From: Dorea longicatena
GTDB taxonomy: Bacteria > Bacillota > Clostridia > Lachnospirales > Lachnospiraceae
Assembly (NCBI RefSeq): GCF_024168045.1
Contig: NZ_CP100126.1
Location: 1,133,501 to 1,197,500 of the forward strand
Direction: 5' to 3'
Length of the DNA: 64,000 bases
Shown: positions 1-64,000 of the stretch, in pieces
Layout: each line of letters opens with the position of its first letter
How positions within the stretch are numbered: position 1 is the stretch's first letter
The notes under the pieces: generated by a model
The model's database searches: none
What the model saw: the letters and a program-made list of their open reading frames with translations, nothing else
Told to the model about the DNA's origin: nothing
Translations under genes and position numbers: made by a program

Positions 1-28
1 ATAATTTAAAATCATATGGATACTCGGG

Positions 29-54
29 ACAGCGGTCTTTAGGGTCGCTGTTTC
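29..54 (+). terminator. weak intrinsic terminator candidate upstream of scfB
   Basis: A 6-bp stem ACAGCG/CGCTGT (29-34 with 46-51) is followed by a short T-rich tract. It would end a gene lying to the left of the window, by synteny probably the small SCIFF precursor gene. The stem is short and the T tract weak, so this is tentative. Confidence 0.35.
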
Positions 55-158
55 TTGCTGTTCATGGAATTATCTGACAGCATGAGATTTCAGACAATCA
101 GAGAAATAACAGGAATTTTCCGATATAGAATATGAAAAACAAGAAAGGGGTACCAGAT

Positions 159-1553
159 ATGATTCATCAGTACCGTAATAATGGATACAATATCGTTATG
201 GATGTGTACAGCGGCTCTGTACATGTGGTAGATGATGTCTGTTATGATGTGATCGCAAAATTGAACGGATCAGAGACAGAACCAACTGCCGGAACATTAA
301 AAGAAACAGGTGTAAAAGATCAGCTTCTGCAGTCACTGGGAAATAAATACGAAGCGTCAGATATCGAAGATGCATTGTCAGACGTGATCGAGCTGACAGA
401 AGGCGGACAGTTATTTGTAAAAGATACATACGAATGTATGATTGAAGAGGTGAAGAAGAGGAAAACGGTCGTAAAAGCATTGTGCCTGCACATTGCACAT
501 GACTGTAACCTTGCCTGTAAATATTGCTTCGCAGAAGAGGGAGAGTACCACGGAAGACGTGCACTTATGAGTTTTGAAGTGGGTAAGAAGGCACTGGATT
601 TCCTGATCGCAAATTCCGGAAACCGCCGCAACCTGGAAGTTGACTTCTTCGGAGGGGAACCTCTGATGAACTGGCAGGTTGTAAAAGATCTGGTGGCTTA
701 CGGAAGAGAACAGGAGAAGATCCATAACAAGCATTTCCGTTTTACCGTTACGACCAACGGTGTCCTTTTAAATGATGAGATCCAGGAATTTGTAAATAAA
801 GAGATGGACAATGTTGTATTAAGTCTGGATGGAAGAAAGGAAATCAATGACCAGATGCGTCCGTTCCGTAACGGAACGGGAAGCTATGATTTGATCGTTC
901 CGAAATTCCAGAAGCTTGCAGAAAGCAGAAATCAGGAAAAATATTATATCCGTGGAACATTTACAAGAAACAATCTGGACTTTTCCAATGATATTATGCA
1001 TTTTGCAGATCTTGGATTCAAACAGATGTCGATCGAGCCGGTCGTTGGAGATGAAAGTGATCCGTATGCGATCAGGGAGGAAGATCTTCCTAAGATCATG
1101 GAGGAATATGACAAACTTGCGAAGATGATGATCGAACGCGAGAAAGAGGGAAAAGGCTTCAATTTCTTCCATTTTATGATAGATTTAAACGGTGGTCCGT
1201 GTGTGGCAAAACGTTTATCCGGATGTGGTTCCGGAACAGAGTATCTGGCTGTTACACCATGGGGCGACCTCTATCCATGCCATCAGTTCGTCGGACAGGA
1301 AGAGTTTCTGATGGGGAATGTGGACGATGGAATCGTGAAGCCGGAGATCGCGGACGATTTCAGAAGCTGTAATGTGTATTCGAAAGATAAATGCAGAAAC
1401 TGTTTTGCAAAATTCTATTGCAGTGGTGGATGTATGGCGAACTCTTACAATTTCCACGGTACGATCCATGATACCTATGAGATCGGCTGTGAGATGCAAA
1501 GGAAGCGTGTAGAGTGTGCGATCATGATGAAGGCTGCACTTGCAGAAGAATAA
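159..1553 (+). CDS. scfB: thioether cross-link-forming SCIFF peptide maturase (radical SAM/SPASM)
   Basis: Radical SAM enzyme that installs a Cys-Thr thioether (sactipeptide-type) cross-link in the SCIFF peptide of clostridia. Visible are the CX3CX2C cluster at C116, C120 and C123 (CNLACKYCF), a GGEP motif (FFGGEPLMNW), and a Cys-rich SPASM C-terminus (CGSGTEYLAVTPWGDLYPC, then CRNCFAKFYCSGGC) for auxiliary Fe-S clusters. The first 100 residues resemble the RiPP-recognition segment of this family. The frame opens at an ATG at 132, but the family begins MIHQY and a GGGG Shine-Dalgarno precedes the ATG at 159, so 159 is chosen (464 aa). The precursor gene scfA normally lies directly upstream and is outside the window. 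secDF follows after 28 bp. Family assignment is confident; the product has not been tied to a function here. Confidence 0.93.
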   Translation: MIHQYRNNGYNIVMDVYSGSVHVVDDVCYDVIAKLNGSETEPTAGTLKETGVKDQLLQSLGNKYEASDIEDALSDVIELTEGGQLFVKDTYECMIEEVKKRKTVVKALCLHIAHDCNLACKYCFAEEGEYHGRRALMSFEVGKKALDFLIANSGNRRNLEVDFFGGEPLMNWQVVKDLVAYGREQEKIHNKHFRFTVTTNGVLLNDEIQEFVNKEMDNVVLSLDGRKEINDQMRPFRNGTGSYDLIVPKFQKLAESRNQEKYYIRGTFTRNNLDFSNDIMHFADLGFKQMSIEPVVGDESDPYAIREEDLPKIMEEYDKLAKMMIEREKEGKGFNFFHFMIDLNGGPCVAKRLSGCGSGTEYLAVTPWGDLYPCHQFVGQEEFLMGNVDDGIVKPEIADDFRSCNVYSKDKCRNCFAKFYCSGGCMANSYNFHGTIHDTYEIGCEMQRKRVECAIMMKAALAEE

Positions 1554-1581
1554 ATAATTCGAGAGGATGTGTAGGAGAACG

Positions 1582-3744
1582 ATGAAAAAGTCAAAAAGCA
1601 TACTGAGTCTGCTTCTGACTGTAATTCTCATCGTCGGTCTTGGTTTTACTGTTATCACAGGAATTGGAAAATCTAAGACCGGTGCGATGAAGAACATCAA
1701 ACTTGGTCTGGATCTTGCCGGTGGTGTCAGCATCACTTATCAGGTAAAAGATAAGAATCCGACCAAAGAAGAGATGAGTGATACAATCTATAAGCTGCAA
1801 AAGCGAGTAGAGCAGTACAGTACAGAAGCAAGTGTATACCAGGAGGGAGACGACCGAATCAATATCGAGATTCCTGGTGTTACAGATGCCAATAAGATTC
1901 TGGATGAACTTGGAAAACCAGGTTCCCTTTCTTTCCAAACAGCAGATGGTGAGACGGTCCTTACAGGAACCGATGTAAAGAGCGCATCTGCAAAGAGTGG
2001 TCAGGATGATATGGGGAATAAAGAATACTCCGTAGAACTGAACCTGACAAAATCAGGAACAAAGAAATTTGCTACAGCAACACAGAACAATATCGGAAAA
2101 CAGATTGCGATCATTTATGACGGTGAGACCATCTCCAGTCCGGTTGTCCAGTCTGCGATCACAGGCGGACAGGCTTATATTACCGGAGACTTTACATACG
2201 AAGAAGCTGATAATCTGGCATCAACGATCCGTATCGGTGGACTGAAACTGGAACTGGAAGAATTACGTTCGAATGTAGTCGGAGCACAACTTGGAGAGCA
2301 GGCACTTAGCACAAGTCTGAAGGCGGGAGTGATCGGTCTGATCCTGGTATTCCTGTTTATGATTCTGGTATACAGGCTTCCGGGACTGGCATCCAGTCTT
2401 GCACTGCTGATCTATACAGAGATTGTACTAGTGATCCTGAATGCATTTAATGTAACCTTAACCCTTCCGGGTATTGCAGGTATCATTTTAAGTATTGGTA
2501 TGGCGGTGGATGCGAACGTTATTATCTTTGCCCGTGTGCGTGAAGAGATGATGAAAGGAAAAACTGTGAAGTCATCACTTAAGGCAGGATTCCAGAAAGC
2601 AATGTCAGCTATCGTTGACGGTAACGTAACAACCCTGATTGCAGCAGCGGTTCTGTGGTTCAAAGGTTCCGGAACAGTAAAAGGATTCGCACAGACACTG
2701 GCAATCGGTATTGTGGTATCCATGTTTACCGCACTGGTGATCACACGTATGATCGTATATGCATTCTATGGAATCGGAATCCGCAAAGAGAGTCTGTATT
2801 ATCATCAGATGAAAGAAAGAAAGCCGGTGAATTTCCTCGGAAAGAAGAAGATATTCTTCAGCGTTTCCATTGCACTGATCCTTGCAGGATTTGTGATCAT
2901 GGGAGTTAATTCAGCAAAGGGAAATGGAGCACTGGCATACAGTCTGGATTTCCAGGGCGGAACTTCTATGAATGTGAAATTTGACAAAGATTATTCTATC
3001 GATGAGATCGATGAAGAGATTGTTCCTGTAGTAGAAAAGATTACCGGAGACCACAACATTCAGACACAGAAGGTGTCCGGAACCAAACAGGTCATTATTA
3101 AAACAAAGACATTAAGTCTTGCGAAACGTGAGCAGGTCAACAAAGCACTGAAAACTACATTTGGAGTGAAAGAATCCGATATCACAGCTGAAAATATAAG
3201 TTCTACGATCAGTGGTGAGATGCGTCGTGATGCAGTAATTGCCGTGATCGTGGCAACAATCTTTATGCTGCTTTACATCTGGTTCCGTTTCAAAGATGTA
3301 CGTTTTGCTACAAGTGCGGTTGCGGCACTGTTACATGACGTTCTGGTGGTACTTGCATTCTATGCGGCATCCAGAATCTCAGTGGGAACAACATTTATTG
3401 CATGTATGCTGACGATTGTCGGTTATTCCATCAATGCAACGATTGTAATCTTTGACAGAATCCGTGAGGAACTTCCACTGATGAAGAGAAACGATGATCT
3501 GGCTGAAGTGGTAAATAAGTGTATAACACAGACGTTGACAAGAAGTATTTATACATCGTTGACGACATTTATCATGGTATTTGTTCTGTTTATTATGGGT
3601 GTAAGTTCTATTCGTGAATTTGCAGCACCGCTTATGGCAGGTATCATCTGCGGAGGATATTCTTCCGTATGTATCACAGGAGCCCTGTGGTATGTTATGA
3701 AAACAAAAGCCTCTAAAAAAGCAACAAACAAAAAGAAAAAATAA
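1582..3744 (+). CDS. secDF: protein translocase subunit SecDF (fused SecD-SecF)
   Basis: Membrane component of the Sec translocon that uses the proton gradient to help pull exported proteins across the membrane. At 720 aa it holds SecD and SecF in one chain. The SecD half has an N-terminal membrane anchor, the LGLDLAGGVSITYQV segment, the periplasmic P1 region and a transmembrane block with GMAVDANVIIFARVREE. The SecF half (from about residue 420) has LDFQGGTSMNVKF and a second transmembrane block with SINATIVIFDRIREE. The start at 1582 (MKKSKS) is chosen over an in-frame ATG at 1567 because AGGAG lies at 1572-1576. The C-terminus is short and Lys-rich. It sits right after scfB, a pairing seen in other clostridia, and ends at a strong terminator. 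Confidence 0.95.
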   Translation: MKKSKSILSLLLTVILIVGLGFTVITGIGKSKTGAMKNIKLGLDLAGGVSITYQVKDKNPTKEEMSDTIYKLQKRVEQYSTEASVYQEGDDRINIEIPGVTDANKILDELGKPGSLSFQTADGETVLTGTDVKSASAKSGQDDMGNKEYSVELNLTKSGTKKFATATQNNIGKQIAIIYDGETISSPVVQSAITGGQAYITGDFTYEEADNLASTIRIGGLKLELEELRSNVVGAQLGEQALSTSLKAGVIGLILVFLFMILVYRLPGLASSLALLIYTEIVLVILNAFNVTLTLPGIAGIILSIGMAVDANVIIFARVREEMMKGKTVKSSLKAGFQKAMSAIVDGNVTTLIAAAVLWFKGSGTVKGFAQTLAIGIVVSMFTALVITRMIVYAFYGIGIRKESLYYHQMKERKPVNFLGKKKIFFSVSIALILAGFVIMGVNSAKGNGALAYSLDFQGGTSMNVKFDKDYSIDEIDEEIVPVVEKITGDHNIQTQKVSGTKQVIIKTKTLSLAKREQVNKALKTTFGVKESDITAENISSTISGEMRRDAVIAVIVATIFMLLYIWFRFKDVRFATSAVAALLHDVLVVLAFYAASRISVGTTFIACMLTIVGYSINATIVIFDRIREELPLMKRNDDLAEVVNKCITQTLTRSIYTSLTTFIMVFVLFIMGVSSIREFAAPLMAGIICGGYSSVCITGALWYVMKTKASKKATNKKKK

Positions 3745-3760
3745 ATCAGAAAATGATTTG

Positions 3761-3801
3761 AAAAGCAGTTGTGCCTGTTGACAGGGTATAACTGCTTTTT
3801 T
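3761..3801 (+). terminator. intrinsic terminator after secDF
   Basis: Stem AAAAGCAGTT/AACTGCTTTT (3761-3770 with 3790-3799), with an inner CCTGT/ACAGG stem, ends in a run of T. It closes the scfB-secDF unit. Confidence 0.9.
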
Positions 3802-3852
3802 AAAATTAAAAAGTAATTGTACTTAGACTGAAGAGACAAAGGAGCGACAACA

Positions 3853-5613
3853 ATGGAACGATGGGTTCTGCTGCGGAAAGGCGCAGATTTTGAGGCAATA
3901 GGGAAAAAATACCAGATCAGCCCGCGGCTGGCATGTCTGATCCGGAACAGGGATGTGATCGGGGAAGAAGCGGTTGACCGCTATCTGAATGGAACAATCA
4001 GTGATCTGTATGATGGAATGCTGATGAAAGATATGGATAAAGCAATCGATATTCTGAAAGAGAAGATCCTGGAAGATAAGAAAATCCGGGTGATCGGAGA
4101 TTATGATATAGACGGAGTGAATGCAACTTACATTCTGCTGGAAGGACTGGAACGTCTCGGTGCGGATGTGGACAGTGATATACCAGACCGTATCAGTGAC
4201 GGATATGGACTGAACAGGCATCTGGTCGAAAGAGCTTATGAAGCCGGTGTAGATACGCTCATTACCTGTGATAATGGGATCGCGGCAGCAGATGAAATCG
4301 CGTATGGAAAAGAAATGGGGATGACAGTGATCGTAACAGATCACCATGAGGTCACGTTTGATGAACAGGATGGAGAAAAACGATACAGAATTCCGCCGGC
4401 AGATGCGGTTATGGATCCTAAGCAGCCGGATTGTCTCTATCCATTTAAAGGACTCTGCGGTGCTGCGGTTGCATACAAGCTGATGGAGGCATTGTGGGAG
4501 AGTATGGGAAAGGATTCGGCGGATCTGGATGATCTGATCGAAAATGTTGCGATCGCTACGATCGGAGACGTGATGGATCTGGAAGATGAGAACCGTATTT
4601 TTGTCAAAGAAGGTCTTCAGATGCTGAGACGCACAAAGAATCCGGGATTGAAAGCTTTGATCGAGTGTACAGGGATTGACAAGAACAGCCTGAATTCCTA
4701 TCATATCGGTTTTGTACTCGGGCCATGTATCAATGCCAGCGGAAGGTTGGATACAGCAAAACGTGCGCTGGAATTACTGAGAGCAGGAACGCAGAAGGAG
4801 GCAGATATCCTTGCAGGAGACTTGAAAGCGTTGAATGACAGCAGGAAGGATATGACGGAAGAGGCTGTAAAACAGGCAGAAGAGCAGGTGGAGACAACAA
4901 CCATTTCCAAGGACAAGGTGTTGGTCGTTTATCTTCCGGATTGTCATGAAAGTCTGGCAGGTATCGTCGCCGGAAGGATAAGAGAGAACTATTATAAACC
5001 GGTGTTTGTACTGACGGATGCAGAAGAAGGAGTGAAAGGATCCGGCAGGTCGATCGACGGATACCACATGTATGAAGAACTGAATAAATGCAAAGAATTG
5101 CTGACGAAGTTTGGCGGACACCGGCTGGCAGCCGGATTGTCACTTCCGAAAGAGAATGTCGGGAAATTTCGCGAGATGTTGAATAAAAACTGTACGCTGA
5201 CCGAAGAAGAGATGAAAGAAAAAGTAACTATCGATATGGAGATGCCGTTCGGATGTGTGACGGAAGGATTGGTGAAAGAACTGGAACTTCTGGAACCATT
5301 TGGAAAAGGAAATACAAAACCGGTATTTGCAGCACGCGATGTCACATTACTTGGTGCAAGAATTCTTGGGAAGAATAGAAATGTACTGAAATTACAGGTG
5401 CAGGATGTGAATGGATGCAGGATTGAAGCAATGCTGTTCCATCATGCAGATGATTTCCTGGGCAAACTGGAAGAACAGTATGGAAAGACAGAAGTGGAGG
5501 CACTCTTAAAAGGTCGTGGCAGACAGATCCGGATCTCGATGACATATTATCCGGATATTAATGAATATATGGGGAAAAAGACACCACAGATTGTGGTGAC
5601 GCATTACCGTTAA
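3853..5613 (+). CDS. recJ: single-stranded-DNA-specific exonuclease RecJ
   Basis: 5'-3' single-strand DNA exonuclease used in recombination and mismatch or base-excision repair. The DHH phosphoesterase core is clear: DYDIDG at residues 83-88 and the DHH triad at 163-165 (VTDHHEV). The DHHA1 region has GPCINASGRLDTAKRALELL and SLAGIVAGRIRE, and GGHRLAAGLS binds nucleic acid; an OB-like C-terminal part follows. At 586 aa it is the compact clostridial form, shorter than the B. subtilis protein. AGGAG at 3840-3844 sets the start. It opens the long operon that continues into apt and rel, although apt also has a promoter of its own. Confidence 0.93.
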   Translation: MERWVLLRKGADFEAIGKKYQISPRLACLIRNRDVIGEEAVDRYLNGTISDLYDGMLMKDMDKAIDILKEKILEDKKIRVIGDYDIDGVNATYILLEGLERLGADVDSDIPDRISDGYGLNRHLVERAYEAGVDTLITCDNGIAAADEIAYGKEMGMTVIVTDHHEVTFDEQDGEKRYRIPPADAVMDPKQPDCLYPFKGLCGAAVAYKLMEALWESMGKDSADLDDLIENVAIATIGDVMDLEDENRIFVKEGLQMLRRTKNPGLKALIECTGIDKNSLNSYHIGFVLGPCINASGRLDTAKRALELLRAGTQKEADILAGDLKALNDSRKDMTEEAVKQAEEQVETTTISKDKVLVVYLPDCHESLAGIVAGRIRENYYKPVFVLTDAEEGVKGSGRSIDGYHMYEELNKCKELLTKFGGHRLAAGLSLPKENVGKFREMLNKNCTLTEEEMKEKVTIDMEMPFGCVTEGLVKELELLEPFGKGNTKPVFAARDVTLLGARILGKNRNVLKLQVQDVNGCRIEAMLFHHADDFLGKLEEQYGKTEVEALLKGRGRQIRISMTYYPDINEYMGKKTPQIVVTHYR

Positions 5614-5621
5614 ACCATAGA

Positions 5622-5650
5622 TTGAAAATTAGAAAAAGTAATGCTATACT
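5622..5650 (+). promoter_or_regulatory. sigma-A promoter for apt
   Basis: TTGAAA (5622-5627), a 17-bp spacer and TATACT (5645-5650), with TGC just before the -10 (extended -10). It lies 36 bp before the apt start, so apt and the downstream genes can be transcribed independently of recJ. Confidence 0.8.
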
Positions 5651-5686
5651 TAAAGTTGTATTTTAGACAGAAATGGAGAGAGTATC

Positions 5687-6211
5687 ATGAAAGCGATAGA
5701 AGAGTATGTAAGAAGCATTCCGGATTTTCCGGAACCGGGAATTATATTCAGAGATGTAACAAGCATTCTTCAGGATGCGGAGGGGTTACATCTGGCAATA
5801 GATCTGATGCAGGAAAAATTAAAAGACGTAGAGTTTGATGTGGTTGTAGGACCGGAATCCAGAGGATTTATTTTTGGAGTTCCGATTGCATATAACCTGC
5901 ATAAGCCATTTATCCCGATCAGAAAAAAAGGAAAGCTCCCTTGCGAGACTGTTTCTGTTGAATATGAACTGGAATATGGTACTGCTACGATCGAGATGCA
6001 TAAAGATGCGATCAAACCGGGACAAAGAGTGGTTATCATTGACGATCTGATCGCAACAGGCGGAACCAATGAGGCAATGGTAAAACTAATCGAAGGACTT
6101 GGCGGGAAAGTAGTAAAGACAGTATTTCTTATGGAACTTGCGGGATTAAAGGGAAGAGAGCGATTAGAAGGATATGATGTGGATGCCGTGATCACATATC
6201 CGGGTAAGTAA
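5687..6211 (+). CDS. apt: adenine phosphoribosyltransferase
   Basis: Cytosolic purine-salvage enzyme converting adenine and PRPP to AMP and pyrophosphate. At 174 aa it is full length. The PRPP-binding loop VVIIDDLIATGGT lies near residues 115-127, and the N-terminal FPEPGIIFRDVTSIL is the usual family signature. GGAGAG lies about 9 bp before the ATG. The gene stands directly ahead of rel, a pairing common in Firmicutes that places purine salvage next to (p)ppGpp control. Confidence 0.97.
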   Translation: MKAIEEYVRSIPDFPEPGIIFRDVTSILQDAEGLHLAIDLMQEKLKDVEFDVVVGPESRGFIFGVPIAYNLHKPFIPIRKKGKLPCETVSVEYELEYGTATIEMHKDAIKPGQRVVIIDDLIATGGTNEAMVKLIEGLGGKVVKTVFLMELAGLKGRERLEGYDVDAVITYPGK

Positions 6212-6240
6212 TAGAAGCATCAAGGGAAGGAGGCGTTGAT

Positions 6241-8586
6241 ATGTCAGACAAGACAACATATGAATCACTGGACAACCGGATTGCACCGGAAGCCCTGACG
6301 GAAGACCATACAAAAGGACTCGCTGTCGTAGACGGACATGCGGTGAAATCGCAGGAAGATTATGAAGATCCGGACCGGTTGTATGGCATGTTGATTGCCC
6401 GTATCCGAAAGTATCATCCGTCCACAGATGTTTCCCTGATTGAGAAAGCTTATAAGCTGGCAGTTGAAGCACATGGAGATCAGCGCAGAAAATCCGGAGA
6501 GCCATATATCATCCATCCGTTATGGGTAGCGATCATTCTGGCAGATCTTGAGATGGATAAAGAGACGATCGCTGCAGGAATGCTGCACGATGTGGTTGAA
6601 GATACAAAGTTTACGGAAGAAGATATCCGAAAGGAATTCGGAGCAGAAGTAGCACTTTTGGTAGATGGAGTTACCAAGCTGGGAAGACTTTCTTATTCTT
6701 CGGATAAACTGGAGGTACAGGCAGAAAATTTAAGAAAGATGTTCCTGGCAATGGCAAAGGACATCCGAGTCATCATCATCAAACTTGCAGACCGTCTGCA
6801 TAATATGCGTACACTGCAGTTTATGACACCGGCGAAACAGAAAGAAAAAGCAAAAGAGACGATGGACATTTACGCACCGATCGCACAGCGTCTTGGAATT
6901 TCCAAGATCAAGACAGAACTGGATGATCTGGCACTTAAGTATTCACAGCCGGAAGTGTTCTATGATCTGGTGAATCAGATCAATGCCAGAAAGACTGAGC
7001 GGGAAGAATTTGTAGAGCAGATTGTAGATGAAGTGTTGACACATATGAAGAATGCGGGCATCAAAGCAGAAGTCAACGGGCGTGTCAAACATTTCTTCAG
7101 CATTTATAAAAAGATGGTCAATCAGGATAAGACAGTAGATCAGATCTATGATCTGTTCGCAGTCCGTATTATCGTAGAATCTGTAAAGGACTGCTATGCG
7201 GCACTCGGTGTGATTCATGAGATGTATACGCCGATCCCGGGACGATTTAAAGATTATATTGCAATGCCAAAACCGAATATGTACCAGTCACTGCATACAA
7301 CGCTGATGAGTTCGGTCGGACAGCCGTTCGAGATCCAGATCCGTACAGAAGAGATGCATAAGACAGCTGAATATGGTATTGCGGCGCATTGGAAATATAA
7401 AGAGTCGAATGACGGTAAGAAGAGTGTTGAAGCACAGGAAGAAGAGAAGTTAAGCTGGCTGCGCCAGATCCTGGAATGGCAGAGAGACATGTCGGATAAC
7501 CGGGAATTCCTGAATCTGATCAAAGGTGACCTTGATCTGTTTGCAGAAGATGTGTATTGCTTTACACCGCAGGGAGATGTCAAGAACCTGCCGAATGGTT
7601 CGACGCCGATTGACTTTGCTTATGCGATCCATAGTGCAGTTGGAAATAAGATGGTTGGGGCTAGAGTGAACGGAAAACTGGTCAATATCGATTATAAAAT
7701 TCAGAACGGGGATCGAATTGAGATCCTGACTTCACAGAATTCCAAGGGGCCAAGCAGGGACTGGCTGAATATTGTAAAAAGTACACAGGCAAAGAACAAG
7801 ATCAACCAGTGGTTTAAAAAAGAATTCAAAGAAAGTAATATCATCCGTGGAAAGGATATGATTGCTACATACTGCAAGGCAAAGAGTATCAATCTTACAA
7901 ATATTATTCAGCCGAAGTACCAGGAGATCGTGCAGAAAAAATATGGATTCAAAGACTGGGAATCTGTGCTGGCGGCAATCGGTCACGGAGGATTAAAAGA
8001 AGGACAGGTAGTAAACCGGCTTGCAGAAGAGTATGGAAAAGATCACAGACAGGCAATTACGGATGAAGTTGTTCTGGAGAGAGTGGCTGAGGCTGCAAAA
8101 AATAAGGTGCATATTGCCAAGTCCAAGAGCGGTATTGTAGTCAAGGGAATTGATGATATGGCGGTCCGTTTTTCCAGATGCTGTAATCCGGTACCGGGAG
8201 ATGAGATTATCGGATTCGTTACCCGTGGAAGAGGTCTGTCCATTCACCGTACAGACTGTATCAATATGATACATCTGTCCGAAGCGGAACGCGCAAGACT
8301 GATTCCGGCAGAGTGGGAGACGGAAGTGACAGAAAAATCAGGAGGTCAGTATCTTGCCGAGATCAAGATGTATGCCAATGACCAGCAGGGGCTTCTGATG
8401 GAGATTTCCAGAATTTTCACAGAAGAAAATGTGGATGTCAAATCTATGAATGTCCGTACCAGCAAGAAAGGAACAGCAACAATTGAGATGGGATTCATCG
8501 TTCACGGCCGTGAAGAACTGGAGCGTATCGTGAAGAAATTGCAGCAGCTTTCCGGAATCATTGATATAGAAAGGGCAACAGGCTAA
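6241..8586 (+). CDS. rel: bifunctional (p)ppGpp synthetase/hydrolase (RelA/SpoT family)
   Basis: Makes and degrades the stringent-response alarmone (p)ppGpp. Four domains can be followed in the 781 aa: the HD hydrolase domain with HDVVED (about residue 115-120), the synthetase domain (VNGRVKHFFSIYKKM, then the nucleotide-binding region around YAALGVIHEMYTPIPGRFKD), the TGS domain (TPQGDVKNLPNGSTPIDFAY) and a C-terminal ACT domain (ISRIFTEENVDVKSMNVRT). A zinc-finger-like CC segment (SRCCNPVPGDEI) lies between the TGS and ACT domains. Both catalytic halves look intact, so this is the single long Rel enzyme of a Firmicute. The Shine-Dalgarno AAGGAGG fixes the ATG. Only 4 bp separate it from the next gene. 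Confidence 0.95.
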   Translation: MSDKTTYESLDNRIAPEALTEDHTKGLAVVDGHAVKSQEDYEDPDRLYGMLIARIRKYHPSTDVSLIEKAYKLAVEAHGDQRRKSGEPYIIHPLWVAIILADLEMDKETIAAGMLHDVVEDTKFTEEDIRKEFGAEVALLVDGVTKLGRLSYSSDKLEVQAENLRKMFLAMAKDIRVIIIKLADRLHNMRTLQFMTPAKQKEKAKETMDIYAPIAQRLGISKIKTELDDLALKYSQPEVFYDLVNQINARKTEREEFVEQIVDEVLTHMKNAGIKAEVNGRVKHFFSIYKKMVNQDKTVDQIYDLFAVRIIVESVKDCYAALGVIHEMYTPIPGRFKDYIAMPKPNMYQSLHTTLMSSVGQPFEIQIRTEEMHKTAEYGIAAHWKYKESNDGKKSVEAQEEEKLSWLRQILEWQRDMSDNREFLNLIKGDLDLFAEDVYCFTPQGDVKNLPNGSTPIDFAYAIHSAVGNKMVGARVNGKLVNIDYKIQNGDRIEILTSQNSKGPSRDWLNIVKSTQAKNKINQWFKKEFKESNIIRGKDMIATYCKAKSINLTNIIQPKYQEIVQKKYGFKDWESVLAAIGHGGLKEGQVVNRLAEEYGKDHRQAITDEVVLERVAEAAKNKVHIAKSKSGIVVKGIDDMAVRFSRCCNPVPGDEIIGFVTRGRGLSIHRTDCINMIHLSEAERARLIPAEWETEVTEKSGGQYLAEIKMYANDQQGLLMEISRIFTEENVDVKSMNVRTSKKGTATIEMGFIVHGREELERIVKKLQQLSGIIDIERATG

Positions 8587-8590
8587 AAGT

Positions 8591-9214
8591 ATGAAGATAA
8601 AGAAATACGTAGTTGGAATGATTGGTACGAATTGCTATCTGGTAATCAACGAAGAGACAAAAGAGACGGTCATGGTTGACCCGGGAGCTTATCCGGCGAA
8701 GGTAAAGAATGCGGTAAAGGAGCAGGGACTGAAACTGAAAGCGGTGCTTTTGACACATGCACATTTTGATCATATTATGGGACTTTCTGATGTGATGGAA
8801 GACGTAAAAGTTCCGGTATATGTAGAAGAAGCGGACCTTCCGATGATGACGGACGGTGAAAGTAATCTGTCTTCTACATATGTGCGTGGAGGATACCGGT
8901 TTGAGGAGGCGGTTCCGGTCAGTGATGGGCAACAGCTGGAAATTGCAGGTTTTCAGTTCCGTGTGATCCATACACCGGGACATACACCGGGTGGATGCTG
9001 TTATTATATGGAACAGGAAGGCGTCCTCTTTAGCGGTGATACATTATTCCAGACATCGGTTGGCCGTTCAGACTTCCCGGGCGGAAGCGCATCGGCATTG
9101 GTTCGTTCTGTAAAGGAGAAACTGTTGGTACTGCCGGAAGAGACACATGTATATCCGGGGCATATGGAAGAAACGACGATCGGTTATGAAAAACTCCATA
9201 ATCCATTTATATAA
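8591..9214 (+). CDS. MBL-fold metallohydrolase (glyoxalase II-like)
   Basis: Metallo-beta-lactamase-fold hydrolase of the YqgX/glyoxalase-II-like group that commonly follows rel in clostridia. The metal motif THAHFDH is at residues 55-61, followed by the HTPGHTPGGCCYY histidine and the FSGDTLF aspartate; VYPGHMEETT supplies the last histidine. The 207-aa length lacks the extra C-terminal domain of true glyoxalase II, so the substrate is unknown. It starts 4 bp after rel and is probably translationally coupled to it. Confidence 0.85.
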   Translation: MKIKKYVVGMIGTNCYLVINEETKETVMVDPGAYPAKVKNAVKEQGLKLKAVLLTHAHFDHIMGLSDVMEDVKVPVYVEEADLPMMTDGESNLSSTYVRGGYRFEEAVPVSDGQQLEIAGFQFRVIHTPGHTPGGCCYYMEQEGVLFSGDTLFQTSVGRSDFPGGSASALVRSVKEKLLVLPEETHVYPGHMEETTIGYEKLHNPFI

Positions 9215-9261
9215 TGAATGTTGGCAAAAGACAGTGATAAAAAACAGAATGGAGAATTAAA

Positions 9262-10692
9262 ATGATTCAGATTATATGTAAAAGCGAGTCTTATACTTAT
9301 AATGCGTATCATATATTAAAGGCTTTTTATCCGTCGCAGGAAGTATCCTGCAAGACGGATGAAGAAGCCTCTAATTATGTAACGGTACAATTACCGGATG
9401 GTCAGGAAATTTTTGCAGAAACGGAGAATCTGCAAACGGAGAAAAAACGGCAGACAGACCTGAATCTGTATGACCAACTGGAGAAGATCACCGGAGAACC
9501 ACTTGCATGGGGAGTGCTTACAGGCGTACGTCCGACCAAGCTTGCTATGCAGAAGCTGGAAGCCGGCTGGAAAAAAGAAGATTATATCAGATGGGCATGG
9601 GAAAGCGCAAGAGTAAGAAAAGAAAAGGCAGTGCTTGCATGGGAGATTGCCGAGAGGGAGCGGAAGATTCTGGAAGAACTGGATTATGAAGAAGGGTACA
9701 GCTTGTATGTAGGAATCCCGTTCTGTCCGTCGGTCTGTTCTTATTGTTCTTTCAGTTCCGGACCGCTGGATCGCTGGGAAGAAAAAGTAGATGTATATGT
9801 AGATACACTTTGTAAAGAGTTGGAATTTATCGCAGAGCGTTCAAAAAATAAAAAGCTGAATACAATCTACATCGGCGGAGGTACACCGACTACTCTGACG
9901 GCAGAGCAGCTGGAACGACTGCTGGGATGGATTGATGAGAAATTTTCGAGAGAACATCTGTTGGAGTATACTGTAGAAGCAGGAAGACCAGACAGCATAA
10001 CAGAAGAAAAATTAAAGGTTATAAAGAGCCACGGCATTACCAGGATTTCCATCAATCCGCAGAGCATGCAGCAGAAGACACTGGATGCGATCGGAAGAAA
10101 ACATACCGTAGAAGAGATAAAAGAGGCCTATGCATTGGCCAGAGAGACCGGATTCGATAATATCAATATGGATATTATCGCAGGACTTCCGAGGGAAGAT
10201 ATTTCTGATATGGAAGATACATTGGCTCAGATCGCTCAGATGAAGCCGGACAGTCTGACGGTGCATTCACTGGCAATCAAGAGAGCGGCCAGAATGGAAA
10301 TGAGAGATTTACACCGGGATGTGAAGGAGACACATGACATCCTTTCCGGCATGATCGAAAAAGCAGCAAAAACAGCAGAAGAGATGGAACTTTTCCCGTA
10401 TTATCTGTACAGACAGAAGAATATTGCAGGGAATTTTGAAAATGTTGGTTATGCAAAGGTTGACAAAGCCGGAATATACAATATACTTATTATGGAAGAA
10501 AAACAATCTATTATTGCCGCAGGCGCAGGTGCGTCGACAAAAATCGTATTAAAGAATCCGATTCCTATGCCGGGCAGTAAAAAGAAGAAAATGACACGTC
10601 TGATCCGTCAGGAGAATGTCAAGGCAGTAGATGCCTATATCGACAGGATCGACGAAATGATAGAACGCAAAGGAGAATGGTTATGGCATTAA
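9262..10692 (+). CDS. hemZ: coproporphyrinogen dehydrogenase HemZ (radical SAM, HemN-like)
   Basis: HemN-family radical SAM protein. The CX3CX2C cluster lies at C155, C159 and C162 (CPSVCSYC), followed by the TIYIGGGTPTTL and INPQSMQQKTLDAIGR segments typical of HemN/HemW/HemZ. The long N-terminal part (about 150 residues), including GVLTGVRPTKL, marks it as HemZ rather than HemW. HemZ is linked to coproporphyrinogen oxidation, but in strict anaerobes with few heme genes the true role is unclear. It overlaps the hisS start by 10 nt, so the two are co-translated within this operon. Confidence 0.85.
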   Translation: MIQIICKSESYTYNAYHILKAFYPSQEVSCKTDEEASNYVTVQLPDGQEIFAETENLQTEKKRQTDLNLYDQLEKITGEPLAWGVLTGVRPTKLAMQKLEAGWKKEDYIRWAWESARVRKEKAVLAWEIAERERKILEELDYEEGYSLYVGIPFCPSVCSYCSFSSGPLDRWEEKVDVYVDTLCKELEFIAERSKNKKLNTIYIGGGTPTTLTAEQLERLLGWIDEKFSREHLLEYTVEAGRPDSITEEKLKVIKSHGITRISINPQSMQQKTLDAIGRKHTVEEIKEAYALARETGFDNINMDIIAGLPREDISDMEDTLAQIAQMKPDSLTVHSLAIKRAARMEMRDLHRDVKETHDILSGMIEKAAKTAEEMELFPYYLYRQKNIAGNFENVGYAKVDKAGIYNILIMEEKQSIIAAGAGASTKIVLKNPIPMPGSKKKKMTRLIRQENVKAVDAYIDRIDEMIERKGEWLWH

Positions 10693-11948
10693 AGAAAAAA
10701 CCGGTTACCGGTATGAAAGACATGCTCCCACGTGAGATGGAGATCCGTGATTACCTGATCGGACTTATTAAAGAGACGTATAAGACATACGGATTCTGTT
10801 CCATCGAGACACCGTGTGTGGAACATATCGAGAACCTGTGCAGCAAGCAGGGAGGAGACAACGAGAAACTGATCTTCAAGATTTTAAAAAGAGGTGAAAA
10901 ACTGAAGATCGATACAGCAAAAGAAGAGAATGATCTGGTGGATGGAGGTCTGCGTTACGACCTTACCGTACCGCTTGCCAGATATTATGCGAACCATTCG
11001 AATGAGCTTCCGGCACCGTTCAAAGCATTGCAGATCGGGAATGTATGGAGAGCAGACCGTCCGCAGAAAGGACGTTTCAGACAGTTCATGCAGTGCGATA
11101 TTGATATTCTGGGTGAACCGGGAAATCTTGCAGAGATTGAGCTGATTCTTGCAACCACAGCTATGCTTGGAAAGTTAAGCTTCCAGAACTTTACGGTATG
11201 TATCAATGACCGTAACATACTGAAGGCAATGGCTGCATATAGTGGCTTCCGTGAGGAAGACTATGATGAAGTCTTCATTATCCTGGATAAGATGGACAAG
11301 ATCGGGGCAGAAGGCGTTGCAAAAGAACTGGAAGAGATGGGATATGCAAAGGAAAATGTAGAGACTTATCTTCAGCTGTTTCAGGATGTTGCACCGGATG
11401 TGACAGGTATCCGTTTTCTGAAAGAAAAATTAGGAGACTGCTTAAGTGGAGAGACAGCAGATAGTATGGAAATGATCATTTCCAGCGTTGAGACTGCAAA
11501 GGAATGCGAATTTAATATCAAATTCGACCCGACACTTGTAAGAGGACAGTCTTACTATACAGGAACTATCTTTGAAGTAACAATGGATGACTTCGGCGGA
11601 TCAGTAGCCGGAGGCGGACGTTATGATAAGATGATCGGTAAATTTACCGGACAGGATACACCTGCATGTGGATTCTCCATCGGATTCGAGAGAATTGTTA
11701 TGCTGCTCCTGGAAAATGGATATGAAGTTCCGACTGTAAAAGAGAAGAAAGCATATCTGTTAGAAAAGAAGATGACAAAAGAAGGTCTTTTAAAAGTAAT
11801 GTCACTTGCAAAGACAGACCGTCAGGCAGGAAAACAGGTTCTGATCGTCAACATGAAAAAGAATAAGAAATTCCAGAAAGAACAACTGGCAGAAGATGGT
11901 TATATAGAAATCGTGGATTGCTATGCAGATTCCGTAGAGAACTTATAA
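10683..11948 (+). CDS. hisS: histidine-tRNA ligase
   Basis: Class II synthetase charging tRNA-His. Motif 1 is near the N-terminus (TGMKDMLP), motif 2 is FRQFMQCDIDILG, the histidine-A region is LVRGQSYYTGTIFE, and motif 3 is CGFSIGFERI. At 421 aa it is full length. An in-frame ATG at 10677 lies only 1 bp from the AGGAG at 10671-10675, so the ATG at 10683 (7-bp spacing, MALKKKP) is chosen. No T-box is seen; the gene is internal to the operon and overlaps hemZ. Confidence 0.95.
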   Translation: MALKKKPVTGMKDMLPREMEIRDYLIGLIKETYKTYGFCSIETPCVEHIENLCSKQGGDNEKLIFKILKRGEKLKIDTAKEENDLVDGGLRYDLTVPLARYYANHSNELPAPFKALQIGNVWRADRPQKGRFRQFMQCDIDILGEPGNLAEIELILATTAMLGKLSFQNFTVCINDRNILKAMAAYSGFREEDYDEVFIILDKMDKIGAEGVAKELEEMGYAKENVETYLQLFQDVAPDVTGIRFLKEKLGDCLSGETADSMEMIISSVETAKECEFNIKFDPTLVRGQSYYTGTIFEVTMDDFGGSVAGGGRYDKMIGKFTGQDTPACGFSIGFERIVMLLLENGYEVPTVKEKKAYLLEKKMTKEGLLKVMSLAKTDRQAGKQVLIVNMKKNKKFQKEQLAEDGYIEIVDCYADSVENL

Positions 11949-11972
11949 TATGTTTTAGAGAACAATAAATCA

Positions 11973-11988
11973 CGGCGTAAAGACGCCG
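11973..11988 (+). other. GC-rich hairpin just ahead of the aspS ribosome binding site
   Basis: A perfect CGGCGT/ACGCCG stem with an AAAG tetraloop ends 5 nt before the AGGAG of aspS. There is no T run, so it is not an intrinsic terminator. It may stabilise the processed mRNA end or tune aspS translation. Confidence 0.5.
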
Positions 11989-12007
11989 AAAAAGGAGAAA
12001 AAAGAAC

Positions 12008-13816
12008 ATGGCAGAATCAATGAAAGGGTTGAAAAGAACCCATAGATGTACAGAATTATCTGCAGCCAATGTAGGAGAAAAAGTTACCATCATGGGATGG
12101 GTACAGAAGAACCGCAACAAAGGAGGTCTGGTATTTGTAGATGTCAGAGATCGCTCCGGTATCATTCAGGTGGTATTTGAAGAAGGAAAATCAGAAGCAG
12201 CGCTGATCGAAAAAGCAGCAAAGCTTCGTGCAGAATATGTAGTAGCAATCGTGGGAACGGTTGCAAAGCGTTCCGGTGCGGTGAATGATCATCTTGCAAC
12301 AGGTGAAATTGAGGTACTTCCGGAAGAACTCCGTATTCTTTCCGAGTCAGAGACACCTCCGTTCCACATTGAAGAAAATTCCAAGACAAAAGAAGAAGTA
12401 CGTCTGAAATACAGATATCTGGACCTCAGGAGACCGGATCTGCAGCGCAATCTGATGATGAGAAGTAAAGTTGCAACTCTGACACGTCAGTTCCTTGCAG
12501 AAGAAGGATTTCTGGAGATTGAGACACCGGTCCTGATCAAGAGTACACCGGAAGGAGCAAGAGATTACCTGGTACCGAGCCGTATCCAACAGGGACAGTT
12601 CTATGCACTGCCGCAGTCGCCGCAATTATTCAAACAGTTACTGATGTGCTCCGGATATGACAGATATTTTCAGATTGCAAAATGTTTCCGTGACGAAGAC
12701 TTACGTGCAGACCGTCAGCCGGAATTCACACAGATTGATATGGAGTTATCTTTTGTAGATGTTGATGATGTCATCGAGGTAAATGAAAGACTGCTTGCAA
12801 AATTATTCAAAGAAGTACTGGGGGTAGAAGTATCCCTTCCGATCCAGAGAATGACATGGCAGGAGGCAATGGATCGCTTTGGTTCTGACAAGCCGGATAT
12901 CCGTTTCGGTATGGAACTGACGAATGTTACAGATGTTGTAAAAGACTGCGAGTTCGTTGTATTCAAAAATGCAATTGAAAATGGTGGAACTGTTCGCGGT
13001 ATCAACGCCAAAGGACAGGGTGGAATGGCCCGCAAGAAGATCGACAAGCTGGTTGATTTTGCGAAAGATTACGGCGCAAAAGGACTTGCCTATATTGCAA
13101 TCCATGAAGACGGAACTGTAAAATCCTCATTTGCCAAATTTATGACAGATGACGAGATGAAAGCGCTGATCGAGGCAATGGGCGGAGAGAACGGTGACCT
13201 GTTATTATTCGCGGCAGATAAGAATAAAGTTGTATGGGATACACTTGGAGCACTTCGTCTGGAACTTGCCCGCCAGATGGAACTCCTTGATAAAAACGAA
13301 TACAAATTCCTGTGGGTAACAGAGTTCCCGCTTCTTGAGTGGAGTGAAGAACAGAACCGCTTCACGGCAATGCATCATCCGTTTACGATGCCGATGGAAG
13401 AAGATCTTCAGTATATCGACAGTGATCCGGGAAGAGTGCGTGCGAAAGCATACGATATCGTATTAAATGGTAATGAAATCGGTGGCGGAAGTGTCAGAAT
13501 CTTCGATCAGGATATTCAGAGCAAGATGTTCAAAGTACTTGGATTTACGGAAGAACAGGCTCAGGAGCAGTTCGGATTCCTTCTGACAGCATTCAAATAC
13601 GGAGTACCGCCGCACGCAGGACTGGCTTACGGTCTGGACCGTCTGGTTATGCTGATGGCAAAACAGGACAGCATCCGTGACGTGATCGCATTCCCGAAGG
13701 TAAAAGATGCATCTGACCTGATGACAGAAGCACCGGGACATGTAGATGCAAAACAGCTGGAGGAACTCGGAATTGCAGTTGTGGCAAAGGAAGAGAAGAA
13801 AGACGACGCTGAGTAA
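12008..13816 (+). CDS. aspS: aspartate-tRNA ligase
   Basis: Class IIb synthetase charging tRNA-Asp. The N-terminal OB fold (VTIMGWVQKNRNKGGLVFVD) binds the anticodon. Motif 2 (CFRDEDLRADRQPEFTQID) and motif 3 (AGLAYGLDRLVMLM) are intact, and the large insertion between them (about residues 280-420) is the bacterial GAD domain. At 602 aa it has normal bacterial length. The RBS GGAG lies 10 bp before the ATG. It ends the recJ-to-aspS operon and is followed by a terminator. Discriminating versus non-discriminating activity cannot be told from this sequence. Confidence 0.96.
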   Translation: MAESMKGLKRTHRCTELSAANVGEKVTIMGWVQKNRNKGGLVFVDVRDRSGIIQVVFEEGKSEAALIEKAAKLRAEYVVAIVGTVAKRSGAVNDHLATGEIEVLPEELRILSESETPPFHIEENSKTKEEVRLKYRYLDLRRPDLQRNLMMRSKVATLTRQFLAEEGFLEIETPVLIKSTPEGARDYLVPSRIQQGQFYALPQSPQLFKQLLMCSGYDRYFQIAKCFRDEDLRADRQPEFTQIDMELSFVDVDDVIEVNERLLAKLFKEVLGVEVSLPIQRMTWQEAMDRFGSDKPDIRFGMELTNVTDVVKDCEFVVFKNAIENGGTVRGINAKGQGGMARKKIDKLVDFAKDYGAKGLAYIAIHEDGTVKSSFAKFMTDDEMKALIEAMGGENGDLLLFAADKNKVVWDTLGALRLELARQMELLDKNEYKFLWVTEFPLLEWSEEQNRFTAMHHPFTMPMEEDLQYIDSDPGRVRAKAYDIVLNGNEIGGGSVRIFDQDIQSKMFKVLGFTEEQAQEQFGFLLTAFKYGVPPHAGLAYGLDRLVMLMAKQDSIRDVIAFPKVKDASDLMTEAPGHVDAKQLEELGIAVVAKEEKKDDAE

Positions 13817-13827
13817 GTAAAGAATAA

Positions 13828-13870
13828 AATGCCGGGAACAGTCAGATAAAGATTATTCCTGGCATTTATT
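13828..13870 (+). terminator. intrinsic terminator after aspS
   Basis: An 11-bp stem with one G-U pair (13828-13838 with 13856-13866, AATGCC.../...GGCATT) is followed by a short T-rich tail. It separates aspS from the tRNA-Gly promoter. Confidence 0.75.
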
Positions 13871-13924
13871 AAATTATTTGAATTTTCAGATAGAAAGAAA
13901 AATTCAAAAAACTTGAAAAAGATA

Positions 13925-13953
13925 TTGACATAATGAGAAAGTTGCGATATACT
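13925..13953 (+). promoter_or_regulatory. strong sigma-A promoter for the tRNA-Gly pair
   Basis: Consensus TTGACA (13925-13930), exactly 17 bp, then TATACT (13948-13953). The first tRNA begins 45 bp downstream of the -10, which allows a short 5' leader. Confidence 0.9.
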
Positions 13954-13998
13954 AAATATCGTTCTGATGAATACGAAAACATAAAATATACTTGATGT

Positions 13999-14071
13999 GC
14001 GATAGTAGTACAGTTGGTAGTACGCCACCTTGCCAAGGTGGAGGTCGCGGGTTCGAGTCCCGTCTGTCGCT
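13999..14071 (+). tRNA. tRNA-Gly (anticodon GCC), copy 1
   Basis: A 73-nt cloverleaf: acceptor GCGATAG/CTGTCGC, D arm GTAC/GTAC, anticodon stem CCACC/GGTGG with loop TTGCCAA (anticodon GCC), 5-nt variable loop, T arm GCGGG/CCCGT with TTCGAGT, discriminator T. CCA is not encoded. It is identical to the second copy 29 bp downstream. Confidence 0.97.
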
Positions 14072-14079
14072 CTGAAAAG

Positions 14080-14200
14080 ACGTTGCAAGTAGTTGTTATG
14101 CGATAGTAGTACAGTTGGTAGTACGCCACCTTGCCAAGGTGGAGGTCGCGGGTTCGAGTCCCGTCTGTCGCTCTGAATTGACTGTTTGCAACGTTTTTTT
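14080..14200 (+). terminator. inverted repeat enclosing tRNA-Gly copy 2, ending in a T run
   Basis: The nine bases at 14080-14088 (ACGTTGCAA) are a perfect inverted repeat of 14186-14194, and the second arm runs straight into seven T (14194-14200). The stem can therefore form only by enclosing the whole second tRNA. The T run presumably terminates the transcript; whether the long-range stem matters is unknown. Confidence 0.55.
14100..14172 (+). tRNA. tRNA-Gly (anticodon GCC), copy 2
   Basis: Identical to copy 1 over all 73 nt, and even the first three bases after the gene (CTG) match, which points to a recent tandem duplication. Both copies share the promoter at 13925-13953. CCA is not encoded. 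Confidence 0.97.
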
Positions 14201-14234
14201 GTTGTACTAATTTACGAGCAGAGAAAGAATCCGA

Positions 14235-14264
14235 TTGAAATCATATGTGGCACTGTGCTATACT
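14235..14264 (+). promoter_or_regulatory. sigma-A promoter for hom
   Basis: TTGAAA (14235-14240), 18-bp spacer, TATACT (14259-14264) with TGC directly before it. It lies 52 bp ahead of the hom ATG. Confidence 0.75.
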
Positions 14265-14316
14265 AAAGTGTACATAAACAAAAAGAGAGTGAACAAGAAA
14301 ACGAGGATGTGAGAAG

Positions 14317-15603
14317 ATGAATCAGGAAAGAGTAGTAAAAGCAGGTCTTCTGGGACTTGGAACGGTTGGCAGTGGTGTATATAAGCTTGTAGAATGCCAG
14401 AAAGATGAGATGGCAATGAAAGCCGGGGCAGGTCTTAAGATCCAGAAGATACTGGTACATAACATGAATAAGAAGAGAAAAGGCGTAGACCAGTCTCTTT
14501 TAACAGATAAGTGGGAAGATATCATTAACGATGATGAAATCGAGATCGTGATCGAGGTGATGGGTGGCATTGAGCCTGCAAGAACTATGATTCTGGAAGC
14601 TCTGCATGCAGGGAAGAATGTTGTAACTGCAAATAAAGATCTGGTGGCAACACATGGACATGAACTTCTGGAAGCTGCAGAAGAAAGTGGAGTGGACTTC
14701 TTATTTGAGGCAGCCGTAGCAGGAGCAATCCCGATCATCCGTCCACTGAAGCAGTGTCTGGCGGCAAATGAGATCCAGGAAGTCATCGGTATTGTCAATG
14801 GTACAACGAACTTTATCCTGACCAAGATGATCGAAGAAGGCATGGATTTTGGCGATGCACTGGCACTTGCTACCGAGCTTGGCTATGCTGAGGCAGACCC
14901 GACAGCCGATATCGAAGGACTGGATGCCGGACGTAAAGTAGCGATCATGGCATCGATCGCATTCCATTCCAGAGTGACATTTGATGATGTATATACAGAA
15001 GGAATTACGAAGATTACGGCAAAAGACGTAGAGTACGCAGAAGAATTCGGTGACGTGATAAAATTGCTCGGTGTCGCACATAATACAGAAGGTGGTATAG
15101 AAGTTGCAGTACATCCGATGATGATTCCGAAGGAGCATCCTCTTGCATCTGTCAGAGATTCCTTTAATGCAGTATTCGTACATTCCGATGCAGCAGATGA
15201 TACGATGTTTTATGGACGTGGAGCGGGAGAACTTCCGACAGCCAGCGCGATCATGGGTGATGTGATCGATGTGATCCGTGATATTCAGTATCATTGTACG
15301 GGAAGAATCAGCTGCACCTGTTATCGTGACACACCGGTAAAGGATTTTAAAGAAGTAAAGAATAAATTCTATATCCGTATGCTGGTGGATAATAAACCGG
15401 GTGTGCTTGCAGCAATCGCGAGTGTATTTGGAGTGCATAAGGTAAGTATTGCCAGAGTCATCCAGAAGACGGAGGCAGATGATGCGGCAGAACTGGTTAT
15501 CGTGACAGAAGCAGTAAAGGAAAAGCATCTGGAAGATGCACTGGAACATTTGGCGGATATGGATACGACACGTGAGATCGGAACTGTGATCCGTGAATAT
15601 TAG
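14317..15603 (+). CDS. hom: homoserine dehydrogenase
   Basis: NAD(P)H-dependent reduction of aspartate semialdehyde to homoserine, the branch point to threonine and methionine. The N-terminal Rossmann segment GLLGLGTVGSGVYKLVE binds the cofactor, ANKDLVATHG and NGTTNFILTKM are catalytic-domain signatures, and AEADPTADIEGLDAGRK follows. The C-terminal 80 residues (YIRMLVDNKPGVLAAIA) form an ACT domain, which normally mediates feedback inhibition by threonine. At 428 aa it is a normal monofunctional enzyme. It is monocistronic: own promoter before, terminator after. Confidence 0.96.
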   Translation: MNQERVVKAGLLGLGTVGSGVYKLVECQKDEMAMKAGAGLKIQKILVHNMNKKRKGVDQSLLTDKWEDIINDDEIEIVIEVMGGIEPARTMILEALHAGKNVVTANKDLVATHGHELLEAAEESGVDFLFEAAVAGAIPIIRPLKQCLAANEIQEVIGIVNGTTNFILTKMIEEGMDFGDALALATELGYAEADPTADIEGLDAGRKVAIMASIAFHSRVTFDDVYTEGITKITAKDVEYAEEFGDVIKLLGVAHNTEGGIEVAVHPMMIPKEHPLASVRDSFNAVFVHSDAADDTMFYGRGAGELPTASAIMGDVIDVIRDIQYHCTGRISCTCYRDTPVKDFKEVKNKFYIRMLVDNKPGVLAAIASVFGVHKVSIARVIQKTEADDAAELVIVTEAVKEKHLEDALEHLADMDTTREIGTVIREY

Positions 15604-15628
15604 AGCATAAATAGCAGAATATTTTTAA

Positions 15629-15661
15629 AGGACGGAGACTGTAACAAGCTCCGTCTTTTAT
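15629..15661 (+). terminator. intrinsic terminator after hom
   Basis: Stem GACGGAG/CTCCGTC (15631-15637 with 15649-15655) with an 11-nt loop and TTTTAT tail. Confidence 0.85.
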
Positions 15662-15685
15662 AATCGGATAAGGAGTGAAGATGAG

Positions 15686-17053
15686 ATGGAGGAACAGAAA
15701 AAAAGAAATCCTCTGGAGACAGAAAAAGAAGGAAAACTGATCGCGAAATTTGCAATTCCGGCAATTATCAGTATGCTGGTGAGCTCGTTATATAATATTG
15801 TAGACCAGATCTTCATCGGACAGGGAGTCGGACTTCTGGGAAATGCGGCGACCAATATCGCATTTCCGGTGTCGATCATCTGTACGGCAACAGCGCTTCT
15901 TCTGGGAATCGGCAGTGCATCGAATTTTAACCTGTGTTCCGGTGCGGGAGATCATGAGAAGGCAAGCAGGATCGCAGGAACCGGACTTGCTATGCTGGTG
16001 ATCTGCGGAGTGATCATTGCGGCGGTCACACTTGTATTTTTGAATCCGTTACTGCACATCTTTGGGGTAACAGCGAAGATCCTGCCATACGCACAGGATT
16101 ACACGGGGATTACCGCATTCGGAATACCGTTTCTAATCCTGACGACGGGTGGGAATCATCTGATCCGTGCAGACAGAAGTCCGACATATTCGATGACGTG
16201 TATGCTGACGGGAGCAATCATTAATACGATCTTAGATCCGTTATTTATCTTCGGATTCCATTGGGGAATCAAAGGTGCTGCCTGGGCAACCGTGATCGGT
16301 CAGATCGTATCAGGTATTATGGTCATTGTATATTTCGGACGATTCCGTAAAATGGAACTGAAAAAAGAGATGTTCCGTCCGTCAGGAAAGATTTTGAAGA
16401 AGATCATATCACTGGGAATGGCTTCCTGTATCAATCAGATTGCTATGGCTGTGGTACAGGTCACGATGAATAATACATTGCGGCATTATGGAGCGGCTTC
16501 TGTGTATGGAACGGATATTCCACTGGCATGCGTGGGGGTGATCTCTAAAGTAAATATGGTGTTTATGGCAATCGCAATCGGGATTTCACAGGGCTGCCAG
16601 CCAATCTGGGGATTCAATTACGGTGCGGAGGCGTATGACAGGGTGAAGAGGACCTATTGGAAAGCATTCCAGATCGCCATGACGGTTGGCATTGTATTTT
16701 TTCTGTGTTTCCAGTTCTTCCCGATGCAGCTTGTGAGTATCTTTGGTACAGGAAGTAAGGAATATTATCAATTTGCAGCGAGATATTTCCGGATTTTTAT
16801 GTTCATGACATTTATCAATGGAATACAGCCGATGTCCTCCGGATTTTTTACATCGATCGGTAAGGCAAAGCTGGGTATTGTAGTTTCACTTACAAGGCAG
16901 GTGATTTTCCTGCTTCCACTGATACTTATTTTCCCGCTTTATATGGGAATTGATGGTGTAATGTATGCAGGACCGATTGCTGATGCAGCAGCAGGAATTG
17001 TTGCAATAGGGTTTGCGCTAAAAGAGCTTCGTGCGATGGATGAGATTGCATAG
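15686..17053 (+). CDS. MATE family efflux transporter
   Basis: Twelve-helix multidrug/toxin extrusion antiporter in the membrane, exporting cationic drugs or metabolites with Na+ or H+ influx. At 455 aa it has family length; the first helix SMLVSSLYNIVDQIFIGQGV and the symmetrical QPIWGFNYGA segment are typical of the MepA-like clostridial group. AGGAG at 15671-15675 sets the start at 15686; an ATG at 15681 is out of frame. A MarR regulator with its own promoter follows and may control it or a nearby gene. The transported substrate cannot be read from the sequence. Confidence 0.93.
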   Translation: MEEQKKRNPLETEKEGKLIAKFAIPAIISMLVSSLYNIVDQIFIGQGVGLLGNAATNIAFPVSIICTATALLLGIGSASNFNLCSGAGDHEKASRIAGTGLAMLVICGVIIAAVTLVFLNPLLHIFGVTAKILPYAQDYTGITAFGIPFLILTTGGNHLIRADRSPTYSMTCMLTGAIINTILDPLFIFGFHWGIKGAAWATVIGQIVSGIMVIVYFGRFRKMELKKEMFRPSGKILKKIISLGMASCINQIAMAVVQVTMNNTLRHYGAASVYGTDIPLACVGVISKVNMVFMAIAIGISQGCQPIWGFNYGAEAYDRVKRTYWKAFQIAMTVGIVFFLCFQFFPMQLVSIFGTGSKEYYQFAARYFRIFMFMTFINGIQPMSSGFFTSIGKAKLGIVVSLTRQVIFLLPLILIFPLYMGIDGVMYAGPIADAAAGIVAIGFALKELRAMDEIA

Positions 17054-17074
17054 CCTGTTGGAATATGGTAAAAT
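17046..17074 (+). promoter_or_regulatory. promoter for the MarR gene
   Basis: TTGCAT (17046-17051), 17 bp, TAAAAT (17069-17074) with an extended -10 TGG. The -35 overlaps the last codons of the MATE gene. Confidence 0.6.
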
Positions 17075-17090
17075 AAATTGATTGAATGAG

Positions 17091-17122
17091 TCCGTCCGGG
17101 GATGTGAATCTTCCCGGACGGA
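17091..17122 (+). other. perfect GC-rich hairpin in the marR leader
   Basis: A 10-bp stem TCCGTCCGGG/CCCGGACGGA with a 12-nt loop lies about 10 bp past the expected transcription start and 33 bp before the marR ATG. No T run follows, so it is not a classic terminator. It could be an operator palindrome or an mRNA structure. Confidence 0.6.
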
Positions 17123-17155
17123 TGATGTTTACAGGGGAATGGGAGAAGACAAAGG

Positions 17156-17587
17156 ATGAAAGAACGATTACCCGTTGGATTTATGTTTAAACAGATTAAT
17201 AATATTTACGAGAAAGAATTCAACAGTCTGCTCCGCGGGATTGGGATCACATCGTCACAGTGTGCGGTGCTGGATTACCTTCTTGGCAGCAGCAAAGAAT
17301 TCATGAATCAGAAAGACATTGAGAAAGCACTAAGTCTTAAGAATCCGACGGTGACAGGAATCTTAAAAAGGCTGGATGAAAAGGGGTTCATTCTGGCGGT
17401 TCCAAGTAATCAGGATAAAAGATGCAAGAACATATACCCGACAGAAAAAGCGTACGATATCCAGAAAAAAATGGATAACTACCGGAAGAAGATCGACCGG
17501 CGGCTTACGATCGGAATGAGTAAAAAAGAAATTGCAGCATTGGAAAAGATGCTGGACAGGGTCCTTTATAATATCAGTGATCCGTAG
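17156..17587 (+). CDS. MarR family transcriptional regulator
   Basis: Small winged-helix repressor (143 aa). The recognition-helix region KDIEKALSLKNPTVTGILKRLDEKGF followed by a positively charged wing (SNQDKRCKNIYPTEKA) is diagnostic of MarR proteins. Such regulators bind palindromic operators near their own gene and release DNA on binding phenolic or lipophilic ligands. It follows the MATE exporter on the same strand, behind its own promoter, with a perfect hairpin between promoter and start. The pump is the most likely partner but this is inference. Confidence 0.88.
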   Translation: MKERLPVGFMFKQINNIYEKEFNSLLRGIGITSSQCAVLDYLLGSSKEFMNQKDIEKALSLKNPTVTGILKRLDEKGFILAVPSNQDKRCKNIYPTEKAYDIQKKMDNYRKKIDRRLTIGMSKKEIAALEKMLDRVLYNISDP

Positions 17588-17622
17588 ACAGAACGAAAAG
17601 CAGAGAGACAGGAGATGTAAAA

Positions 17623-18471
17623 ATGAGTTATGCAGATAAAGTGTTTATCAACATGTGCCGTGACATCATCGATAACGGTACCGATACCAGAGGAGAAAAG
17701 GTCAGACCGGTATGGGAAGACGGGACACCAGCGTATACGATCAAAAAATTCGGAGTCGTGAACCGTTATGATCTGTCGAAAGAATTTCCGGCATTGACAC
17801 TTCGAAGAACCGCGATTAAAAGCTGTACGGATGAACTTCTCTGGATCTGGCAGCAGAAATCAAATAATATCAATGACCTGCACAGCCATATCTGGGACAG
17901 CTGGGCAGATGAAGACGGATCGATCGGAAAAGCTTACGGATATCAGATGGGCGTAAAGCATCAGTATAAAGAAGGAATGTTCGATCAGGTGGACCGTGTG
18001 ATCTACGATCTGAAAAATAATCCATACAGCAGAAGGATCATGACGAATATCTATGTACATCAGGATTTGCATGAGATGAACCTGTATCCATGTGCTTACA
18101 GTATGACATTTAATGTGACGAAGAAACCGGGACATGATAAACTGACACTGAATGCGATCCTGAACCAGAGATCCAATGATGTCCTGGCTGCAAATAACTG
18201 GAACGTATGTCAGTATGCTGTGCTGATCCATATGCTTGCGCAGGTGTGTGATATGGAAGTGGGAGAATTTGTCCATGTGATTGCAGATGCACATATTTAT
18301 GACAGACACGTACCGATGATTGAAGAACTGATCAGCCGTGAACCGTTTCCGGCACCGAAGTTCTGGCTGAATCCGGAGATTAGGGATTTCTATCAGTTTA
18401 CAAGAGATGATGTGAAATTGATCGATTATCAGACACATGACCAGATTAAAAATATTCCGGTAGCGGTATAA
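17623..18471 (+). CDS. thyA: thymidylate synthase ThyA (divergent clostridial form)
   Basis: Folate-dependent methylation of dUMP to dTMP. Catalytic Cys157 lies in LYPCAYSMTFNV, where most ThyA proteins read PPCH, and the substrate-binding QRSNDVLAANNWNVCQYA replaces the usual QRSxDxxLGxPFNIxxY. The C-terminus lacks the family's common PTAxMEMAV ending and closes with KNIPVAV. At 282 aa it is full length. AGGAG lies 9 bp ahead of the ATG. It is followed after 15 bp by dfrA, which regenerates the folate this enzyme oxidises, so the two form a functional pair. Confidence 0.92.
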   Translation: MSYADKVFINMCRDIIDNGTDTRGEKVRPVWEDGTPAYTIKKFGVVNRYDLSKEFPALTLRRTAIKSCTDELLWIWQQKSNNINDLHSHIWDSWADEDGSIGKAYGYQMGVKHQYKEGMFDQVDRVIYDLKNNPYSRRIMTNIYVHQDLHEMNLYPCAYSMTFNVTKKPGHDKLTLNAILNQRSNDVLAANNWNVCQYAVLIHMLAQVCDMEVGEFVHVIADAHIYDRHVPMIEELISREPFPAPKFWLNPEIRDFYQFTRDDVKLIDYQTHDQIKNIPVAV

Positions 18472-18486
18472 GTAGGAGGAAATAAT

Positions 18487-18975
18487 ATGAATTTGATCGT
18501 AGCAGTAGATTCGAACTGGGCAATTGGAAAAGAAAATAAATTATTGGTGAGTATTCCGCAGGATATGAAATTTTTCCGTGAGACAACGAATGGAAAAGTT
18601 GTTGCGATGGGCAGAAAGACACTGGAAAGCTTTCCGGGAGGACAGCCGCTGAAGAACCGAGTTAACGTGGTACTTACGACAGATAAGAATTATAAAGTAA
18701 AAGATACCGTGATCGTACATTCTGTAGAAGAGATGGTAGAAGAATTAAAAAAATACGATTCGGAAGATATCTATGTGATCGGTGGAGAGAGTATTTACCG
18801 CCAGCTTCTTCCGTATTGTACAAAGGCTTATGTTACAAAGATCGATCATGCGTATGATGCAGATACATACTTCCCGGATCTGGATGCAGATCCGGAATGG
18901 GAGATGACAAAAATCAGTGACGAACAGACGTATTTTGATCTGGAATATGTATTTGCGATATATGAGAGGAGATAA
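18487..18975 (+). CDS. dfrA: dihydrofolate reductase
   Basis: NADPH-dependent reduction of dihydrofolate to tetrahydrofolate. The N-terminal LIVAVDSNWAIGKENKLL, the MGRKTLESFPGGQPLKNR NADPH-binding segment and IYVIGGESIYRQLLPYC are standard. At 162 aa it has normal chromosomal length. AGGAGG precedes the ATG. It is downstream of thyA in the same transcript and followed within 10 bp by a glycosyltransferase. Confidence 0.96.
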   Translation: MNLIVAVDSNWAIGKENKLLVSIPQDMKFFRETTNGKVVAMGRKTLESFPGGQPLKNRVNVVLTTDKNYKVKDTVIVHSVEEMVEELKKYDSEDIYVIGGESIYRQLLPYCTKAYVTKIDHAYDADTYFPDLDADPEWEMTKISDEQTYFDLEYVFAIYERR

Positions 18976-18985
18976 AGAAAGCGGG

Positions 18986-20200
18986 ATGAGAATACTTAGT
19001 GTCACGGCACAGAAACCATGCAGTACCGGGAGTGGAGTCTATCTGACAGAGGTTGTGAAAGCACTTGCAAAAGAGGGACATACGCAGACTGTGCTGGCAG
19101 GCATTGCAAGAGGGGAACAGATGGATATGCCGGATGGTGTGAAGGCATATCCGGTATATTTTGAATCGGAAGGATTACCATATCCGGTTGTGGGTATGTC
19201 AGATGAGATGCCATATATCAGTACAAGATACAAGGATATGACAGAAGATATGACAGTACAGTTCAGAAATGCATTTCTTGCAGTATTGGATGAAGTAATA
19301 GAAAGAGAAGATCCGGAACTGATCTTATGCCATCATCTGTATTATCTGACAGCACTGGTGCGGGAGCACTATCCGGAAAAGAAAGTATATGGATTCTGTC
19401 ACAATACGGATTTGAGACAGATGAAAAATACGTCATTTCAACGGGAATTTATACGCAGTCAGATTCCGCGTCTTGACCGGATCTTTGCACTTCAGGAAGC
19501 ACAGAAAGAAAAGATCAGACAGATATATCCGGTGAAAAGTGAGAGCATGACGGTAATCGGTACGGGGTACAATAGTCATGTGTTCCGGATAACCGGTGAG
19601 AAGCCGGGAAAAAAGGATGATGTGGTGCGGCTGGTTTTTGCCGGGAAAATCACGCAGAAGAAAGGCGTAAAAAGTCTTTTGCGTGCGATGAACCTGCTGG
19701 ATGAAGAAAGCGGACAGATAAAACTTGTGCTTGCGGGTGGAGCTGGAAATCAGAAAGAATATGAAGAAATAAAAGAACTGGCTGCACACTGCAGATATCC
19801 GGTCAGATTTGCCGGTTGTGTGCCGCAGGTGGAACTGGCAAAACTGTATAACGACGGAGATATCTTTGTCTTGCCGTCTATGTATGAAGGACTGCCGCTT
19901 ACAGTGATCGAAAGCCTGGCGTGTGGTGACCGCGTAGTGATGACGAGGCTGGATGGAGTGGCAGACTGGCTTGAGGATATGATACCGGATGCTGATATCC
20001 GTTATGTGGATCTGCCAAAGATGAAAGGTGCGGATGAAGCAGTGGAAGAAGAACTTCCGGTTTTTGAAAAAAGACTGGCACAGGCACTGGAAGATGCAAT
20101 TAGGACAGTAAAACAGGAAAATAGAGGACTTGTGAAAAACAGGGCATGTGATGTGAGCAGAATATCCTGGCAGAAGATTGCGCAGGAAGTCATCCGGTAA
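18986..20200 (+). CDS. glycosyltransferase family 4 (GT-B fold)
   Basis: Predicted cytosolic glycosyltransferase of 404 aa using a nucleotide sugar. The N-terminal domain opens MRILSVTAQKPCSTGSGVYL with the acceptor-side GSG loop, and the C-terminal domain holds RLVFAGKITQKKGVKSLLRA and the EX7E motif in YEGLPLTVIE. An upstream ATG at 18917 lies inside dfrA and is not plausible; 18986 matches the family start. The ribosome binding site (AGGAG at 18967-18971) is 14 bp away, so the start is a little uncertain. Acceptor and product are unknown, and the link to the folate genes is probably only positional. Confidence 0.82.
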   Translation: MRILSVTAQKPCSTGSGVYLTEVVKALAKEGHTQTVLAGIARGEQMDMPDGVKAYPVYFESEGLPYPVVGMSDEMPYISTRYKDMTEDMTVQFRNAFLAVLDEVIEREDPELILCHHLYYLTALVREHYPEKKVYGFCHNTDLRQMKNTSFQREFIRSQIPRLDRIFALQEAQKEKIRQIYPVKSESMTVIGTGYNSHVFRITGEKPGKKDDVVRLVFAGKITQKKGVKSLLRAMNLLDEESGQIKLVLAGGAGNQKEYEEIKELAAHCRYPVRFAGCVPQVELAKLYNDGDIFVLPSMYEGLPLTVIESLACGDRVVMTRLDGVADWLEDMIPDADIRYVDLPKMKGADEAVEEELPVFEKRLAQALEDAIRTVKQENRGLVKNRACDVSRISWQKIAQEVIR

Positions 20201-20209
20201 AAGGTAGAT

Positions 20210-20258
20210 AAAAGAGAGCGAAAAGATCAACTTGATGATTTTTCCGCTCTCTTTTGTT
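20210..20258. terminator. bidirectional terminator between the glycosyltransferase and glgD
   Basis: An 11-bp stem AAAAGAGAGCG/CGCTCTCTTTT (20210-20220 with 20245-20255) with inner pairing has T runs on both strands, serving both converging genes. Confidence 0.85.
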
Positions 20259-20280
20259 ATATTTCCGTTAAAAGTATATT

Positions 20281-21396
20281 CTATAATGTATCGTTCCTTC
20301 TTACATATCCAGGACGGTCTTCAGAAGCGGACAACTCTTTTGCATGTGTGATCTTAGCATGTTTGTCAATTACCTGATTCTCTACGTGAACATTTTCACC
20401 GATGTAAGCATCAGAAAGTACGATGCAGTTTTTGACAACAGCTCCTTTCTTGATGATACATCCACGTCCGATAACAGAATGATCAATCTCTCCTTCGATC
20501 AGACAGCCATTTGACACAACAGAGTTTTTGGCTGTTCCGGTTTCGAAATACTGGGTTGGGCAGGAATCGTTGGTCTTGGTATAGATCGGCCAGTCCGGCA
20601 CGAACAGATTCTGTGCTGTTTTGATATCTGTCAGGGACAGGTTGGACTCATAGTAGCTGTTAAAATCTGAGATTGCTGCAAAGTAACCTCTGTGAGAAAC
20701 TCCGCGGATATCAAGGTCTTCGCAGGAAGCATTTACGATATCCAGTAATGTGTATACAGAAGAAGTCTTTCTTGATTTGTGGATCAGTTCGATGAACAAA
20801 TCTTTCTTCATGATATAAGTATCCATAAAGATGTTTTTGTTCTTTGCATTTCCGTGATTTTGTTCCAGTGAAAGAACCCCTTTCTGCTTGTTCAGATTAA
20901 CAGCATAGCAATTCAGAAAATATTCTTTTGCATTGTCTACGGAGTGATACAGTAAGGTAATATCAGCACCGGATTCGATATGAGTGTTTAACAGTTTGTT
21001 GTAATCCTGGGTATAGATCATATAACTTGGAGCGATTACGACATATTCCTCCAATTGCTGTTCAATATATTCTAAGTTCTCGATGTAGGATGCAATGTCA
21101 TTGTTATACAGACTCATATTCATTCCGAGTCCGGAATAAAGAATCTGGAGATTACCACTCTTGGAGTTGATATTATAATGACGTCCGGTTCCGAGATGTG
21201 CAGTCAGTGACTGCGGTTTTCTGCGGATATAAACCTGAATATGGTCGATGCCGCTGTTACTCATATTAGAGATCGTGAAGTCGATGACACGGTAACGTCC
21301 AAGGAAAGAAAAAGCACCTACCGGACGATATTCCTGCATACCTTCTACTGCAATGTGATTTCCGGCAAAATTTACGATTCCAAATGCTTTAGCCAT
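20281..21396 (-). CDS. glgD: glucose-1-phosphate adenylyltransferase subunit GlgD
   Basis: Regulatory partner of GlgC in ADP-glucose synthesis for glycogen. It has the nucleotidyltransferase fold (VIDFTISNMSNSGIDHIQVYIR) and a left-handed beta-helix C-terminus with hexapeptide repeats (SVIGRGCIIKKGAVVKNCIV). The N-terminus MAKAFGIVNFAGN lacks the catalytic GGxGxRL loop present in GlgC, as expected of the Firmicute GlgD, which raises GlgC activity and is not thought to be catalytic alone. Its ribosome binding site AAAGGGGG lies in the last codons of glgC, one base separates the two genes, and translation is likely coupled. Length is 371 aa. Confidence 0.93.
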   Translation of the reverse strand: MAKAFGIVNFAGNHIAVEGMQEYRPVGAFSFLGRYRVIDFTISNMSNSGIDHIQVYIRRKPQSLTAHLGTGRHYNINSKSGNLQILYSGLGMNMSLYNNDIASYIENLEYIEQQLEEYVVIAPSYMIYTQDYNKLLNTHIESGADITLLYHSVDNAKEYFLNCYAVNLNKQKGVLSLEQNHGNAKNKNIFMDTYIMKKDLFIELIHKSRKTSSVYTLLDIVNASCEDLDIRGVSHRGYFAAISDFNSYYESNLSLTDIKTAQNLFVPDWPIYTKTNDSCPTQYFETGTAKNSVVSNGCLIEGEIDHSVIGRGCIIKKGAVVKNCIVLSDAYIGENVHVENQVIDKHAKITHAKELSASEDRPGYVRRNDTL

Positions 21397-21397
21397 G

Positions 21398-22537
21398 TTA
21401 TTCTACCCCCTTTACACGTTTTGAAATGAGCTCGATGTGCTCGCTCTTGGCATCGCCGACAACTGCGCCTGCACCAATCTTTACATTATCGGCAACCAGT
21501 GCACGTGTAACGACAGCATTCTCTTCCACTTCAACACCAGGCATCAGAACGCTGTCGATGATCTTTGCGCCTTTTCTGACTTTGGCACCGGTGAAGAGAA
21601 CGGAATTCTGGATATCACCTTCGATCACACAACCCTGATTGACAAATGCATGTCTGATATTGGCATCCGGACCGATGTACTGAGGAAGAGTAGTTGCATC
21701 TTCGGTGTAAATCTTCCAGGTCGGATCATTCAGATCCAGTTCATTGTTTTTGCTCAGCAGATCCATATTTGCTTCCCAGAGAGAATCAATTGTTCCGACA
21801 TCTTTCCAGTACCCCTTGAACTTGTATGCATATAATTTTTTTTCATCACTCAGAAGAGACGGAATGATATCTTTTCCGAAGTCATGGTTGGAATCAGGAT
21901 CTTTCATATCAGCAATTAATTTCTTACGTAAAAGCTTCCAGTTAAAGATATAGATTCCCATAGAAGCAAGATTGCTCTTTGGATGTTCCGGCTTTTCTTC
22001 AAATTCTATGATCCGGCCTTCTTCGTCGGTATTCATGATACCGAAACGGCTTGCTTCTTTCATAGGAACTTCGATGACTGCGATGGTTGCATCGGCACCG
22101 TTGTCTTTGTGCGCCTGCAGCATCTTGTCATAATTCATCTTATAGATATGGTCACCGGAGAGAACCAAAAGATAATCCGGTGAATATGTATCAATAAAAT
22201 CGATGTTCTGAGAAATTGCATCTGCTGTACCTCTGTATACATCCAGGTTCGCATCTGCCTTCTCACGTGGCGGAAGAACGAATACGCCGCTTTCTTTGGC
22301 ATCTAATCCCCAACGACGTCCGGCTGCCACATAACTGTTCAGCAGAATTGATTCATACTGCGTTAAAACTCCTACTACGTTAATTCCGCTGTTTGCGCAG
22401 TTGCTGAGTGGAAAATCGATGATTCTGTATTTTCCACCATAAGAAACAGCTGGTTTTGCAACTTTATTTGTCAGTTCGTGAAGGCGTGAGCCTCTACCGC
22501 CGGCTAATATCATCGCTAACATATTATTTTGTTTCAT
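21398..22537 (-). CDS. glgC: glucose-1-phosphate adenylyltransferase GlgC
   Basis: Catalytic subunit making ADP-glucose from glucose-1-phosphate and ATP, the committed step of glycogen synthesis. It has the intact N-terminal loop [13 protein letters not shown], the metal-site [14 protein letters not shown], the [10 protein letters not shown] substrate motif and a C-terminal beta-helix. Length 379 aa. AAGGAGG precedes the ATG. It is first in a glgC-glgD operon. No other glg gene is in the window. Its upstream region is very AT-rich and shared with the divergent ilvB promoter. Confidence 0.96.
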
Positions 22538-22769
22538 GATATATCCTCCTTATTGCTTATGTATCTATTGTATAATTTTTTGCATTTTTTTGCTATACAT
22601 TTTTGGAAAAAAATACAAAAAATCACAAAAAAATTTAAAATTAAATGTGAAATTTGTGAAAGATGGAAAAATAACGAAATTTGTCGGGAAAATGATAAAA
22701 AAGATCAATAACACGATTGTGCAAAAGTTCATTATAAAAATCAGCAGTAAATGAATCGGATAAAAAGAG

Positions 22770-22799
22770 TTGACAATACCAAAGAACGTCACCTATAAT
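22770..22799 (+). promoter_or_regulatory. consensus sigma-A promoter for ilvBN
   Basis: TTGACA (22770-22775), 18 bp, TATAAT (22794-22799). Transcription would start near 22806, giving a leader of about 105 nt before ilvB. The rest of the 374-bp glgC-ilvB gap (22538-22769) is A/T-rich with no other feature I can support beyond the glgC ribosome binding site. Confidence 0.9.
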
Positions 22800-22842
22800 G
22801 TTTTATAAATATTCAGTGAAATGCTGTAAAGATGCAATAATC

Positions 22843-22880
22843 GCCCTGAGCTTGCAGCTTAGGGCTTTTCTTTTTATTTT
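22843..22880 (+). terminator. leader terminator (candidate attenuator) of ilvBN
   Basis: A 9-bp stem with one G-U pair (22843-22851 with 22857-22865, GCCCTGAGC/GCTTAGGGC) is followed by a T-rich tail TTTTCTTTTTATTTT. It lies between a consensus promoter and ilvB, so it would stop ilvBN transcription unless prevented. Upstream bases 22823-22829 (GCTGTAA) can pair with 22852-22858 (TTGCAGC), which would break the terminator stem. No T-box sequence is present. Confidence 0.75.
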
Positions 22881-22911
22881 ATAGAAAAGTAAAAATTTAA
22901 GGAGGTAGTAT

Positions 22912-24633
22912 ATGAAAAAGATCAGTGGAAATAAATTATTGGTAAAAGCGCTGAGAGAAGAACAGGTAGATACAATTTTCGGGTATCCGGGAGCCTGTAC
23001 GATCGATATCAGTGATGAACTTTATAAGCAGGATTATACGAAGGTAATTCTTCCGAGACAGGAAGTAGCACTGGTACATGAGGCAGATGCTTATGCAAGA
23101 TCAACCGGAAAAACAGGAGTGTGTCTGGTTACAAGCGGACCGGGGGCAACGAATCTTGTGACAGGTCTTGCAACTGCCTATTACGACAGTGTACCACTGG
23201 TATGCTTTACGGGGCAGGTGTCCAGACATTTGATCGGAAATGATGCGTTCCAGGAAGTAGATATTATCGGAATCACCAGAAGTATTACGAAATATGGTGT
23301 TACGGTCAGAAACAGGGAAGACCTCGGACGTATCCTGAAAGAAGCATTTTATATTGCAAGAACAGGAAGGCCGGGACCGGTATTGATCGACCTTCCAAAA
23401 GATGTAATGGGAGAATTGGGAAGTGCCGAGTATCCGGATGAAGTGAATATCCGTGGATATAAGCCGAATACCCATGTACATGTCGGACAGTTAAAACGTG
23501 CGGTTAAGATGCTTTCCAAGGCAAAGAAACCATTGTTCCTCGCAGGCGGAGGTATCAATATAGCACATGCCAATGAAGAATTTACGAAACTGGTGGATGT
23601 GACGAATGTCCCGGTTGTAACAACAGTTATGGGACGTGGGGCGGTTCCGACTACACATCCGTTATATATAGGAAATCTTGGAATGCATGGTGCCTATGCA
23701 TGTAATATGGCGGTAAATGAATGTGATCTGTTATTTTCGATCGGAACCAGGTTCAATGACAGGATCACAGGAAAGCTGCATTCATTTGCACCGAATGCAC
23801 AGATTGTACATATTGACATTGATACAGCCGCAATTTCTAAAAATGTGCAGGTGGATGTGCCGATCGTAGCAGATGCCAAAGAAGCCGTTACGAAGATGTT
23901 AGAGTATGTCACTCCTTTTGAGACGGGAAAATGGATGGATACGATCGAAGACTGGAAAGCGGAGCATCCGCTGAAGATGAAAAAGAAACCGATCATGACA
24001 CCGCAGGATGTTATTGAGGCGATTAACCGGATCTTTGATGAGGCGATCATTGTAACGGATGTCGGACAGCACCAGATGTTCACTGCGCAGTTTATTGAGA
24101 TTACAGAGAAGAAAAAGCTTCTGATGTCCGGAGGACTTGGAACAATGGGATATGGTATGCCGGGAGCGATTGGAGCGAAGATCGGGAATCCGGATACACC
24201 GGTCATCTCAATCTCCGGAGACGGTGGTTTTCAGATGAACAGTCAGGAACTGGCAACCGCAGTGTTGGAAGAACTGCCGATCATCAGTTGTATCTTTAAT
24301 AATAATAATCTTGGAATGGTGCGTCAGTGGCAGAAATTATTCTATGGAAAGCGCTATTCCATGACATGTCTGCGCTCGGGAGCAGCCTGCAGAGGAAAAT
24401 GCGGAGAGGTTGAATGTCCTGTTTACACACCGGATTTTATGAAACTGGCAGACGCTTATGGTGCAAAAGGCATCCATATTACGAAAAAAGAAGAGATCGA
24501 GCCGGCATTCAGAGAAGCTATGAAGAGTACAAAGACACCATATATCCTGGAATTCGACATTGATCCGGAAGATCTGGTATATCCGATGGTAAAACCGGGC
24601 GGGACACTGGAAGATCTGATCATGGATTGTTAG
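22912..24633 (+). CDS. ilvB: acetolactate synthase large subunit, biosynthetic type
   Basis: TPP enzyme condensing two pyruvate, or pyruvate and 2-oxobutyrate, in the first common step of Val/Leu/Ile synthesis. It shows the N-terminal catalytic Glu region (PRQEVALVHEADAYARSTG), the FAD-domain RFNDRITGKL, and the TPP motif SGDGGFQMNSQELATA ending in NNNNLGMVRQWQ. At 573 aa it is normal. Residues 486-502 carry four cysteines (C486, C493, C497, C502) in a loop where most homologues have no cysteines. The regulatory subunit ilvN follows after 27 bp. Expression is probably controlled by the leader terminator at 22843-22880. Confidence 0.95.
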   Translation: MKKISGNKLLVKALREEQVDTIFGYPGACTIDISDELYKQDYTKVILPRQEVALVHEADAYARSTGKTGVCLVTSGPGATNLVTGLATAYYDSVPLVCFTGQVSRHLIGNDAFQEVDIIGITRSITKYGVTVRNREDLGRILKEAFYIARTGRPGPVLIDLPKDVMGELGSAEYPDEVNIRGYKPNTHVHVGQLKRAVKMLSKAKKPLFLAGGGINIAHANEEFTKLVDVTNVPVVTTVMGRGAVPTTHPLYIGNLGMHGAYACNMAVNECDLLFSIGTRFNDRITGKLHSFAPNAQIVHIDIDTAAISKNVQVDVPIVADAKEAVTKMLEYVTPFETGKWMDTIEDWKAEHPLKMKKKPIMTPQDVIEAINRIFDEAIIVTDVGQHQMFTAQFIEITEKKKLLMSGGLGTMGYGMPGAIGAKIGNPDTPVISISGDGGFQMNSQELATAVLEELPIISCIFNNNNLGMVRQWQKLFYGKRYSMTCLRSGAACRGKCGEVECPVYTPDFMKLADAYGAKGIHITKKEEIEPAFREAMKSTKTPYILEFDIDPEDLVYPMVKPGGTLEDLIMDC

Positions 24634-24660
24634 GAAGAAGAGGACAGGAGGAAAAAAACA

Positions 24661-25173
24661 ATGAATAATAACGGTATGAAAAAACGATGGATTTCCTTAT
24701 ATGTAGAGAACCAGGTAGGAGTTCTGTCAAAAATCTCAGGGTTGTTCTCCGGCAAATCTTATAACCTGGACAGTCTGACTGTTGGTACGACAGAAGATCC
24801 GACCGTGTCCAGAATGACGATCGCAACAGTCAGCGATGATGAGACATTTGAACAGATTAAGAAACAGCTGAACCGTCTGGTGGAAGTGATCAAGGTCATC
24901 GATTTTACAGATGTATTTGTCCGTATGAAAGAAATACTGTATGTCAAAGTGCGAAAATGTTCAAAAGATGATAAAGTGGAATGTTTTCAGATTGCAGAGA
25001 CATTCAAGGCAAAAATCATTGATTACGGCAAAGACAGTGTACTGCTGGAATTTGTACAGACGGCAACGAAAAATGATGCAGTAATCAAACTTATGAAAGA
25101 AGAATTCGCCAGTATTGAAGTTGTACGAGGCGGAAGTGTGGGAATTGAATCCATAAGTATGATGGAAAGATAA
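24661..25173 (+). CDS. ilvN: acetolactate synthase small (regulatory) subunit
   Basis: Regulatory subunit that activates IlvB and gives valine feedback inhibition. The N-terminal ACT domain (ISLYVENQVGVLSKISGLFS, then NLDSLTVGTTEDPTVSRM) and the C-terminal ALS-small domain (EIVRGGSVGIES-like end) are both present in 170 aa. AGGAGG lies just upstream. It is co-transcribed with ilvB; no terminator is seen before the ilvE promoter. Confidence 0.95.
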   Translation: MNNNGMKKRWISLYVENQVGVLSKISGLFSGKSYNLDSLTVGTTEDPTVSRMTIATVSDDETFEQIKKQLNRLVEVIKVIDFTDVFVRMKEILYVKVRKCSKDDKVECFQIAETFKAKIIDYGKDSVLLEFVQTATKNDAVIKLMKEEFASIEVVRGGSVGIESISMMER

Positions 25174-25190
25174 AAAAACAGAGTGCACTC

Positions 25191-25219
25191 TTGAATTTTA
25201 AAAACAGTAGTATTATAAT
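25191..25219 (+). promoter_or_regulatory. sigma-A promoter for ilvE
   Basis: TTGAAT (25191-25196), 17 bp, TATAAT (25214-25219), 49 bp before the ilvE start. ilvE can therefore be expressed without the ilvBN attenuator. Confidence 0.75.
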
Positions 25220-25268
25220 AAGACAAGATGATAAATCAAACATTTGTTTAAAGGACGGAGGAGTCACA

Positions 25269-26294
25269 ATGGAGAAGAAGAATATTGACTGGTCAAACAT
25301 AGGATTTGGCTATATGAAGACAGATAAGAGATATGTTTCCAATTTTAAAAACGGAGCATGGGATGAAGGTACACTTACCTCCGATGATCAGATTACTATC
25401 AGTGAATGTGCAGGTGTACTTCAGTATGCACAGACATGTTTTGAAGGAATGAAAGCGTATACCACAGAAGACGGTCATATCGTAACATTCCGCCCGGACT
25501 TAAATGCAGCGAGAATGGCAGACTCTGCAGCAAGACTTGAGATGCCTGTATTCCCGGAAGATAGATTTGTAGATGCTATTAAACAGGTTGTAAAGGCTAA
25601 TGCAGCTTATGTACCGCCATATGGATCAGGAGCAACCTTATATGTCAGACCATATATGTTCGGTTCCAGTGCTGTAATCGGTGTAAAACCGGCAGATGAG
25701 TATCAGTTCCGTGTGTTTGCAACACCGGTTGGACCATATTTCAAAGGCGGCGCAAAACCGATCACGATCAAGGTGTCTGATTTCGATCGTGCAGCACCGC
25801 ATGGAACAGGGCATGTAAAAGCCGGACTGAACTATGCGATGAGCCTTCATGCAATCGTAACAGCTCATGAAGAAGGATACGATGAGAATATGTATCTGGA
25901 TGCAGCAACCAGAACAAAAGTGGAAGAGACCGGTGGAGCTAACTTTATCTTTGTAACAAAAGATAACAAAGTTGTAACACCAAAATCATCTACAATCCTT
26001 CCATCCATCACAAGACGTTCTCTGATGTATGTTGCAGAACACTATCTTGGACTGGAAGTAGAAGAAAGAGAAGTTTATTTAGATGAACTTGGCGACTTTG
26101 CAGAATGCGGACTTTGCGGTACAGCAGCAGTTATCTCTCCGGTAGGAAAGATTGTTGACCACGGCAAAGAGATCTGTTTCCCAAGCGGAATGGAAGAGAT
26201 GGGACCAGTTACAAAGAAATTATATGAGACATTAACCGGTATTCAGATGGGACACATCGAAGCTCCGGAAGGATGGATCTGCAAGATCTGTTAA
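25269..26294 (+). CDS. ilvE: branched-chain amino acid aminotransferase
   Basis: PLP enzyme exchanging amino groups between glutamate and the branched-chain keto acids, the last step of Ile/Leu/Val synthesis. The fold-type IV features are clear: YAQTCFEGMKAY, the PLP lysine in GTGHVKAGLNYAMSL, and EETGGANFIFVTKDNKVVTP. At 341 aa it is a type II BCAT. The ATG at 25191 coincides with the -35 hexamer; 25269 has a proper GGAGG upstream and is used. It completes the ilvB-ilvN-ilvE set. Confidence 0.95.
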   Translation: MEKKNIDWSNIGFGYMKTDKRYVSNFKNGAWDEGTLTSDDQITISECAGVLQYAQTCFEGMKAYTTEDGHIVTFRPDLNAARMADSAARLEMPVFPEDRFVDAIKQVVKANAAYVPPYGSGATLYVRPYMFGSSAVIGVKPADEYQFRVFATPVGPYFKGGAKPITIKVSDFDRAAPHGTGHVKAGLNYAMSLHAIVTAHEEGYDENMYLDAATRTKVEETGGANFIFVTKDNKVVTPKSSTILPSITRRSLMYVAEHYLGLEVEEREVYLDELGDFAECGLCGTAAVISPVGKIVDHGKEICFPSGMEEMGPVTKKLYETLTGIQMGHIEAPEGWICKIC

Positions 26295-26324
26295 TTGTTT
26301 TACAGATGTTGAAAATGTAGAAAG

Positions 26325-26367
26325 AAGAGACGGGACACTGTGTAAATAGCTGGCTTGTCTCTTTTTT
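26325..26367 (+). terminator. intrinsic terminator after ilvE
   Basis: Stem AAGAGAC/GTCTCTT (26325-26331 with 26357-26363) runs into a T6 tract. The loop is long (25 nt) and may contain extra pairing. Confidence 0.8.
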
Positions 26368-26401
26368 ATACCCGGATTATAAAATCGTAAGGAGAGGTTG
26401 C

Positions 26402-28594
26402 ATGAAACATATATTGTGTTCAACAATGAAAAATTATAAAAAAGAATATCTTCCCAAAGATATTTTCTCGGGGATCATCATGGCAGCAGTGTCAATCCCT
26501 ATCTCGATGGGCTATGCACAGATTGCCGGACTGCCTGCAGTATATGGACTATACGGTTCGGTATTCCCGATTCTGTTCTTTGCGCTGTTCTCAACATCGC
26601 GGCAATTCATTTTCGGAGTCGATGCGGCACCGGCGGCAATTGTCGGAGCAGCACTGGTATCACTTGGGATTGAAAGCGGAAGTGAAGCGGCAATGCAGTA
26701 TGTGCCTGTGATCGCATTTCTGACAGGAATCTGGCTGCTGCTGTTTTATTTTTTAAAAGCCGGAAGAATCGTGGACTTCATTTCGACACCGGTGATGGGA
26801 GGATTTATCAGCGGGATTGCACTGACAATTATTCTGATGCAGATACCGAAGATCCTTGGCGGAAAGGCCGGATCTGGAGAACTTCCGGAACTGCTCAGGC
26901 ATATCGCAGAGACGTGCAAAGAAATCAGCTGGCTGTCAGTGGTACTTGGTGTGGGAGCGTTGCTGCTGCTTCGCATGGCAGGAAAAGTAATTCCCAAATT
27001 CCCGGCAGCAATTGTGATCATGGCAGCAGGTGTAGCAGCAACGATGTGCTTTCGTGTAGACGAACATGGTGTGGTACTTTTGGATGCGGTGGAAAAAGGA
27101 CTTCCGAAGCTGGTACATTTCCATTTTGCGGGAATTGACCTGAGGCAGGCACTTGGAAGAAGTCTGATGATCGCAGCGGTTATCATGTCGGAGACGCTGT
27201 TGTCGGAAAATAATTTTGCCATGAAGAATGGCTATAAGATTGATGAAAACCAGGAGATCCTGGCTTGTGCGATGGGAAATATCACAGCGGCATGTGTAGG
27301 CTGTTGTCCGGTGAATGGCAGTATATCCAGAACATCCATGAATGAACAGTATGAAGGAAAGACACAGGCGGTATCTGTCGTAGCGGCAATTACGATGGCA
27401 GCCGTATTGCTATGTGCAACTGGATTTATCGGATACCTGCCGGTTCCGATTCTGACAGCGATCGTAATCTCGGCACTGATGAATGTAGTAGAACTGCATC
27501 TGGCGGTGCGCTTATTTAAAGTAAGCCGTAATGAATTCTATATTTTTGTAGCTGCGTGTGTGAGTGTATTATTTTTAGGTACTATTTATGGTGTGGTGAT
27601 CGGATTGCTGCTTTCTTTTGTAGCAGTGGTACTTCGTGCGACGAATCCTCCGAGGTCTTTCCGCGGTATGATTCCGGGAAAAGAGGCTTATTACGATCTT
27701 AAGAGAAACCGCAATGCATATCCGATACGCCATACGATCATTTACCGGTTCAGTGAGAACCTTTTCTTTGCAAATGTAAAGATATTCCAGTCGGACATTG
27801 AGAACAGTATCAAAGAGGATACAGAGGTTGTAATCGTGGATGCGGCTGCGATCAACAGTATTGACGTTACGGCAGCAGACCGGCTGGAAATGATGGCGGA
27901 AAATTTTGATAAGAAAGGGATCAGGTTTTATATTACGGAGCATTCCGAAAATGTAAATGAACAGATGCGCAGTCTTGGGATCGGTCATCTGATCGAGGAA
28001 GGAAAGGTCAGAAGAACGATTCTTGCAGCATTGCAGGATGCAGGTGTTGCAACACCGGGGACGAGTATGGAATCGGAGAAATCTCCGGTTATCCAGATGC
28101 CGTGGCAGTTGGAAATCCCGGCGGCAGTGCATGCAGTTCACGAAGCAATGATCCCGGCAGAAGAAGAGAATACATTAGAAGAATTCGCATGGGCGTTCGG
28201 TGATGATGCGGTGGAAGAGATGGAAAAGAAAGTCCATCAGGTTATGGAACAGATCCATAGACTTCCGGATCTGGAAAGGCTTGCAGACGTAGGGTTTGAA
28301 GAAAAACTCAAAAACTGGCATTCACTGGGGGCATTGGATGAAGATGAGATCTTAAGACGAATGGAAATGCATCTGGATGAACTTCCGGAGAATCTGCGTG
28401 GAGACAAAAAAGTGATCCTGCAGTTGATTGAAAAGAGAAGACGCAAGATCGAGCAGCAGTTATTAATGCATCATCCGGAGATCCTGGACCATCTGAAAAA
28501 GAACCGCGAACGATTGGAGAGACGGCTGGAAAAACAGAATCCGGAGGCAGCGAGAAAGCTGCATGAATGGGAACGGCAGATGCGGGAAAAATAG
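26402..28594 (+). CDS. SulP family anion transporter with STAS domain and long charged tail
   Basis: Membrane anion transporter of the SulP/SLC26 family (sulfate, bicarbonate or related anions). The transmembrane core (to about residue 420) opens with SIPISMGYAQIAGLPAVYGLYG, typical of the family, and includes GCCPVNGSISRTSMNEQ. A STAS domain follows (about 440-548, VVIVDAAAINSIDVTAADRLEMM). Beyond it is a tail of about 180 residues, very rich in Glu, Lys and Arg and predicted helical (RRRKIEQQLLMHHPEILDHL), which is not part of the standard domain set. Total 730 aa is long for a bacterial SulP. GGAGAGG precedes the start. Substrate unknown. Confidence 0.88.
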   Translation: MKHILCSTMKNYKKEYLPKDIFSGIIMAAVSIPISMGYAQIAGLPAVYGLYGSVFPILFFALFSTSRQFIFGVDAAPAAIVGAALVSLGIESGSEAAMQYVPVIAFLTGIWLLLFYFLKAGRIVDFISTPVMGGFISGIALTIILMQIPKILGGKAGSGELPELLRHIAETCKEISWLSVVLGVGALLLLRMAGKVIPKFPAAIVIMAAGVAATMCFRVDEHGVVLLDAVEKGLPKLVHFHFAGIDLRQALGRSLMIAAVIMSETLLSENNFAMKNGYKIDENQEILACAMGNITAACVGCCPVNGSISRTSMNEQYEGKTQAVSVVAAITMAAVLLCATGFIGYLPVPILTAIVISALMNVVELHLAVRLFKVSRNEFYIFVAACVSVLFLGTIYGVVIGLLLSFVAVVLRATNPPRSFRGMIPGKEAYYDLKRNRNAYPIRHTIIYRFSENLFFANVKIFQSDIENSIKEDTEVVIVDAAAINSIDVTAADRLEMMAENFDKKGIRFYITEHSENVNEQMRSLGIGHLIEEGKVRRTILAALQDAGVATPGTSMESEKSPVIQMPWQLEIPAAVHAVHEAMIPAEEENTLEEFAWAFGDDAVEEMEKKVHQVMEQIHRLPDLERLADVGFEEKLKNWHSLGALDEDEILRRMEMHLDELPENLRGDKKVILQLIEKRRRKIEQQLLMHHPEILDHLKKNRERLERRLEKQNPEAARKLHEWERQMREK

Positions 28595-28629
28595 AAGAAC
28601 AGTGAGAGCACAGGAATTTCCTGACGACC

Positions 28630-28684
28630 GGAATATGCAGGGAATATGCAGAAAATATGCAGGAAATATGCAGGAATACGCCGG
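28630..28684 (+). repeat. 11-bp tandem repeats upstream of the aroK-type promoter
   Basis: Unit GGAATATGCAG occurs as two exact and two near-exact copies with strict 11-bp spacing (28630-28673), with a more decayed fifth copy to 28684. The array ends 6 bp before the -35 hexamer of the next gene, and 11 bp is close to one helical turn, so all units face the same side of the DNA. Confidence 0.8.
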
Positions 28685-28690
28685 ATAATC

Positions 28691-28719
28691 TTGCGTGAAA
28701 GTAGATTCCTTGCTATAAT
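28691..28719 (+). promoter_or_regulatory. sigma-A promoter for the chorismate mutase-like/shikimate kinase gene
   Basis: TTGCGT (28691-28696), 17 bp, TATAAT (28714-28719) with extended -10 TGC. It starts transcription near 28726, which excludes the upstream ATG at 28722. Confidence 0.85.
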
Positions 28720-28769
28720 ACATGAATATATCGGACAATAGTTTGCAATTTATAGGAGAGTACAGAAGA

Positions 28770-29552
28770 ATGAACGATTTAGAAATGTACAGAGAGCAGC
28801 TGGCTCTGTGTGATGATAAGATTATTGACGCTTTGGTAGAACGTAGTTCTATTATTGAAAAGATCATGGCGTATAAAGAAGAATATGGTATGCCAATCTT
28901 ACAGCCGCATCAGGAAGAAAAACAGAAGAGAAGACTGGAAGAAAAACTGAAAGAAAATAAATATAAAGAAGAAATCTTTGATGTGTTTGGATGTATCTTG
29001 CGTAACAGTAAGAGAATCCAGGCAAGAAAACTCTTTGATTATAACATTGTACTGATTGGATTCATGGGGGCTGGAAAGTCAACAATTTCTGATTATCTGA
29101 GCACGATGTTTGATATGGATATTGTAGAGATGGATCAGGTGATTGCAGAACGTGAAGAGATGAGTATTCCGGATATCTTTGCTACATATGGCGAAGAATA
29201 TTTCCGTGATCTGGAGACGAATCTTCTGATCGAGATGCAGTCGCATAAGAATGCAGTAATCTCATGCGGTGGTGGTGCGGCCTTAAGAGAGAGAAATGTA
29301 GCAGAGATGAAAAAGAACGGAAGAGTTGTTCTTCTTACTGCTACACCGGAGACGATTTTTGAACGTGTAAAAGACAGCAATGACAGACCGGTATTAAATG
29401 GCAGAAAGAATGTCAAAGGCATTTCAGAACTTATGGAGCAGCGCCGTGAGAAATATGAAGCGGCAGCAGATATAGTAATCAATACGGATGATAAGACCGT
29501 TCTTCAGATCTGTGAAGAGCTGGTACAGCATCTGCAGGAGTCAGAAGAATAA
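28770..29552 (+). CDS. aroK: shikimate kinase with N-terminal chorismate-mutase-like domain
   Basis: C-terminal shikimate kinase (from about residue 90) phosphorylates shikimate in aromatic amino acid synthesis: P-loop GFMGAGKST at 97-105, VEMDQVIAEREEMSI, CGGGAALRERN and the lid DRPVLNGR. Residues 1-85 align with the AroQ chorismate mutase fold (YREQLALCDDKIIDALVERS, AYKEEYGMPIL). The mutase DPxRE motif reads QPHQE here (residues 45-49), so two usually conserved active-site residues are changed and this domain may be inactive or regulatory. The start at 28770 has AGGAG at 28754-28758; total 260 aa. yqeG follows one base after the stop, so translation is coupled. Confidence 0.9.
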   Translation: MNDLEMYREQLALCDDKIIDALVERSSIIEKIMAYKEEYGMPILQPHQEEKQKRRLEEKLKENKYKEEIFDVFGCILRNSKRIQARKLFDYNIVLIGFMGAGKSTISDYLSTMFDMDIVEMDQVIAEREEMSIPDIFATYGEEYFRDLETNLLIEMQSHKNAVISCGGGAALRERNVAEMKKNGRVVLLTATPETIFERVKDSNDRPVLNGRKNVKGISELMEQRREKYEAAADIVINTDDKTVLQICEELVQHLQESEE

Positions 29553-29553
29553 T

Positions 29554-30072
29554 ATGTTTGATAGATTTTTTCCGGATCAGTATGTAGCATCCACTTATGT
29601 GATCGATTTTGAAAAATTATATGAAGAGGGTGTACGCGGACTGATCTTTGATATTGATAATACGCTGGTTCCGCACGGAGCACCGGCGGACGAGAGAGCA
29701 AAGGCATTATTTGCCAGACTGAAAGCAATCGGATTCCGATGCTGTCTGATCTCGAATAACCAGAAGCCAAGGGTAGAGATGTTCAATAAAGATATCCAGG
29801 TGGACTATGTTTATAATGCGCACAAGCCATCAACCAGGAATTATCTCAGGGCGATGGAGATTATGGGAACAGACAGAAGGAGTTCTGTGTTTATCGGAGA
29901 CCAGCTTTTTACAGATGTATGGGGAGCAAAACGTGCCGGAATCCCGAATATTCTGGTAAAACCGATACATCCAAAGGAAGAAATCCAGATTGTTTTGAAG
30001 CGTTATCTGGAAAAAATTGTGTTACATTTCTACAAGAAGAGTCAGAGACACGAAAAAAAGGTTGAAAAATAA
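29554..30072 (+). CDS. yqeG: YqeG family HAD IIIA-type phosphatase
   Basis: Small HAD-superfamily phosphatase of 172 aa. Motif I is FDIDNTLVPHG, motif II SNNQ, and motif III sits around HKPSTRNYLRAME with IGDQLFTDVWGAKRAG as motif IV, matching YqeG. Physiological substrate is not established. The frame extends upstream to 29488 inside the kinase gene, but MFDRFFPDQYVAST is the family start. It overlaps transcriptionally with the shikimate kinase gene and its last codons contain the efp promoter. Confidence 0.9.
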   Translation: MFDRFFPDQYVASTYVIDFEKLYEEGVRGLIFDIDNTLVPHGAPADERAKALFARLKAIGFRCCLISNNQKPRVEMFNKDIQVDYVYNAHKPSTRNYLRAMEIMGTDRRSSVFIGDQLFTDVWGAKRAGIPNILVKPIHPKEEIQIVLKRYLEKIVLHFYKKSQRHEKKVEK

Positions 30073-30090
30073 TATCATGTATTATAGAAT
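30062..30090 (+). promoter_or_regulatory. sigma-A promoter for efp
   Basis: TTGAAA (30062-30067), 17 bp, TAGAAT (30085-30090). The -35 lies in the end of yqeG. Confidence 0.65.
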
Positions 30091-30144
30091 AATATGAGAT
30101 GAAATTACGTAAGCGTGTATACGCGATTTAAGGAGGATAAGGTA

Positions 30145-30708
30145 ATGGCTAAAGTTTCAGCAGGAGACATCCGTAATGGTGTAACAATCGAAGTTGATGG
30201 AAAAGTATGTCAGGTTATTGATTTCATGCACGTAAAACCTGGTAAAGGTGCAGCTTTTGTGCGTGTTAAGATGAAAAATATTATCGACGGTGGTGTGGTA
30301 GAGACAACATTCCGTCCTACAGAGACATTTGAACAGGCTCACATTGAAAGAAAGAAAATGCAGTATCTGTACAACGATGGAGAATTCTATAACTACATGG
30401 ACAACGAGACATTTGAGCAGATTATGATCAGCGCAGATGATGCAGCAGATTCTATGAAGTTTGTAAAAGAAAACGAAGAAGTATCTATCAGCTTCTATCA
30501 GGGAAATGCATTTGCGATCGAGCCGCCGCTCAGTGTTGAACTGGTTGTAACAGAGACAGAGCCAGGTGTAAAAGGTAACACAGCTACAGGTGCTACAAAG
30601 CCGGCTATCGTTGAGACAGGTGCGAAAGTTAACGTTCCGCTTTTCGTTGATCAGGGCGAGACGATCAAGATTGATACCCGTACAGGAGCATACCTCTCAA
30701 GAGCATAA
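30145..30708 (+). CDS. efp: elongation factor P
   Basis: Translation factor that relieves ribosome stalling at consecutive prolines by binding between the P and E sites. The three OB-like domains fit in 187 aa; the tip loop of domain I is [10 protein letters not shown], whose lysine is the usual modification or contact residue, and the C-terminus ends [13 protein letters not shown] as in other EF-P. AAGGAGG precedes the ATG at 30145; an upstream in-frame ATG at 30115 is not needed. The window contains a secreted protein with dense proline repeats at 54.1 kb, but those repeats are not PPP runs. Confidence 0.97.
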
Positions 30709-30739
30709 GAGTCATAAGAATTCTAAATTAAATAATTAT

Positions 30740-30771
30740 AAAAAGCCTTGCATTTTGTGCAGGGCTTTTTT
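30740..30771 (+). terminator. intrinsic terminator after efp
   Basis: Stem AAAGCCTTGCA/TGCAGGGCTTT with one G-U pair, loop TTTTG, and a T6 tail. Confidence 0.92.
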
Positions 30772-30828
30772 ATAATCTAATTACCATAATATTTCAGAAA
30801 CAATTCAAAAGATGTTCTGTTATCTCAG

Positions 30829-30844
30829 GCGGTAATATCACCGC
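30829..30844. promoter_or_regulatory. operator-like palindrome upstream of the DUF5688 gene
   Basis: GCGGTAATATCACCGC is symmetric at 14 of 16 positions and lies about 50 bp before the gene. No recognised regulator site; it is reported as a candidate operator or small hairpin. Confidence 0.4.
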
Positions 30845-30892
30845 AGATTTTCAAGATGATTTTTGTATATTGCTGGATAGGAAGGAGCTTTT

Positions 30893-31774
30893 ATGACATA
30901 TTTTCAGTTTATCCATGCAGTAGAGACAAAAGTAAAGAAAGAGGTGGAAGGAGAAAAAACAGTAAGCATTCATACCAATGTGAAGAATAATGGTGTGAGG
31001 AGAAGCGGTATTATGATTTCGGAAAAAGGAATCAATATTTCACCGACGATTTATCTGGAAGAGTATTTTCATCAGTTCCGGATGGGGTATCCGTTGGAAC
31101 AGATTGCAAAAGATATTGTCGGATTATATGAGAAAATCCGGTTTCAGAATTCATGGGAGGACGGTGAAAAGGTAAAAGACTATGAATTTGTCAAAGATAA
31201 GATCATATACCGTCTGATAGGCAGAGAGGAGAATCAGGAGCTTTTAAAAGAAATTCCATATAAAAGTTATCTGGATCTTGCAATTATTTATTATGTACTG
31301 TTAGAGGTAGATGAATATGGCATGGCATCCATGATGGTCAGAGCAGAACATATGGATATGTGGAAAGTAACGGAAGAAGATCTATATTACCGGGCTTCTA
31401 AGAATACCCAGGAGTTACTGCCGTATGAATTTGCACCGATGCGCACGGTGATCGAAGAATTGCTGGGACTTGGGATGGAAGAGGGACCGGCAGAAAAAAT
31501 GTATATCCTGAGCAATGAAATGCGTAGCTATGGGGCTGCGGCACTGATCTATCCGGATTGTCTGAGAAAGATTGCCGGTGTAGTGGGAGAAAATTTTTTT
31601 GTGATCCCAAGCAGTGTGCATGAGACCATTATTGTGGCTGAAAGCGAAGCGCCGGGCAGAGAAGAACTGGGAAGCATGATCGAGGAGATCAATGAGACAC
31701 AGGTAGAGGCGGAAGAAGTACTTTCGGACAGGGCATATTATTATGACCGGGAGAGTGGAAAACTTGCGCTGTAA
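30893..31774 (+). CDS. DUF5688 family protein
   Basis: A 293-aa protein recognised as the DUF5688 family, widespread in Lachnospiraceae and without known function. Typical are VSIHTNVKNNGVRRSGI near the start, the ISPTIYLEEYFHQF segment, YVLSN-like MYILSNEMRSYGAAALIYP and the IPSSVHETIIVAES region. No signal peptide or transmembrane helix is visible, so it is presumably cytosolic. Homologues often come in several copies, some in conjugative elements; here it is a lone gene with its own terminator. GGAAGGAG precedes the ATG. Confidence 0.82.
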   Translation: MTYFQFIHAVETKVKKEVEGEKTVSIHTNVKNNGVRRSGIMISEKGINISPTIYLEEYFHQFRMGYPLEQIAKDIVGLYEKIRFQNSWEDGEKVKDYEFVKDKIIYRLIGREENQELLKEIPYKSYLDLAIIYYVLLEVDEYGMASMMVRAEHMDMWKVTEEDLYYRASKNTQELLPYEFAPMRTVIEELLGLGMEEGPAEKMYILSNEMRSYGAAALIYPDCLRKIAGVVGENFFVIPSSVHETIIVAESEAPGREELGSMIEEINETQVEAEEVLSDRAYYYDRESGKLAL

Positions 31775-31806
31775 GATTTAAAAAGGGAAATTAAAGAAAA
31801 ATATTA

Positions 31807-31856
31807 AAAAAGTAGAGGAAATGATCGAAAAGTGGGATGCATTTCCTTTACTTTAT
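31807..31856 (+). terminator. long-stem terminator after the DUF5688 gene
   Basis: A 15-bp stem with one G-U pair (31809-31823 with 31840-31854, AAAGTAG.../...CTACTTT-like) and 16-nt loop, followed by a short T-rich stretch. The weak tail lowers confidence. Confidence 0.6.
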
Positions 31857-31868
31857 CTCAAAGATGTG

Positions 31869-31897
31869 TTAATATTACTAAGGCAATTTCATATAGT
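31869..31897 (+). promoter_or_regulatory. weak promoter candidate for tRNA-Arg
   Basis: TTAATA (31869-31874), 17 bp, TATAGT (31892-31897). It would start transcription only a few bases ahead of the mature tRNA. Confidence 0.4.
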
Positions 31898-31907
31898 AAT
31901 TGTATAC

Positions 31908-31979
31908 GCACCCGTAGCTCAGGGGATAGAGCACCGCCCTCCGGAGGCGGGAGCGGCGGTTCGAATCCGCCCGGGTGTG
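31908..31979 (+). tRNA. tRNA-Arg (anticodon CCG)
   Basis: Cloverleaf: acceptor GCACCCG/CGGGTGT with a G1-U72 wobble, D arm GCTC/GAGC, anticodon stem CCGCC/GGCGG with loop CTCCGGA (anticodon CCG), 4-nt variable loop, T arm GGCGG/CCGCC with TTCGAAT, discriminator G. CCA is not encoded. A T-rich stretch follows immediately. The gene lies 62 bp upstream of argS on the same strand. Confidence 0.95.
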
Positions 31980-32041
31980 TACTTTTTTTGCTATTTTTGA
32001 TGGAAATTTATAGGAATTATAGAAAATATAGGAGATATGAA

Positions 32042-33808
32042 GTGAAGAAAATCATTGATTATATTGCAGAAGAACTTTCAGAAGCATTCGAAAAGGCAGG
32101 TTATGACAGAACGTATGGAAAAGTAACACTGTCAAACCGTCCGGATCTCTGCGAATACCAGTGTAACGGAGCGATGGCAGGAGCAAAAGCTTACAAAAAA
32201 GCACCGTTCATGATCGCAGAGGATGTCGTTGCCCTGTTAGAAGACAGTGCATGTATGGAAGAAGTAGAGGTTGTAAAACCTGGATTTATCAATATCAGAC
32301 TGAAAAAGTCATTTGTTGCAGATTATCTGAATCAGATGGAAGAGACGGATAATCTCGGAATCGAGAAGACAGAACATCCGGAGATGATCGTGCTGGATTA
32401 TGGCGGACCAAATGTGGCAAAGCCGTTACATGTAGGACATCTCCGTTCGGCGATCATCGGAGAAAGCGTAAAGCGCATCTCAAGAAAGATGGGGCATGAA
32501 GTTCTTGGCGATATCCATCTTGGAGACTGGGGATATCAGATGGGACTGATCATCACAGAATTGAAAGAAAGAAAGCCGGAACTGCCATATTTTGATGAAG
32601 CGTTTGAAGGTGAATATCCAAAAGAGGCTCCATTTACAATCAGCGAACTGGAAGAAATCTATCCGACAGCAAGCGGTAAGGCAAAAGAAGATGAGACATA
32701 CAGGGAGAATGCATTGCATGCGACGTATCTGTTACAGAACGGGCATAAAGGATATCGTGCGATCTGGAATCATATCATTCGTGTATCGGTATCTGATCTT
32801 AAGAAAAATTATGCGAATCTGAATGTAAGTTTTGATCTCTGGAAAGGGGAGTCTGATGCTCAGGCATACATCCCGGATATGATCGAGAGATTGAAGAAAG
32901 AAGGATTTGCACATGAAGACCAGGGAGCACTGGTGATTGATGTGCAGGAAGAGACAGATACCAAAGAGATTCCTCCTTGCATGATCCAGAAATCAGACGG
33001 AGCATCTCTTTATGGAACAACAGACCTTGCCACACTGGTACAACGTGTACAGGATTATCATCCGGACAAGGTTGCCTATGTGGTGGATAAGCGTCAGGAA
33101 CTGCATTTTACACAGGTGTTCCGTGCTGCAAAGAAGACAGGAATCGTTCCTGCGGAAACAGAACTGAAATTCTTAGGTTTCGGTACCATGAATGGAAAAG
33201 ATGGCAAGCCGTTCAAGACAAGAGAAGGCGGGGTAATGCGTCTGGAGACACTGATCTCAGAGATTACAGAGAAGATGTATGAGAAAATCTCTGAAAATCA
33301 TTCTATCGAGGGAGAAGAAGCAAAACAGACAGCAAAACTCATCGGAATGGCAGCAATTAAATACGGAGATCTGTCAAACCAGGCATCAAAAGATTATGTA
33401 TTTGACGTAGACAGATTTACTTCCTTTGAAGGAAATACCGGTCCGTACATTCTGTATACAATTGTACGTATCAAATCGATCCTGAATAAATACCAGTCAC
33501 AGGGAAATAGCCTGGATGGACTGAAAGTACAGGAAGCATATGCGGATTGTGAAAAAGCTCTGATGCTGGAAGCTGCAAAATATAATGATGTGATGGCGAA
33601 TGCATTCCAGGATCTTGCACCGCATAAGATCTGTGCATACATTTATGATCTTGCCAATGCATTCAATCGTTTTTATCATGAGACAAAGATTCTGGCAGAA
33701 GAAGATGCCGGAAAACAAAAGAGTTATATTGCGCTTCTGAAAGTGACGAAGGATGTACTGGAAGCTTGTATCGACGTACTTGGATTTGAAGCACCGGAGA
33801 GGATGTAG
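32042..33808 (+). CDS. argS: arginine-tRNA ligase
   Basis: Class I synthetase charging tRNA-Arg. The HIGH motif is HVGH in NVAKPLHVGHLRSAIIGE; the KMSKS position reads KPFKTREGGVM, a common replacement in bacterial ArgRS. The N-terminal Add-1 domain and the C-terminal DALR anticodon domain (YIYDLANAFNRFYHETKIL) are complete in 588 aa. The start is set at GTG 32042 (VKKIIDYIAE) with AGGAG at 32030-32034; longer in-frame openings run through the tRNA gene and are artefacts. alaX follows after 5 bp. Confidence 0.94.
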   Translation: MKKIIDYIAEELSEAFEKAGYDRTYGKVTLSNRPDLCEYQCNGAMAGAKAYKKAPFMIAEDVVALLEDSACMEEVEVVKPGFINIRLKKSFVADYLNQMEETDNLGIEKTEHPEMIVLDYGGPNVAKPLHVGHLRSAIIGESVKRISRKMGHEVLGDIHLGDWGYQMGLIITELKERKPELPYFDEAFEGEYPKEAPFTISELEEIYPTASGKAKEDETYRENALHATYLLQNGHKGYRAIWNHIIRVSVSDLKKNYANLNVSFDLWKGESDAQAYIPDMIERLKKEGFAHEDQGALVIDVQEETDTKEIPPCMIQKSDGASLYGTTDLATLVQRVQDYHPDKVAYVVDKRQELHFTQVFRAAKKTGIVPAETELKFLGFGTMNGKDGKPFKTREGGVMRLETLISEITEKMYEKISENHSIEGEEAKQTAKLIGMAAIKYGDLSNQASKDYVFDVDRFTSFEGNTGPYILYTIVRIKSILNKYQSQGNSLDGLKVQEAYADCEKALMLEAAKYNDVMANAFQDLAPHKICAYIYDLANAFNRFYHETKILAEEDAGKQKSYIALLKVTKDVLEACIDVLGFEAPERM

Positions 33809-33813
33809 GAAAA

Positions 33814-34968
33814 ATGACAGAGAAATTATTTTATGAGGACAGTCACAGAACCGAATTTACAGCAAAAGTAATTTCCTGTGAAGAAGCGAAGGATGGTTTC
33901 TGTGTGGTGCTGGATCAGACAGCATTCTTCCCGGAAGGCGGCGGTCAGTATGCCGACACGGGCATTCTCGGCAATACAGAAGTTACCGATGTGCACGAAA
34001 AAAATGATGTGATCTTTCATTCTGTGACAGCACCATTGGAAGTGGGAAGTATAGTATCCGGTAAGATCAACTGGAAAGAACGCTTTGAGAAGATGCAGCA
34101 GCATACAGGAGAACATATAGTGTCCGGTATTGTGCATGAAAGATTTGGCTATAATAATGTCGGTTTCCATTTGGGAGCCGACTATTGTACCATGGATTTT
34201 GACGGACCGATCAGTAAAGCGCAGCTGAAAGAAATCGAGACAGAAGCCAATGAAGCAGTATACCGGAATCTGGAAGTTGAGGTTCTGTATCCATCCAAAG
34301 AGGAATTGAAAGATATGGATTACCGCAGTAAGATCGAGATTGAAGGTCAGGTTCGTATCGTGAAGATTCCGGGATATGATGTATGTGCATGCTGTGCTCC
34401 GCACGTGAAGACAACCGGTGAGATCGGAGCTGTCAAACTGGTAAGCATGGTAAGTTATAAAGGCGGTGAACGCATTACGATGCTTTGCGGAAGACGTGCC
34501 ATGAGAGACTATGAGAAAAAGGATGCCATGACAAAAGAAATTTCAACCATGTTGTGTGCGAAAGAATATGAAGTGGCAGAAGCGGTCGGCAGACTGAAGA
34601 GTGAGCAGACACGTATGAAGAGTCAGATTGCAGAACTGCAGCAGAAACTTCTGAAGTTTTGTGTGGCAGAGATACCGGTGGATGAGAAGATTGTGACTGT
34701 ATTTGACGGATCTTTATCGGGAAATCTTCCGAGAGAGATGATGAACCAACTGCTGGATAAAGGGGCAGTCATCTGTGCGGTATTTGCAGGAACGGACGAG
34801 GAGGGGTATCGCTATGTGATCGGAAGCAGAAGTGAAGATGTCCGTTCAATCAGTAAAACGTTAAACAGTACATTAGAAGGACGCGGCGGCGGAAAGCCGG
34901 AGATGGTCCAGGGTTCTGTGAAAGGAACAGAAGACGCCGTGAAAGAAATAATTGCACGGTATCAGTAG
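33814..34968 (+). CDS. alaX: alanyl-tRNA editing protein (AlaX-L type)
   Basis: Free-standing trans-editing enzyme that hydrolyses mischarged Ser- or Gly-tRNA-Ala. It corresponds to the editing part of AlaRS with a DHHA1 tail and no aminoacylation domain. Zinc-site motifs are HTGEH at residues 97-101 and the CACCAPH segment (C193 and H197). The N-terminal beta barrel has FFPEGGGQYADTG, and the C-terminal SLEGRGGGKPEMVQG-like glycine-rich stretch marks DHHA1. Length 384 aa. It lies 5 bp after argS, so the operon combines a charging and a proofreading enzyme for different amino acids. Confidence 0.92.
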   Translation: MTEKLFYEDSHRTEFTAKVISCEEAKDGFCVVLDQTAFFPEGGGQYADTGILGNTEVTDVHEKNDVIFHSVTAPLEVGSIVSGKINWKERFEKMQQHTGEHIVSGIVHERFGYNNVGFHLGADYCTMDFDGPISKAQLKEIETEANEAVYRNLEVEVLYPSKEELKDMDYRSKIEIEGQVRIVKIPGYDVCACCAPHVKTTGEIGAVKLVSMVSYKGGERITMLCGRRAMRDYEKKDAMTKEISTMLCAKEYEVAEAVGRLKSEQTRMKSQIAELQQKLLKFCVAEIPVDEKIVTVFDGSLSGNLPREMMNQLLDKGAVICAVFAGTDEEGYRYVIGSRSEDVRSISKTLNSTLEGRGGGKPEMVQGSVKGTEDAVKEIIARYQ

Positions 34969-34991
34969 CCGGATGACAAGTCCTGTAGCCG

Positions 34992-35012
34992 GAAGAAGCT
35001 TTAAGCTTCTTC
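34992..35012. other. perfect 21-bp palindrome at the tetR 3' end
   Basis: Ten-base arms GAAGAAGCTT/AAGCTTCTTC around a single T span the stop codon of the TetR gene, between converging genes. With a 1-nt centre it cannot form an ideal RNA loop at full length, and no T run follows; it may work as a weak bidirectional terminator. Confidence 0.6.
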
Positions 35013-35603
35013 GCGGTGACTCCGGATGATCAGGCGGACCGTACGGTACAGGAAAGGCTTGTACGCTTCGATAGATACAGGCTCTTCAAAGAGAATAGAA
35101 TTATATCCGGTAGAACCGGCCAGTTCGAGGATCGTGAACAGCATGATGTCAATATCTTTATAATTATAGGTGTCGGCTGCTACCAGTTCAAGATATCTTT
35201 CATAAAAGATCTTGTCGGCTTCTTCATCTGACCAGAAAGCAGACTTTAAGGCACCCATTACAAGATTTTTAGAAATGAAATTCAGCAATGGCTTGTTGTT
35301 GACCAGAATATTAATGATGTCATCGATAATAAAGACAAGCTGATCTTCCAGACCGGTGATGCCGGAATTTTCCAGTGCAACGGCAGCATGATCAAACAGT
35401 TCTTTTGTTTTATGTGCGATCAGCTTGTTTTTAATATCATATTTGTCTTTAAAATATAAATAGAACGTTCCTTTCGCTACACCGGCCTTTTCAACAATGT
35501 CGGAAATGGCGGTTGAATTAATTCCTTTTGTGGTAAATAATTCATATGCGGTGCGAAAGAGCGCCTCTTTTTTTTTCTTTTTGTTTTCTTCGACTCTTCC
35601 CAT
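35001..35603 (-). CDS. TetR/AcrR family transcriptional regulator
   Basis: One-component repressor of 200 aa. The N-terminal helix-turn-helix is standard: ALFRTAYELFTTKGINSTAI, SDIVEKAGVAKGTFYLYFKDKYD. The C-terminal ligand domain is unrecognised. The N-terminus carries a lysine run (KKKKKEALF). The gene is divergent from the methyltransferase gene across a 230-bp AT-rich gap that holds a 22-bp TTGAA/TTCAA palindrome, a likely operator. No exporter is adjacent, so the regulated function cannot be guessed beyond autoregulation. Confidence 0.9.
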   Translation of the reverse strand: MGRVEENKKKKKEALFRTAYELFTTKGINSTAISDIVEKAGVAKGTFYLYFKDKYDIKNKLIAHKTKELFDHAAVALENSGITGLEDQLVFIIDDIINILVNNKPLLNFISKNLVMGALKSAFWSDEEADKIFYERYLELVAADTYNYKDIDIMLFTILELAGSTGYNSILFEEPVSIEAYKPFLYRTVRLIIRSHREEA

Positions 35604-35679
35604 GAGTAATCAGACTTCCTTCTTAAAATTCACAGATCTACAGTTCTTGGTTCGTTATATAAAATTCATTTGAACAAGA

Positions 35680-35701
35680 TATTGAAATAATATATTCAAT
35701 A
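35680..35701. promoter_or_regulatory. candidate TetR operator
   Basis: TATTGAA and TTCAATA arms separated by 8 bp form a 22-bp palindrome between tetR and the divergent methyltransferase gene. A second smaller palindrome TTCATTTGAA lies at 35665-35674. Confidence 0.5.
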
Positions 35702-35767
35702 ATATAAGTATAACAAAATAAAGATAAGAAGTCAAAATTAAATTGACTAATGGTCATATTTTCTACG

Positions 35768-35796
35768 TTGCCTTTTTTACGGATAGCAGATATAAT
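35768..35796 (+). promoter_or_regulatory. promoter for the methyltransferase-hslO-nadE genes
   Basis: TTGCCT (35768-35773), 17 bp, TATAAT (35791-35796), 40 bp ahead of the methyltransferase ATG. Confidence 0.7.
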
Positions 35797-35835
35797 AGAA
35801 ATGTTAAATATGCAAGGATTTATAAGGAGGAAGAG

Positions 35836-36594
35836 ATGGAGGCATATACAAGTTTTGCCGAGGTCTATGATACATTCATGGATAATGTGCCATATGAGGA
35901 ATGGGCAGATTATCTGGAAGACAGATTAAAAGAATATGGAATAAGAGACGGGCTGGTTCTGGAACTGGGATGCGGAACCGGAAGCATGACGGAACTACTG
36001 GCAGAAAAAGGATATGATATGATCGGGGTGGATAATTCCGAAGACATGCTGGAAATCGCAATGGAGAAGCGTATCGAGAGCGGACATGATATCCTCTATC
36101 TGTTACAAAATATGCAGGAGTTCGAATTATATGGAACAGTGAGAGCTATTGTCAGTGTATGTGACTGTGTAAATTATGTGACAGATAAAAATGAATTGCA
36201 GGAAGTATTCTGCTTGGTCAATAATTATCTGGACCCGCAGGGAATCTTGATCTTTGATTTTAATACAGAATATAAGTACAGAGAAATTCTGGGTAATCAG
36301 GTAATCGCAGAAGACAGGGATGAGTGTAGCTTTATCTGGGAAAATTATTATAACCATACATCGATGATCAATGAATACGAACTGACATTATTTGTCCGCG
36401 AGGATGAAGAGGAAGCACTGTACAGAAAGTATCAGGAGAGTCATTTCCAGAAAGCATATACACTCAGAGAAATCAGAGGACTAATTGAAAAAGCGGGTCT
36501 GAAATTCGTTGCAGCTTATGATGCGTATACAAAGAAAGCACCGATGCATACGAGTGAACGGATCACTGTGATCGCAAGAGAGCATGGTAAATAA
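35836..36594 (+). CDS. class I SAM-dependent methyltransferase
   Basis: Methyltransferase of 252 aa with the Rossmann motif I VLELGCGTGSMTELLAEKG and motif II GVDNSEDMLEIA; LIFDFNTEYKY follows. Substrate unknown; the sequence belongs to the broad Methyltransf_25/YwhD-like class common in Firmicutes. The start at 35836 has AAGGAGG; the longer frame from 35743 begins upstream of the -10 element and is excluded. hslO follows 62 bp downstream on the same strand. Confidence 0.88.
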   Translation: MEAYTSFAEVYDTFMDNVPYEEWADYLEDRLKEYGIRDGLVLELGCGTGSMTELLAEKGYDMIGVDNSEDMLEIAMEKRIESGHDILYLLQNMQEFELYGTVRAIVSVCDCVNYVTDKNELQEVFCLVNNYLDPQGILIFDFNTEYKYREILGNQVIAEDRDECSFIWENYYNHTSMINEYELTLFVREDEEEALYRKYQESHFQKAYTLREIRGLIEKAGLKFVAAYDAYTKKAPMHTSERITVIAREHGK

Positions 36595-36656
36595 TAGAGA
36601 TGAGAAGTAACTCATCGGAATAAAAATAGGAAAACAGAAGATGGAAAGGAATATAT

Positions 36657-37535
36657 ATGAACGACTATATCGTAAGAGCAACCGCAGCAGACGGCCAGGT
36701 AAGAGCGTTTGCTGCAACAACAAAAGAACTTGTGGAAGCGGCCAGAGAACATCATAATACCAGCCCGGTGGCAACCGCAGCACTGGGAAGACTTCTTACT
36801 GCAGGAGCTATGATGGGAAGTATGATGAAGAATGATACAGATATGCTGACACTTCAGGTAAGAGGAGACGGACCGCTTGGCGGAATTACAGTTACTGCGG
36901 ACAGCAAGGGAGATGTAAAAGGTTATGTAAATCATCCGGATGTCATGCTGCCGCCAAAGAATGGAAAGCTGGATGTAGGCGGTGCTGTTGGAATCGGGCT
37001 TCTCCAGGTTATCAAAGATATGGGACTCAAAGAGCCATACTCCGGACAGACCATTCTGGTATCCAGTGAAATTGCGGAAGATCTGACGTACTATTTTGCC
37101 AATTCAGAGCAGGTGCCATCTTCGGTAGGACTTGGGGTGCTGATGGATAAAGATAATACAGTGGCATGTGCAGGAGGCTTCATTATCCAGATGATGCCAT
37201 TTGCAAAGGAAGAGACGATCAGTCAGATTGAGGAAAATCTGAAGAATATCACATCTGTAACGGATCATCTGAAAAAAGGTGAAACACCAGAGCAGATCCT
37301 GAAAATCCTGCTTGGAAATCTTGGACTTGAAATTACAAGTACAATGCCGACAAAATTCTATTGTAATTGCTCAAAAGAAAGAGTAGAAAAGGCTGTGATC
37401 AGTGTCGGAAAGAAAGAAATCCAGGATATGATAGATGATGGTCAGGATATAGAAGTAAAATGTCATTTCTGTAATACGGCATATAAATACAGCGTAGAAG
37501 AGTTGAAAGATATCTTAAAACGCTGTAAACGATAA
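36657..37535 (+). CDS. hslO: redox-regulated chaperone Hsp33
   Basis: Cytosolic holdase chaperone activated by oxidative unfolding. The zinc-binding redox switch is present as C236-x-C238 (FYCNCSKE) and C269-xx-C272 (CHFC), and the N-terminal core (DYIVRATAADGQVRAF, ARGDGPLGG-like RGDGPLGGITV) is typical. Length 292 aa. It is followed 11 bp later by nadE and probably shares the promoter at 35768. Confidence 0.96.
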   Translation: MNDYIVRATAADGQVRAFAATTKELVEAAREHHNTSPVATAALGRLLTAGAMMGSMMKNDTDMLTLQVRGDGPLGGITVTADSKGDVKGYVNHPDVMLPPKNGKLDVGGAVGIGLLQVIKDMGLKEPYSGQTILVSSEIAEDLTYYFANSEQVPSSVGLGVLMDKDNTVACAGGFIIQMMPFAKEETISQIEENLKNITSVTDHLKKGETPEQILKILLGNLGLEITSTMPTKFYCNCSKERVEKAVISVGKKEIQDMIDDGQDIEVKCHFCNTAYKYSVEELKDILKRCKR

Positions 37536-37546
37536 GGAGAAAAGTC

Positions 37547-39472
37547 ATGAGAGACGGGTTTGTAAAAGTGGCAGCAGTAACTCCGGATATCCGTGTGGCG
37601 GATGTTGCCTATAATACACAAAATATCTGTAAGATGATTGATGAGACTGTTGCAAAAGGAGCAAAAGTTATCGTATTTCCGGAATTATGTGTAACGGGAT
37701 ATACCTGCAGTGATCTTTTTACGCAGGACATTTTGTTAAAGGAATCGAAAGAAGCACTGTTTAAAATAGCCGAATATACAAAAGAGAAGGATGCGATTAT
37801 ATTTATCGGGGTTCCGCTTGCCATAGATGGAGAACTTTATAATGTCGCAGCAGCTTTGAATCATGGTGAGATCCTCGGCCTTACGACGAAGACATTTCTC
37901 CCGAACTATGGGGAGTTTTATGAAATGCGGCAGTTCCGTCCGGGACCGGATAAGGCGAGATGGATCACATTGGATGGAAAGCAGATCCCGTTCGGACCAC
38001 AGCTTTTATTCGTGGCAGATCAGATGGAAGAATTGGTAATCTCCGCAGAAATCTGTGAGGATGTATGGTCGCCGGTTCCGCCAAGTACACTTGCAGCAAG
38101 AGAAGGAGCAACTGTGATCGTGAATTGTTCTGCAAGCGATGAGACGATCGGTAAAGCATCTTATCGTGAAAGCCTGATCGAGGGACAGTCAGCGAGACTG
38201 ATCTGCGGATACATTTATGCCAATGCCGGAGAGGGAGAGTCTACGACAGATCTGGTATTCGGAGGACATAATATTATTGCGGAGAACGGAACAACACTTG
38301 TGTCGAGTGATCGCTTCGCAAATGAAGTGATTTATACAGAATTGGATGTGAAGCGCCTGTTAAGCGAGCGACGTAAGAATACAACATTCCAGACAGAAAA
38401 AGAAAGAATGCTGATCCGTATTCCATTTTCAATCCATGTGGAAGAGACGGAACTTACCAGAAAATTTGCTTCCAGACCGTTTGTTCCAAGTGTGATGGCA
38501 GAGAGAAATTTACGTTGTGAAGAGATTCTGACAATTCAGGCAATGGGACTGAAGAAACGTCTTGCACATGCACATGCAAAGAGTGCGGTTGTCGGAATCT
38601 CCGGCGGACTGGATTCTACACTTGCGCTTCTTGTGTCCGCAAAGGCATTTGATGCACTTGGAATGGACCGCAGTGGAATTACAGCGGTAACAATGCCATG
38701 TTTTGGAACAACGGACAGAACTTATCAGAATGCATGTAAGATGTCACTAAAACTGGGAGCAACACTGCGTGAGATTCCGGTGGGGGCAGCAGTAGAGCAG
38801 CATTTTAAAGATATCGGACATGATCCGGAAGATCACAGTGTAACCTATGAAAATTCCCAGGCAAGAGAAAGAACACAGGTACTGATGGATGTTGCCAATC
38901 AGACCGGTGGAATTGTAATTGGTACAGGAGATATGTCTGAACTTGCTCTTGGATGGGCGACTTATAACGGGGACCATATGTCTATGTATGGAGTCAATGC
39001 GTCGGTTCCAAAGACACTGGTACGCCATCTGGTCCATTATTATGCGGATACCTGTAAAGACCAGGAATTAAAAGATGTCTTGTATGATGTACTGGACACA
39101 CCGGTGAGTCCGGAACTTCTTCCGCCAAAAGACGGTGAGATTGCCCAAAAGACAGAGAATCTGGTCGGACCGTATGAGCTGCATGACTTCTTCTTGTATT
39201 ATCTGCTGAGATTCAGTTATGAACCGGGTAAGATATACCGTATTGCGAGATATGCATTTGACGGTGAATATGATGATGCAACCATTTACAAATGGTTATA
39301 TACGTTCTGCAGACGATTCTTCATCCAGCAGTTTAAACGCTCCTGTCTGCCGGACGGACCAAAGGTAGGAACTGTGGCACTGTCTCCAAGAGGCGACTGG
39401 AGAATGCCGAGTGATGCATGCGCGGAAGTATGGCTGAGAGATCTGGAGAAGGCGAAGCCGGTAGGGATGTAA
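37547..39472 (+). CDS. nadE: NAD+ synthase (glutamine-hydrolysing)
   Basis: Last step of NAD synthesis: amidation of nicotinic acid adenine dinucleotide using glutamine nitrogen. The N-terminal half is a nitrilase-type glutaminase with Glu (FPELCVTGYTC), Lys (TKTFLPNYGEFYE) and Cys (ISAEICEDVW). The C-terminal half is the ATP-dependent ligase with SGGLDSTLALL and GTGDMSELALGWATYNGDH. At 641 aa both domains are complete. AAGGAG precedes the ATG. Its TAA stop is followed without a gap by the 13-bp end repeat of the adjacent accessory island, and the gene itself is intact. Confidence 0.96.
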   Translation: MRDGFVKVAAVTPDIRVADVAYNTQNICKMIDETVAKGAKVIVFPELCVTGYTCSDLFTQDILLKESKEALFKIAEYTKEKDAIIFIGVPLAIDGELYNVAAALNHGEILGLTTKTFLPNYGEFYEMRQFRPGPDKARWITLDGKQIPFGPQLLFVADQMEELVISAEICEDVWSPVPPSTLAAREGATVIVNCSASDETIGKASYRESLIEGQSARLICGYIYANAGEGESTTDLVFGGHNIIAENGTTLVSSDRFANEVIYTELDVKRLLSERRKNTTFQTEKERMLIRIPFSIHVEETELTRKFASRPFVPSVMAERNLRCEEILTIQAMGLKKRLAHAHAKSAVVGISGGLDSTLALLVSAKAFDALGMDRSGITAVTMPCFGTTDRTYQNACKMSLKLGATLREIPVGAAVEQHFKDIGHDPEDHSVTYENSQARERTQVLMDVANQTGGIVIGTGDMSELALGWATYNGDHMSMYGVNASVPKTLVRHLVHYYADTCKDQELKDVLYDVLDTPVSPELLPPKDGEIAQKTENLVGPYELHDFFLYYLLRFSYEPGKIYRIARYAFDGEYDDATIYKWLYTFCRRFFIQQFKRSCLPDGPKVGTVALSPRGDWRMPSDACAEVWLRDLEKAKPVGM

Positions 39473-39756
39473 TTGGGATTTAATTCAGAAAGGCACGACG
39501 ACCCGGACCTGCATAAAAAGTAGGAAGCCGTTCCTGTTCAAGTTCCGGCGGCGGGAAATACTAAAGCGTCAAAATTATGCTAAAAACGGGCTTCCGAAAT
39601 TTGCAACTCGCCATTCGGCTCAAACAGGCAAATTTCGAAAACCCAACGCATAATTTTGACGCTTAACTATTTCCAACACCTTCTTCACATTCACTGGAAC
39701 GGCTTTCTACTTTTTATTCCGTGGGTGTCGAATGCCTTACGAATGAAACCTGCTAA
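39473..39756 (+). repeat. long-arm hairpin element, left copy
   Basis: About 285 bp of nested inverted repeats. Strong arms are 39513-39534 with 39696-39717 (22 bp, one mismatch), 39564-39580 with 39648-39664 (17 bp, perfect) and 39595-39604 with 39628-39637 (10 bp, perfect). The apical 22 nt at 39605-39626 begins AACTCG and ends CTCAAACA, with a small GCC-ATTC-GGC hairpin inside. Outer bases (AAGGCA...GCCTT) also pair loosely. The element starts directly after the nadE stop with TTGGGATTTAATT. No reading frame or known RNA family is recognised. It fills most of the 396-bp gap before the transposase. Confidence 0.85.
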
Positions 39757-39868
39757 GAAAAGTCAATAATTATTTTTATCCTTTTTATTTTCTGTCACAA
39801 AATATATTTGCGTACTACAAATAGACTGTCTGATTGGCAGTCTAAAAAATTATTTATTTTATATAAGA

Positions 39869-41071
39869 TTATATATTTTTATATAGTTCAGTTACTCGAG
39901 CATAATAAATGCGTAAAAACTTATTTAATCCGGCTATCTTTGCTGATTTTTTACTTTTACCTTCTGATTCCTTTTTTACAACATATCGGTAAACCGGATC
40001 TTCTGGTCTGGAACGCATTTTTAAACTTCTCATTGTTTCGTATCCTACTTTGCGCAATGATGCTGAACCACGTTTCGAGATTTTCCTATTACAACCTACA
40101 AATTGACCAGATTCATACGGTGGTGGATCAATTCCTGCGAATGCAACCAATGCCTTCCCGTTGCGAAATCTGCGAACATCTCCTATTTCTGCAATTAACT
40201 TTGGGGCTAATGTATTTCCCACTCCACCCATTTCTCTTACAACCGAATATTCTGGCAAAGTCTTGGCTATTTCCTGCATCCGTGATAAAATTAGACCAAG
40301 GGTTGCATCAACTTCCTTGAGCACCCGAACTGCTTCAGTCACCAGTATTTTGACCGATGAGGTTTCTGAAGGTAATGTGGGAATACTTTCCTGAGCCAGG
40401 GTGTATATAACTTTGGCCTTTTCCTGGCTTGGGACGTATTTCTTTTCTTTTGCCCAAAGTATATACTCTTCAGTAAATTCCTGTTCAGACATAGATGTTA
40501 TTACATCATAATGCCAAAAACGTTCCACAAAATCACTTCTTTTATCTTTCCGATTTGTTTCATTCCAACTTGCAAGAAGATTCTTTATTCCAGGCATGGT
40601 CAAATCTAAAAGATGGGTCAATTCAGCGAGAGATAAAAGATGAAGTTTCATATAATGCCGATATTGCTGTCCAAGCAACTTCAACTCTTTATAAATCTCT
40701 CCAGAAGTTTGAAATTCTTTCATTTTAAACCAATGATCAATTCCATAATTAGCAATGATACGGGAATCAATCTTGTCGGTTTTGGCTTTTCGCAGACTTT
40801 CGTTACGATAACTTTTCATAAGATACGGATTAATTACAGAAACAAAAAATCCTTTTTCCTGTAAATATGTAAGAACTGGAAGATGATAAATTCCGGTTGC
40901 TTCCATAACGATTTTGACTTCATCATTTAGTCTGAAAAGCATGGAAGATAATTCGCTTAAATCCTTTTGGGTATGGGTAATATTGAAAGGCTTACTAACA
41001 ATCTCTCCATATGGTTTCAAAATACATACTGTACTTTTCCCTTTTGATACATCAATTCCTACGCTGATCAT
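39869..41071 (-). CDS. IS110 family transposase
   Basis: Recombinase of 400 aa. The N-terminal RuvC-like DEDD domain has GIDVSK (D7), VMEATG and KTDKIDSRIIA. The C-terminal Transposase_20 domain has the helix-hairpin-helix-like MGGVGNTLAPKLIAEIGD, FAGIDPPPYESGQF and the serine-containing SKRGSASLRKVGYE expected to carry the catalytic serine. No frameshift or stop interrupts it, so it could be active. Members of this family are guided by a bridge RNA encoded in the element's non-coding flank. Codon use and base composition are more AT-rich than the neighbouring housekeeping genes. Confidence 0.95.
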   Translation of the reverse strand: MISVGIDVSKGKSTVCILKPYGEIVSKPFNITHTQKDLSELSSMLFRLNDEVKIVMEATGIYHLPVLTYLQEKGFFVSVINPYLMKSYRNESLRKAKTDKIDSRIIANYGIDHWFKMKEFQTSGEIYKELKLLGQQYRHYMKLHLLSLAELTHLLDLTMPGIKNLLASWNETNRKDKRSDFVERFWHYDVITSMSEQEFTEEYILWAKEKKYVPSQEKAKVIYTLAQESIPTLPSETSSVKILVTEAVRVLKEVDATLGLILSRMQEIAKTLPEYSVVREMGGVGNTLAPKLIAEIGDVRRFRNGKALVAFAGIDPPPYESGQFVGCNRKISKRGSASLRKVGYETMRSLKMRSRPEDPVYRYVVKKESEGKSKKSAKIAGLNKFLRIYYARVTELYKNI

Positions 41072-41094
41072 AATATACTCCTTTTCTTTTTATA

Positions 41095-41335
41095 GAATTG
41101 CAGTTGTTTATCCCATCTACACTTATTATGATTCAGTTTAGTTCGTTACGCGAAAGCTCCTGCGAGTTTCAACCTGCTTAAATGAATGTTTATAATAAGG
41201 GGATGGCTGACGGTTTCATTCACGGATGTGAAAATCCTAATGGCAATATGTCATACCAACTACTTCCCTTATTATAATAAAATAAGTGTAGATGTTAGAG
41301 TTAATTACTCTCTAACAACTACACTTTTATGGTAC
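41095..41335 (-). ncRNA. candidate bridge RNA region of the IS110 element
   Basis: The non-coding flank 5' of the transposase holds nested pairings: 41114-41127 with 41281-41294 (14 bp perfect, CATCTACACTTATT), 41190-41201 with 41266-41277 (12 bp perfect), an internal-loop stem GGAT...TTTCA/TGAAA...ATCC near 41200-41236, and a terminal hairpin 41284-41326. Stems with internal loops are the design of IS110 bridge RNAs. The exact RNA ends, orientation and guide loops are not resolved, and the assignment is by position and structure only. Confidence 0.45.
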
Positions 41336-41381
41336 TAAATGGCAATTGCGTAACCGTAGTGGCCTCCACCGGGTTACATTT

Positions 41382-41677
41382 CCGGGCATTTTATTTATTA
41401 ACATCCGCTGCCAGTCACGACTTGAAGGAAACAATAGATAAGGATTATTGTGAATGTGGAATGCCGTTAGAAACAATTAGAGAGTCAGAAGCACCGTTAA
41501 AGGAACGAAGCGAACGTGTTTGAGGCGAACGCCGAGTTTGAGCGTAGTTCCTTTGCTTTTAGGTGATTCTGGCTCTCTTAGTGTTTCTTATGGTATGGAA
41601 CCTGAACAAGAAGCCTTATCTATTGTTTTCTTCAAGGACTGAGAGGCCGCTTCCCCAGTTAATAAATTAAATCCCAA
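41382..41677 (-). repeat. long-arm hairpin element, right copy (inverted)
   Basis: About 295 bp of nested inverted repeats, in opposite orientation to the left copy. Arms: 41421-41443 with 41614-41636 (23 bp, one G-U), 41469-41495 with 41562-41588 (27 bp, four mismatches) and 41499-41506 with 41547-41554 (8 bp perfect). The apical 22 nt (41517-41538 read on the minus strand) match the left copy at 19 positions. The outer end AATTAAATCCCAA (41665-41677) is the exact reverse complement of 39473-39485 and abuts the stop codon of the S1-domain gene. Confidence 0.85.
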
Positions 41678-42373
41678 CTAATCTAATTTCAACCCTTTGA
41701 ATAAATCTCCGAGACTTGTACCAATCGCCTCAGCTTTAGGAATCTCTACATGGATTTCCTCTTCTTCTTTTTTCTCTTCTTCAAGAGCTTTCATGCTGAG
41801 ACTGATCTTACCGTCTTTTACGCCGATGATCTTTACATTTACCTCATCTCCGACATTTAACACATCAGAAGGTGATTTGATCCGTTTTAAACTGATCTGG
41901 GAGATGTGTACCAGCCCGGAGAGTCCGTCGCCGAGATCTACAAATGCGCCGTAGTTCTGAAGACTTTCTACCGTACCAGTTACTATGCTGCCGACTTTAA
42001 CAGCTGCAATTCGGGCTTCTCTTTCTTTTCTTGCTTTTTCCTGTAGGATCTCACGTGCAGAGAGCACAAGACGGTTATTGGCTTCATCTACATCAATGAC
42101 CCTGACTTCAATATCTTTTAACAGATATGTTTCCAGATCTTCGATATAAGAAAGAGATAATCTGGATGCAGGAATGAATCCGCGGATTCCCTCGATCATG
42201 GCAATGGCTCCGCCGTTCACGATTCCTTCTACTTTTACAGGCAGGATCGTGCCTTTTTCCATATAAGATTTTACTACGTTCCATGGATTTGCATCATCGA
42301 AATGTTCCTCAAGGTCAGCCATTGTAACAGCTGCTTCTGTCTGTGTTTGTTCGTGTAATAATTCTTCGCTCAT
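41678..42373 (-). CDS. S1 RNA-binding domain protein (two S1 repeats)
   Basis: A 231-aa protein with two S1 domains: the first around VKVEGIVNGGAIAMIEGIRGFIPASRLSLSY and the second around GSIVTGTVESLQNYGAFVDL, followed by GLSGLVHISQIS. An acidic linker (EEEKKEEEEIHVE) and a short C-terminal tail end it. It resembles a shortened ribosomal protein S1 or the YugI/CvfD-type RNA-binding factors; the low repeat number argues against a full RpsA. The promoter is at 42441-42470 on the minus strand. Its stop codon touches the inverted-repeat end of the accessory island. Confidence 0.87.
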   Translation of the reverse strand: MSEELLHEQTQTEAAVTMADLEEHFDDANPWNVVKSYMEKGTILPVKVEGIVNGGAIAMIEGIRGFIPASRLSLSYIEDLETYLLKDIEVRVIDVDEANNRLVLSAREILQEKARKEREARIAAVKVGSIVTGTVESLQNYGAFVDLGDGLSGLVHISQISLKRIKSPSDVLNVGDEVNVKIIGVKDGKISLSMKALEEEKKEEEEIHVEIPKAEAIGTSLGDLFKGLKLD

Positions 42374-42440
42374 AGTGTAATAATTCCCTTCTTAGTAATA
42401 GTAAGAACATGCAAATAACATGTTCTCCAGTATTAATTTC

Positions 42441-42470
42441 AGTATAGCATAGAACCATAATATTGTTCAA
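42441..42470 (-). promoter_or_regulatory. sigma-A promoter for the S1-domain gene
   Basis: On the minus strand TTGAAC (42465-42470), 18 bp, TATACT (42441-42446) with TGC before the -10. Confidence 0.75.
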
Positions 42471-42572
42471 AGAAAAATACGAAATACATGGAAATAAAGG
42501 TTGACGAAACTTCAAAAAGATGGCAAGCTTAATACTTGAAGGATATAAGCAAAAGGATGTGAAAGATAAAAG

Positions 42573-44219
42573 ATGGCTAAAAAAGAAGAAAAAATATACG
42601 TTGTGGGACATAAGAATCCAGATACGGATTCCATCTGTTCGGCAATTGCCTATGCGAATTTAAAAAGAGAAATAACCGGTAATGATTATGTAGCCAAAAG
42701 AGCCGGTCAGATAAATGAAGAGACACATTATGTATTACAGAAGTTTGGGGTAAAAGTACCGACACTTCTTGAAAATGTAAAACTGCAGGTAAAGGATATG
42801 GATATCCATCAGATTGATGGTATCGGTCCGAATGTGTCTATGAAAGATACATGGATAAAGATGAAGGAGAATAATATCAAGACCATTCCTATATTAAGAG
42901 ACGAAGAACTTCTTGGTGTGATTTCCACAGGAGATATTGCAACATCTTATATGGAAGTATATGATAACATGATCCTTTCCAAAGCAAAAACACAGTACCG
43001 TAACATTATGAATACACTGGATGGAGAGATGGTAACCGGTAATGAACACGGATATTTTACCAAAGGGAAAGCGGCAATCGGTGCGTCCAGTCCGGAACTG
43101 ATGCAGGAATTTATTGAAAAGGATGATCTGGTGATTCTTGGAAACCGTGTAGAGTCACAGATGTGTGCCCTGGATATTGATGTAAGCTGCATGGTTGTCT
43201 GCCAGAATGCGGAGGTTTCAAAAGAAGTGATCAAGCGTGCAGATGAACAGAGTACGGTGATCATCAGTACGCCACACGATACATTTACCGCGGCAAGACT
43301 GATCAACCAGAGTGTCCCGGTTAAGCGCTTTATGACGAAGGCACCTCTGATTTCTTTCCATATGAGTGATTATGTGGAAGATATCAAGGAAGTGATGGCA
43401 AAGAAGAAGTACCGTGATTTCCCGATCATTGACAGACATGGAAAGTTCAGGGGGTTCATATCCAGACGTCGTTTTTTAAATGTAAGTAAGAAGAAAGTAA
43501 TTCTGGTAGATCATAACGAGAAGAATCAGGCTGTAGACGGTATCGAAGAAGCAGAGATTGTGGAGATCATCGATCATCACAGACTGGGAAATATAGAGAC
43601 AATGGGACCAGTGTTCTTCCGTAACCAGCCAGTAGGATGTACCGCAACGATTGTATATCAGATGTACAAAGAAAATGATGTGGAGATCAAGCCAACAATT
43701 GCAGGACTTCTGTGTTCGGCAATTATTTCAGATACACTTTTATTCCGTTCACCGACCTGCACACCGCTGGATGAAAAGATTGCCAAAAAACTGGCGAAGA
43801 TTGCGGGTATCAATCTGGAAGAACAGGCACAGGCGATGTTCAAGGCAGGAAGCAGCCTTGCCGGAAAGACAGCAGAAGATATTTGCTTCCAGGATTTTAA
43901 GCAGTTTACAGTCAATGATATGGTATTTGGCGTAGGACAGTTGAATTCCATGAGTAAAGAGGAACTGCAGAAAGTAAAAGAGATGCTGACACCATATCTT
44001 CCGAAAGTACTGGAGAAGAATGGAGTGCAGATGGTGTTCTTTATGCTGACAGACATTCTGGATGAGTCGACAGAACTGTTATGCTGTGGGGCAAGGGCAA
44101 AAGAGTATATCATTGATGCATTTGACCTGAAAGAAAACACGGAGAAGATGATCTTAAAGGGTGTGGTATCCAGAAAGAAACAGCTGATACCGACTTTGGT
44201 AAGTGAATTACAGCAGTAA
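42573..44219 (+). CDS. ppaC: manganese-dependent inorganic pyrophosphatase with CBS and DRTGG domains
   Basis: Family II pyrophosphatase hydrolysing PPi to phosphate. The DHH core is split: GHKNPDTDS at the N-terminus and VDHNEK plus IIDHHRLGNI after an insertion of about 240 residues. The insertion contains two CBS motifs (TIPILRDEELLGVISTGDIA and FPIIDRHGKFRGFISRRR) flanking a DRTGG domain, the arrangement known to sense adenine nucleotides and diadenosine polyphosphates. The DHHA2 substrate domain ends with the SRKKQ signature. Length 548 aa. The flavin reductase gene follows after 19 bp. Confidence 0.92.
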   Translation: MAKKEEKIYVVGHKNPDTDSICSAIAYANLKREITGNDYVAKRAGQINEETHYVLQKFGVKVPTLLENVKLQVKDMDIHQIDGIGPNVSMKDTWIKMKENNIKTIPILRDEELLGVISTGDIATSYMEVYDNMILSKAKTQYRNIMNTLDGEMVTGNEHGYFTKGKAAIGASSPELMQEFIEKDDLVILGNRVESQMCALDIDVSCMVVCQNAEVSKEVIKRADEQSTVIISTPHDTFTAARLINQSVPVKRFMTKAPLISFHMSDYVEDIKEVMAKKKYRDFPIIDRHGKFRGFISRRRFLNVSKKKVILVDHNEKNQAVDGIEEAEIVEIIDHHRLGNIETMGPVFFRNQPVGCTATIVYQMYKENDVEIKPTIAGLLCSAIISDTLLFRSPTCTPLDEKIAKKLAKIAGINLEEQAQAMFKAGSSLAGKTAEDICFQDFKQFTVNDMVFGVGQLNSMSKEELQKVKEMLTPYLPKVLEKNGVQMVFFMLTDILDESTELLCCGARAKEYIIDAFDLKENTEKMILKGVVSRKKQLIPTLVSELQQ

Positions 44220-44238
44220 AGGAAGCGGGGGAGAAGAC

Positions 44239-44847
44239 ATGGCAAAGCAGATCTGGAAACCGGGAAATATGCTGTATCCGCTTCCGGCTGTGATGGTAAG
44301 TACTGCAGATAAATCCGGCAGATCGAATATCATAACAGTTGCGTGGACAGGAACAGTATGTACGAATCCGGCGATGCTGTATATATCTGTAAGACCGGAA
44401 CGATATTCGTACAATCTTTTGAAAGACAGCGGAGAGTTTGTAGTAAATCTGACGACCGAGAAGCTGAAAAAGGCAACAGACTGGTGCGGTGTACGTTCCG
44501 GTCGTGATGTCGACAAATGGAAAGAGATGCATCTGACGGCCGGCAAAGCGTCAAAGCTTGATCATGCACCGATCATAGAAGAATGTCCGGTGAACATTGA
44601 GTGTAAAGTAACAGAGATAAAAGAACTTGGTTCGCATCATATGTTTCTGGCAAAAGTAGAGGCTGTTCAGGTAGGAGAAGAATATCTGGATAAAAAGGGA
44701 AGACTACAGCTGGGAAAGGCCGGACTTCTGGCATATTCTCACGGAGAATACCTGACATTGGGAAAGACTCTCGGAACATTTGGATGGAGTGTCAGAAAGC
44801 TTTCTGCGTCGGGAAGAAAAGCGACATCACGAAAACGAAAGAAATAA
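44239..44847 (+). CDS. flavin reductase family protein
   Basis: FMN-binding split-barrel protein of 202 aa, similar to clostridial flavoredoxin/NADH:FMN oxidoreductases. Signatures are PAVMVSTADKSGRSNIITVA, NPAMLYISVRPERYSYNL and GEFVVNLTTE, with SHHMFLAKVEAVQV later. The physiological substrate is not known. The start at 44239 (MAKQIWKPG) has GGGGGAG upstream; the longer frame overlaps the pyrophosphatase gene. The C-terminus is Lys/Arg rich (GRKATSRKRKK). A strong terminator follows. Confidence 0.88.
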   Translation: MAKQIWKPGNMLYPLPAVMVSTADKSGRSNIITVAWTGTVCTNPAMLYISVRPERYSYNLLKDSGEFVVNLTTEKLKKATDWCGVRSGRDVDKWKEMHLTAGKASKLDHAPIIEECPVNIECKVTEIKELGSHHMFLAKVEAVQVGEEYLDKKGRLQLGKAGLLAYSHGEYLTLGKTLGTFGWSVRKLSASGRKATSRKRKK

Positions 44848-44865
44848 AAACAAAATAAATGTAGG

Positions 44866-44890
44866 GCGTCAGAATGCTGACGCTTTTTTT
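44866..44890 (+). terminator. intrinsic terminator after the flavin reductase gene
   Basis: Perfect stem GCGTCAG/CTGACGC with AATG loop and T7 tail. Confidence 0.95.
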
Positions 44891-44929
44891 AATTCCATGC
44901 GTTCGAAATAAGGGTATGAGCATGGAATT
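44891..44929. other. 10-bp inverted repeat ahead of the deacetylase gene
   Basis: AATTCCATGC and GCATGGAATT (44891-44900 with 44920-44929) are perfect inverted repeats separated by 19 bp, right after the terminator and just ahead of the deacetylase promoter region. It may be an operator or a back-up terminator. Confidence 0.5.
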
Positions 44930-44977
44930 TTCTGTCTTTGCATATAGTAAAATGAAATGGTGGTATGTGGGGACAGC

Positions 44978-45748
44978 ATGGAATTAAATCGGGATTATGA
45001 ATCTGCTGCAATATATAAATGGCGGAAGAAGAGAAAGAAAGCATTTGTTTTGTTCATTTGCATAGTTGGAATCTGTTTTCTTGTGACAAGGATGGTGCGG
45101 GTGGAAGATAAGACAACGGTGAAAGTTCATAACATGCATACGGAACAGAATGAAAAAGCCATTCGGTATGTTGCATCAAATATGATAAAAGAGGATCCAA
45201 AGATTGCAATTACCTTTGATGACGGACCAAGTCCGGCATGGACTCCGCAGCTTCTGGATGGATTGAAAGAGCGGAATGTAAAAGCAACATTTTTTCTGAT
45301 CGGAGAAAACGCAAAAAATAATCCGGAACTGGTAAAGAGGGAAGCGGAAGAAGGACATCTGATAGGCAATCATACCTATCATCATGTGGAAATCACACGG
45401 GTGCCGGATGAGACGGCACAGGAAGAAATACTGATGACAAATGAAGTAATCACCGGAATTACCGGAGAGGAAGTCTCTTATATGAGACCGCCGTTTGGAG
45501 TCTGGCAGAAGAATCTGGAGAGGAAACTGGATGTCATGCCTGTGTTGTGGACCATAGATCCGCTGGACTGGACAACGGACAATGAAGACGAAATTATCAA
45601 TAAAGTAGTGACGCAGGCGGGGGAAAATGATATTATTTTATTACATGACTGTTATGAATCTAGCGTGAATGCAGCACTACGTATAGTGGATATTTTGCAG
45701 AAAGAAGGGTTTGAATTTGTAACAGTCGATGAACTGATAATGAATTAG
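44978..45748 (+). CDS. polysaccharide deacetylase family protein
   Basis: Membrane-anchored NodB-domain enzyme of 256 aa, probably acting on cell-wall or surface N-acetyl sugars outside the cell. A basic N-terminus (KWRKKRKK) precedes one transmembrane helix (KAFVLFICIVGICFLVTRMV). The catalytic motifs are present: TFDDGPSPAWT (motif 1), HTYHHVEI (motif 2 metal histidines), RPPFGVW (motif 3), DPLDWT (motif 4) and LLHDCY (motif 5). An in-frame ATG at 44957 overlaps the probable promoter; 44978 follows TGGGGA and is used. The rarA gene begins 39 bp after it. Confidence 0.9.
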   Translation: MELNRDYESAAIYKWRKKRKKAFVLFICIVGICFLVTRMVRVEDKTTVKVHNMHTEQNEKAIRYVASNMIKEDPKIAITFDDGPSPAWTPQLLDGLKERNVKATFFLIGENAKNNPELVKREAEEGHLIGNHTYHHVEITRVPDETAQEEILMTNEVITGITGEEVSYMRPPFGVWQKNLERKLDVMPVLWTIDPLDWTTDNEDEIINKVVTQAGENDIILLHDCYESSVNAALRIVDILQKEGFEFVTVDELIMN

Positions 45749-45787
45749 AGTTGTACTCTTGTGGTTCAACTAAATGGAGATGAAAGA

Positions 45788-47107
45788 ATGGATTTATTTG
45801 ATTACATGCGGGAGCAAAACATGGAAAAGGAAGCTCCGCTTGCATCCAGACTGCGGCCGACAACATTGGAAGAAGTAGTGGGACAACAGCATATTATAGG
45901 AAAAGATAAATTGCTTTACAGGGCGATCAAGGCGGACAAATTAAGCTCAGTCATTTTTTATGGTCCTCCGGGAACTGGGAAGACCACGCTTGCCAAAGTA
46001 ATTGCCAACACGACCAGTGCGGAATTTACCCAGATCAATGCAACGACTGCGGGTAAAAAAGATATGGAAGAAGTGATTGCCAAAGCAAAAGAGATGCAGG
46101 GAATGTACCGTAAGAAGACCATCCTGTTCGTAGATGAGATCCACAGATTTAATAAAGGACAGCAGGATTATCTGCTTCCGTTTGTGGAGGATGGTACGAT
46201 CATCCTGATCGGTGCAACGACGGAAAATCCGTATTTTGAAGTGAATGGGGCACTGCTTTCAAGATCGAGCATTTTTGAGTTGCAGCCGCTTGCAAAAGAA
46301 GATATTAAGACGCTGATCACGAGAGCGGTCTATGACACGGTAAAAGGTATGGGAAGTTATCAGGCAGTGATAGAGGAAGATGCATTGGAATTTCTTGCAG
46401 ATATTTCCGGCGGGGATGCCAGAAGTGCATTGAATGCGGTTGAACTTGGTATCCTGACAACAGAACGGGGGGCAGACGGAAAGATTCATATAACACTGGA
46501 TGTTGCGTCCGAATGTATTCAGAAACGGGTAGTCAAATACGATAAGACCGGGGATAATCATTACGATACGATCTCTGCATTTATCAAAAGTATGCGGGGT
46601 TCTGATCCGGATGCGGCAGTGTATTATCTTGCAAAAATGCTGTATGCAGGAGAAGATATCAAGTTCATAGCCAGGCGTATTATGATCTGTGCATCGGAAG
46701 ACGTCGGAAATGCAGATCCGATGGCACTTACGGTAGCAGTATCTGCGTCCCAGGCAGTTGAAAGAATCGGTATGCCGGAAGCACAGATCATCCTTTCACA
46801 GGCAGTCACTTATGTGGCAACTGCCCCAAAGAGTAATGCCTCATATATCGCAATCGCTGATGCAATGGCAAGTGTGAAGAGGACAAAGACGACTGTTCCG
46901 TCACATCTGCAGGATGCTCACTATAAAGGAGCACAGAAACTGGGACACGGAACCGGATATAAATATGCTCATGATTATCCGCACCATTACGTAGAACAAC
47001 AATATCTTCCAGACGAGATCGCAGGAGAAAAATTCTATGTGCCGTGTGAGAATGGACATGAGAGAAAGATTAAAGAGTGGATGCAGTATATTCGGCAGAA
47101 TCAGTAA
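45788..47107 (+). CDS. rarA: replication-associated recombination protein A
   Basis: AAA+ ATPase (RarA/MgsA, WRNIP1 family) that acts at stalled replication forks. Walker A GPPGTGKTT and Walker B LFVDEIHRFNKGQQD are present, with sensor 1 GATTENPYFEVN, sensor 2 SGGDARSALNAVE and the C-terminal tetramerisation domain (EDVGNADPMAL, HYKGAQKLGHGTGYKY). Length 439 aa from the ATG at 45788, which has GGAGAT upstream and gives the family start MDLFDYMRE. Confidence 0.94.
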   Translation: MDLFDYMREQNMEKEAPLASRLRPTTLEEVVGQQHIIGKDKLLYRAIKADKLSSVIFYGPPGTGKTTLAKVIANTTSAEFTQINATTAGKKDMEEVIAKAKEMQGMYRKKTILFVDEIHRFNKGQQDYLLPFVEDGTIILIGATTENPYFEVNGALLSRSSIFELQPLAKEDIKTLITRAVYDTVKGMGSYQAVIEEDALEFLADISGGDARSALNAVELGILTTERGADGKIHITLDVASECIQKRVVKYDKTGDNHYDTISAFIKSMRGSDPDAAVYYLAKMLYAGEDIKFIARRIMICASEDVGNADPMALTVAVSASQAVERIGMPEAQIILSQAVTYVATAPKSNASYIAIADAMASVKRTKTTVPSHLQDAHYKGAQKLGHGTGYKYAHDYPHHYVEQQYLPDEIAGEKFYVPCENGHERKIKEWMQYIRQNQ

Positions 47108-47165
47108 TTCCGGAATGTCATTTATTAACCGGAACGGCCTCTTTCTAAAAAATATCTAAACAGTG

Positions 47166-47194
47166 TTGACAAAAATATGCGGGAGTGCTATCTT
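47166..47194 (+). promoter_or_regulatory. sigma-A promoter of the hrcA-dnaK operon
   Basis: TTGACA (47166-47171), 17 bp, TATCTT (47189-47194) with extended -10 TGC. The CIRCE operator begins 16 bp downstream, covering the transcription start region. Confidence 0.8.
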
Positions 47195-47209
47195 AATAGT
47201 CGAAAGGTG

Positions 47210-47236
47210 TTAGCACTCAGATATAAAGAGTGCTAA
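47210..47236. promoter_or_regulatory. CIRCE operator (HrcA binding site)
   Basis: Exact consensus TTAGCACTC, 9 bp, GAGTGCTAA. HrcA bound here represses the operon until heat or misfolded protein titrates GroEL away from HrcA's maturation. An extra GAGTGCTA half-site overlaps the -10 region at 47183-47190. Confidence 0.97.
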
Positions 47237-47265
47237 TAACCCAAAACCGAAAGGAGGAGGTACCG

Positions 47266-48321
47266 GTGATAAATTATGAAGAACTGAGTGAAAGAAAATT
47301 GAAAATACTTCATGCAGTCATTCAGAATTATCTGGAGACAGGAGAACCGGTTGGTTCCAGAACAATTTCCAAATATACGGATCTGAATTTAAGTTCAGCA
47401 ACGATTCGTAATGAGATGGCTGATCTGGAAGAGATGGGATATATCATCCAGCCTCATACGTCGGCAGGACGTATTCCTTCGGACAAAGGATACAGGCTCT
47501 ATGTAGACATGCTGATGGAGGAGAAAGAGCAGGAATTAAATGAGATGCAGGAGCAGATGCTTGATAAGGCTGACAAGATGGATCAGCTTCTGAAGCAGGC
47601 GGCAAGGGTTCTTGCAACGAATACAAATTATGCAACGATGGTTTCCACTCCGATGAACAATTCGAATAAGATTAAGTTCATTCAGTTGTCTATGGTAGAT
47701 GAGGAACAGGTGATCGCAGTCATTGTACTGGGCGGCAATGTGATCAAGAATAAGATCATCAACATTGACGAACCAATCAGTAATGAGAATCTGCTGAAGT
47801 TAAACATGCTGTTGAATACAACACTCAATGGCATGGCAATCGAAGAGATCAACCTGGGGCTGATCGCCAGATTGAAAGAGCAGGCAGGAATCCACAGTCA
47901 GGTGGTCGGATATGTTCTGGATGCAGTTGCGGATGCCATTCATCTGGATGATGACATGCAGATTTATACAAGCGGTGCAACGAATATTTTTAAATATCCG
48001 GAGCTGAGTGATAACCAGAGTGCACAGGAGATCATCAGTGCATTTGAAGAAAAACAGCAGTTATCCGAGCTGGTAACCCAGACCCTGGCAAAGGAAGACA
48101 ATACAGGAATCCAGGTATATATCGGTGATGAGACGCCGGTACAGACCATGCGGGACTGCAGTGTGGTAACCGCAACGTATGAACTGGGGGATGGTATGAA
48201 AGGAACGATAGGAATTATCGGACCGAAACGTATGGATTATGAACATGTTTTAAAATCTATGAAGCGTCTCCAGACAGAACTGGATCAGATGTTTCATAAG
48301 AATGATAGAAAGGTGGAATAA
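47266..48321 (+). CDS. hrcA: heat-inducible transcription repressor HrcA
   Basis: Winged-helix repressor of class I heat-shock genes (351 aa). LKILHAVIQNYLETGEPVGSRTI and SSATIRNEMADLEEMGYI form the DNA-binding domain, and TSAGRIPSDKGYRLYVD is a family signature. The start is GTG at 47266 with AAGGAGG at 47251-47257; the upstream in-frame ATG at 47230 lies inside CIRCE and is excluded. First gene of hrcA-grpE-dnaK-dnaJ. Confidence 0.95.
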   Translation: MINYEELSERKLKILHAVIQNYLETGEPVGSRTISKYTDLNLSSATIRNEMADLEEMGYIIQPHTSAGRIPSDKGYRLYVDMLMEEKEQELNEMQEQMLDKADKMDQLLKQAARVLATNTNYATMVSTPMNNSNKIKFIQLSMVDEEQVIAVIVLGGNVIKNKIINIDEPISNENLLKLNMLLNTTLNGMAIEEINLGLIARLKEQAGIHSQVVGYVLDAVADAIHLDDDMQIYTSGATNIFKYPELSDNQSAQEIISAFEEKQQLSELVTQTLAKEDNTGIQVYIGDETPVQTMRDCSVVTATYELGDGMKGTIGIIGPKRMDYEHVLKSMKRLQTELDQMFHKNDRKVE

Positions 48322-48324
48322 CCC

Positions 48325-48960
48325 TTGGAGAATAAGCAGGAAAAAAGTCAGGAAGATATGGTAAAAGAAGCTGTGGAAGAAGCCAAAAAGTCTGCAGCTG
48401 AGACTGAATCTGCAGAAGCTGAGGCGGAAGAGACAGAAGAAACTTCCGAAGAAGCCGGAAGCGAAGAAGCCAAAGAGGATGCAGAAAAGAAAACTGGCAA
48501 AAAATTATTTGGTAAAAAGAAAGATAAAAAGGACGAGAAGATAGAAGAACTGACAGATAAGCTTACTCGTCAGATGGCAGAGTTTGATAACTTCCGCAAA
48601 CGTACAGAAAAGGAAAAGTCTCAGATGTATGAAATTGGAGCGAAAGATATCATAGAAAAGATTCTTCCGGTTGTAGATAACTTCGAAAGAGGATTAGATG
48701 CGGTAAAGGAAGAAGAAAAAGAAGATCCGTTCGTTCAGGGAATGGAAAAGGTATACAAACACCTGGTTACCACACTTGAAGGAATAGAGGTGAAGCCTAT
48801 TGAAGCAGTAGGTCAGCCGTTTGATCCGAATTTCCACAATGCGGTGATGCATGTGGAAGATGAAAACTTTGGTGAAAATATTGTTGCCGAAGAATTTCAG
48901 AAAGGTTACACATACCGTGATTCGGTCGTAAGACACAGCATGGTAAAAGTAGCAAACTAG
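48325..48960 (+). CDS. grpE: nucleotide exchange factor GrpE
   Basis: Dimeric exchange factor releasing ADP from DnaK. The first 75 residues are a very acidic, Glu/Ala/Lys-rich segment, followed by the long dimerisation helix (IEELTDKLTRQMAEFDNFRK) and the C-terminal beta domain ending in GYTYRDSVVRHSMVKVAN. Length 211 aa. The start codon is TTG at 48325 with AAGGTGG 8 bp upstream; it begins 3 bp after hrcA. Confidence 0.95.
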   Translation: MENKQEKSQEDMVKEAVEEAKKSAAETESAEAEAEETEETSEEAGSEEAKEDAEKKTGKKLFGKKKDKKDEKIEELTDKLTRQMAEFDNFRKRTEKEKSQMYEIGAKDIIEKILPVVDNFERGLDAVKEEEKEDPFVQGMEKVYKHLVTTLEGIEVKPIEAVGQPFDPNFHNAVMHVEDENFGENIVAEEFQKGYTYRDSVVRHSMVKVAN

Positions 48961-48997
48961 AAACAAGCATATTCACAATTATCAGAATAAAGAATAA

Positions 48998-50896
<1,899 letters not shown>

Positions 50897-50919
50897 GAAC
50901 ATTAAGTGAGGAATAGGAA

Positions 50920-52110
50920 ATGGCAGAGTCAAAAAGAGATTACTATGAGGTGCTTGGAGTCAGTAAAGATGCTGACGAAGCAACTTTGAAAAAAGCATAC
51001 AGACAGGTTGCCAAGAAGTATCACCCGGATATGAATCCGGGTGATGCTGAAGCTGAAAAGAAGTTCAAAGAAGCTTCTGAGGCATATGCAGTCTTGAGCG
51101 ATCCGGAAAAACGTCGTCAGTATGATCAGTTTGGACATGCTGCTTTTGACGGAAGTGCAGGAGCAGGCGGCGGATATGGCGGATTCGATTTCAACGGTGC
51201 TGATTTTGGTGATATTTTCGGAGATATCTTTGGAGATCTGTTCGGCGGCGGACGCAGAGGCGGACGTGCGAACCAGGGACCGATGAAAGGTATGAATATC
51301 CGGAAGAGTGTCAGGATCACATTTGAAGAGGCTGTATTCGGATGCGAGAAAGAATTGGACGTTGTATTAAAAGATCCATGTCCGAAATGTAACGGAACAG
51401 GTGCCAAACCGGGAACATCTCCGGAGACTTGTCCGAAATGCGGCGGTAAAGGTCAGGTTGTATATACACAGCAGTCTTTCTTTGGAACTGTACAGAATGT
51501 ACAGACCTGTCCAGATTGCCAGGGAACTGGTAAGATTATTAAGGAAAAATGTCCGGATTGCGGCGGTACAGGTTATGTAGCCAGCAAGAAGAAGATATCC
51601 GTATCCATTCCGGCAGGTATTGATAATGGTCAGAGTGTGCGTATCCGTGAAAAAGGTGAGCCAGGTGTAAACGGCGGACCAAGAGGAGATCTTCTGGTAG
51701 AGGTCGTGGTATCAAGACATCCGATCTTCCAGCGTCAGGATATGCATATCTTCTCAACGGTACCGATTACATTTGCACAGGCGGCGCTTGGTGCGGATAT
51801 CCGTATCAAGACGGTAGACGGAGAAGTAATCTATACTGTAAAACCGGGAACCAAGACCGATACAAAAGTACGTCTGAAAGGAAAGGGAGTTCCATCTCTT
51901 AGAAATGCACAGGTTCGCGGCGATCATTATGTAACGCTTGTTATCCAGACACCGGAACACTTAAGTGCCGAAGCAAAAGAAGCACTTCGTAAATTCGATG
52001 AACTGACAGGTAATTCTCTTGGAACAGAAAAGAGTGACAAGACGGAAGAGCATAAAGGTAAAAAGAAAAAAGGATTTATGGATAAATTAAAGGAAACCTT
52101 TGATGATTAA
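50920..52110 (+). CDS. dnaJ: molecular chaperone DnaJ (Hsp40)
   Basis: DnaK co-chaperone of 396 aa. The J domain has the HPD triad ([11 protein letters not shown]); a Gly/Phe-rich linker follows ([15 protein letters not shown]). Four zinc repeats are complete: [34 protein letters not shown] and [11 protein letters not shown]. The C-terminal substrate domain ends in a lysine-rich tail. The terminator stem begins inside its last six codons. Confidence 0.97.
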
Positions 52111-52135
52111 TTTCATCAGGGGTTTCCTCTTTTTG
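52091..52135 (+). terminator. intrinsic terminator overlapping the dnaJ 3' end
   Basis: AGGAAACC (52091-52098, still coding) pairs with GGTTTCCT (52121-52128), enclosing TGATGA/TCATCA, and a T5 tail follows. Confidence 0.9.
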
Positions 52136-52213
52136 CCTAGAACTATCTATGGAAAACCGGTGACGGCAGGTTCTGTAAATCTGACAGGTATTGAAAAATA
52201 TACAAAAAAATGC

Positions 52214-52242
52214 TGGCATTCACCGTGGTAAAGTGCTATCAT
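52214..52242 (+). promoter_or_regulatory. promoter candidate for glyA
   Basis: TGGCAT (52214-52219), 17 bp, TATCAT (52237-52242) with extended -10 TGC. The -35 is poor. No glycine riboswitch is seen in this 173-bp gap. Confidence 0.5.
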
Positions 52243-52283
52243 ATTAAAAAATCGAATTTTTAACAAACCAGGAGGACTCAAGT

Positions 52284-53522
52284 ATGTACGCATTTGATGA
52301 AATTAAAAAAGCAGACAGTGAAATTGCAGATGCCATTCAGGCCGAGATGGAGAGACAGAATTCGCATCTGGAACTGATCGCATCGGAGAACTGGGTAAGT
52401 AAAGCGGTCATGGCAGCAATGGGAAGTCCGCTTACAAATAAATACGCAGAAGGCTATCCGGGCAAACGTTATTATGGTGGATGTCAGTGTGTGGATGTAG
52501 TGGAAGATCTTGCAAGAGAAAGAGCAAAGAAGTTATTCGGTTGTGATTATGCCAATGTACAGCCGCATTCCGGCGCACAGGCAAACCTGGCAGTATTCTT
52601 TGCGATGCTGGAGCCCGGAGACAAAGTTATGGGTATGAACCTGGATCACGGCGGACATCTGACACATGGTTCTCCGGTTAATATTTCCGGTAAATATTTC
52701 AACGTCGTATCATATGGAGTGAACGACGAAGGCGTGATCGATTATGATAAAGTCCGTGAGATCGCAGTGAAAGAAAAACCAAAGATGATCATTGCGGGAG
52801 CCAGTGCTTATGCAAGAATCATTGATTTCAAAAAGTTCCGTGAGATTGCAGATGAAGTAGGAGCATACCTTATGGTCGATATGGCACATATCGCGGGACT
52901 TGTTGCAGCAGGACTTCATCCAAGTCCGATCCCGTATGCAGATGTAACTACAACTACTACACATAAGACACTGCGCGGACCAAGAGGAGGTCTGATCCTT
53001 TGCAATCAGGAAGCAGCAGATAAGTTCAACTTTAATAAAGCTGTATTCCCGGGAATTCAGGGAGGTCCACTGGAACATGTGATCGCGGGAAAGGCTGTGT
53101 GCTTTAAAGAGGCACTGGAGCCTGAATTTGCAGAATATCAGAAGCAGATCATCAAAAATGCACAGGCACTCAGCAAAGGTCTGATAGGTCGTGGTGTAAA
53201 GATCATATCCGGCGGAACAGATAATCACCTGATGTTGATTGACTTAAGAGGCGAAGAGGTAACCGGTAAAGAACTGGAAAAACGTCTGGATGCCGCACAC
53301 ATCACATGTAACAAGAATACGGTACCGAACGATCCAAGATCTCCGTTTGTGACAAGTGGTGTCAGACTTGGAACACCTGCAGTTACAACAAGAGGATTAA
53401 AAGAAGAAGATATGGATGTGATCGCAGAGTGCATCGCACTGGTACTTCAAAGTGAAGACAATATTGAAAAAGTCAAAGGAATGGTTGCAGAGCTGACTGC
53501 AAAATATCCTCTGGATATGTAA
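52284..53522 (+). CDS. glyA: serine hydroxymethyltransferase
   Basis: PLP enzyme interconverting serine and glycine with transfer of a one-carbon unit to tetrahydrofolate; it feeds the thyA/dfrA folate cycle. The PLP lysine lies in [15 protein letters not shown], with the N-terminal [15 protein letters not shown] and the [11 protein letters not shown] substrate loop. Length 412 aa. AGGAGG precedes the ATG. Confidence 0.97.
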
Positions 53523-53559
53523 TATTCGAGAATAACGAAAGAAAATAAGAAAATCAAGG

Positions 53560-53602
53560 ATGCGTCGGAGTATGGTTTTTAAACTTATTCAGACGCATTT
53601 TT
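53560..53602 (+). terminator. intrinsic terminator after glyA
   Basis: ATGCGTC/GACGCAT stem (53560-53566 with 53592-53598) with a T5 tail. In the remaining gap to 53798 there is only a GTTTTTAT/ATAAAAAC hairpin (53652-53659 with 53667-53674) of unknown role. Confidence 0.85.
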
Positions 53603-53763
53603 GCTGTGCAGATACCAAAAATTTTAGTAATAAGACAGCGTGTTTTTATGAGTTTTTATGAAAATGATAAAAACAAAGCAATAACAGGGTGGAAATTTAA
53701 AAGCAGAAAGCGTATAATTAAAATAATGTATATTAATCTATACAAGAAGAAAAAAGGAAGACC

Positions 53764-53772
53764 TGGTATAAT
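53764..53772 (+). promoter_or_regulatory. extended -10 promoter of the NlpC/P60 gene
   Basis: TGG TATAAT (TATAAT at 53767-53772) without a clear -35. It lies 27 bp ahead of the TTG start. Confidence 0.55.
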
Positions 53773-53798
53773 ATAGAAATCCGGGAAGGAGCTAGATT

Positions 53799-56117
53799 TT
53801 GAGACTGAGAAATAATAAAGTAGCAAAGAGATTGGGAACAAAAGCACTTGCAGGAGTGCTTGCAATAGGACTTATCATCAGTACTCCGGCTGCAGCGCTG
53901 GCAGATGGAGGGGCAGAGACAGCCGGGACGCAGAGCACAGCCTCTCAGACACCGGCCGCACAGGCAGAGAAGCTGCAGGCAAAATCAGTAGATGGCAAGG
54001 ATACACTTACAGATGTATCAGATGCAGTGAAAGAGATGATCCAAAGAGGTGAGGTAAAGCTGGATGAAAGTACAGGATATCTGATAGATACAACAACCGG
54101 ACAAAAGACGAATCCGGTTACAGGAGAACGTGTAGATCAGATTCCGGCGATACCGGCGACACCGGCAGAACCGGAACAGCCGGCGGAACCGGCAACACCA
54201 GTGACACCAGCAGAGCCGGAACAGCCGGCGGAACCGGAGGCACCAGCAGAGCCGGAACAGCCGGCAACACCAGCAACACCGGAGGCACCGGCGACACCAG
54301 CAGAACCGGCGGCACCGGCGACACCAGCAGAACCGGAGGCACCAGCAGAGCCGGAACAGCCGGCAGATACAGTTACAAGTGCAAAAAGCAATCAAGCACT
54401 TGTTGCAAAGCAGCAGATTATAAAATTACCACAGATCGTGGAAGATTTCCGGTTCTGGACAGTTGCCAGAAAATATGCATTTGCAAAATCGAAGATCAAT
54501 ATCCGCGAGGCAATTCCGGAGAATATTGATGGCAGTAATACACAGGATGTAAAGACGGATCTGGAAAATGCAAAAGCAGATACAAAAAAGCTACAGAAGA
54601 AAAAAAAGAAAATAACAAAGAAACAGACAAAAACAATTAAAAATAAAATATTCAAGAAAGCAAAGAGTAAAGCGGTCAGAAATCTTCAGAAGACGATGGA
54701 AGAAAGAAAGAACCTGAAACAGAAAGGTCTGGACGCAGCACTTGCAAATCAGCAGCTGGAAGAAAAAGTCCGTACAGTAGGAACTTTATCACAGGATGGT
54801 CTGTTATATATCCTGAAAGAAGAAGAGAATGGCTGGCTTTACGTTGAATCTGGAAATGTCAGAGGGTTTGTAAAAGCATCAGAAGTATATACAGGGGATG
54901 CGGCACAGGAAATCCTGGATGTTTATCAGACCAAGGCTCAGAAGAAGGCAGAGAAAGCCGGAATGGAATATACCGGTATTGAGGGAACTGCAAAGACAGC
55001 GGAAGCGACTGTCGATGCAAAAGAAAATCAGGCATACACATATCTGCGTGCGACGGTGAACCCGACGGTAGCAGAGAAGGATTATGCGCTGGTTAATGAT
55101 CAGATCGAGACAGGAATACTGAATATAAAAGAAGAGAATAATCCAGATGCGAGAACTGTCGGAACGCTGAAACAGGGACAGCTCTGTTATATCCTTGCCG
55201 ATAAAGATGTCGACTGGGTATATATAGAGTCCGGTAATGTCAGAGGGTTTGTTGAAAAGAAATATCTCGATAACAGCGATGAGACAAAACAGCAGATCAC
55301 GACAACAGGGGAAGAACAATATAAAACGGCGGAAGAAACAGTAAAACCAGAAGAAAATGCTGCTTTATATTATACATTGGCTTCTGTGAAAGAAGGAACG
55401 CCAAGTGGTGAGATCAGAGAGTCCATCCTGCAATTTGCTTCCCAGTTTATCGGTAATCCATATGTATGGGGAGGTACAAGTCTGACAGACGGGGCAGACT
55501 GCTCCGGATTTGTACAGCAGATATACAAACAATATGGATATGATCTTCCAAGAGTGGCAGAGGACCAGAGCCAGTGTGGGACGAAGATTCCTGTAGAGGA
55601 TGCACAGCCGGGTGACCTGATCTTTTATGCAAAAGAAGGCCATATATACCACGTAGTGATGTATGCAGGTGATGGAAAGACTATTGAAGCAGCCAGCACG
55701 AAACTTGGGATTATTGAAAGCAAAGTAAATACTAAAAATGCAGTATGGGCAACACGTATTATCAATGATGATTATACACTTGCCGGAGGCGGAATCAGTA
55801 ATGTCAATGCAACGAACGAAATGTATGGACAGAATCTTGGTAATTTCCAGATTACATATTACTGTGCATGTGAAATCTGCTGTAATAAAGCAGACGGAAT
55901 TACAGCAACAGGAACGCCGGTGGTAGAAGGTCAGACGATTGCGGTTGATCCAAGAGTTATTCCTTACGGAACGAAAGTGATCATCGGAGGTCATATATTT
56001 ACAGCTGAGGATTGCGGCGGTGCAATTCAGGGAAACCACATTGACATCTATGTAAATAATCACGCAGAGGCAACGGCGCTCGGGGTGACAAATGCAGATG
56101 TATTTCTTGTGAAATAA
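53799..56117 (+). CDS. secreted cell-wall hydrolase: SH3 repeats, NlpC/P60 and 3D domains
   Basis: Exported 772-aa protein. A signal peptide ends near residue 35 (STPAAALA, then DGG). Residues 114-190 are a Pro/Ala/Glu repeat spacer. A Lys-rich helical part follows, then two SH3b-like repeats (EEKVRTVGTLSQDGLLYILK and the similar DARTVGTLKQGQLCYILA). The NlpC/P60 endopeptidase domain has catalytic Cys568 (GADCSGFVQQ) and His618 (YHVVMYAGDG). The C-terminal 80 residues are a 3D domain (GTPVVEGQTIAVDPRVIP, AEDCGGAIQGNHIDIYV) with its three Asp, as in Rpf/MltA-type enzymes. So two different wall-active modules share one chain. The start is TTG with AAGGAG 7 bp upstream. Confidence 0.88.
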   Translation: MRLRNNKVAKRLGTKALAGVLAIGLIISTPAAALADGGAETAGTQSTASQTPAAQAEKLQAKSVDGKDTLTDVSDAVKEMIQRGEVKLDESTGYLIDTTTGQKTNPVTGERVDQIPAIPATPAEPEQPAEPATPVTPAEPEQPAEPEAPAEPEQPATPATPEAPATPAEPAAPATPAEPEAPAEPEQPADTVTSAKSNQALVAKQQIIKLPQIVEDFRFWTVARKYAFAKSKINIREAIPENIDGSNTQDVKTDLENAKADTKKLQKKKKKITKKQTKTIKNKIFKKAKSKAVRNLQKTMEERKNLKQKGLDAALANQQLEEKVRTVGTLSQDGLLYILKEEENGWLYVESGNVRGFVKASEVYTGDAAQEILDVYQTKAQKKAEKAGMEYTGIEGTAKTAEATVDAKENQAYTYLRATVNPTVAEKDYALVNDQIETGILNIKEENNPDARTVGTLKQGQLCYILADKDVDWVYIESGNVRGFVEKKYLDNSDETKQQITTTGEEQYKTAEETVKPEENAALYYTLASVKEGTPSGEIRESILQFASQFIGNPYVWGGTSLTDGADCSGFVQQIYKQYGYDLPRVAEDQSQCGTKIPVEDAQPGDLIFYAKEGHIYHVVMYAGDGKTIEAASTKLGIIESKVNTKNAVWATRIINDDYTLAGGGISNVNATNEMYGQNLGNFQITYYCACEICCNKADGITATGTPVVEGQTIAVDPRVIPYGTKVIIGGHIFTAEDCGGAIQGNHIDIYVNNHAEATALGVTNADVFLVK
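54143..54369 (+). repeat. coding minisatellite for the Pro/Glu/Ala spacer
   Basis: Short degenerate units built on CCGGCGACACCAGCAGAACC- and CCGGAACAGCCGGCGG-like words, encoding PATPAEP, PAEPEQP and PEAPATP. It is strikingly GC-rich against the AT-rich gene and likely to vary in length between strains. Confidence 0.85.
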
Positions 56118-56135
56118 GAATAAAATAAAAATGAG

Positions 56136-56183
56136 AAAAGACAGCTTTTTCAGATTTGAAAGTTTGAAAAGCTGTCTTTTAAT
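56136..56183. terminator. bidirectional terminator between the NlpC/P60 gene and pepD
   Basis: AAAAGACAGCTTTT and its complement (56136-56152 with 56165-56180, one bulged base) form a 16-bp stem with T/A runs on both sides. Confidence 0.9.
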
Positions 56184-56222
56184 ATTACGTTGCATTCATA
56201 AAAAACGATGGATAGATATGGA

Positions 56223-57671
56223 TTATTTACAGATCTTTAAAAGTTCTTTCAGATAATCCCACATACGCTTTGTAGATTCGATATGTACGCGCTCATTATA
56301 AGTATGTACACCTGTCAGTTCCGGTCCGAAAGAAATGATATCAAGATCATTCTTCTTTCCGAATAAGATTCCACATTCCAGTCCTCCGTGAGTTGTCTCA
56401 ACGGTAGGCTCTTTGCCGAACATTTCTTTATAAAGTTCAATTGCTTTCGGACGGATCACGGAATCTGCATTGTAGCTCCATGCCGGATATTCACCAGAGA
56501 TTTCGCGGGAAGCACCTGCAAGATCTGTTGCAAGATCCAGTTTGTTTCGCATATCATCTAACTTGGTAGCAACGGAGCTGCGAACCTGAAATTTGATCTT
56601 TACCGTATCTTCTGTGGTTTCAACGATACCTGTATTCAGGGAAGATTCTACAGCTGTAGGGAACGCACGGTCATAGCATTGTACACCATCGATTGCTCCA
56701 TACAGGAATCCGATTACATGTGCGGTAGTATCTGCGTCAAATGCTTTTAAGGCAGTCTCGCCTTCGGAAACAGCGTTCAGAGATAAAGTTGGTTCCTGTC
56801 CGGCAAACTCAGCGGAGATCGTCTGTTCCAGTTCGGTAACAGCATCTGCGATAGCCTGAGCCTGTGCAGGGTCAGCAATAATCTCAGTCGTATTATATTG
56901 TGCGATTACGTTTGCTGCATTTCCGCCGTTTGTGCTTACAATGTTGAAGTCGTAATCTTTTGCAAGAGCATACAGGACGCGTCCAATGATCTTGTGTGCA
57001 TTTCCAAGTTGGTTCTGGATTTCTGCGCCAGAATGTCCACCCTGCAGACCGGAAATGGAGATCGTCATCTTTGTTCCGTTTTCTTCACTCCATTCGATCG
57101 GGATGAAGGTATCGTAAATGTAGCCGCCGGCACATCCGACAGTCATAACACCTTCAATTTCAGAATCAATGTTCAGACAGATCTTTCCTTTTAATACAGA
57201 TGTATCCAGGTGATGTGCACCGCCCATACCAATCTCTTCATCAATTGTGAATACAGCTTCGATCGGTGGGTGTGGAATGTCTGTGCTGGCAAGGATTGCC
57301 ATAGCGTAAGCAACGGCGATGCCATCATCGCCACCGAGAGTGGTGTTCTTTGCCCCAATCAGATCACCATCTACAAAAAGGTCTAAAGGATCATTTTCAA
57401 AATCATGATCACTGTCGGTTGTCTTTGTAGCGACCATGTCCAGATGTCCCTGGATGATAACCGGATCACTGTTCTCGTATCCGGCAGTACCAGGTTTTTT
57501 GATGATTACGTTGTTCACTTCATCCTGGATATATTCCAGATTGTGAGCTTTTGCAAATTCCACACAAAAATCACTGATTTTTTTTGTGTGGAAGGTACTT
57601 CTAGGTACCATACTTAATTCTTCGAAGTAATGGAATACTTCTTTTGGTTCAATATTAGACAAAATTCCCAT
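56223..57671 (-). CDS. pepD: aminoacyl-histidine dipeptidase (Xaa-His dipeptidase, M20)
   Basis: Cytosolic metallopeptidase of the PepD family (482 aa) splitting dipeptides such as carnosine-like Xaa-His. Metal and catalytic motifs are visible: QGHLDMVA, LGGDDGIAVAYA, TIDEEIGMGGAHHLD and HGGLECGILFG. The dimerisation lid contains SGLQGGHSGAEI. GGAGGAATGAACA precedes the ATG. It stands alone, divergent from the nucleobase permease across a 247-bp AT-rich gap in which I see no riboswitch. Confidence 0.95.
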   Translation of the reverse strand: MGILSNIEPKEVFHYFEELSMVPRSTFHTKKISDFCVEFAKAHNLEYIQDEVNNVIIKKPGTAGYENSDPVIIQGHLDMVATKTTDSDHDFENDPLDLFVDGDLIGAKNTTLGGDDGIAVAYAMAILASTDIPHPPIEAVFTIDEEIGMGGAHHLDTSVLKGKICLNIDSEIEGVMTVGCAGGYIYDTFIPIEWSEENGTKMTISISGLQGGHSGAEIQNQLGNAHKIIGRVLYALAKDYDFNIVSTNGGNAANVIAQYNTTEIIADPAQAQAIADAVTELEQTISAEFAGQEPTLSLNAVSEGETALKAFDADTTAHVIGFLYGAIDGVQCYDRAFPTAVESSLNTGIVETTEDTVKIKFQVRSSVATKLDDMRNKLDLATDLAGASREISGEYPAWSYNADSVIRPKAIELYKEMFGKEPTVETTHGGLECGILFGKKNDLDIISFGPELTGVHTYNERVHIESTKRMWDYLKELLKICK

Positions 57672-57918
57672 TGTTCATTCCTCCGTTTGTCTTTAGTCTC
57701 TATCTGTCATTGTACCATGAAATTCAGCACTTTACCATGATAAAATTTAATGTATACATAACGGAATGTAATAGTTATAATAACTGTAGCTTATAAGATT
57801 TTATTAAAACATTCAATAACTGCAGGACTACACAAAAAAGAAGAAAAAATATATAATATTTAAGTTGAAAATAATATGAATCGCCATGCGTTCGAAAGAA
57901 ATTTACAGGAGGATATAT

Positions 57919-59262
57919 ATGAGTACAAAAGAAGCAAAACAGATGGACAAAGCATTATTTGATTTTTATGGGAAACCATCTATCGGACAGGCTTTGCCAC
58001 TTGCAATCCAGCATGTACTTGCGATGATCGTCGGATGTGTAACACCATCGATCATTGTTGCGGGAGTGGCCGGAATTTCACAGGAAGATTCCGTGATCTT
58101 AATACAGGCAGCACTGGTGATGTCGGCACTGACGACATTACTGCAATTGTTTCCATTTATAAAAACAAAGAATTTCCGGATCGGTTCGGCACTTCCGGTT
58201 ATGATGGGAATCAGCTTTGCGTATGTTCCAAGTATGCAGGCAATTGCGTCTGATTTTGACATTGCAACAATTCTGGGTGCACAGATTATCGGAGGTGTGG
58301 TTGCACTTCTGGTGGGATTGAATATTAAGAGAATCCGCAAATTCTTCCCGCCGCTGATTACAGGAACGGTCGTATTTTCTATCGGTCTTTCTCTGTATCC
58401 GACAGCAATTAACTATATGGCCGGAGGTGCGAGCAGCAAGACTTATGGATCATGGCAGAATTGGGTGGTTGCGATTATTACATTGATCATTGTAACAGCA
58501 TTGAATCATTACGGAAAAGGGGTATGGAAACTGGCATCCATCCTGATCGGAATTATTGCAGGATATATCGTAGCGTTGTTCTTTGGAATGGTAGATTTTT
58601 CATCTGTGTCATCGGCATCGCTCTTCCAGCTTCCGAAACCAATGCATTTTGGAATCAAGTTTGAACCATCTGCATGTGTTGCGATCGGAATTCTGTTTGC
58701 GATCAATGCAGTACAGGCAATTGGTGATTTTTCGGCAACAACAACAGGATCTATGGACCGTATGCCGACAGATGAAGAACTGACAGGTGGAATTGTAGGC
58801 TATGGAATCAGTAACATTTTCTGTGCATTCTTTGGAGGACTTCCGACTGCGACATACAGCCAGAATGTAGGTATCGTATCAACAACAAAGGTCGTCAGCC
58901 GTGTGGTAATGGGGCTGGCAGCAGTGATATTACTGGCAGCAGGATTGATTCCGAAGTTTTCTTCTCTGCTTACAACAATTCCGTATTGTGTACTCGGCGG
59001 TGCGACAATCTCTGTATTTGCTTCGATTACAATGACGGGAATCAAACTGATCACGACAGAGCCAATGGATTTCCGTAATACAACAGTTGTAGGACTTGCA
59101 GTAGCAGTAGGAATGGGTGTGACACAGGCAAATGCTTCACTGGCACAGTTCCCGGAATGGGTGACAACAATTTTCGGAAAATCTCCGGTTGTTCTTGCAA
59201 CGATTGTAGCAATTGTGTTAAATTTAACCCTTCCAAAAGCAAAGAAAAAAGAGGAGAAATAA
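57919..59262 (+). CDS. NCS2 family nucleobase permease (xanthine/uracil type)
   Basis: Membrane nucleobase symporter of 447 aa with about 14 helices. LAIQHVLAMIVGCVTPSIIV at the start, the QNVGIVSTTKVVSRVV segment and AINAVQAIGDFSATT in the substrate region fit the xanthine/urate PbuX-UacT branch. The start at 57919 has AGGAGG; an upstream ATG at 57886 lacks one. The following molybdenum hydroxylase maturation genes make xanthine or another purine the likely substrate; this is inference from context. Confidence 0.9.
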   Translation: MSTKEAKQMDKALFDFYGKPSIGQALPLAIQHVLAMIVGCVTPSIIVAGVAGISQEDSVILIQAALVMSALTTLLQLFPFIKTKNFRIGSALPVMMGISFAYVPSMQAIASDFDIATILGAQIIGGVVALLVGLNIKRIRKFFPPLITGTVVFSIGLSLYPTAINYMAGGASSKTYGSWQNWVVAIITLIIVTALNHYGKGVWKLASILIGIIAGYIVALFFGMVDFSSVSSASLFQLPKPMHFGIKFEPSACVAIGILFAINAVQAIGDFSATTTGSMDRMPTDEELTGGIVGYGISNIFCAFFGGLPTATYSQNVGIVSTTKVVSRVVMGLAAVILLAAGLIPKFSSLLTTIPYCVLGGATISVFASITMTGIKLITTEPMDFRNTTVVGLAVAVGMGVTQANASLAQFPEWVTTIFGKSPVVLATIVAIVLNLTLPKAKKKEEK

Positions 59263-59269
59263 TCCTTAT

Positions 59270-60073
59270 ATGATAATAAGTTATATAAATGGTGAATGGA
59301 AAGAGCCTGGCAGTTTATGCCAGGCTATTGGAATTTTTAAAGAAAATTTTCATAAGACGGTATCCGTTGTCGGCGGAGGCGGAAAGACGACAGTGATCCG
59401 CAGGCTTATGGATGAATGCCGGAATGCCGGAATTCCATGTGCGGTTTCTACAACAACTCATATACAAAAATGTGATGCCGGATATTTTCTGGGGAAACCT
59501 TCGCTGGAAATGTTCCGTCAGATTATGATAAAATATGGTGTTGTATGGATGGGAAGAGAGACAACGGATGGGAAGCTTGCATCTTTTCAAGAAGAATATC
59601 TAAAAGAGATCAGCCGTGAACCAGGCGTACTGCTTCTAGAGGCAGACGGAGCGAAGCGTCTGCCGGTTAAAACCCCTGCGGAACATGAGCCGGTGATCTG
59701 TGAGCAGACAGATATTGTTTTGAATGTATATGGGATGAGTGCGGTTGGAAAGAAGCTGAAAGAAGGTTGTTTCCGGGTGAAAGAAACCGGGAAGATTCTC
59801 GGAAAGACAGAAGAAGATATTCTGTGTCCGGAAGATATTGTCACACTTGCGGTAAGTCAGAGTGCGGGACGAAAATACGTGACGGATGATATGGAATATC
59901 AGGTGATACTGAATCAGGCAGATACTAAGGAGCAGAAAAAAATGGCAGTGGAACTTGCGGAAGAGATCGTAAAGCAGTTGTCAGACAGGCATGCAGATAG
60001 TATGGAATGCCCGGGGCAGATCCGCAGAGTGCATGTGGTATCGGACCTGATTCCGTTGAAAGAAAGATGGTAA
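59270..60073 (+). CDS. yqeC: selenium cofactor biosynthesis protein YqeC
   Basis: Putative NTP-binding protein (267 aa) of the YqeC family, found almost only with selenium-dependent molybdenum hydroxylases (SDMH). A P-loop VSVVGGGGKTTVIRR lies at about residues 31-45, TTHIQKCDAGYFL and LLEADGAKRLPVK follow. The biochemical role in placing selenium in the molybdenum site is not known. Its ribosome binding site GAGGAG lies in the end of the permease gene, so the two are linked, and the stop overlaps the start region of the next gene. Confidence 0.88.
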   Translation: MIISYINGEWKEPGSLCQAIGIFKENFHKTVSVVGGGGKTTVIRRLMDECRNAGIPCAVSTTTHIQKCDAGYFLGKPSLEMFRQIMIKYGVVWMGRETTDGKLASFQEEYLKEISREPGVLLLEADGAKRLPVKTPAEHEPVICEQTDIVLNVYGMSAVGKKLKEGCFRVKETGKILGKTEEDILCPEDIVTLAVSQSAGRKYVTDDMEYQVILNQADTKEQKKMAVELAEEIVKQLSDRHADSMECPGQIRRVHVVSDLIPLKERW

Positions 60074-60075
60074 CT

Positions 60076-61500
60076 ATGTCAGAAATGTATAAAAACAGAA
60101 AAAAAGTATTAATCAGAGGAGCCGGAGATCTGGCTACGGGTGTAGGAGTGGCACTTCACAGGGCAGGATTCCGGGTGATCATGACGGAGATTGCAGTGCC
60201 GCTTACCGTCAGACGTGAAGTTGCAATGTCACGGGCAGTCTATGAAGGCAGGATAGAAGTAGAAGGAATAGAAGGAATTCTTGTGGAAAATTATCAGGAA
60301 GCCAGGAGGGTACTGGCAGCGGATAAGATTGCCGTAATCGTAGACCCGGAGGCAGAGATCCGGAGAGAATTCAGACCGGATGTACTTGTGGATGCAATTC
60401 TTGCAAAAAGAAATACAGGAACCAGTCGGGCAGATGCACCATATGTGATCGGTCTCGGACCGGGGTTTATAGCGGGAAAAGATGTCCATGCTGTCATAGA
60501 GACAATGCGTGGATTAACACTTGCGGATATCATCTATGACGGACAGCCGATTCCCAATACCGGCATTCCGGGATATGTGGGCGGCTATGCGCTGGAACGT
60601 CTGATCAGGGCGTCGGCAGCCGGACGGATGGAGCCGAAAGCACAGATCGGGGATGTCGTCCGAAAAGGACAACTTCTGGCTCTGACCGGAGGAAAACCGG
60701 TCTATTCTCAGTTGGACGGTGTGATCCGGGGGATGTTACAGGAAGGCGTGCAGGTAAAAAAGGGTCTGAAGATTGGAGATGTGGATCCGAGAAAGGACAA
60801 GAAATTGTGTTATCTGATCTCGGATAAGGCAAATGAGATTGGCAGTTCCGTGGTAAAGACAGTAGAAGCACGCCTGTCAGATAAAGATTATGCGATGATT
60901 CTCCTGGCAGCCGGAAAGTCAAGCCGATACGGGAACAATAAGCTGCTGGAGAAACTGGATGGAGGGCAGATGTTCGAACATACCCTTCGTAAAATGCGTG
61001 CATTTCCATTGTGTACACAGGTAGTGGTAACAAGATTTGAAGAGATAGAGAATGCGGCAAAAACACAGGGGATGCTGGTGGTACAGAATACGGAGCCGGA
61101 TCTTGGAATCGCACATTCGCTGAAGTTAGGATTAAAGAGAGCATTAGATGAGAATCCGGGGTTAAAGGGGGCTATGTTCATCGTATGTGACCAGCCGGGA
61201 TTGACAGCCGGGACATTTGCCCGTATGCTTGAGATGGGGAAGATGCATCCGGGAAAGATTGTATGTGCCGGATGGAAAGGAAGAACCGGGAATCCCGTAT
61301 TATGGGATTCGTGCTTTTTCCGGGAGTTGTGCAGACTTTCCGGTGATAAAGGCGGAAAACAGATCATCTGTGCACATAAAGAAGATGTGGTGCTCTGTGA
61401 GACAGAAGAAGCAGAACTCCGGGATGTAGATGTACCGGAACAACTGATAAAATGGGAGAGAGATTATGGAGAATCAGGAAAATCAAGAGAAGAAACATAA
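60076..61500 (+). CDS. yqeB: selenium-dependent molybdenum hydroxylase maturation protein YqeB fused to MocA-like NTP transferase
   Basis: Two-domain protein of 474 aa. Residues 10-270 match the EF2563/YqeB family: KVLIRGAGDLATGVGVALHR (Rossmann), VDAILAKRNTG, IGLGPGFIAGKDVHAVIETM and GGKPVYSQLDGVIRGML. Residues 275-470 are a MobA/MocA-type nucleotidyltransferase: MILLAAGKSSRYGNNKLLEK, FIVCDQPGLTAGTF, GRTGNPVLWD. MocA proteins add CMP to molybdopterin for hydroxylases. In other bacteria these are often separate genes. The start could also be 60067 (ATGGTAACT), overlapping the yqeC stop; 60076 is chosen for its better-spaced AAAGATGG. Confidence 0.87.
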   Translation: MSEMYKNRKKVLIRGAGDLATGVGVALHRAGFRVIMTEIAVPLTVRREVAMSRAVYEGRIEVEGIEGILVENYQEARRVLAADKIAVIVDPEAEIRREFRPDVLVDAILAKRNTGTSRADAPYVIGLGPGFIAGKDVHAVIETMRGLTLADIIYDGQPIPNTGIPGYVGGYALERLIRASAAGRMEPKAQIGDVVRKGQLLALTGGKPVYSQLDGVIRGMLQEGVQVKKGLKIGDVDPRKDKKLCYLISDKANEIGSSVVKTVEARLSDKDYAMILLAAGKSSRYGNNKLLEKLDGGQMFEHTLRKMRAFPLCTQVVVTRFEEIENAAKTQGMLVVQNTEPDLGIAHSLKLGLKRALDENPGLKGAMFIVCDQPGLTAGTFARMLEMGKMHPGKIVCAGWKGRTGNPVLWDSCFFRELCRLSGDKGGKQIICAHKEDVVLCETEEAELRDVDVPEQLIKWERDYGESGKSREET

Positions 61501-62530
61501 ACGGAGAGTCCGATATTCTGGAACACATCCGAGAAATTATAAAGAAAAATATAAAGAACTGAATCCGGAAAAGTATGCAGATACTATTTCAAAGGTGATC
61601 CAAAAAGGCGGAACACCGGCAGGAATGCACATTTCCATCTGTGTACAGGAGATTTTAGACTTTTTTGATATCCAGCCGGGACAGCAGGGACTGGATGCAA
61701 CGCTTGGATATGGAGGGCATACCTCAAAGATGCTGGAAAAACTGCAGGGAGAGGGTCATATCTACGGACTGGATGTAGATCCGATCGAATCAGCAAAGAC
61801 AAAGAAACGTCTGGAGGAAAAAGGATTTGGATCAGACATCCTGACAGTAAAGCTTGAGAACTTTGCTAATATTGACAAAGTAGCAAAAGAAGCCGGAAAA
61901 TTTGATTTTGTACTGGCAGATCTTGGTGTGTCATCCATGCAGATCGATAATCCGGACCGGGGATTCACATTTAAAGCAGAAGGTCCTCTGGATCTGCGGA
62001 TGAATCCGGAGAAAGGAATCAGTGCGGCAGAACGGCTGCATGACATTTCAAGAGAAGAACTTGCAGGGATGCTGGTTGAAAATGCAGATGAACCTTATGC
62101 AGAAGAGATTGCAGAAGCAGTTACGGAAAAGATCCGAAAAGGCGGAAAGATTGAAACAACAACGGGATTGCACCAGGTGATCGGAGAGGCACTTGCATTT
62201 ATTCCGGAAAAAGAAAGAAAAGAAGCAATACGTAAGTCGAGCCAGCGGGTATTCCAGGCACTTCGTATTGATGTGAATCATGAATTTGAAGTATTGTATG
62301 ATTTCCTGGATAAGCTGCCGGGTGTGCTAAAACCGGGAGGAAAAGTGGCAATCCTTACCTTCCATTCGGGGGAAGACCGTCTGGTAAAGAAATCATTCAA
62401 ACAATGGAAAAAGGAGGGCCTGTACAGTGAGATCGCAAAAGACGTCATCCGACCGTCCAAAGAAGAATGCTTCCGCAACAGCCGTGCGAAATGCACGAAA
62501 ATGCGCTGGGCAATCAGGTCAGAAGAGTAA
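61466..62530 (+). CDS. RsmH-family methyltransferase paralogue (rsmH-like)
   Basis: SAM-dependent methyltransferase of 354 aa resembling RsmH (MraW), which methylates C1402 of 16S rRNA. Shared features are LDATLGYGGHTSKMLEKL (SAM site), LADLGVSSMQIDNPDRGFTF with PLDLRMNP, and TFHSGEDRLVKKSFKQW. It differs in a 50-residue basic N-terminal extension (HKRRVRYSGTHPRNYKEKYK), in GYGGHT for the usual GxGGHS and FHSGED for FHSLED, and it is not in a cell-division cluster. A second, housekeeping RsmH is therefore expected elsewhere, and the target of this one is unknown. It overlaps the previous gene by 35 nt. Confidence 0.85.
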   Translation: MENQENQEKKHKRRVRYSGTHPRNYKEKYKELNPEKYADTISKVIQKGGTPAGMHISICVQEILDFFDIQPGQQGLDATLGYGGHTSKMLEKLQGEGHIYGLDVDPIESAKTKKRLEEKGFGSDILTVKLENFANIDKVAKEAGKFDFVLADLGVSSMQIDNPDRGFTFKAEGPLDLRMNPEKGISAAERLHDISREELAGMLVENADEPYAEEIAEAVTEKIRKGGKIETTTGLHQVIGEALAFIPEKERKEAIRKSSQRVFQALRIDVNHEFEVLYDFLDKLPGVLKPGGKVAILTFHSGEDRLVKKSFKQWKKEGLYSEIAKDVIRPSKEECFRNSRAKCTKMRWAIRSEE

Positions 62531-63707
62531 AGTACAGAAAAATAAAAAGCAGACACGGAATCAGACTTCTGCATGTAAAATCGATAAAAAATGTGGCGGC
62601 TGCCAGTTCCAGAAGATGCCATACAAAGAACAGCTGAAAAGAAAACAGAAGCAGGAAGAAAAATTATTGGGCGGCTTTTGCAAAGTCAGTCCGATTATCG
62701 GTATGGAGCATCCATATTTTTATAGAAATAAAGTACATGCGGTGTTCGATCATGACAGAAAAGGAAATGTGATATCCGGCATCTATGCAGAAGGAACGCA
62801 CCGTGTGATCGCAGTGGAAGAATGTCTGATCGAAGATAAGAAAAGTCAGGAGATCATCCGTACAATCCGTGAACTTCTGCCGTCTTTTAAGATTAAGACA
62901 TATAATGAAGATACAGGATATGGACTTTTGAGACATGTATTGATCCGCAGAGGCTTTGAGACTGGTGAGATTATGGTCGTTCTGGTGCTTGGATCGCCAA
63001 TTCTGCCATCAAAGAATAACTTTGTGAAGGCTTTGAGAAAAGTACATCCCGAGATTACGACCGTAGTACTGAATGTGAATAACAAGCAGACCAGTATGGT
63101 GCTGGGAGAAAAGGAAAAGCCGATCTACGGACCGGGATTTATTAAAGACAGATTATGCGGCTGTACGTTCCGTATTTCTCCAAAATCGTTCTATCAGGTG
63201 AATCCTGTACAGACGGAGATCCTTTATAATACAGCCATGGACTATGCGGAACTGACCGGAAAAGAGACGGTGATCGATGCGTACTGCGGAACCGGTACAA
63301 TTGGTCTGATTGCAGCCAGGAATGCAAAGAGAGTCATTGGAGTAGAGCTGAACAAAGATGCGGTGAAAGATGCGAGAATCAACGCAAAAGAAAATGGCAT
63401 CAAGAATGCCGAGATCTATGCAGGTGATGCGGGAAGATTCATGGTAGATATGGCTTCGAAGAACCAAAAAGCAGATGTGGTATTCATGGATCCGCCGAGA
63501 GCCGGAAGTGATGAGAAGTTCCTTTCTTCTGTAATAAAGCTCGGGCCAAAGAGGGTTGTCTATGTGTCCTGTAATCCGGAGACACTGGCAAGAGATCTGA
63601 AATATTTGACGGGAAACGGATATCAGGCAATGAAGATCCAGCCGGTGGATAACTTCCCGTTCTGCGATCATATCGAGACGGTAGTAAAGCTTGTGAAAAA
63701 GAGATAG
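62427..63707 (+). CDS. rlmD: 23S rRNA (uracil(1939)-C5)-methyltransferase RlmD-type (TrmA/RumA family)
   Basis: Fe-S containing RNA uridine methyltransferase, 426 aa. The cluster is CX6CX2C in CKIDKKCGGCQFQ; the C-terminal Rossmann domain has DAYCGTGTIGLIAARNAK, DPPRAGSDEKF and the catalytic Cys in VSCNPETLARDLKYL. The start is GTG at 62427 with AAGGAGG at 62411-62417, giving a 104-nt overlap with the rsmH-like gene; about 50 Lys/Arg/Gln-rich residues precede the cluster. No TRAM domain is visible at the N-terminus. Whether it modifies U1939, U747 or both cannot be told here. Confidence 0.88.
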   Translation: MRSQKTSSDRPKKNASATAVRNARKCAGQSGQKSKVQKNKKQTRNQTSACKIDKKCGGCQFQKMPYKEQLKRKQKQEEKLLGGFCKVSPIIGMEHPYFYRNKVHAVFDHDRKGNVISGIYAEGTHRVIAVEECLIEDKKSQEIIRTIRELLPSFKIKTYNEDTGYGLLRHVLIRRGFETGEIMVVLVLGSPILPSKNNFVKALRKVHPEITTVVLNVNNKQTSMVLGEKEKPIYGPGFIKDRLCGCTFRISPKSFYQVNPVQTEILYNTAMDYAELTGKETVIDAYCGTGTIGLIAARNAKRVIGVELNKDAVKDARINAKENGIKNAEIYAGDAGRFMVDMASKNQKADVVFMDPPRAGSDEKFLSSVIKLGPKRVVYVSCNPETLARDLKYLTGNGYQAMKIQPVDNFPFCDHIETVVKLVKKR

Positions 63708-63725
63708 ATAAAGGAGGAAAAATAT

Positions 63726-64000
63726 ATGGGACTTATCAAAGCAGCAACAGGCGCAGCAGGTGGAACACTGGCAGACCAGTGGAAAGAATTCTTCTACTCT
63801 GATTCATTAGACAATGACACGTTGATGGTACGCGGAAAAAAACGTATAGACAGGCATTCATCGAACACAAAAGGACACGATAATGTGATCACGAACGGAT
63901 CCGGAATTGCCGTGGCGGACGGGCAGTGTATGATGATCGTGGATCAAGGGAAGATTGTGGAAGTATGTGCGGAACCGGGAGAATACACATATGATATGTC
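63726..64000 (+). CDS. SPFH domain protein (N-terminal part, cut by window end)
   Basis: Open frame from the ATG at 63726, with AAAGGAGG just upstream, running off the window edge after about 91 residues. It begins MGLIKAATGAAGGTLADQWK and contains GSGIAVADGQCMMIVDQGKI, typical of the bacterial YdjI-like SPFH (virion-core-like) proteins that assemble on membranes and often accompany a zinc-ribbon protein. It lies 18 bp after rlmD. Only the start is visible. Confidence 0.8.
   Translation, partial: MGLIKAATGAAGGTLADQWKEFFYSDSLDNDTLMVRGKKRIDRHSSNTKGHDNVITNGSGIAVADGQCMMIVDQGKIVEVCAEPGEYTYDM

Follow-up and report, generated by a model that had tools for sequence, protein, structure and literature searches.

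What kind of element holds on to its tip while the rest of its sequence diverges? This question is raised by two long hairpins of Dorea longicatena, which share an apical motif and differ in most of their arms. The DNA analysed, hereafter the window, is a stretch of 64,000 nucleotides (contig NZ_CP100126.1, positions 1,133,501 to 1,197,500), and the segment 39473-41677 that holds both hairpins corresponds to the space between a nadE-like gene ending at 39472 and a convergent S1-like gene ending at 41678 (Table 1). The analysis indicates that the hairpins are probably dispersed long DNA palindromes with one apical motif and differing arms, likely acting as non-autonomous mobile elements; the prediction is that the apex is recognised in the form of folded single-stranded DNA and that template switching keeps the arms complementary.

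Table 1. Features in and around the intergenic segment (numbering of the window; the names nadE and S1-like are our presumption from the sequence, not the outcome of a family search)
Feature	Position	Strand	Basis or remark
Upstream gene, NAD+ synthetase-like (nadE)	37547..39472	+	ORF, orthologue order
Left long hairpin element	39473..39752	tip strand +	Folds, model R2, arm analysis; 3' end approximate because the IS110 insertion begins near 39746
TTGGGATTTAATT, outer end of left element	39473..39485	+	Abuts nadE stop codon
Left-element arm segment	39554..39580	+	93% complementary to partner 39648-39674
Conserved tip of left element, AACTC-GCC-ATTC-GGC-TCAAACA, AACTCGCCATTCGGCTCAAACA	39605..39626	+	Pattern scan, model R2
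Partner arm segment of 39554-39580	39648..39674	+	Inverted-repeat search
IS110-family insertion sequence between the hairpins	39746..41340, ends approximate	-	Pfam/NCBIfam, alignment to L487
IS110 transposase ORF	39869-41071		Within IS110 element
Right long hairpin element, inverted	41375..41677	tip strand -	Folds, inverted repeats, model R2 (E 0.091)
Conserved tip of right element, AACTC-GGC-GTTC-GCC-TCAAACA, AACTCGGCGTTCGCCTCAAACA	41517..41538	-	Pattern scan, model R2
TTGGGATTTAATT, outer end of right element	41665..41677	-	Abuts stop codon of S1-like gene
Convergent gene, S1-domain-like RNA-binding protein	41678..42373	-	ORF, orthologue order

Two long hairpins between convergent genes

The initial annotation had described two long-arm hairpins with tips agreeing at 19 of 22 positions, and both observations were confirmed. 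The folding energy was −115.4 kcal/mol for the left hairpin (z −8.9) and −98.4 kcal/mol for the right (z −6.7), and in each case none of 100 shuffled sequences folded as well. The tips differ in a single loop base and in one mini-stem pair, which is C-G in one tip and G-C in the other. When up to three mismatches were allowed, the tip pattern was found at just two places in the 64 kb, each with no mismatch (0.21 expected); two or more matches were also obtained in 5 of 100 shuffles. In addition, the first 13 bases of both elements are the same and stand immediately 3' of the stop codons of the two convergent genes, a feature absent from the initial annotation. The left arm segment at 39554-39580 contains a CTAA internal mismatch, and mismatches of the same kind occur in other copies of the family.

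Ten hairpins from other genomes, and no window sequence, were used to build a covariance model, R2. Along the 64-kb window it picked out just these two sites, the left element giving the top match (38.7 bits, E 1.6e-7) and the right element a weak second (17.0 bits). The right element was also absent from the matches at E<=1 to another model, R1, in 50 sources, though the training set of R1 includes the left element. The right element is thus an atypical member of the family.

The same gene neighbourhood elsewhere served as a control. R2 gave no match at E<=1 in 1.18 Mb covering 80 nadE loci, and a tip scan of these loci gave none. By tblastn, only one of the 80 loci, L002, has the S1-like gene adjoining nadE; its stop-to-stop space of about 75 bp contains a small terminator-like hairpin but lacks a long one. 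As L002 comes from a distant relative (77% protein identity), it shows absence of the hairpin and not a fresh insertion. Two nadE loci (L069 near 2924 and L052 near 14911) contain long perfect hairpins whose common apical word is another one, ATGCTTGCAT; these may represent a second family of hairpins with a conserved tip.

A dispersed family of tip-conserved hairpins

A scan of 200 genomes from the family to which G004 belongs, using the tip pattern alone (AACTCG-N3..8-CTCAAACA), gave 61 matches distributed over 31 genomes; the reversed pattern, run as a control, gave 27. Among 29 loci fetched from the tip matches, one per genome, long arms were judged present in 17. Two stricter scans of viral sequences yielded 25 loci, three of which (L258-L260) had arms. 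On the minus strand of one IMG/VR contig (L239), AACTCGCTAACGCTCAAACACTGGCG stands without arms in four places about 3.1 kb apart, within tandem units; this string, present in several other viral contigs too, looks unrelated to the hairpins.

Model R1, which covers the tip plus 15 bp of stem, was positive at E<=0.01 in 20 of 150 genomes from a single family. At E<=0.001, two sets of congeners had 4 positive genomes of 10 and 2 of 2, with up to 39 matches in one genome, and 13 of 299 genomes across the phylum were positive, the centre included. The training sequences of both models were chosen for complementary arms, and those of R1 also by tip; the pair counts of R1 are accordingly not independent evidence, and since the hairpins were found through their tips, the identity of the tips is partly built in. 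A family of structured repeats had originally been suspected from the two window copies alone; the covariance-model search of relatives established it as widespread and rich in further copies.

Known RNA families and publications were also consulted. At the gathering score, Rfam 15 recovered three tRNAs and no hairpin from the window; two tandem tRNA genes, at 13999-14071 and 14100-14172, have equal scores and 28 bases between them. For 11 hairpin loci and the window element, Rfam gave no match at E<=0.01, the best being SCARNA15 (E 0.014, 34 bits versus a cut-off of 65), and no published description of this hairpin family was found among the open-access papers searched. The window hairpins belong to a new dispersed family of long tip-conserved DNA palindromes, the arms of which evolve in concert.

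Dispersal was evident from the comparison of two sister genomes, G033 and G226. A 5-kb stretch of G033 with one element gave 87 match rows against G226, corresponding by our count to 46 distinct places after flank rows and the second strands of palindromes were dropped; 11 of the rows cover exactly the same 289 bases of the query. The G226 site that matches both G033 flanks is without the element. Alignment of 23 G033 copies revealed a core of about 160 nt with 89-95% agreement per 20-nt bin, arms with 58-72% agreement, and the end motifs GGGCCGGAG and CCTAC. No target-site duplication was established from the junctions of the element-free sites L002 and L585.

Among 225 model hits, all 10 pairs of neighbours at most 700 nt apart were ordered + then -, as were all five further neighbour pairs of G226 when oriented by the better BLAST strand, and the window hairpins are likewise tip-convergent, + then -. 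With respect to replication, 17 of 21 copies in G033 were opposite the leading strand, and 16 of 24 in G098 and 3 of 4 in G226 were on it; a lagging-strand preference was dropped because its sign is inconsistent between these genomes.

Mini-stem and loop of the tip

Mini-stems from 38 genomes and from the window are mostly 2 bp and at most 5 bp long, and they differ in sequence with their pairing maintained. The covariation guessed at from a single pair of tips is thus borne out between genomes. The form GC-GC was found in 47 of 70 tallied cores; others were GCC-GGC, GGC-GCC, GCCC-GGGC, GAGC-GCTC, GTGC-GCAC, CGGC-GCCG and GCATC-GATGC, and a few cores were unpaired. On the complement strand, loops closing as GNA or GNNA were detected in 49 of the 70 tallied cores (49 of 94 with 24 untallied cores that are not of this kind) and in 31 of 39 sources, versus none of 70 on the tip strand. 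Loops of GNA or GNNA with at least two G-C pairs are described as extraordinarily stable DNA mini-hairpins (PMC4686876). The strand reading TGTTTGAGC-GNA-GCGAGTT in most genomes would then be the one recognised, its apex being able to form a very stable d(GCGNAGC) mini-hairpin. The window tips close on no such loop, the complement reading GAAT in the left element and GAAC or AA in the right.

Folding strand: DNA or RNA

Arm statistics were collected for 105 distinct hairpins (108 rows less three duplicates), giving 9802 aligned cells. Arms were mostly 90-175 nt long, and 8683 cells (89%) were Watson-Crick pairs. Mismatch cells on the tip strand were C.T (356), A.C (220), A.A (196), G.T (135, or 1.4% of cells), A.G (76), T.T (71), C.C (50) and G.G (15). 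Read on the complement, they become G.A, G.T, T.T and so on, which are the more stable kinds of mismatch. The complement accommodates the mismatches better in 94 of the 105 hairpins and the tip strand does so in 5, with 6 ties, a count inflated by shared ancestry; by genome, the complement was favoured in 22 and the tip strand in 3, with 3 ties. Moreover, A.A mismatches recur in several genomes at distances of about 51 and 61 nt from the centre (about 57 and 67 in G033), appearing as TAA facing TAA about 10 nt apart. Together with the tip loops, the mismatch types single out the complement strand, and on this basis we lean towards folded DNA over RNA.

The mismatch asymmetry would also suit an RNA of the complement strand, as G.A, G.T and T.T would be tolerated there too. 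The hairpins might then be structured non-coding RNAs or 3'-UTR elements, transcribed and selected for their fold as RNA, for instance as message stabilisers or through protein binding at the loop. Covariation of the mini-stem would be expected of such an RNA, and the window loops do not belong to the stable DNA type. The position of the arms also agrees with it: a sense frame of at least 150 codons lies just upstream in 61 of 108 hairpin rows, and for these 61 the arm ends within 16 nt of the upstream stop codon in 19 and runs more than 16 nt into the upstream frame in two, one of the frames (L324) being probably not a gene. In the same 61 hairpins, however, the best-folding strand is antisense to the upstream gene. 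The gene context is mixed as well, with flanking orientations among 106 hairpins of +|+ 31, -|- 24, +|- 18, -|+ 14 and 19 incomplete. An RNA of the tip strand should have more G.T than A.C mismatches, and the reverse was seen; the negative Rfam result also argues against RNA. We therefore regard an RNA element as rather unlikely.

Concerted evolution of the arms

The initial annotation had taken conserved pairing in the arms as a sign of selection on the folded form. To see how pairing is conserved, 20 copies of G033 were compared; a position entered the count only if it was paired in either copy of a comparison, a rule biased towards kept pairing. On this basis, 2.5% of paired positions differ beside the tip, with an increase to 55% at a distance of 120-139 nt, where two-sided changes with pairing kept amount to 53.6% and one-sided changes to 0.9%; at 40-79 nt, one-sided changes were 5-6% and two-sided changes 9-10%. 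For orthologous outer arms of G033 and G226, two-sided versus one-sided changes were 3 versus 3 and 10 versus 4 at two loci, and a third locus had none. The notion that the arms are unrelated in all copies proved wrong, as the inner arms are homologous within a genome.

Several loci point to template switching. In one G033 copy (L318), the right arm extends as an inverted copy of the left flank common to both species, and the G226 copy (L405) has no such arm; growth in the former or loss in the latter would both fit. The right arms of L217 and L225 terminate in an imperfect inverted copy of the coding end of the upstream gene. At one orthologous locus, the hairpins of G220 and G098 stand in opposite orientation between matching flanks, which could be due to independent insertion instead of inversion.

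Template switching is described to homogenise inverted repeats and to invert their centre (PMC8604942). As judged from these alignments, it would explain the two-sided changes, the inverted centre and the arm that copies its flank, with no need of selection. Pairing of the arms alone is therefore no proof of selection. The mini-stem and the recurrent mismatches offer better support for selection on the folded form than arm pairing does, so that the original claim is upheld in part, without its argument from the paired arms.

If template switching accounts for so much, the palindromes might be purely mutational, grown and homogenised during replication and spread by recombination only, with neither enzyme nor function. 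The two-sided arm changes, the flank-matching arm and the inversion are all in accord with this explanation, and the homogenisation and spacer inversion that it invokes are documented processes. However, the covarying mini-stem and the recurrent A.A mismatches outlast homogenisation, and copies with common end motifs stand at loci that are empty in a sister species. A purely mutational origin is thus considered improbable.

A more elaborate form of the mobile hairpin may be put forward only tentatively, and we doubt that it holds in full: the apex and inner stem would be carried as folded single-stranded DNA, the outer arms would be built by inverted copying of local DNA at each site, and the element could flip in place. 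The outer arms of G033 are partly alignable and the end motifs are common to the copies; therefore the outer arms are not wholly local sequence. For G433, insertion into the loops of older palindromes was considered, and the outer arms of 60-80 bp together with the inverted coding ends of L217 and L225 speak more for growth by copying. In this genome (L565-L580), copies stand at many contig ends, and their outer arms match other copies and not always each other, as if recombined between copies. At one locus, G226 (L400) has a pair of complete hairpins whose outer arms are long and near-perfect; G033 (L522) has one worn core hairpin without such arms.

Search for a mobilising enzyme

According to the reading that we favour, in which the hairpins are mobile DNA palindromes, a putative trans-acting enzyme would move them, the apex would be recognised as folded single-stranded DNA, and template switching would keep both arms complementary by rewriting them together. 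Among the RAYT/Y1 and IS110 candidates tested, no mobilising enzyme was found.

REP-like elements moved in trans by a REP-associated tyrosine transposase (RAYT) were considered as a model. RAYT-like proteins are present in some hairpin-bearing genomes; G033 and G226 have a single RAYT-like gene each, about 2.7 kb from a hairpin, and G252 has a short RAYT about 0.5 kb from one. The + then - pairs of hairpins also recall those of REPINs. Against this model, RAYT-like proteins were found in 4 of 20 hairpin-positive genomes versus 35 of 150 overall; there is no association, even though these four genomes supplied the query. A Y1_Tnp match at E<=0.001 was lacking in 7 of 16 genomes that bear hairpins. 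No hairpin was detected at E<=10 in 18 Y1 loci, and the short RAYT of G252 as query found none of 150 genomes in a search run without a positive control. RAYT or another Y1 transposase was consequently dropped as the mobiliser, since its presence does not track the hairpins and the 18 Y1 loci searched are hairpin-free, and we hold this explanation to be quite improbable.

The hairpins might instead be parts of the IS110 element or intrinsic terminators, given that an IS110 element lies between the window hairpins and that L002 has a small terminator-like hairpin at the same place. Yet none of 20 loci with IS110 relatives contained a hairpin at E<=1, and a hairpin-free copy, L487, matches the window IS110 with 67% identity over most of its length; the IS110 element was dropped as owner of the hairpins and is a separate insertion, probably a later one. 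Intrinsic terminators were dropped too, as there is no excess of T-tracts after the hairpin base (of 102 hairpins, 5 have one on the tip strand and 7 on the complement, versus 5% at random positions). Both explanations are thus very hard to sustain. The non-coding part of the IS110 element upstream of the transposase (41072-41340) includes an inverted repeat, 41114-41127 / 41281-41294, and is presumably the place where IS110 elements carry the bridge RNA.

Implications and comparison with known systems

If this interpretation is right, Clostridia harbour a widespread repeat family that is absent from Rfam, and the concerted evolution of palindrome arms can be traced in nature over dozens of copies. 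What is maintained by selection (the mini-stem and set mismatches) could then be told apart from what is maintained by copying (arm pairing), and claims of structure that rely on arm covariation would call for caution. It would also point to a putative enzyme that should recognise a DNA mini-hairpin.

We take the hairpins to bear a general resemblance to the attC sites of integrons, where a hairpin of a folded strand with RYYYAAC/GTTRRRY boxes is used by an integrase. Of the MITE, recombination target and non-coding RNA offered at the outset, the MITE-like reading fits best, and the evidence leans against a role as RNA. Like MITEs, the hairpins are short, non-coding, dispersed, multi-copy and intergenic, with element-free sites in relatives. 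In contrast, MITEs have two short terminal repeats, whereas each hairpin is one near-complete palindrome, and no parent transposon was found in the 18 Y1 and 20 IS110 loci. Also unlike MITEs, the centre is best conserved, and the arms differ between copies and match within a copy.

IS1111 is, we assume, an element of the IS110 kind. In Coxiella it is described as inserted into the MITE QMITE2 (PMC10969869), a likeness in that such an element stands at a palindromic repeat; in the window, the IS110 element lies instead between two hairpins.

REPs and REPINs with their RAYT are likewise extragenic palindromes occurring in inverted pairs, and REPs are processed as single-stranded hairpins. REP stems are, however, described as 7-20 nt long (PMC6006769), far shorter than the present arms; REPs have a GT[AG]G foot, whereas the hairpins have a conserved apex and no association with RAYT genes. 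The stem-loop families of Cozzuto et al. 2008 (PMC2267715) are also repeated bacterial stem-loops, two Clostridium species being included, but the portions of that paper considered describe no tip-conserved, arm-variable family, and its main text nowhere contains the string 'Lachnospir'. Template-switched quasipalindromes resemble the hairpins in arms made identical by copying, in spacer inversion and in arm growth. The hairpins differ from them in forming a multi-copy family with a fixed apex, in which certain mismatches persist.
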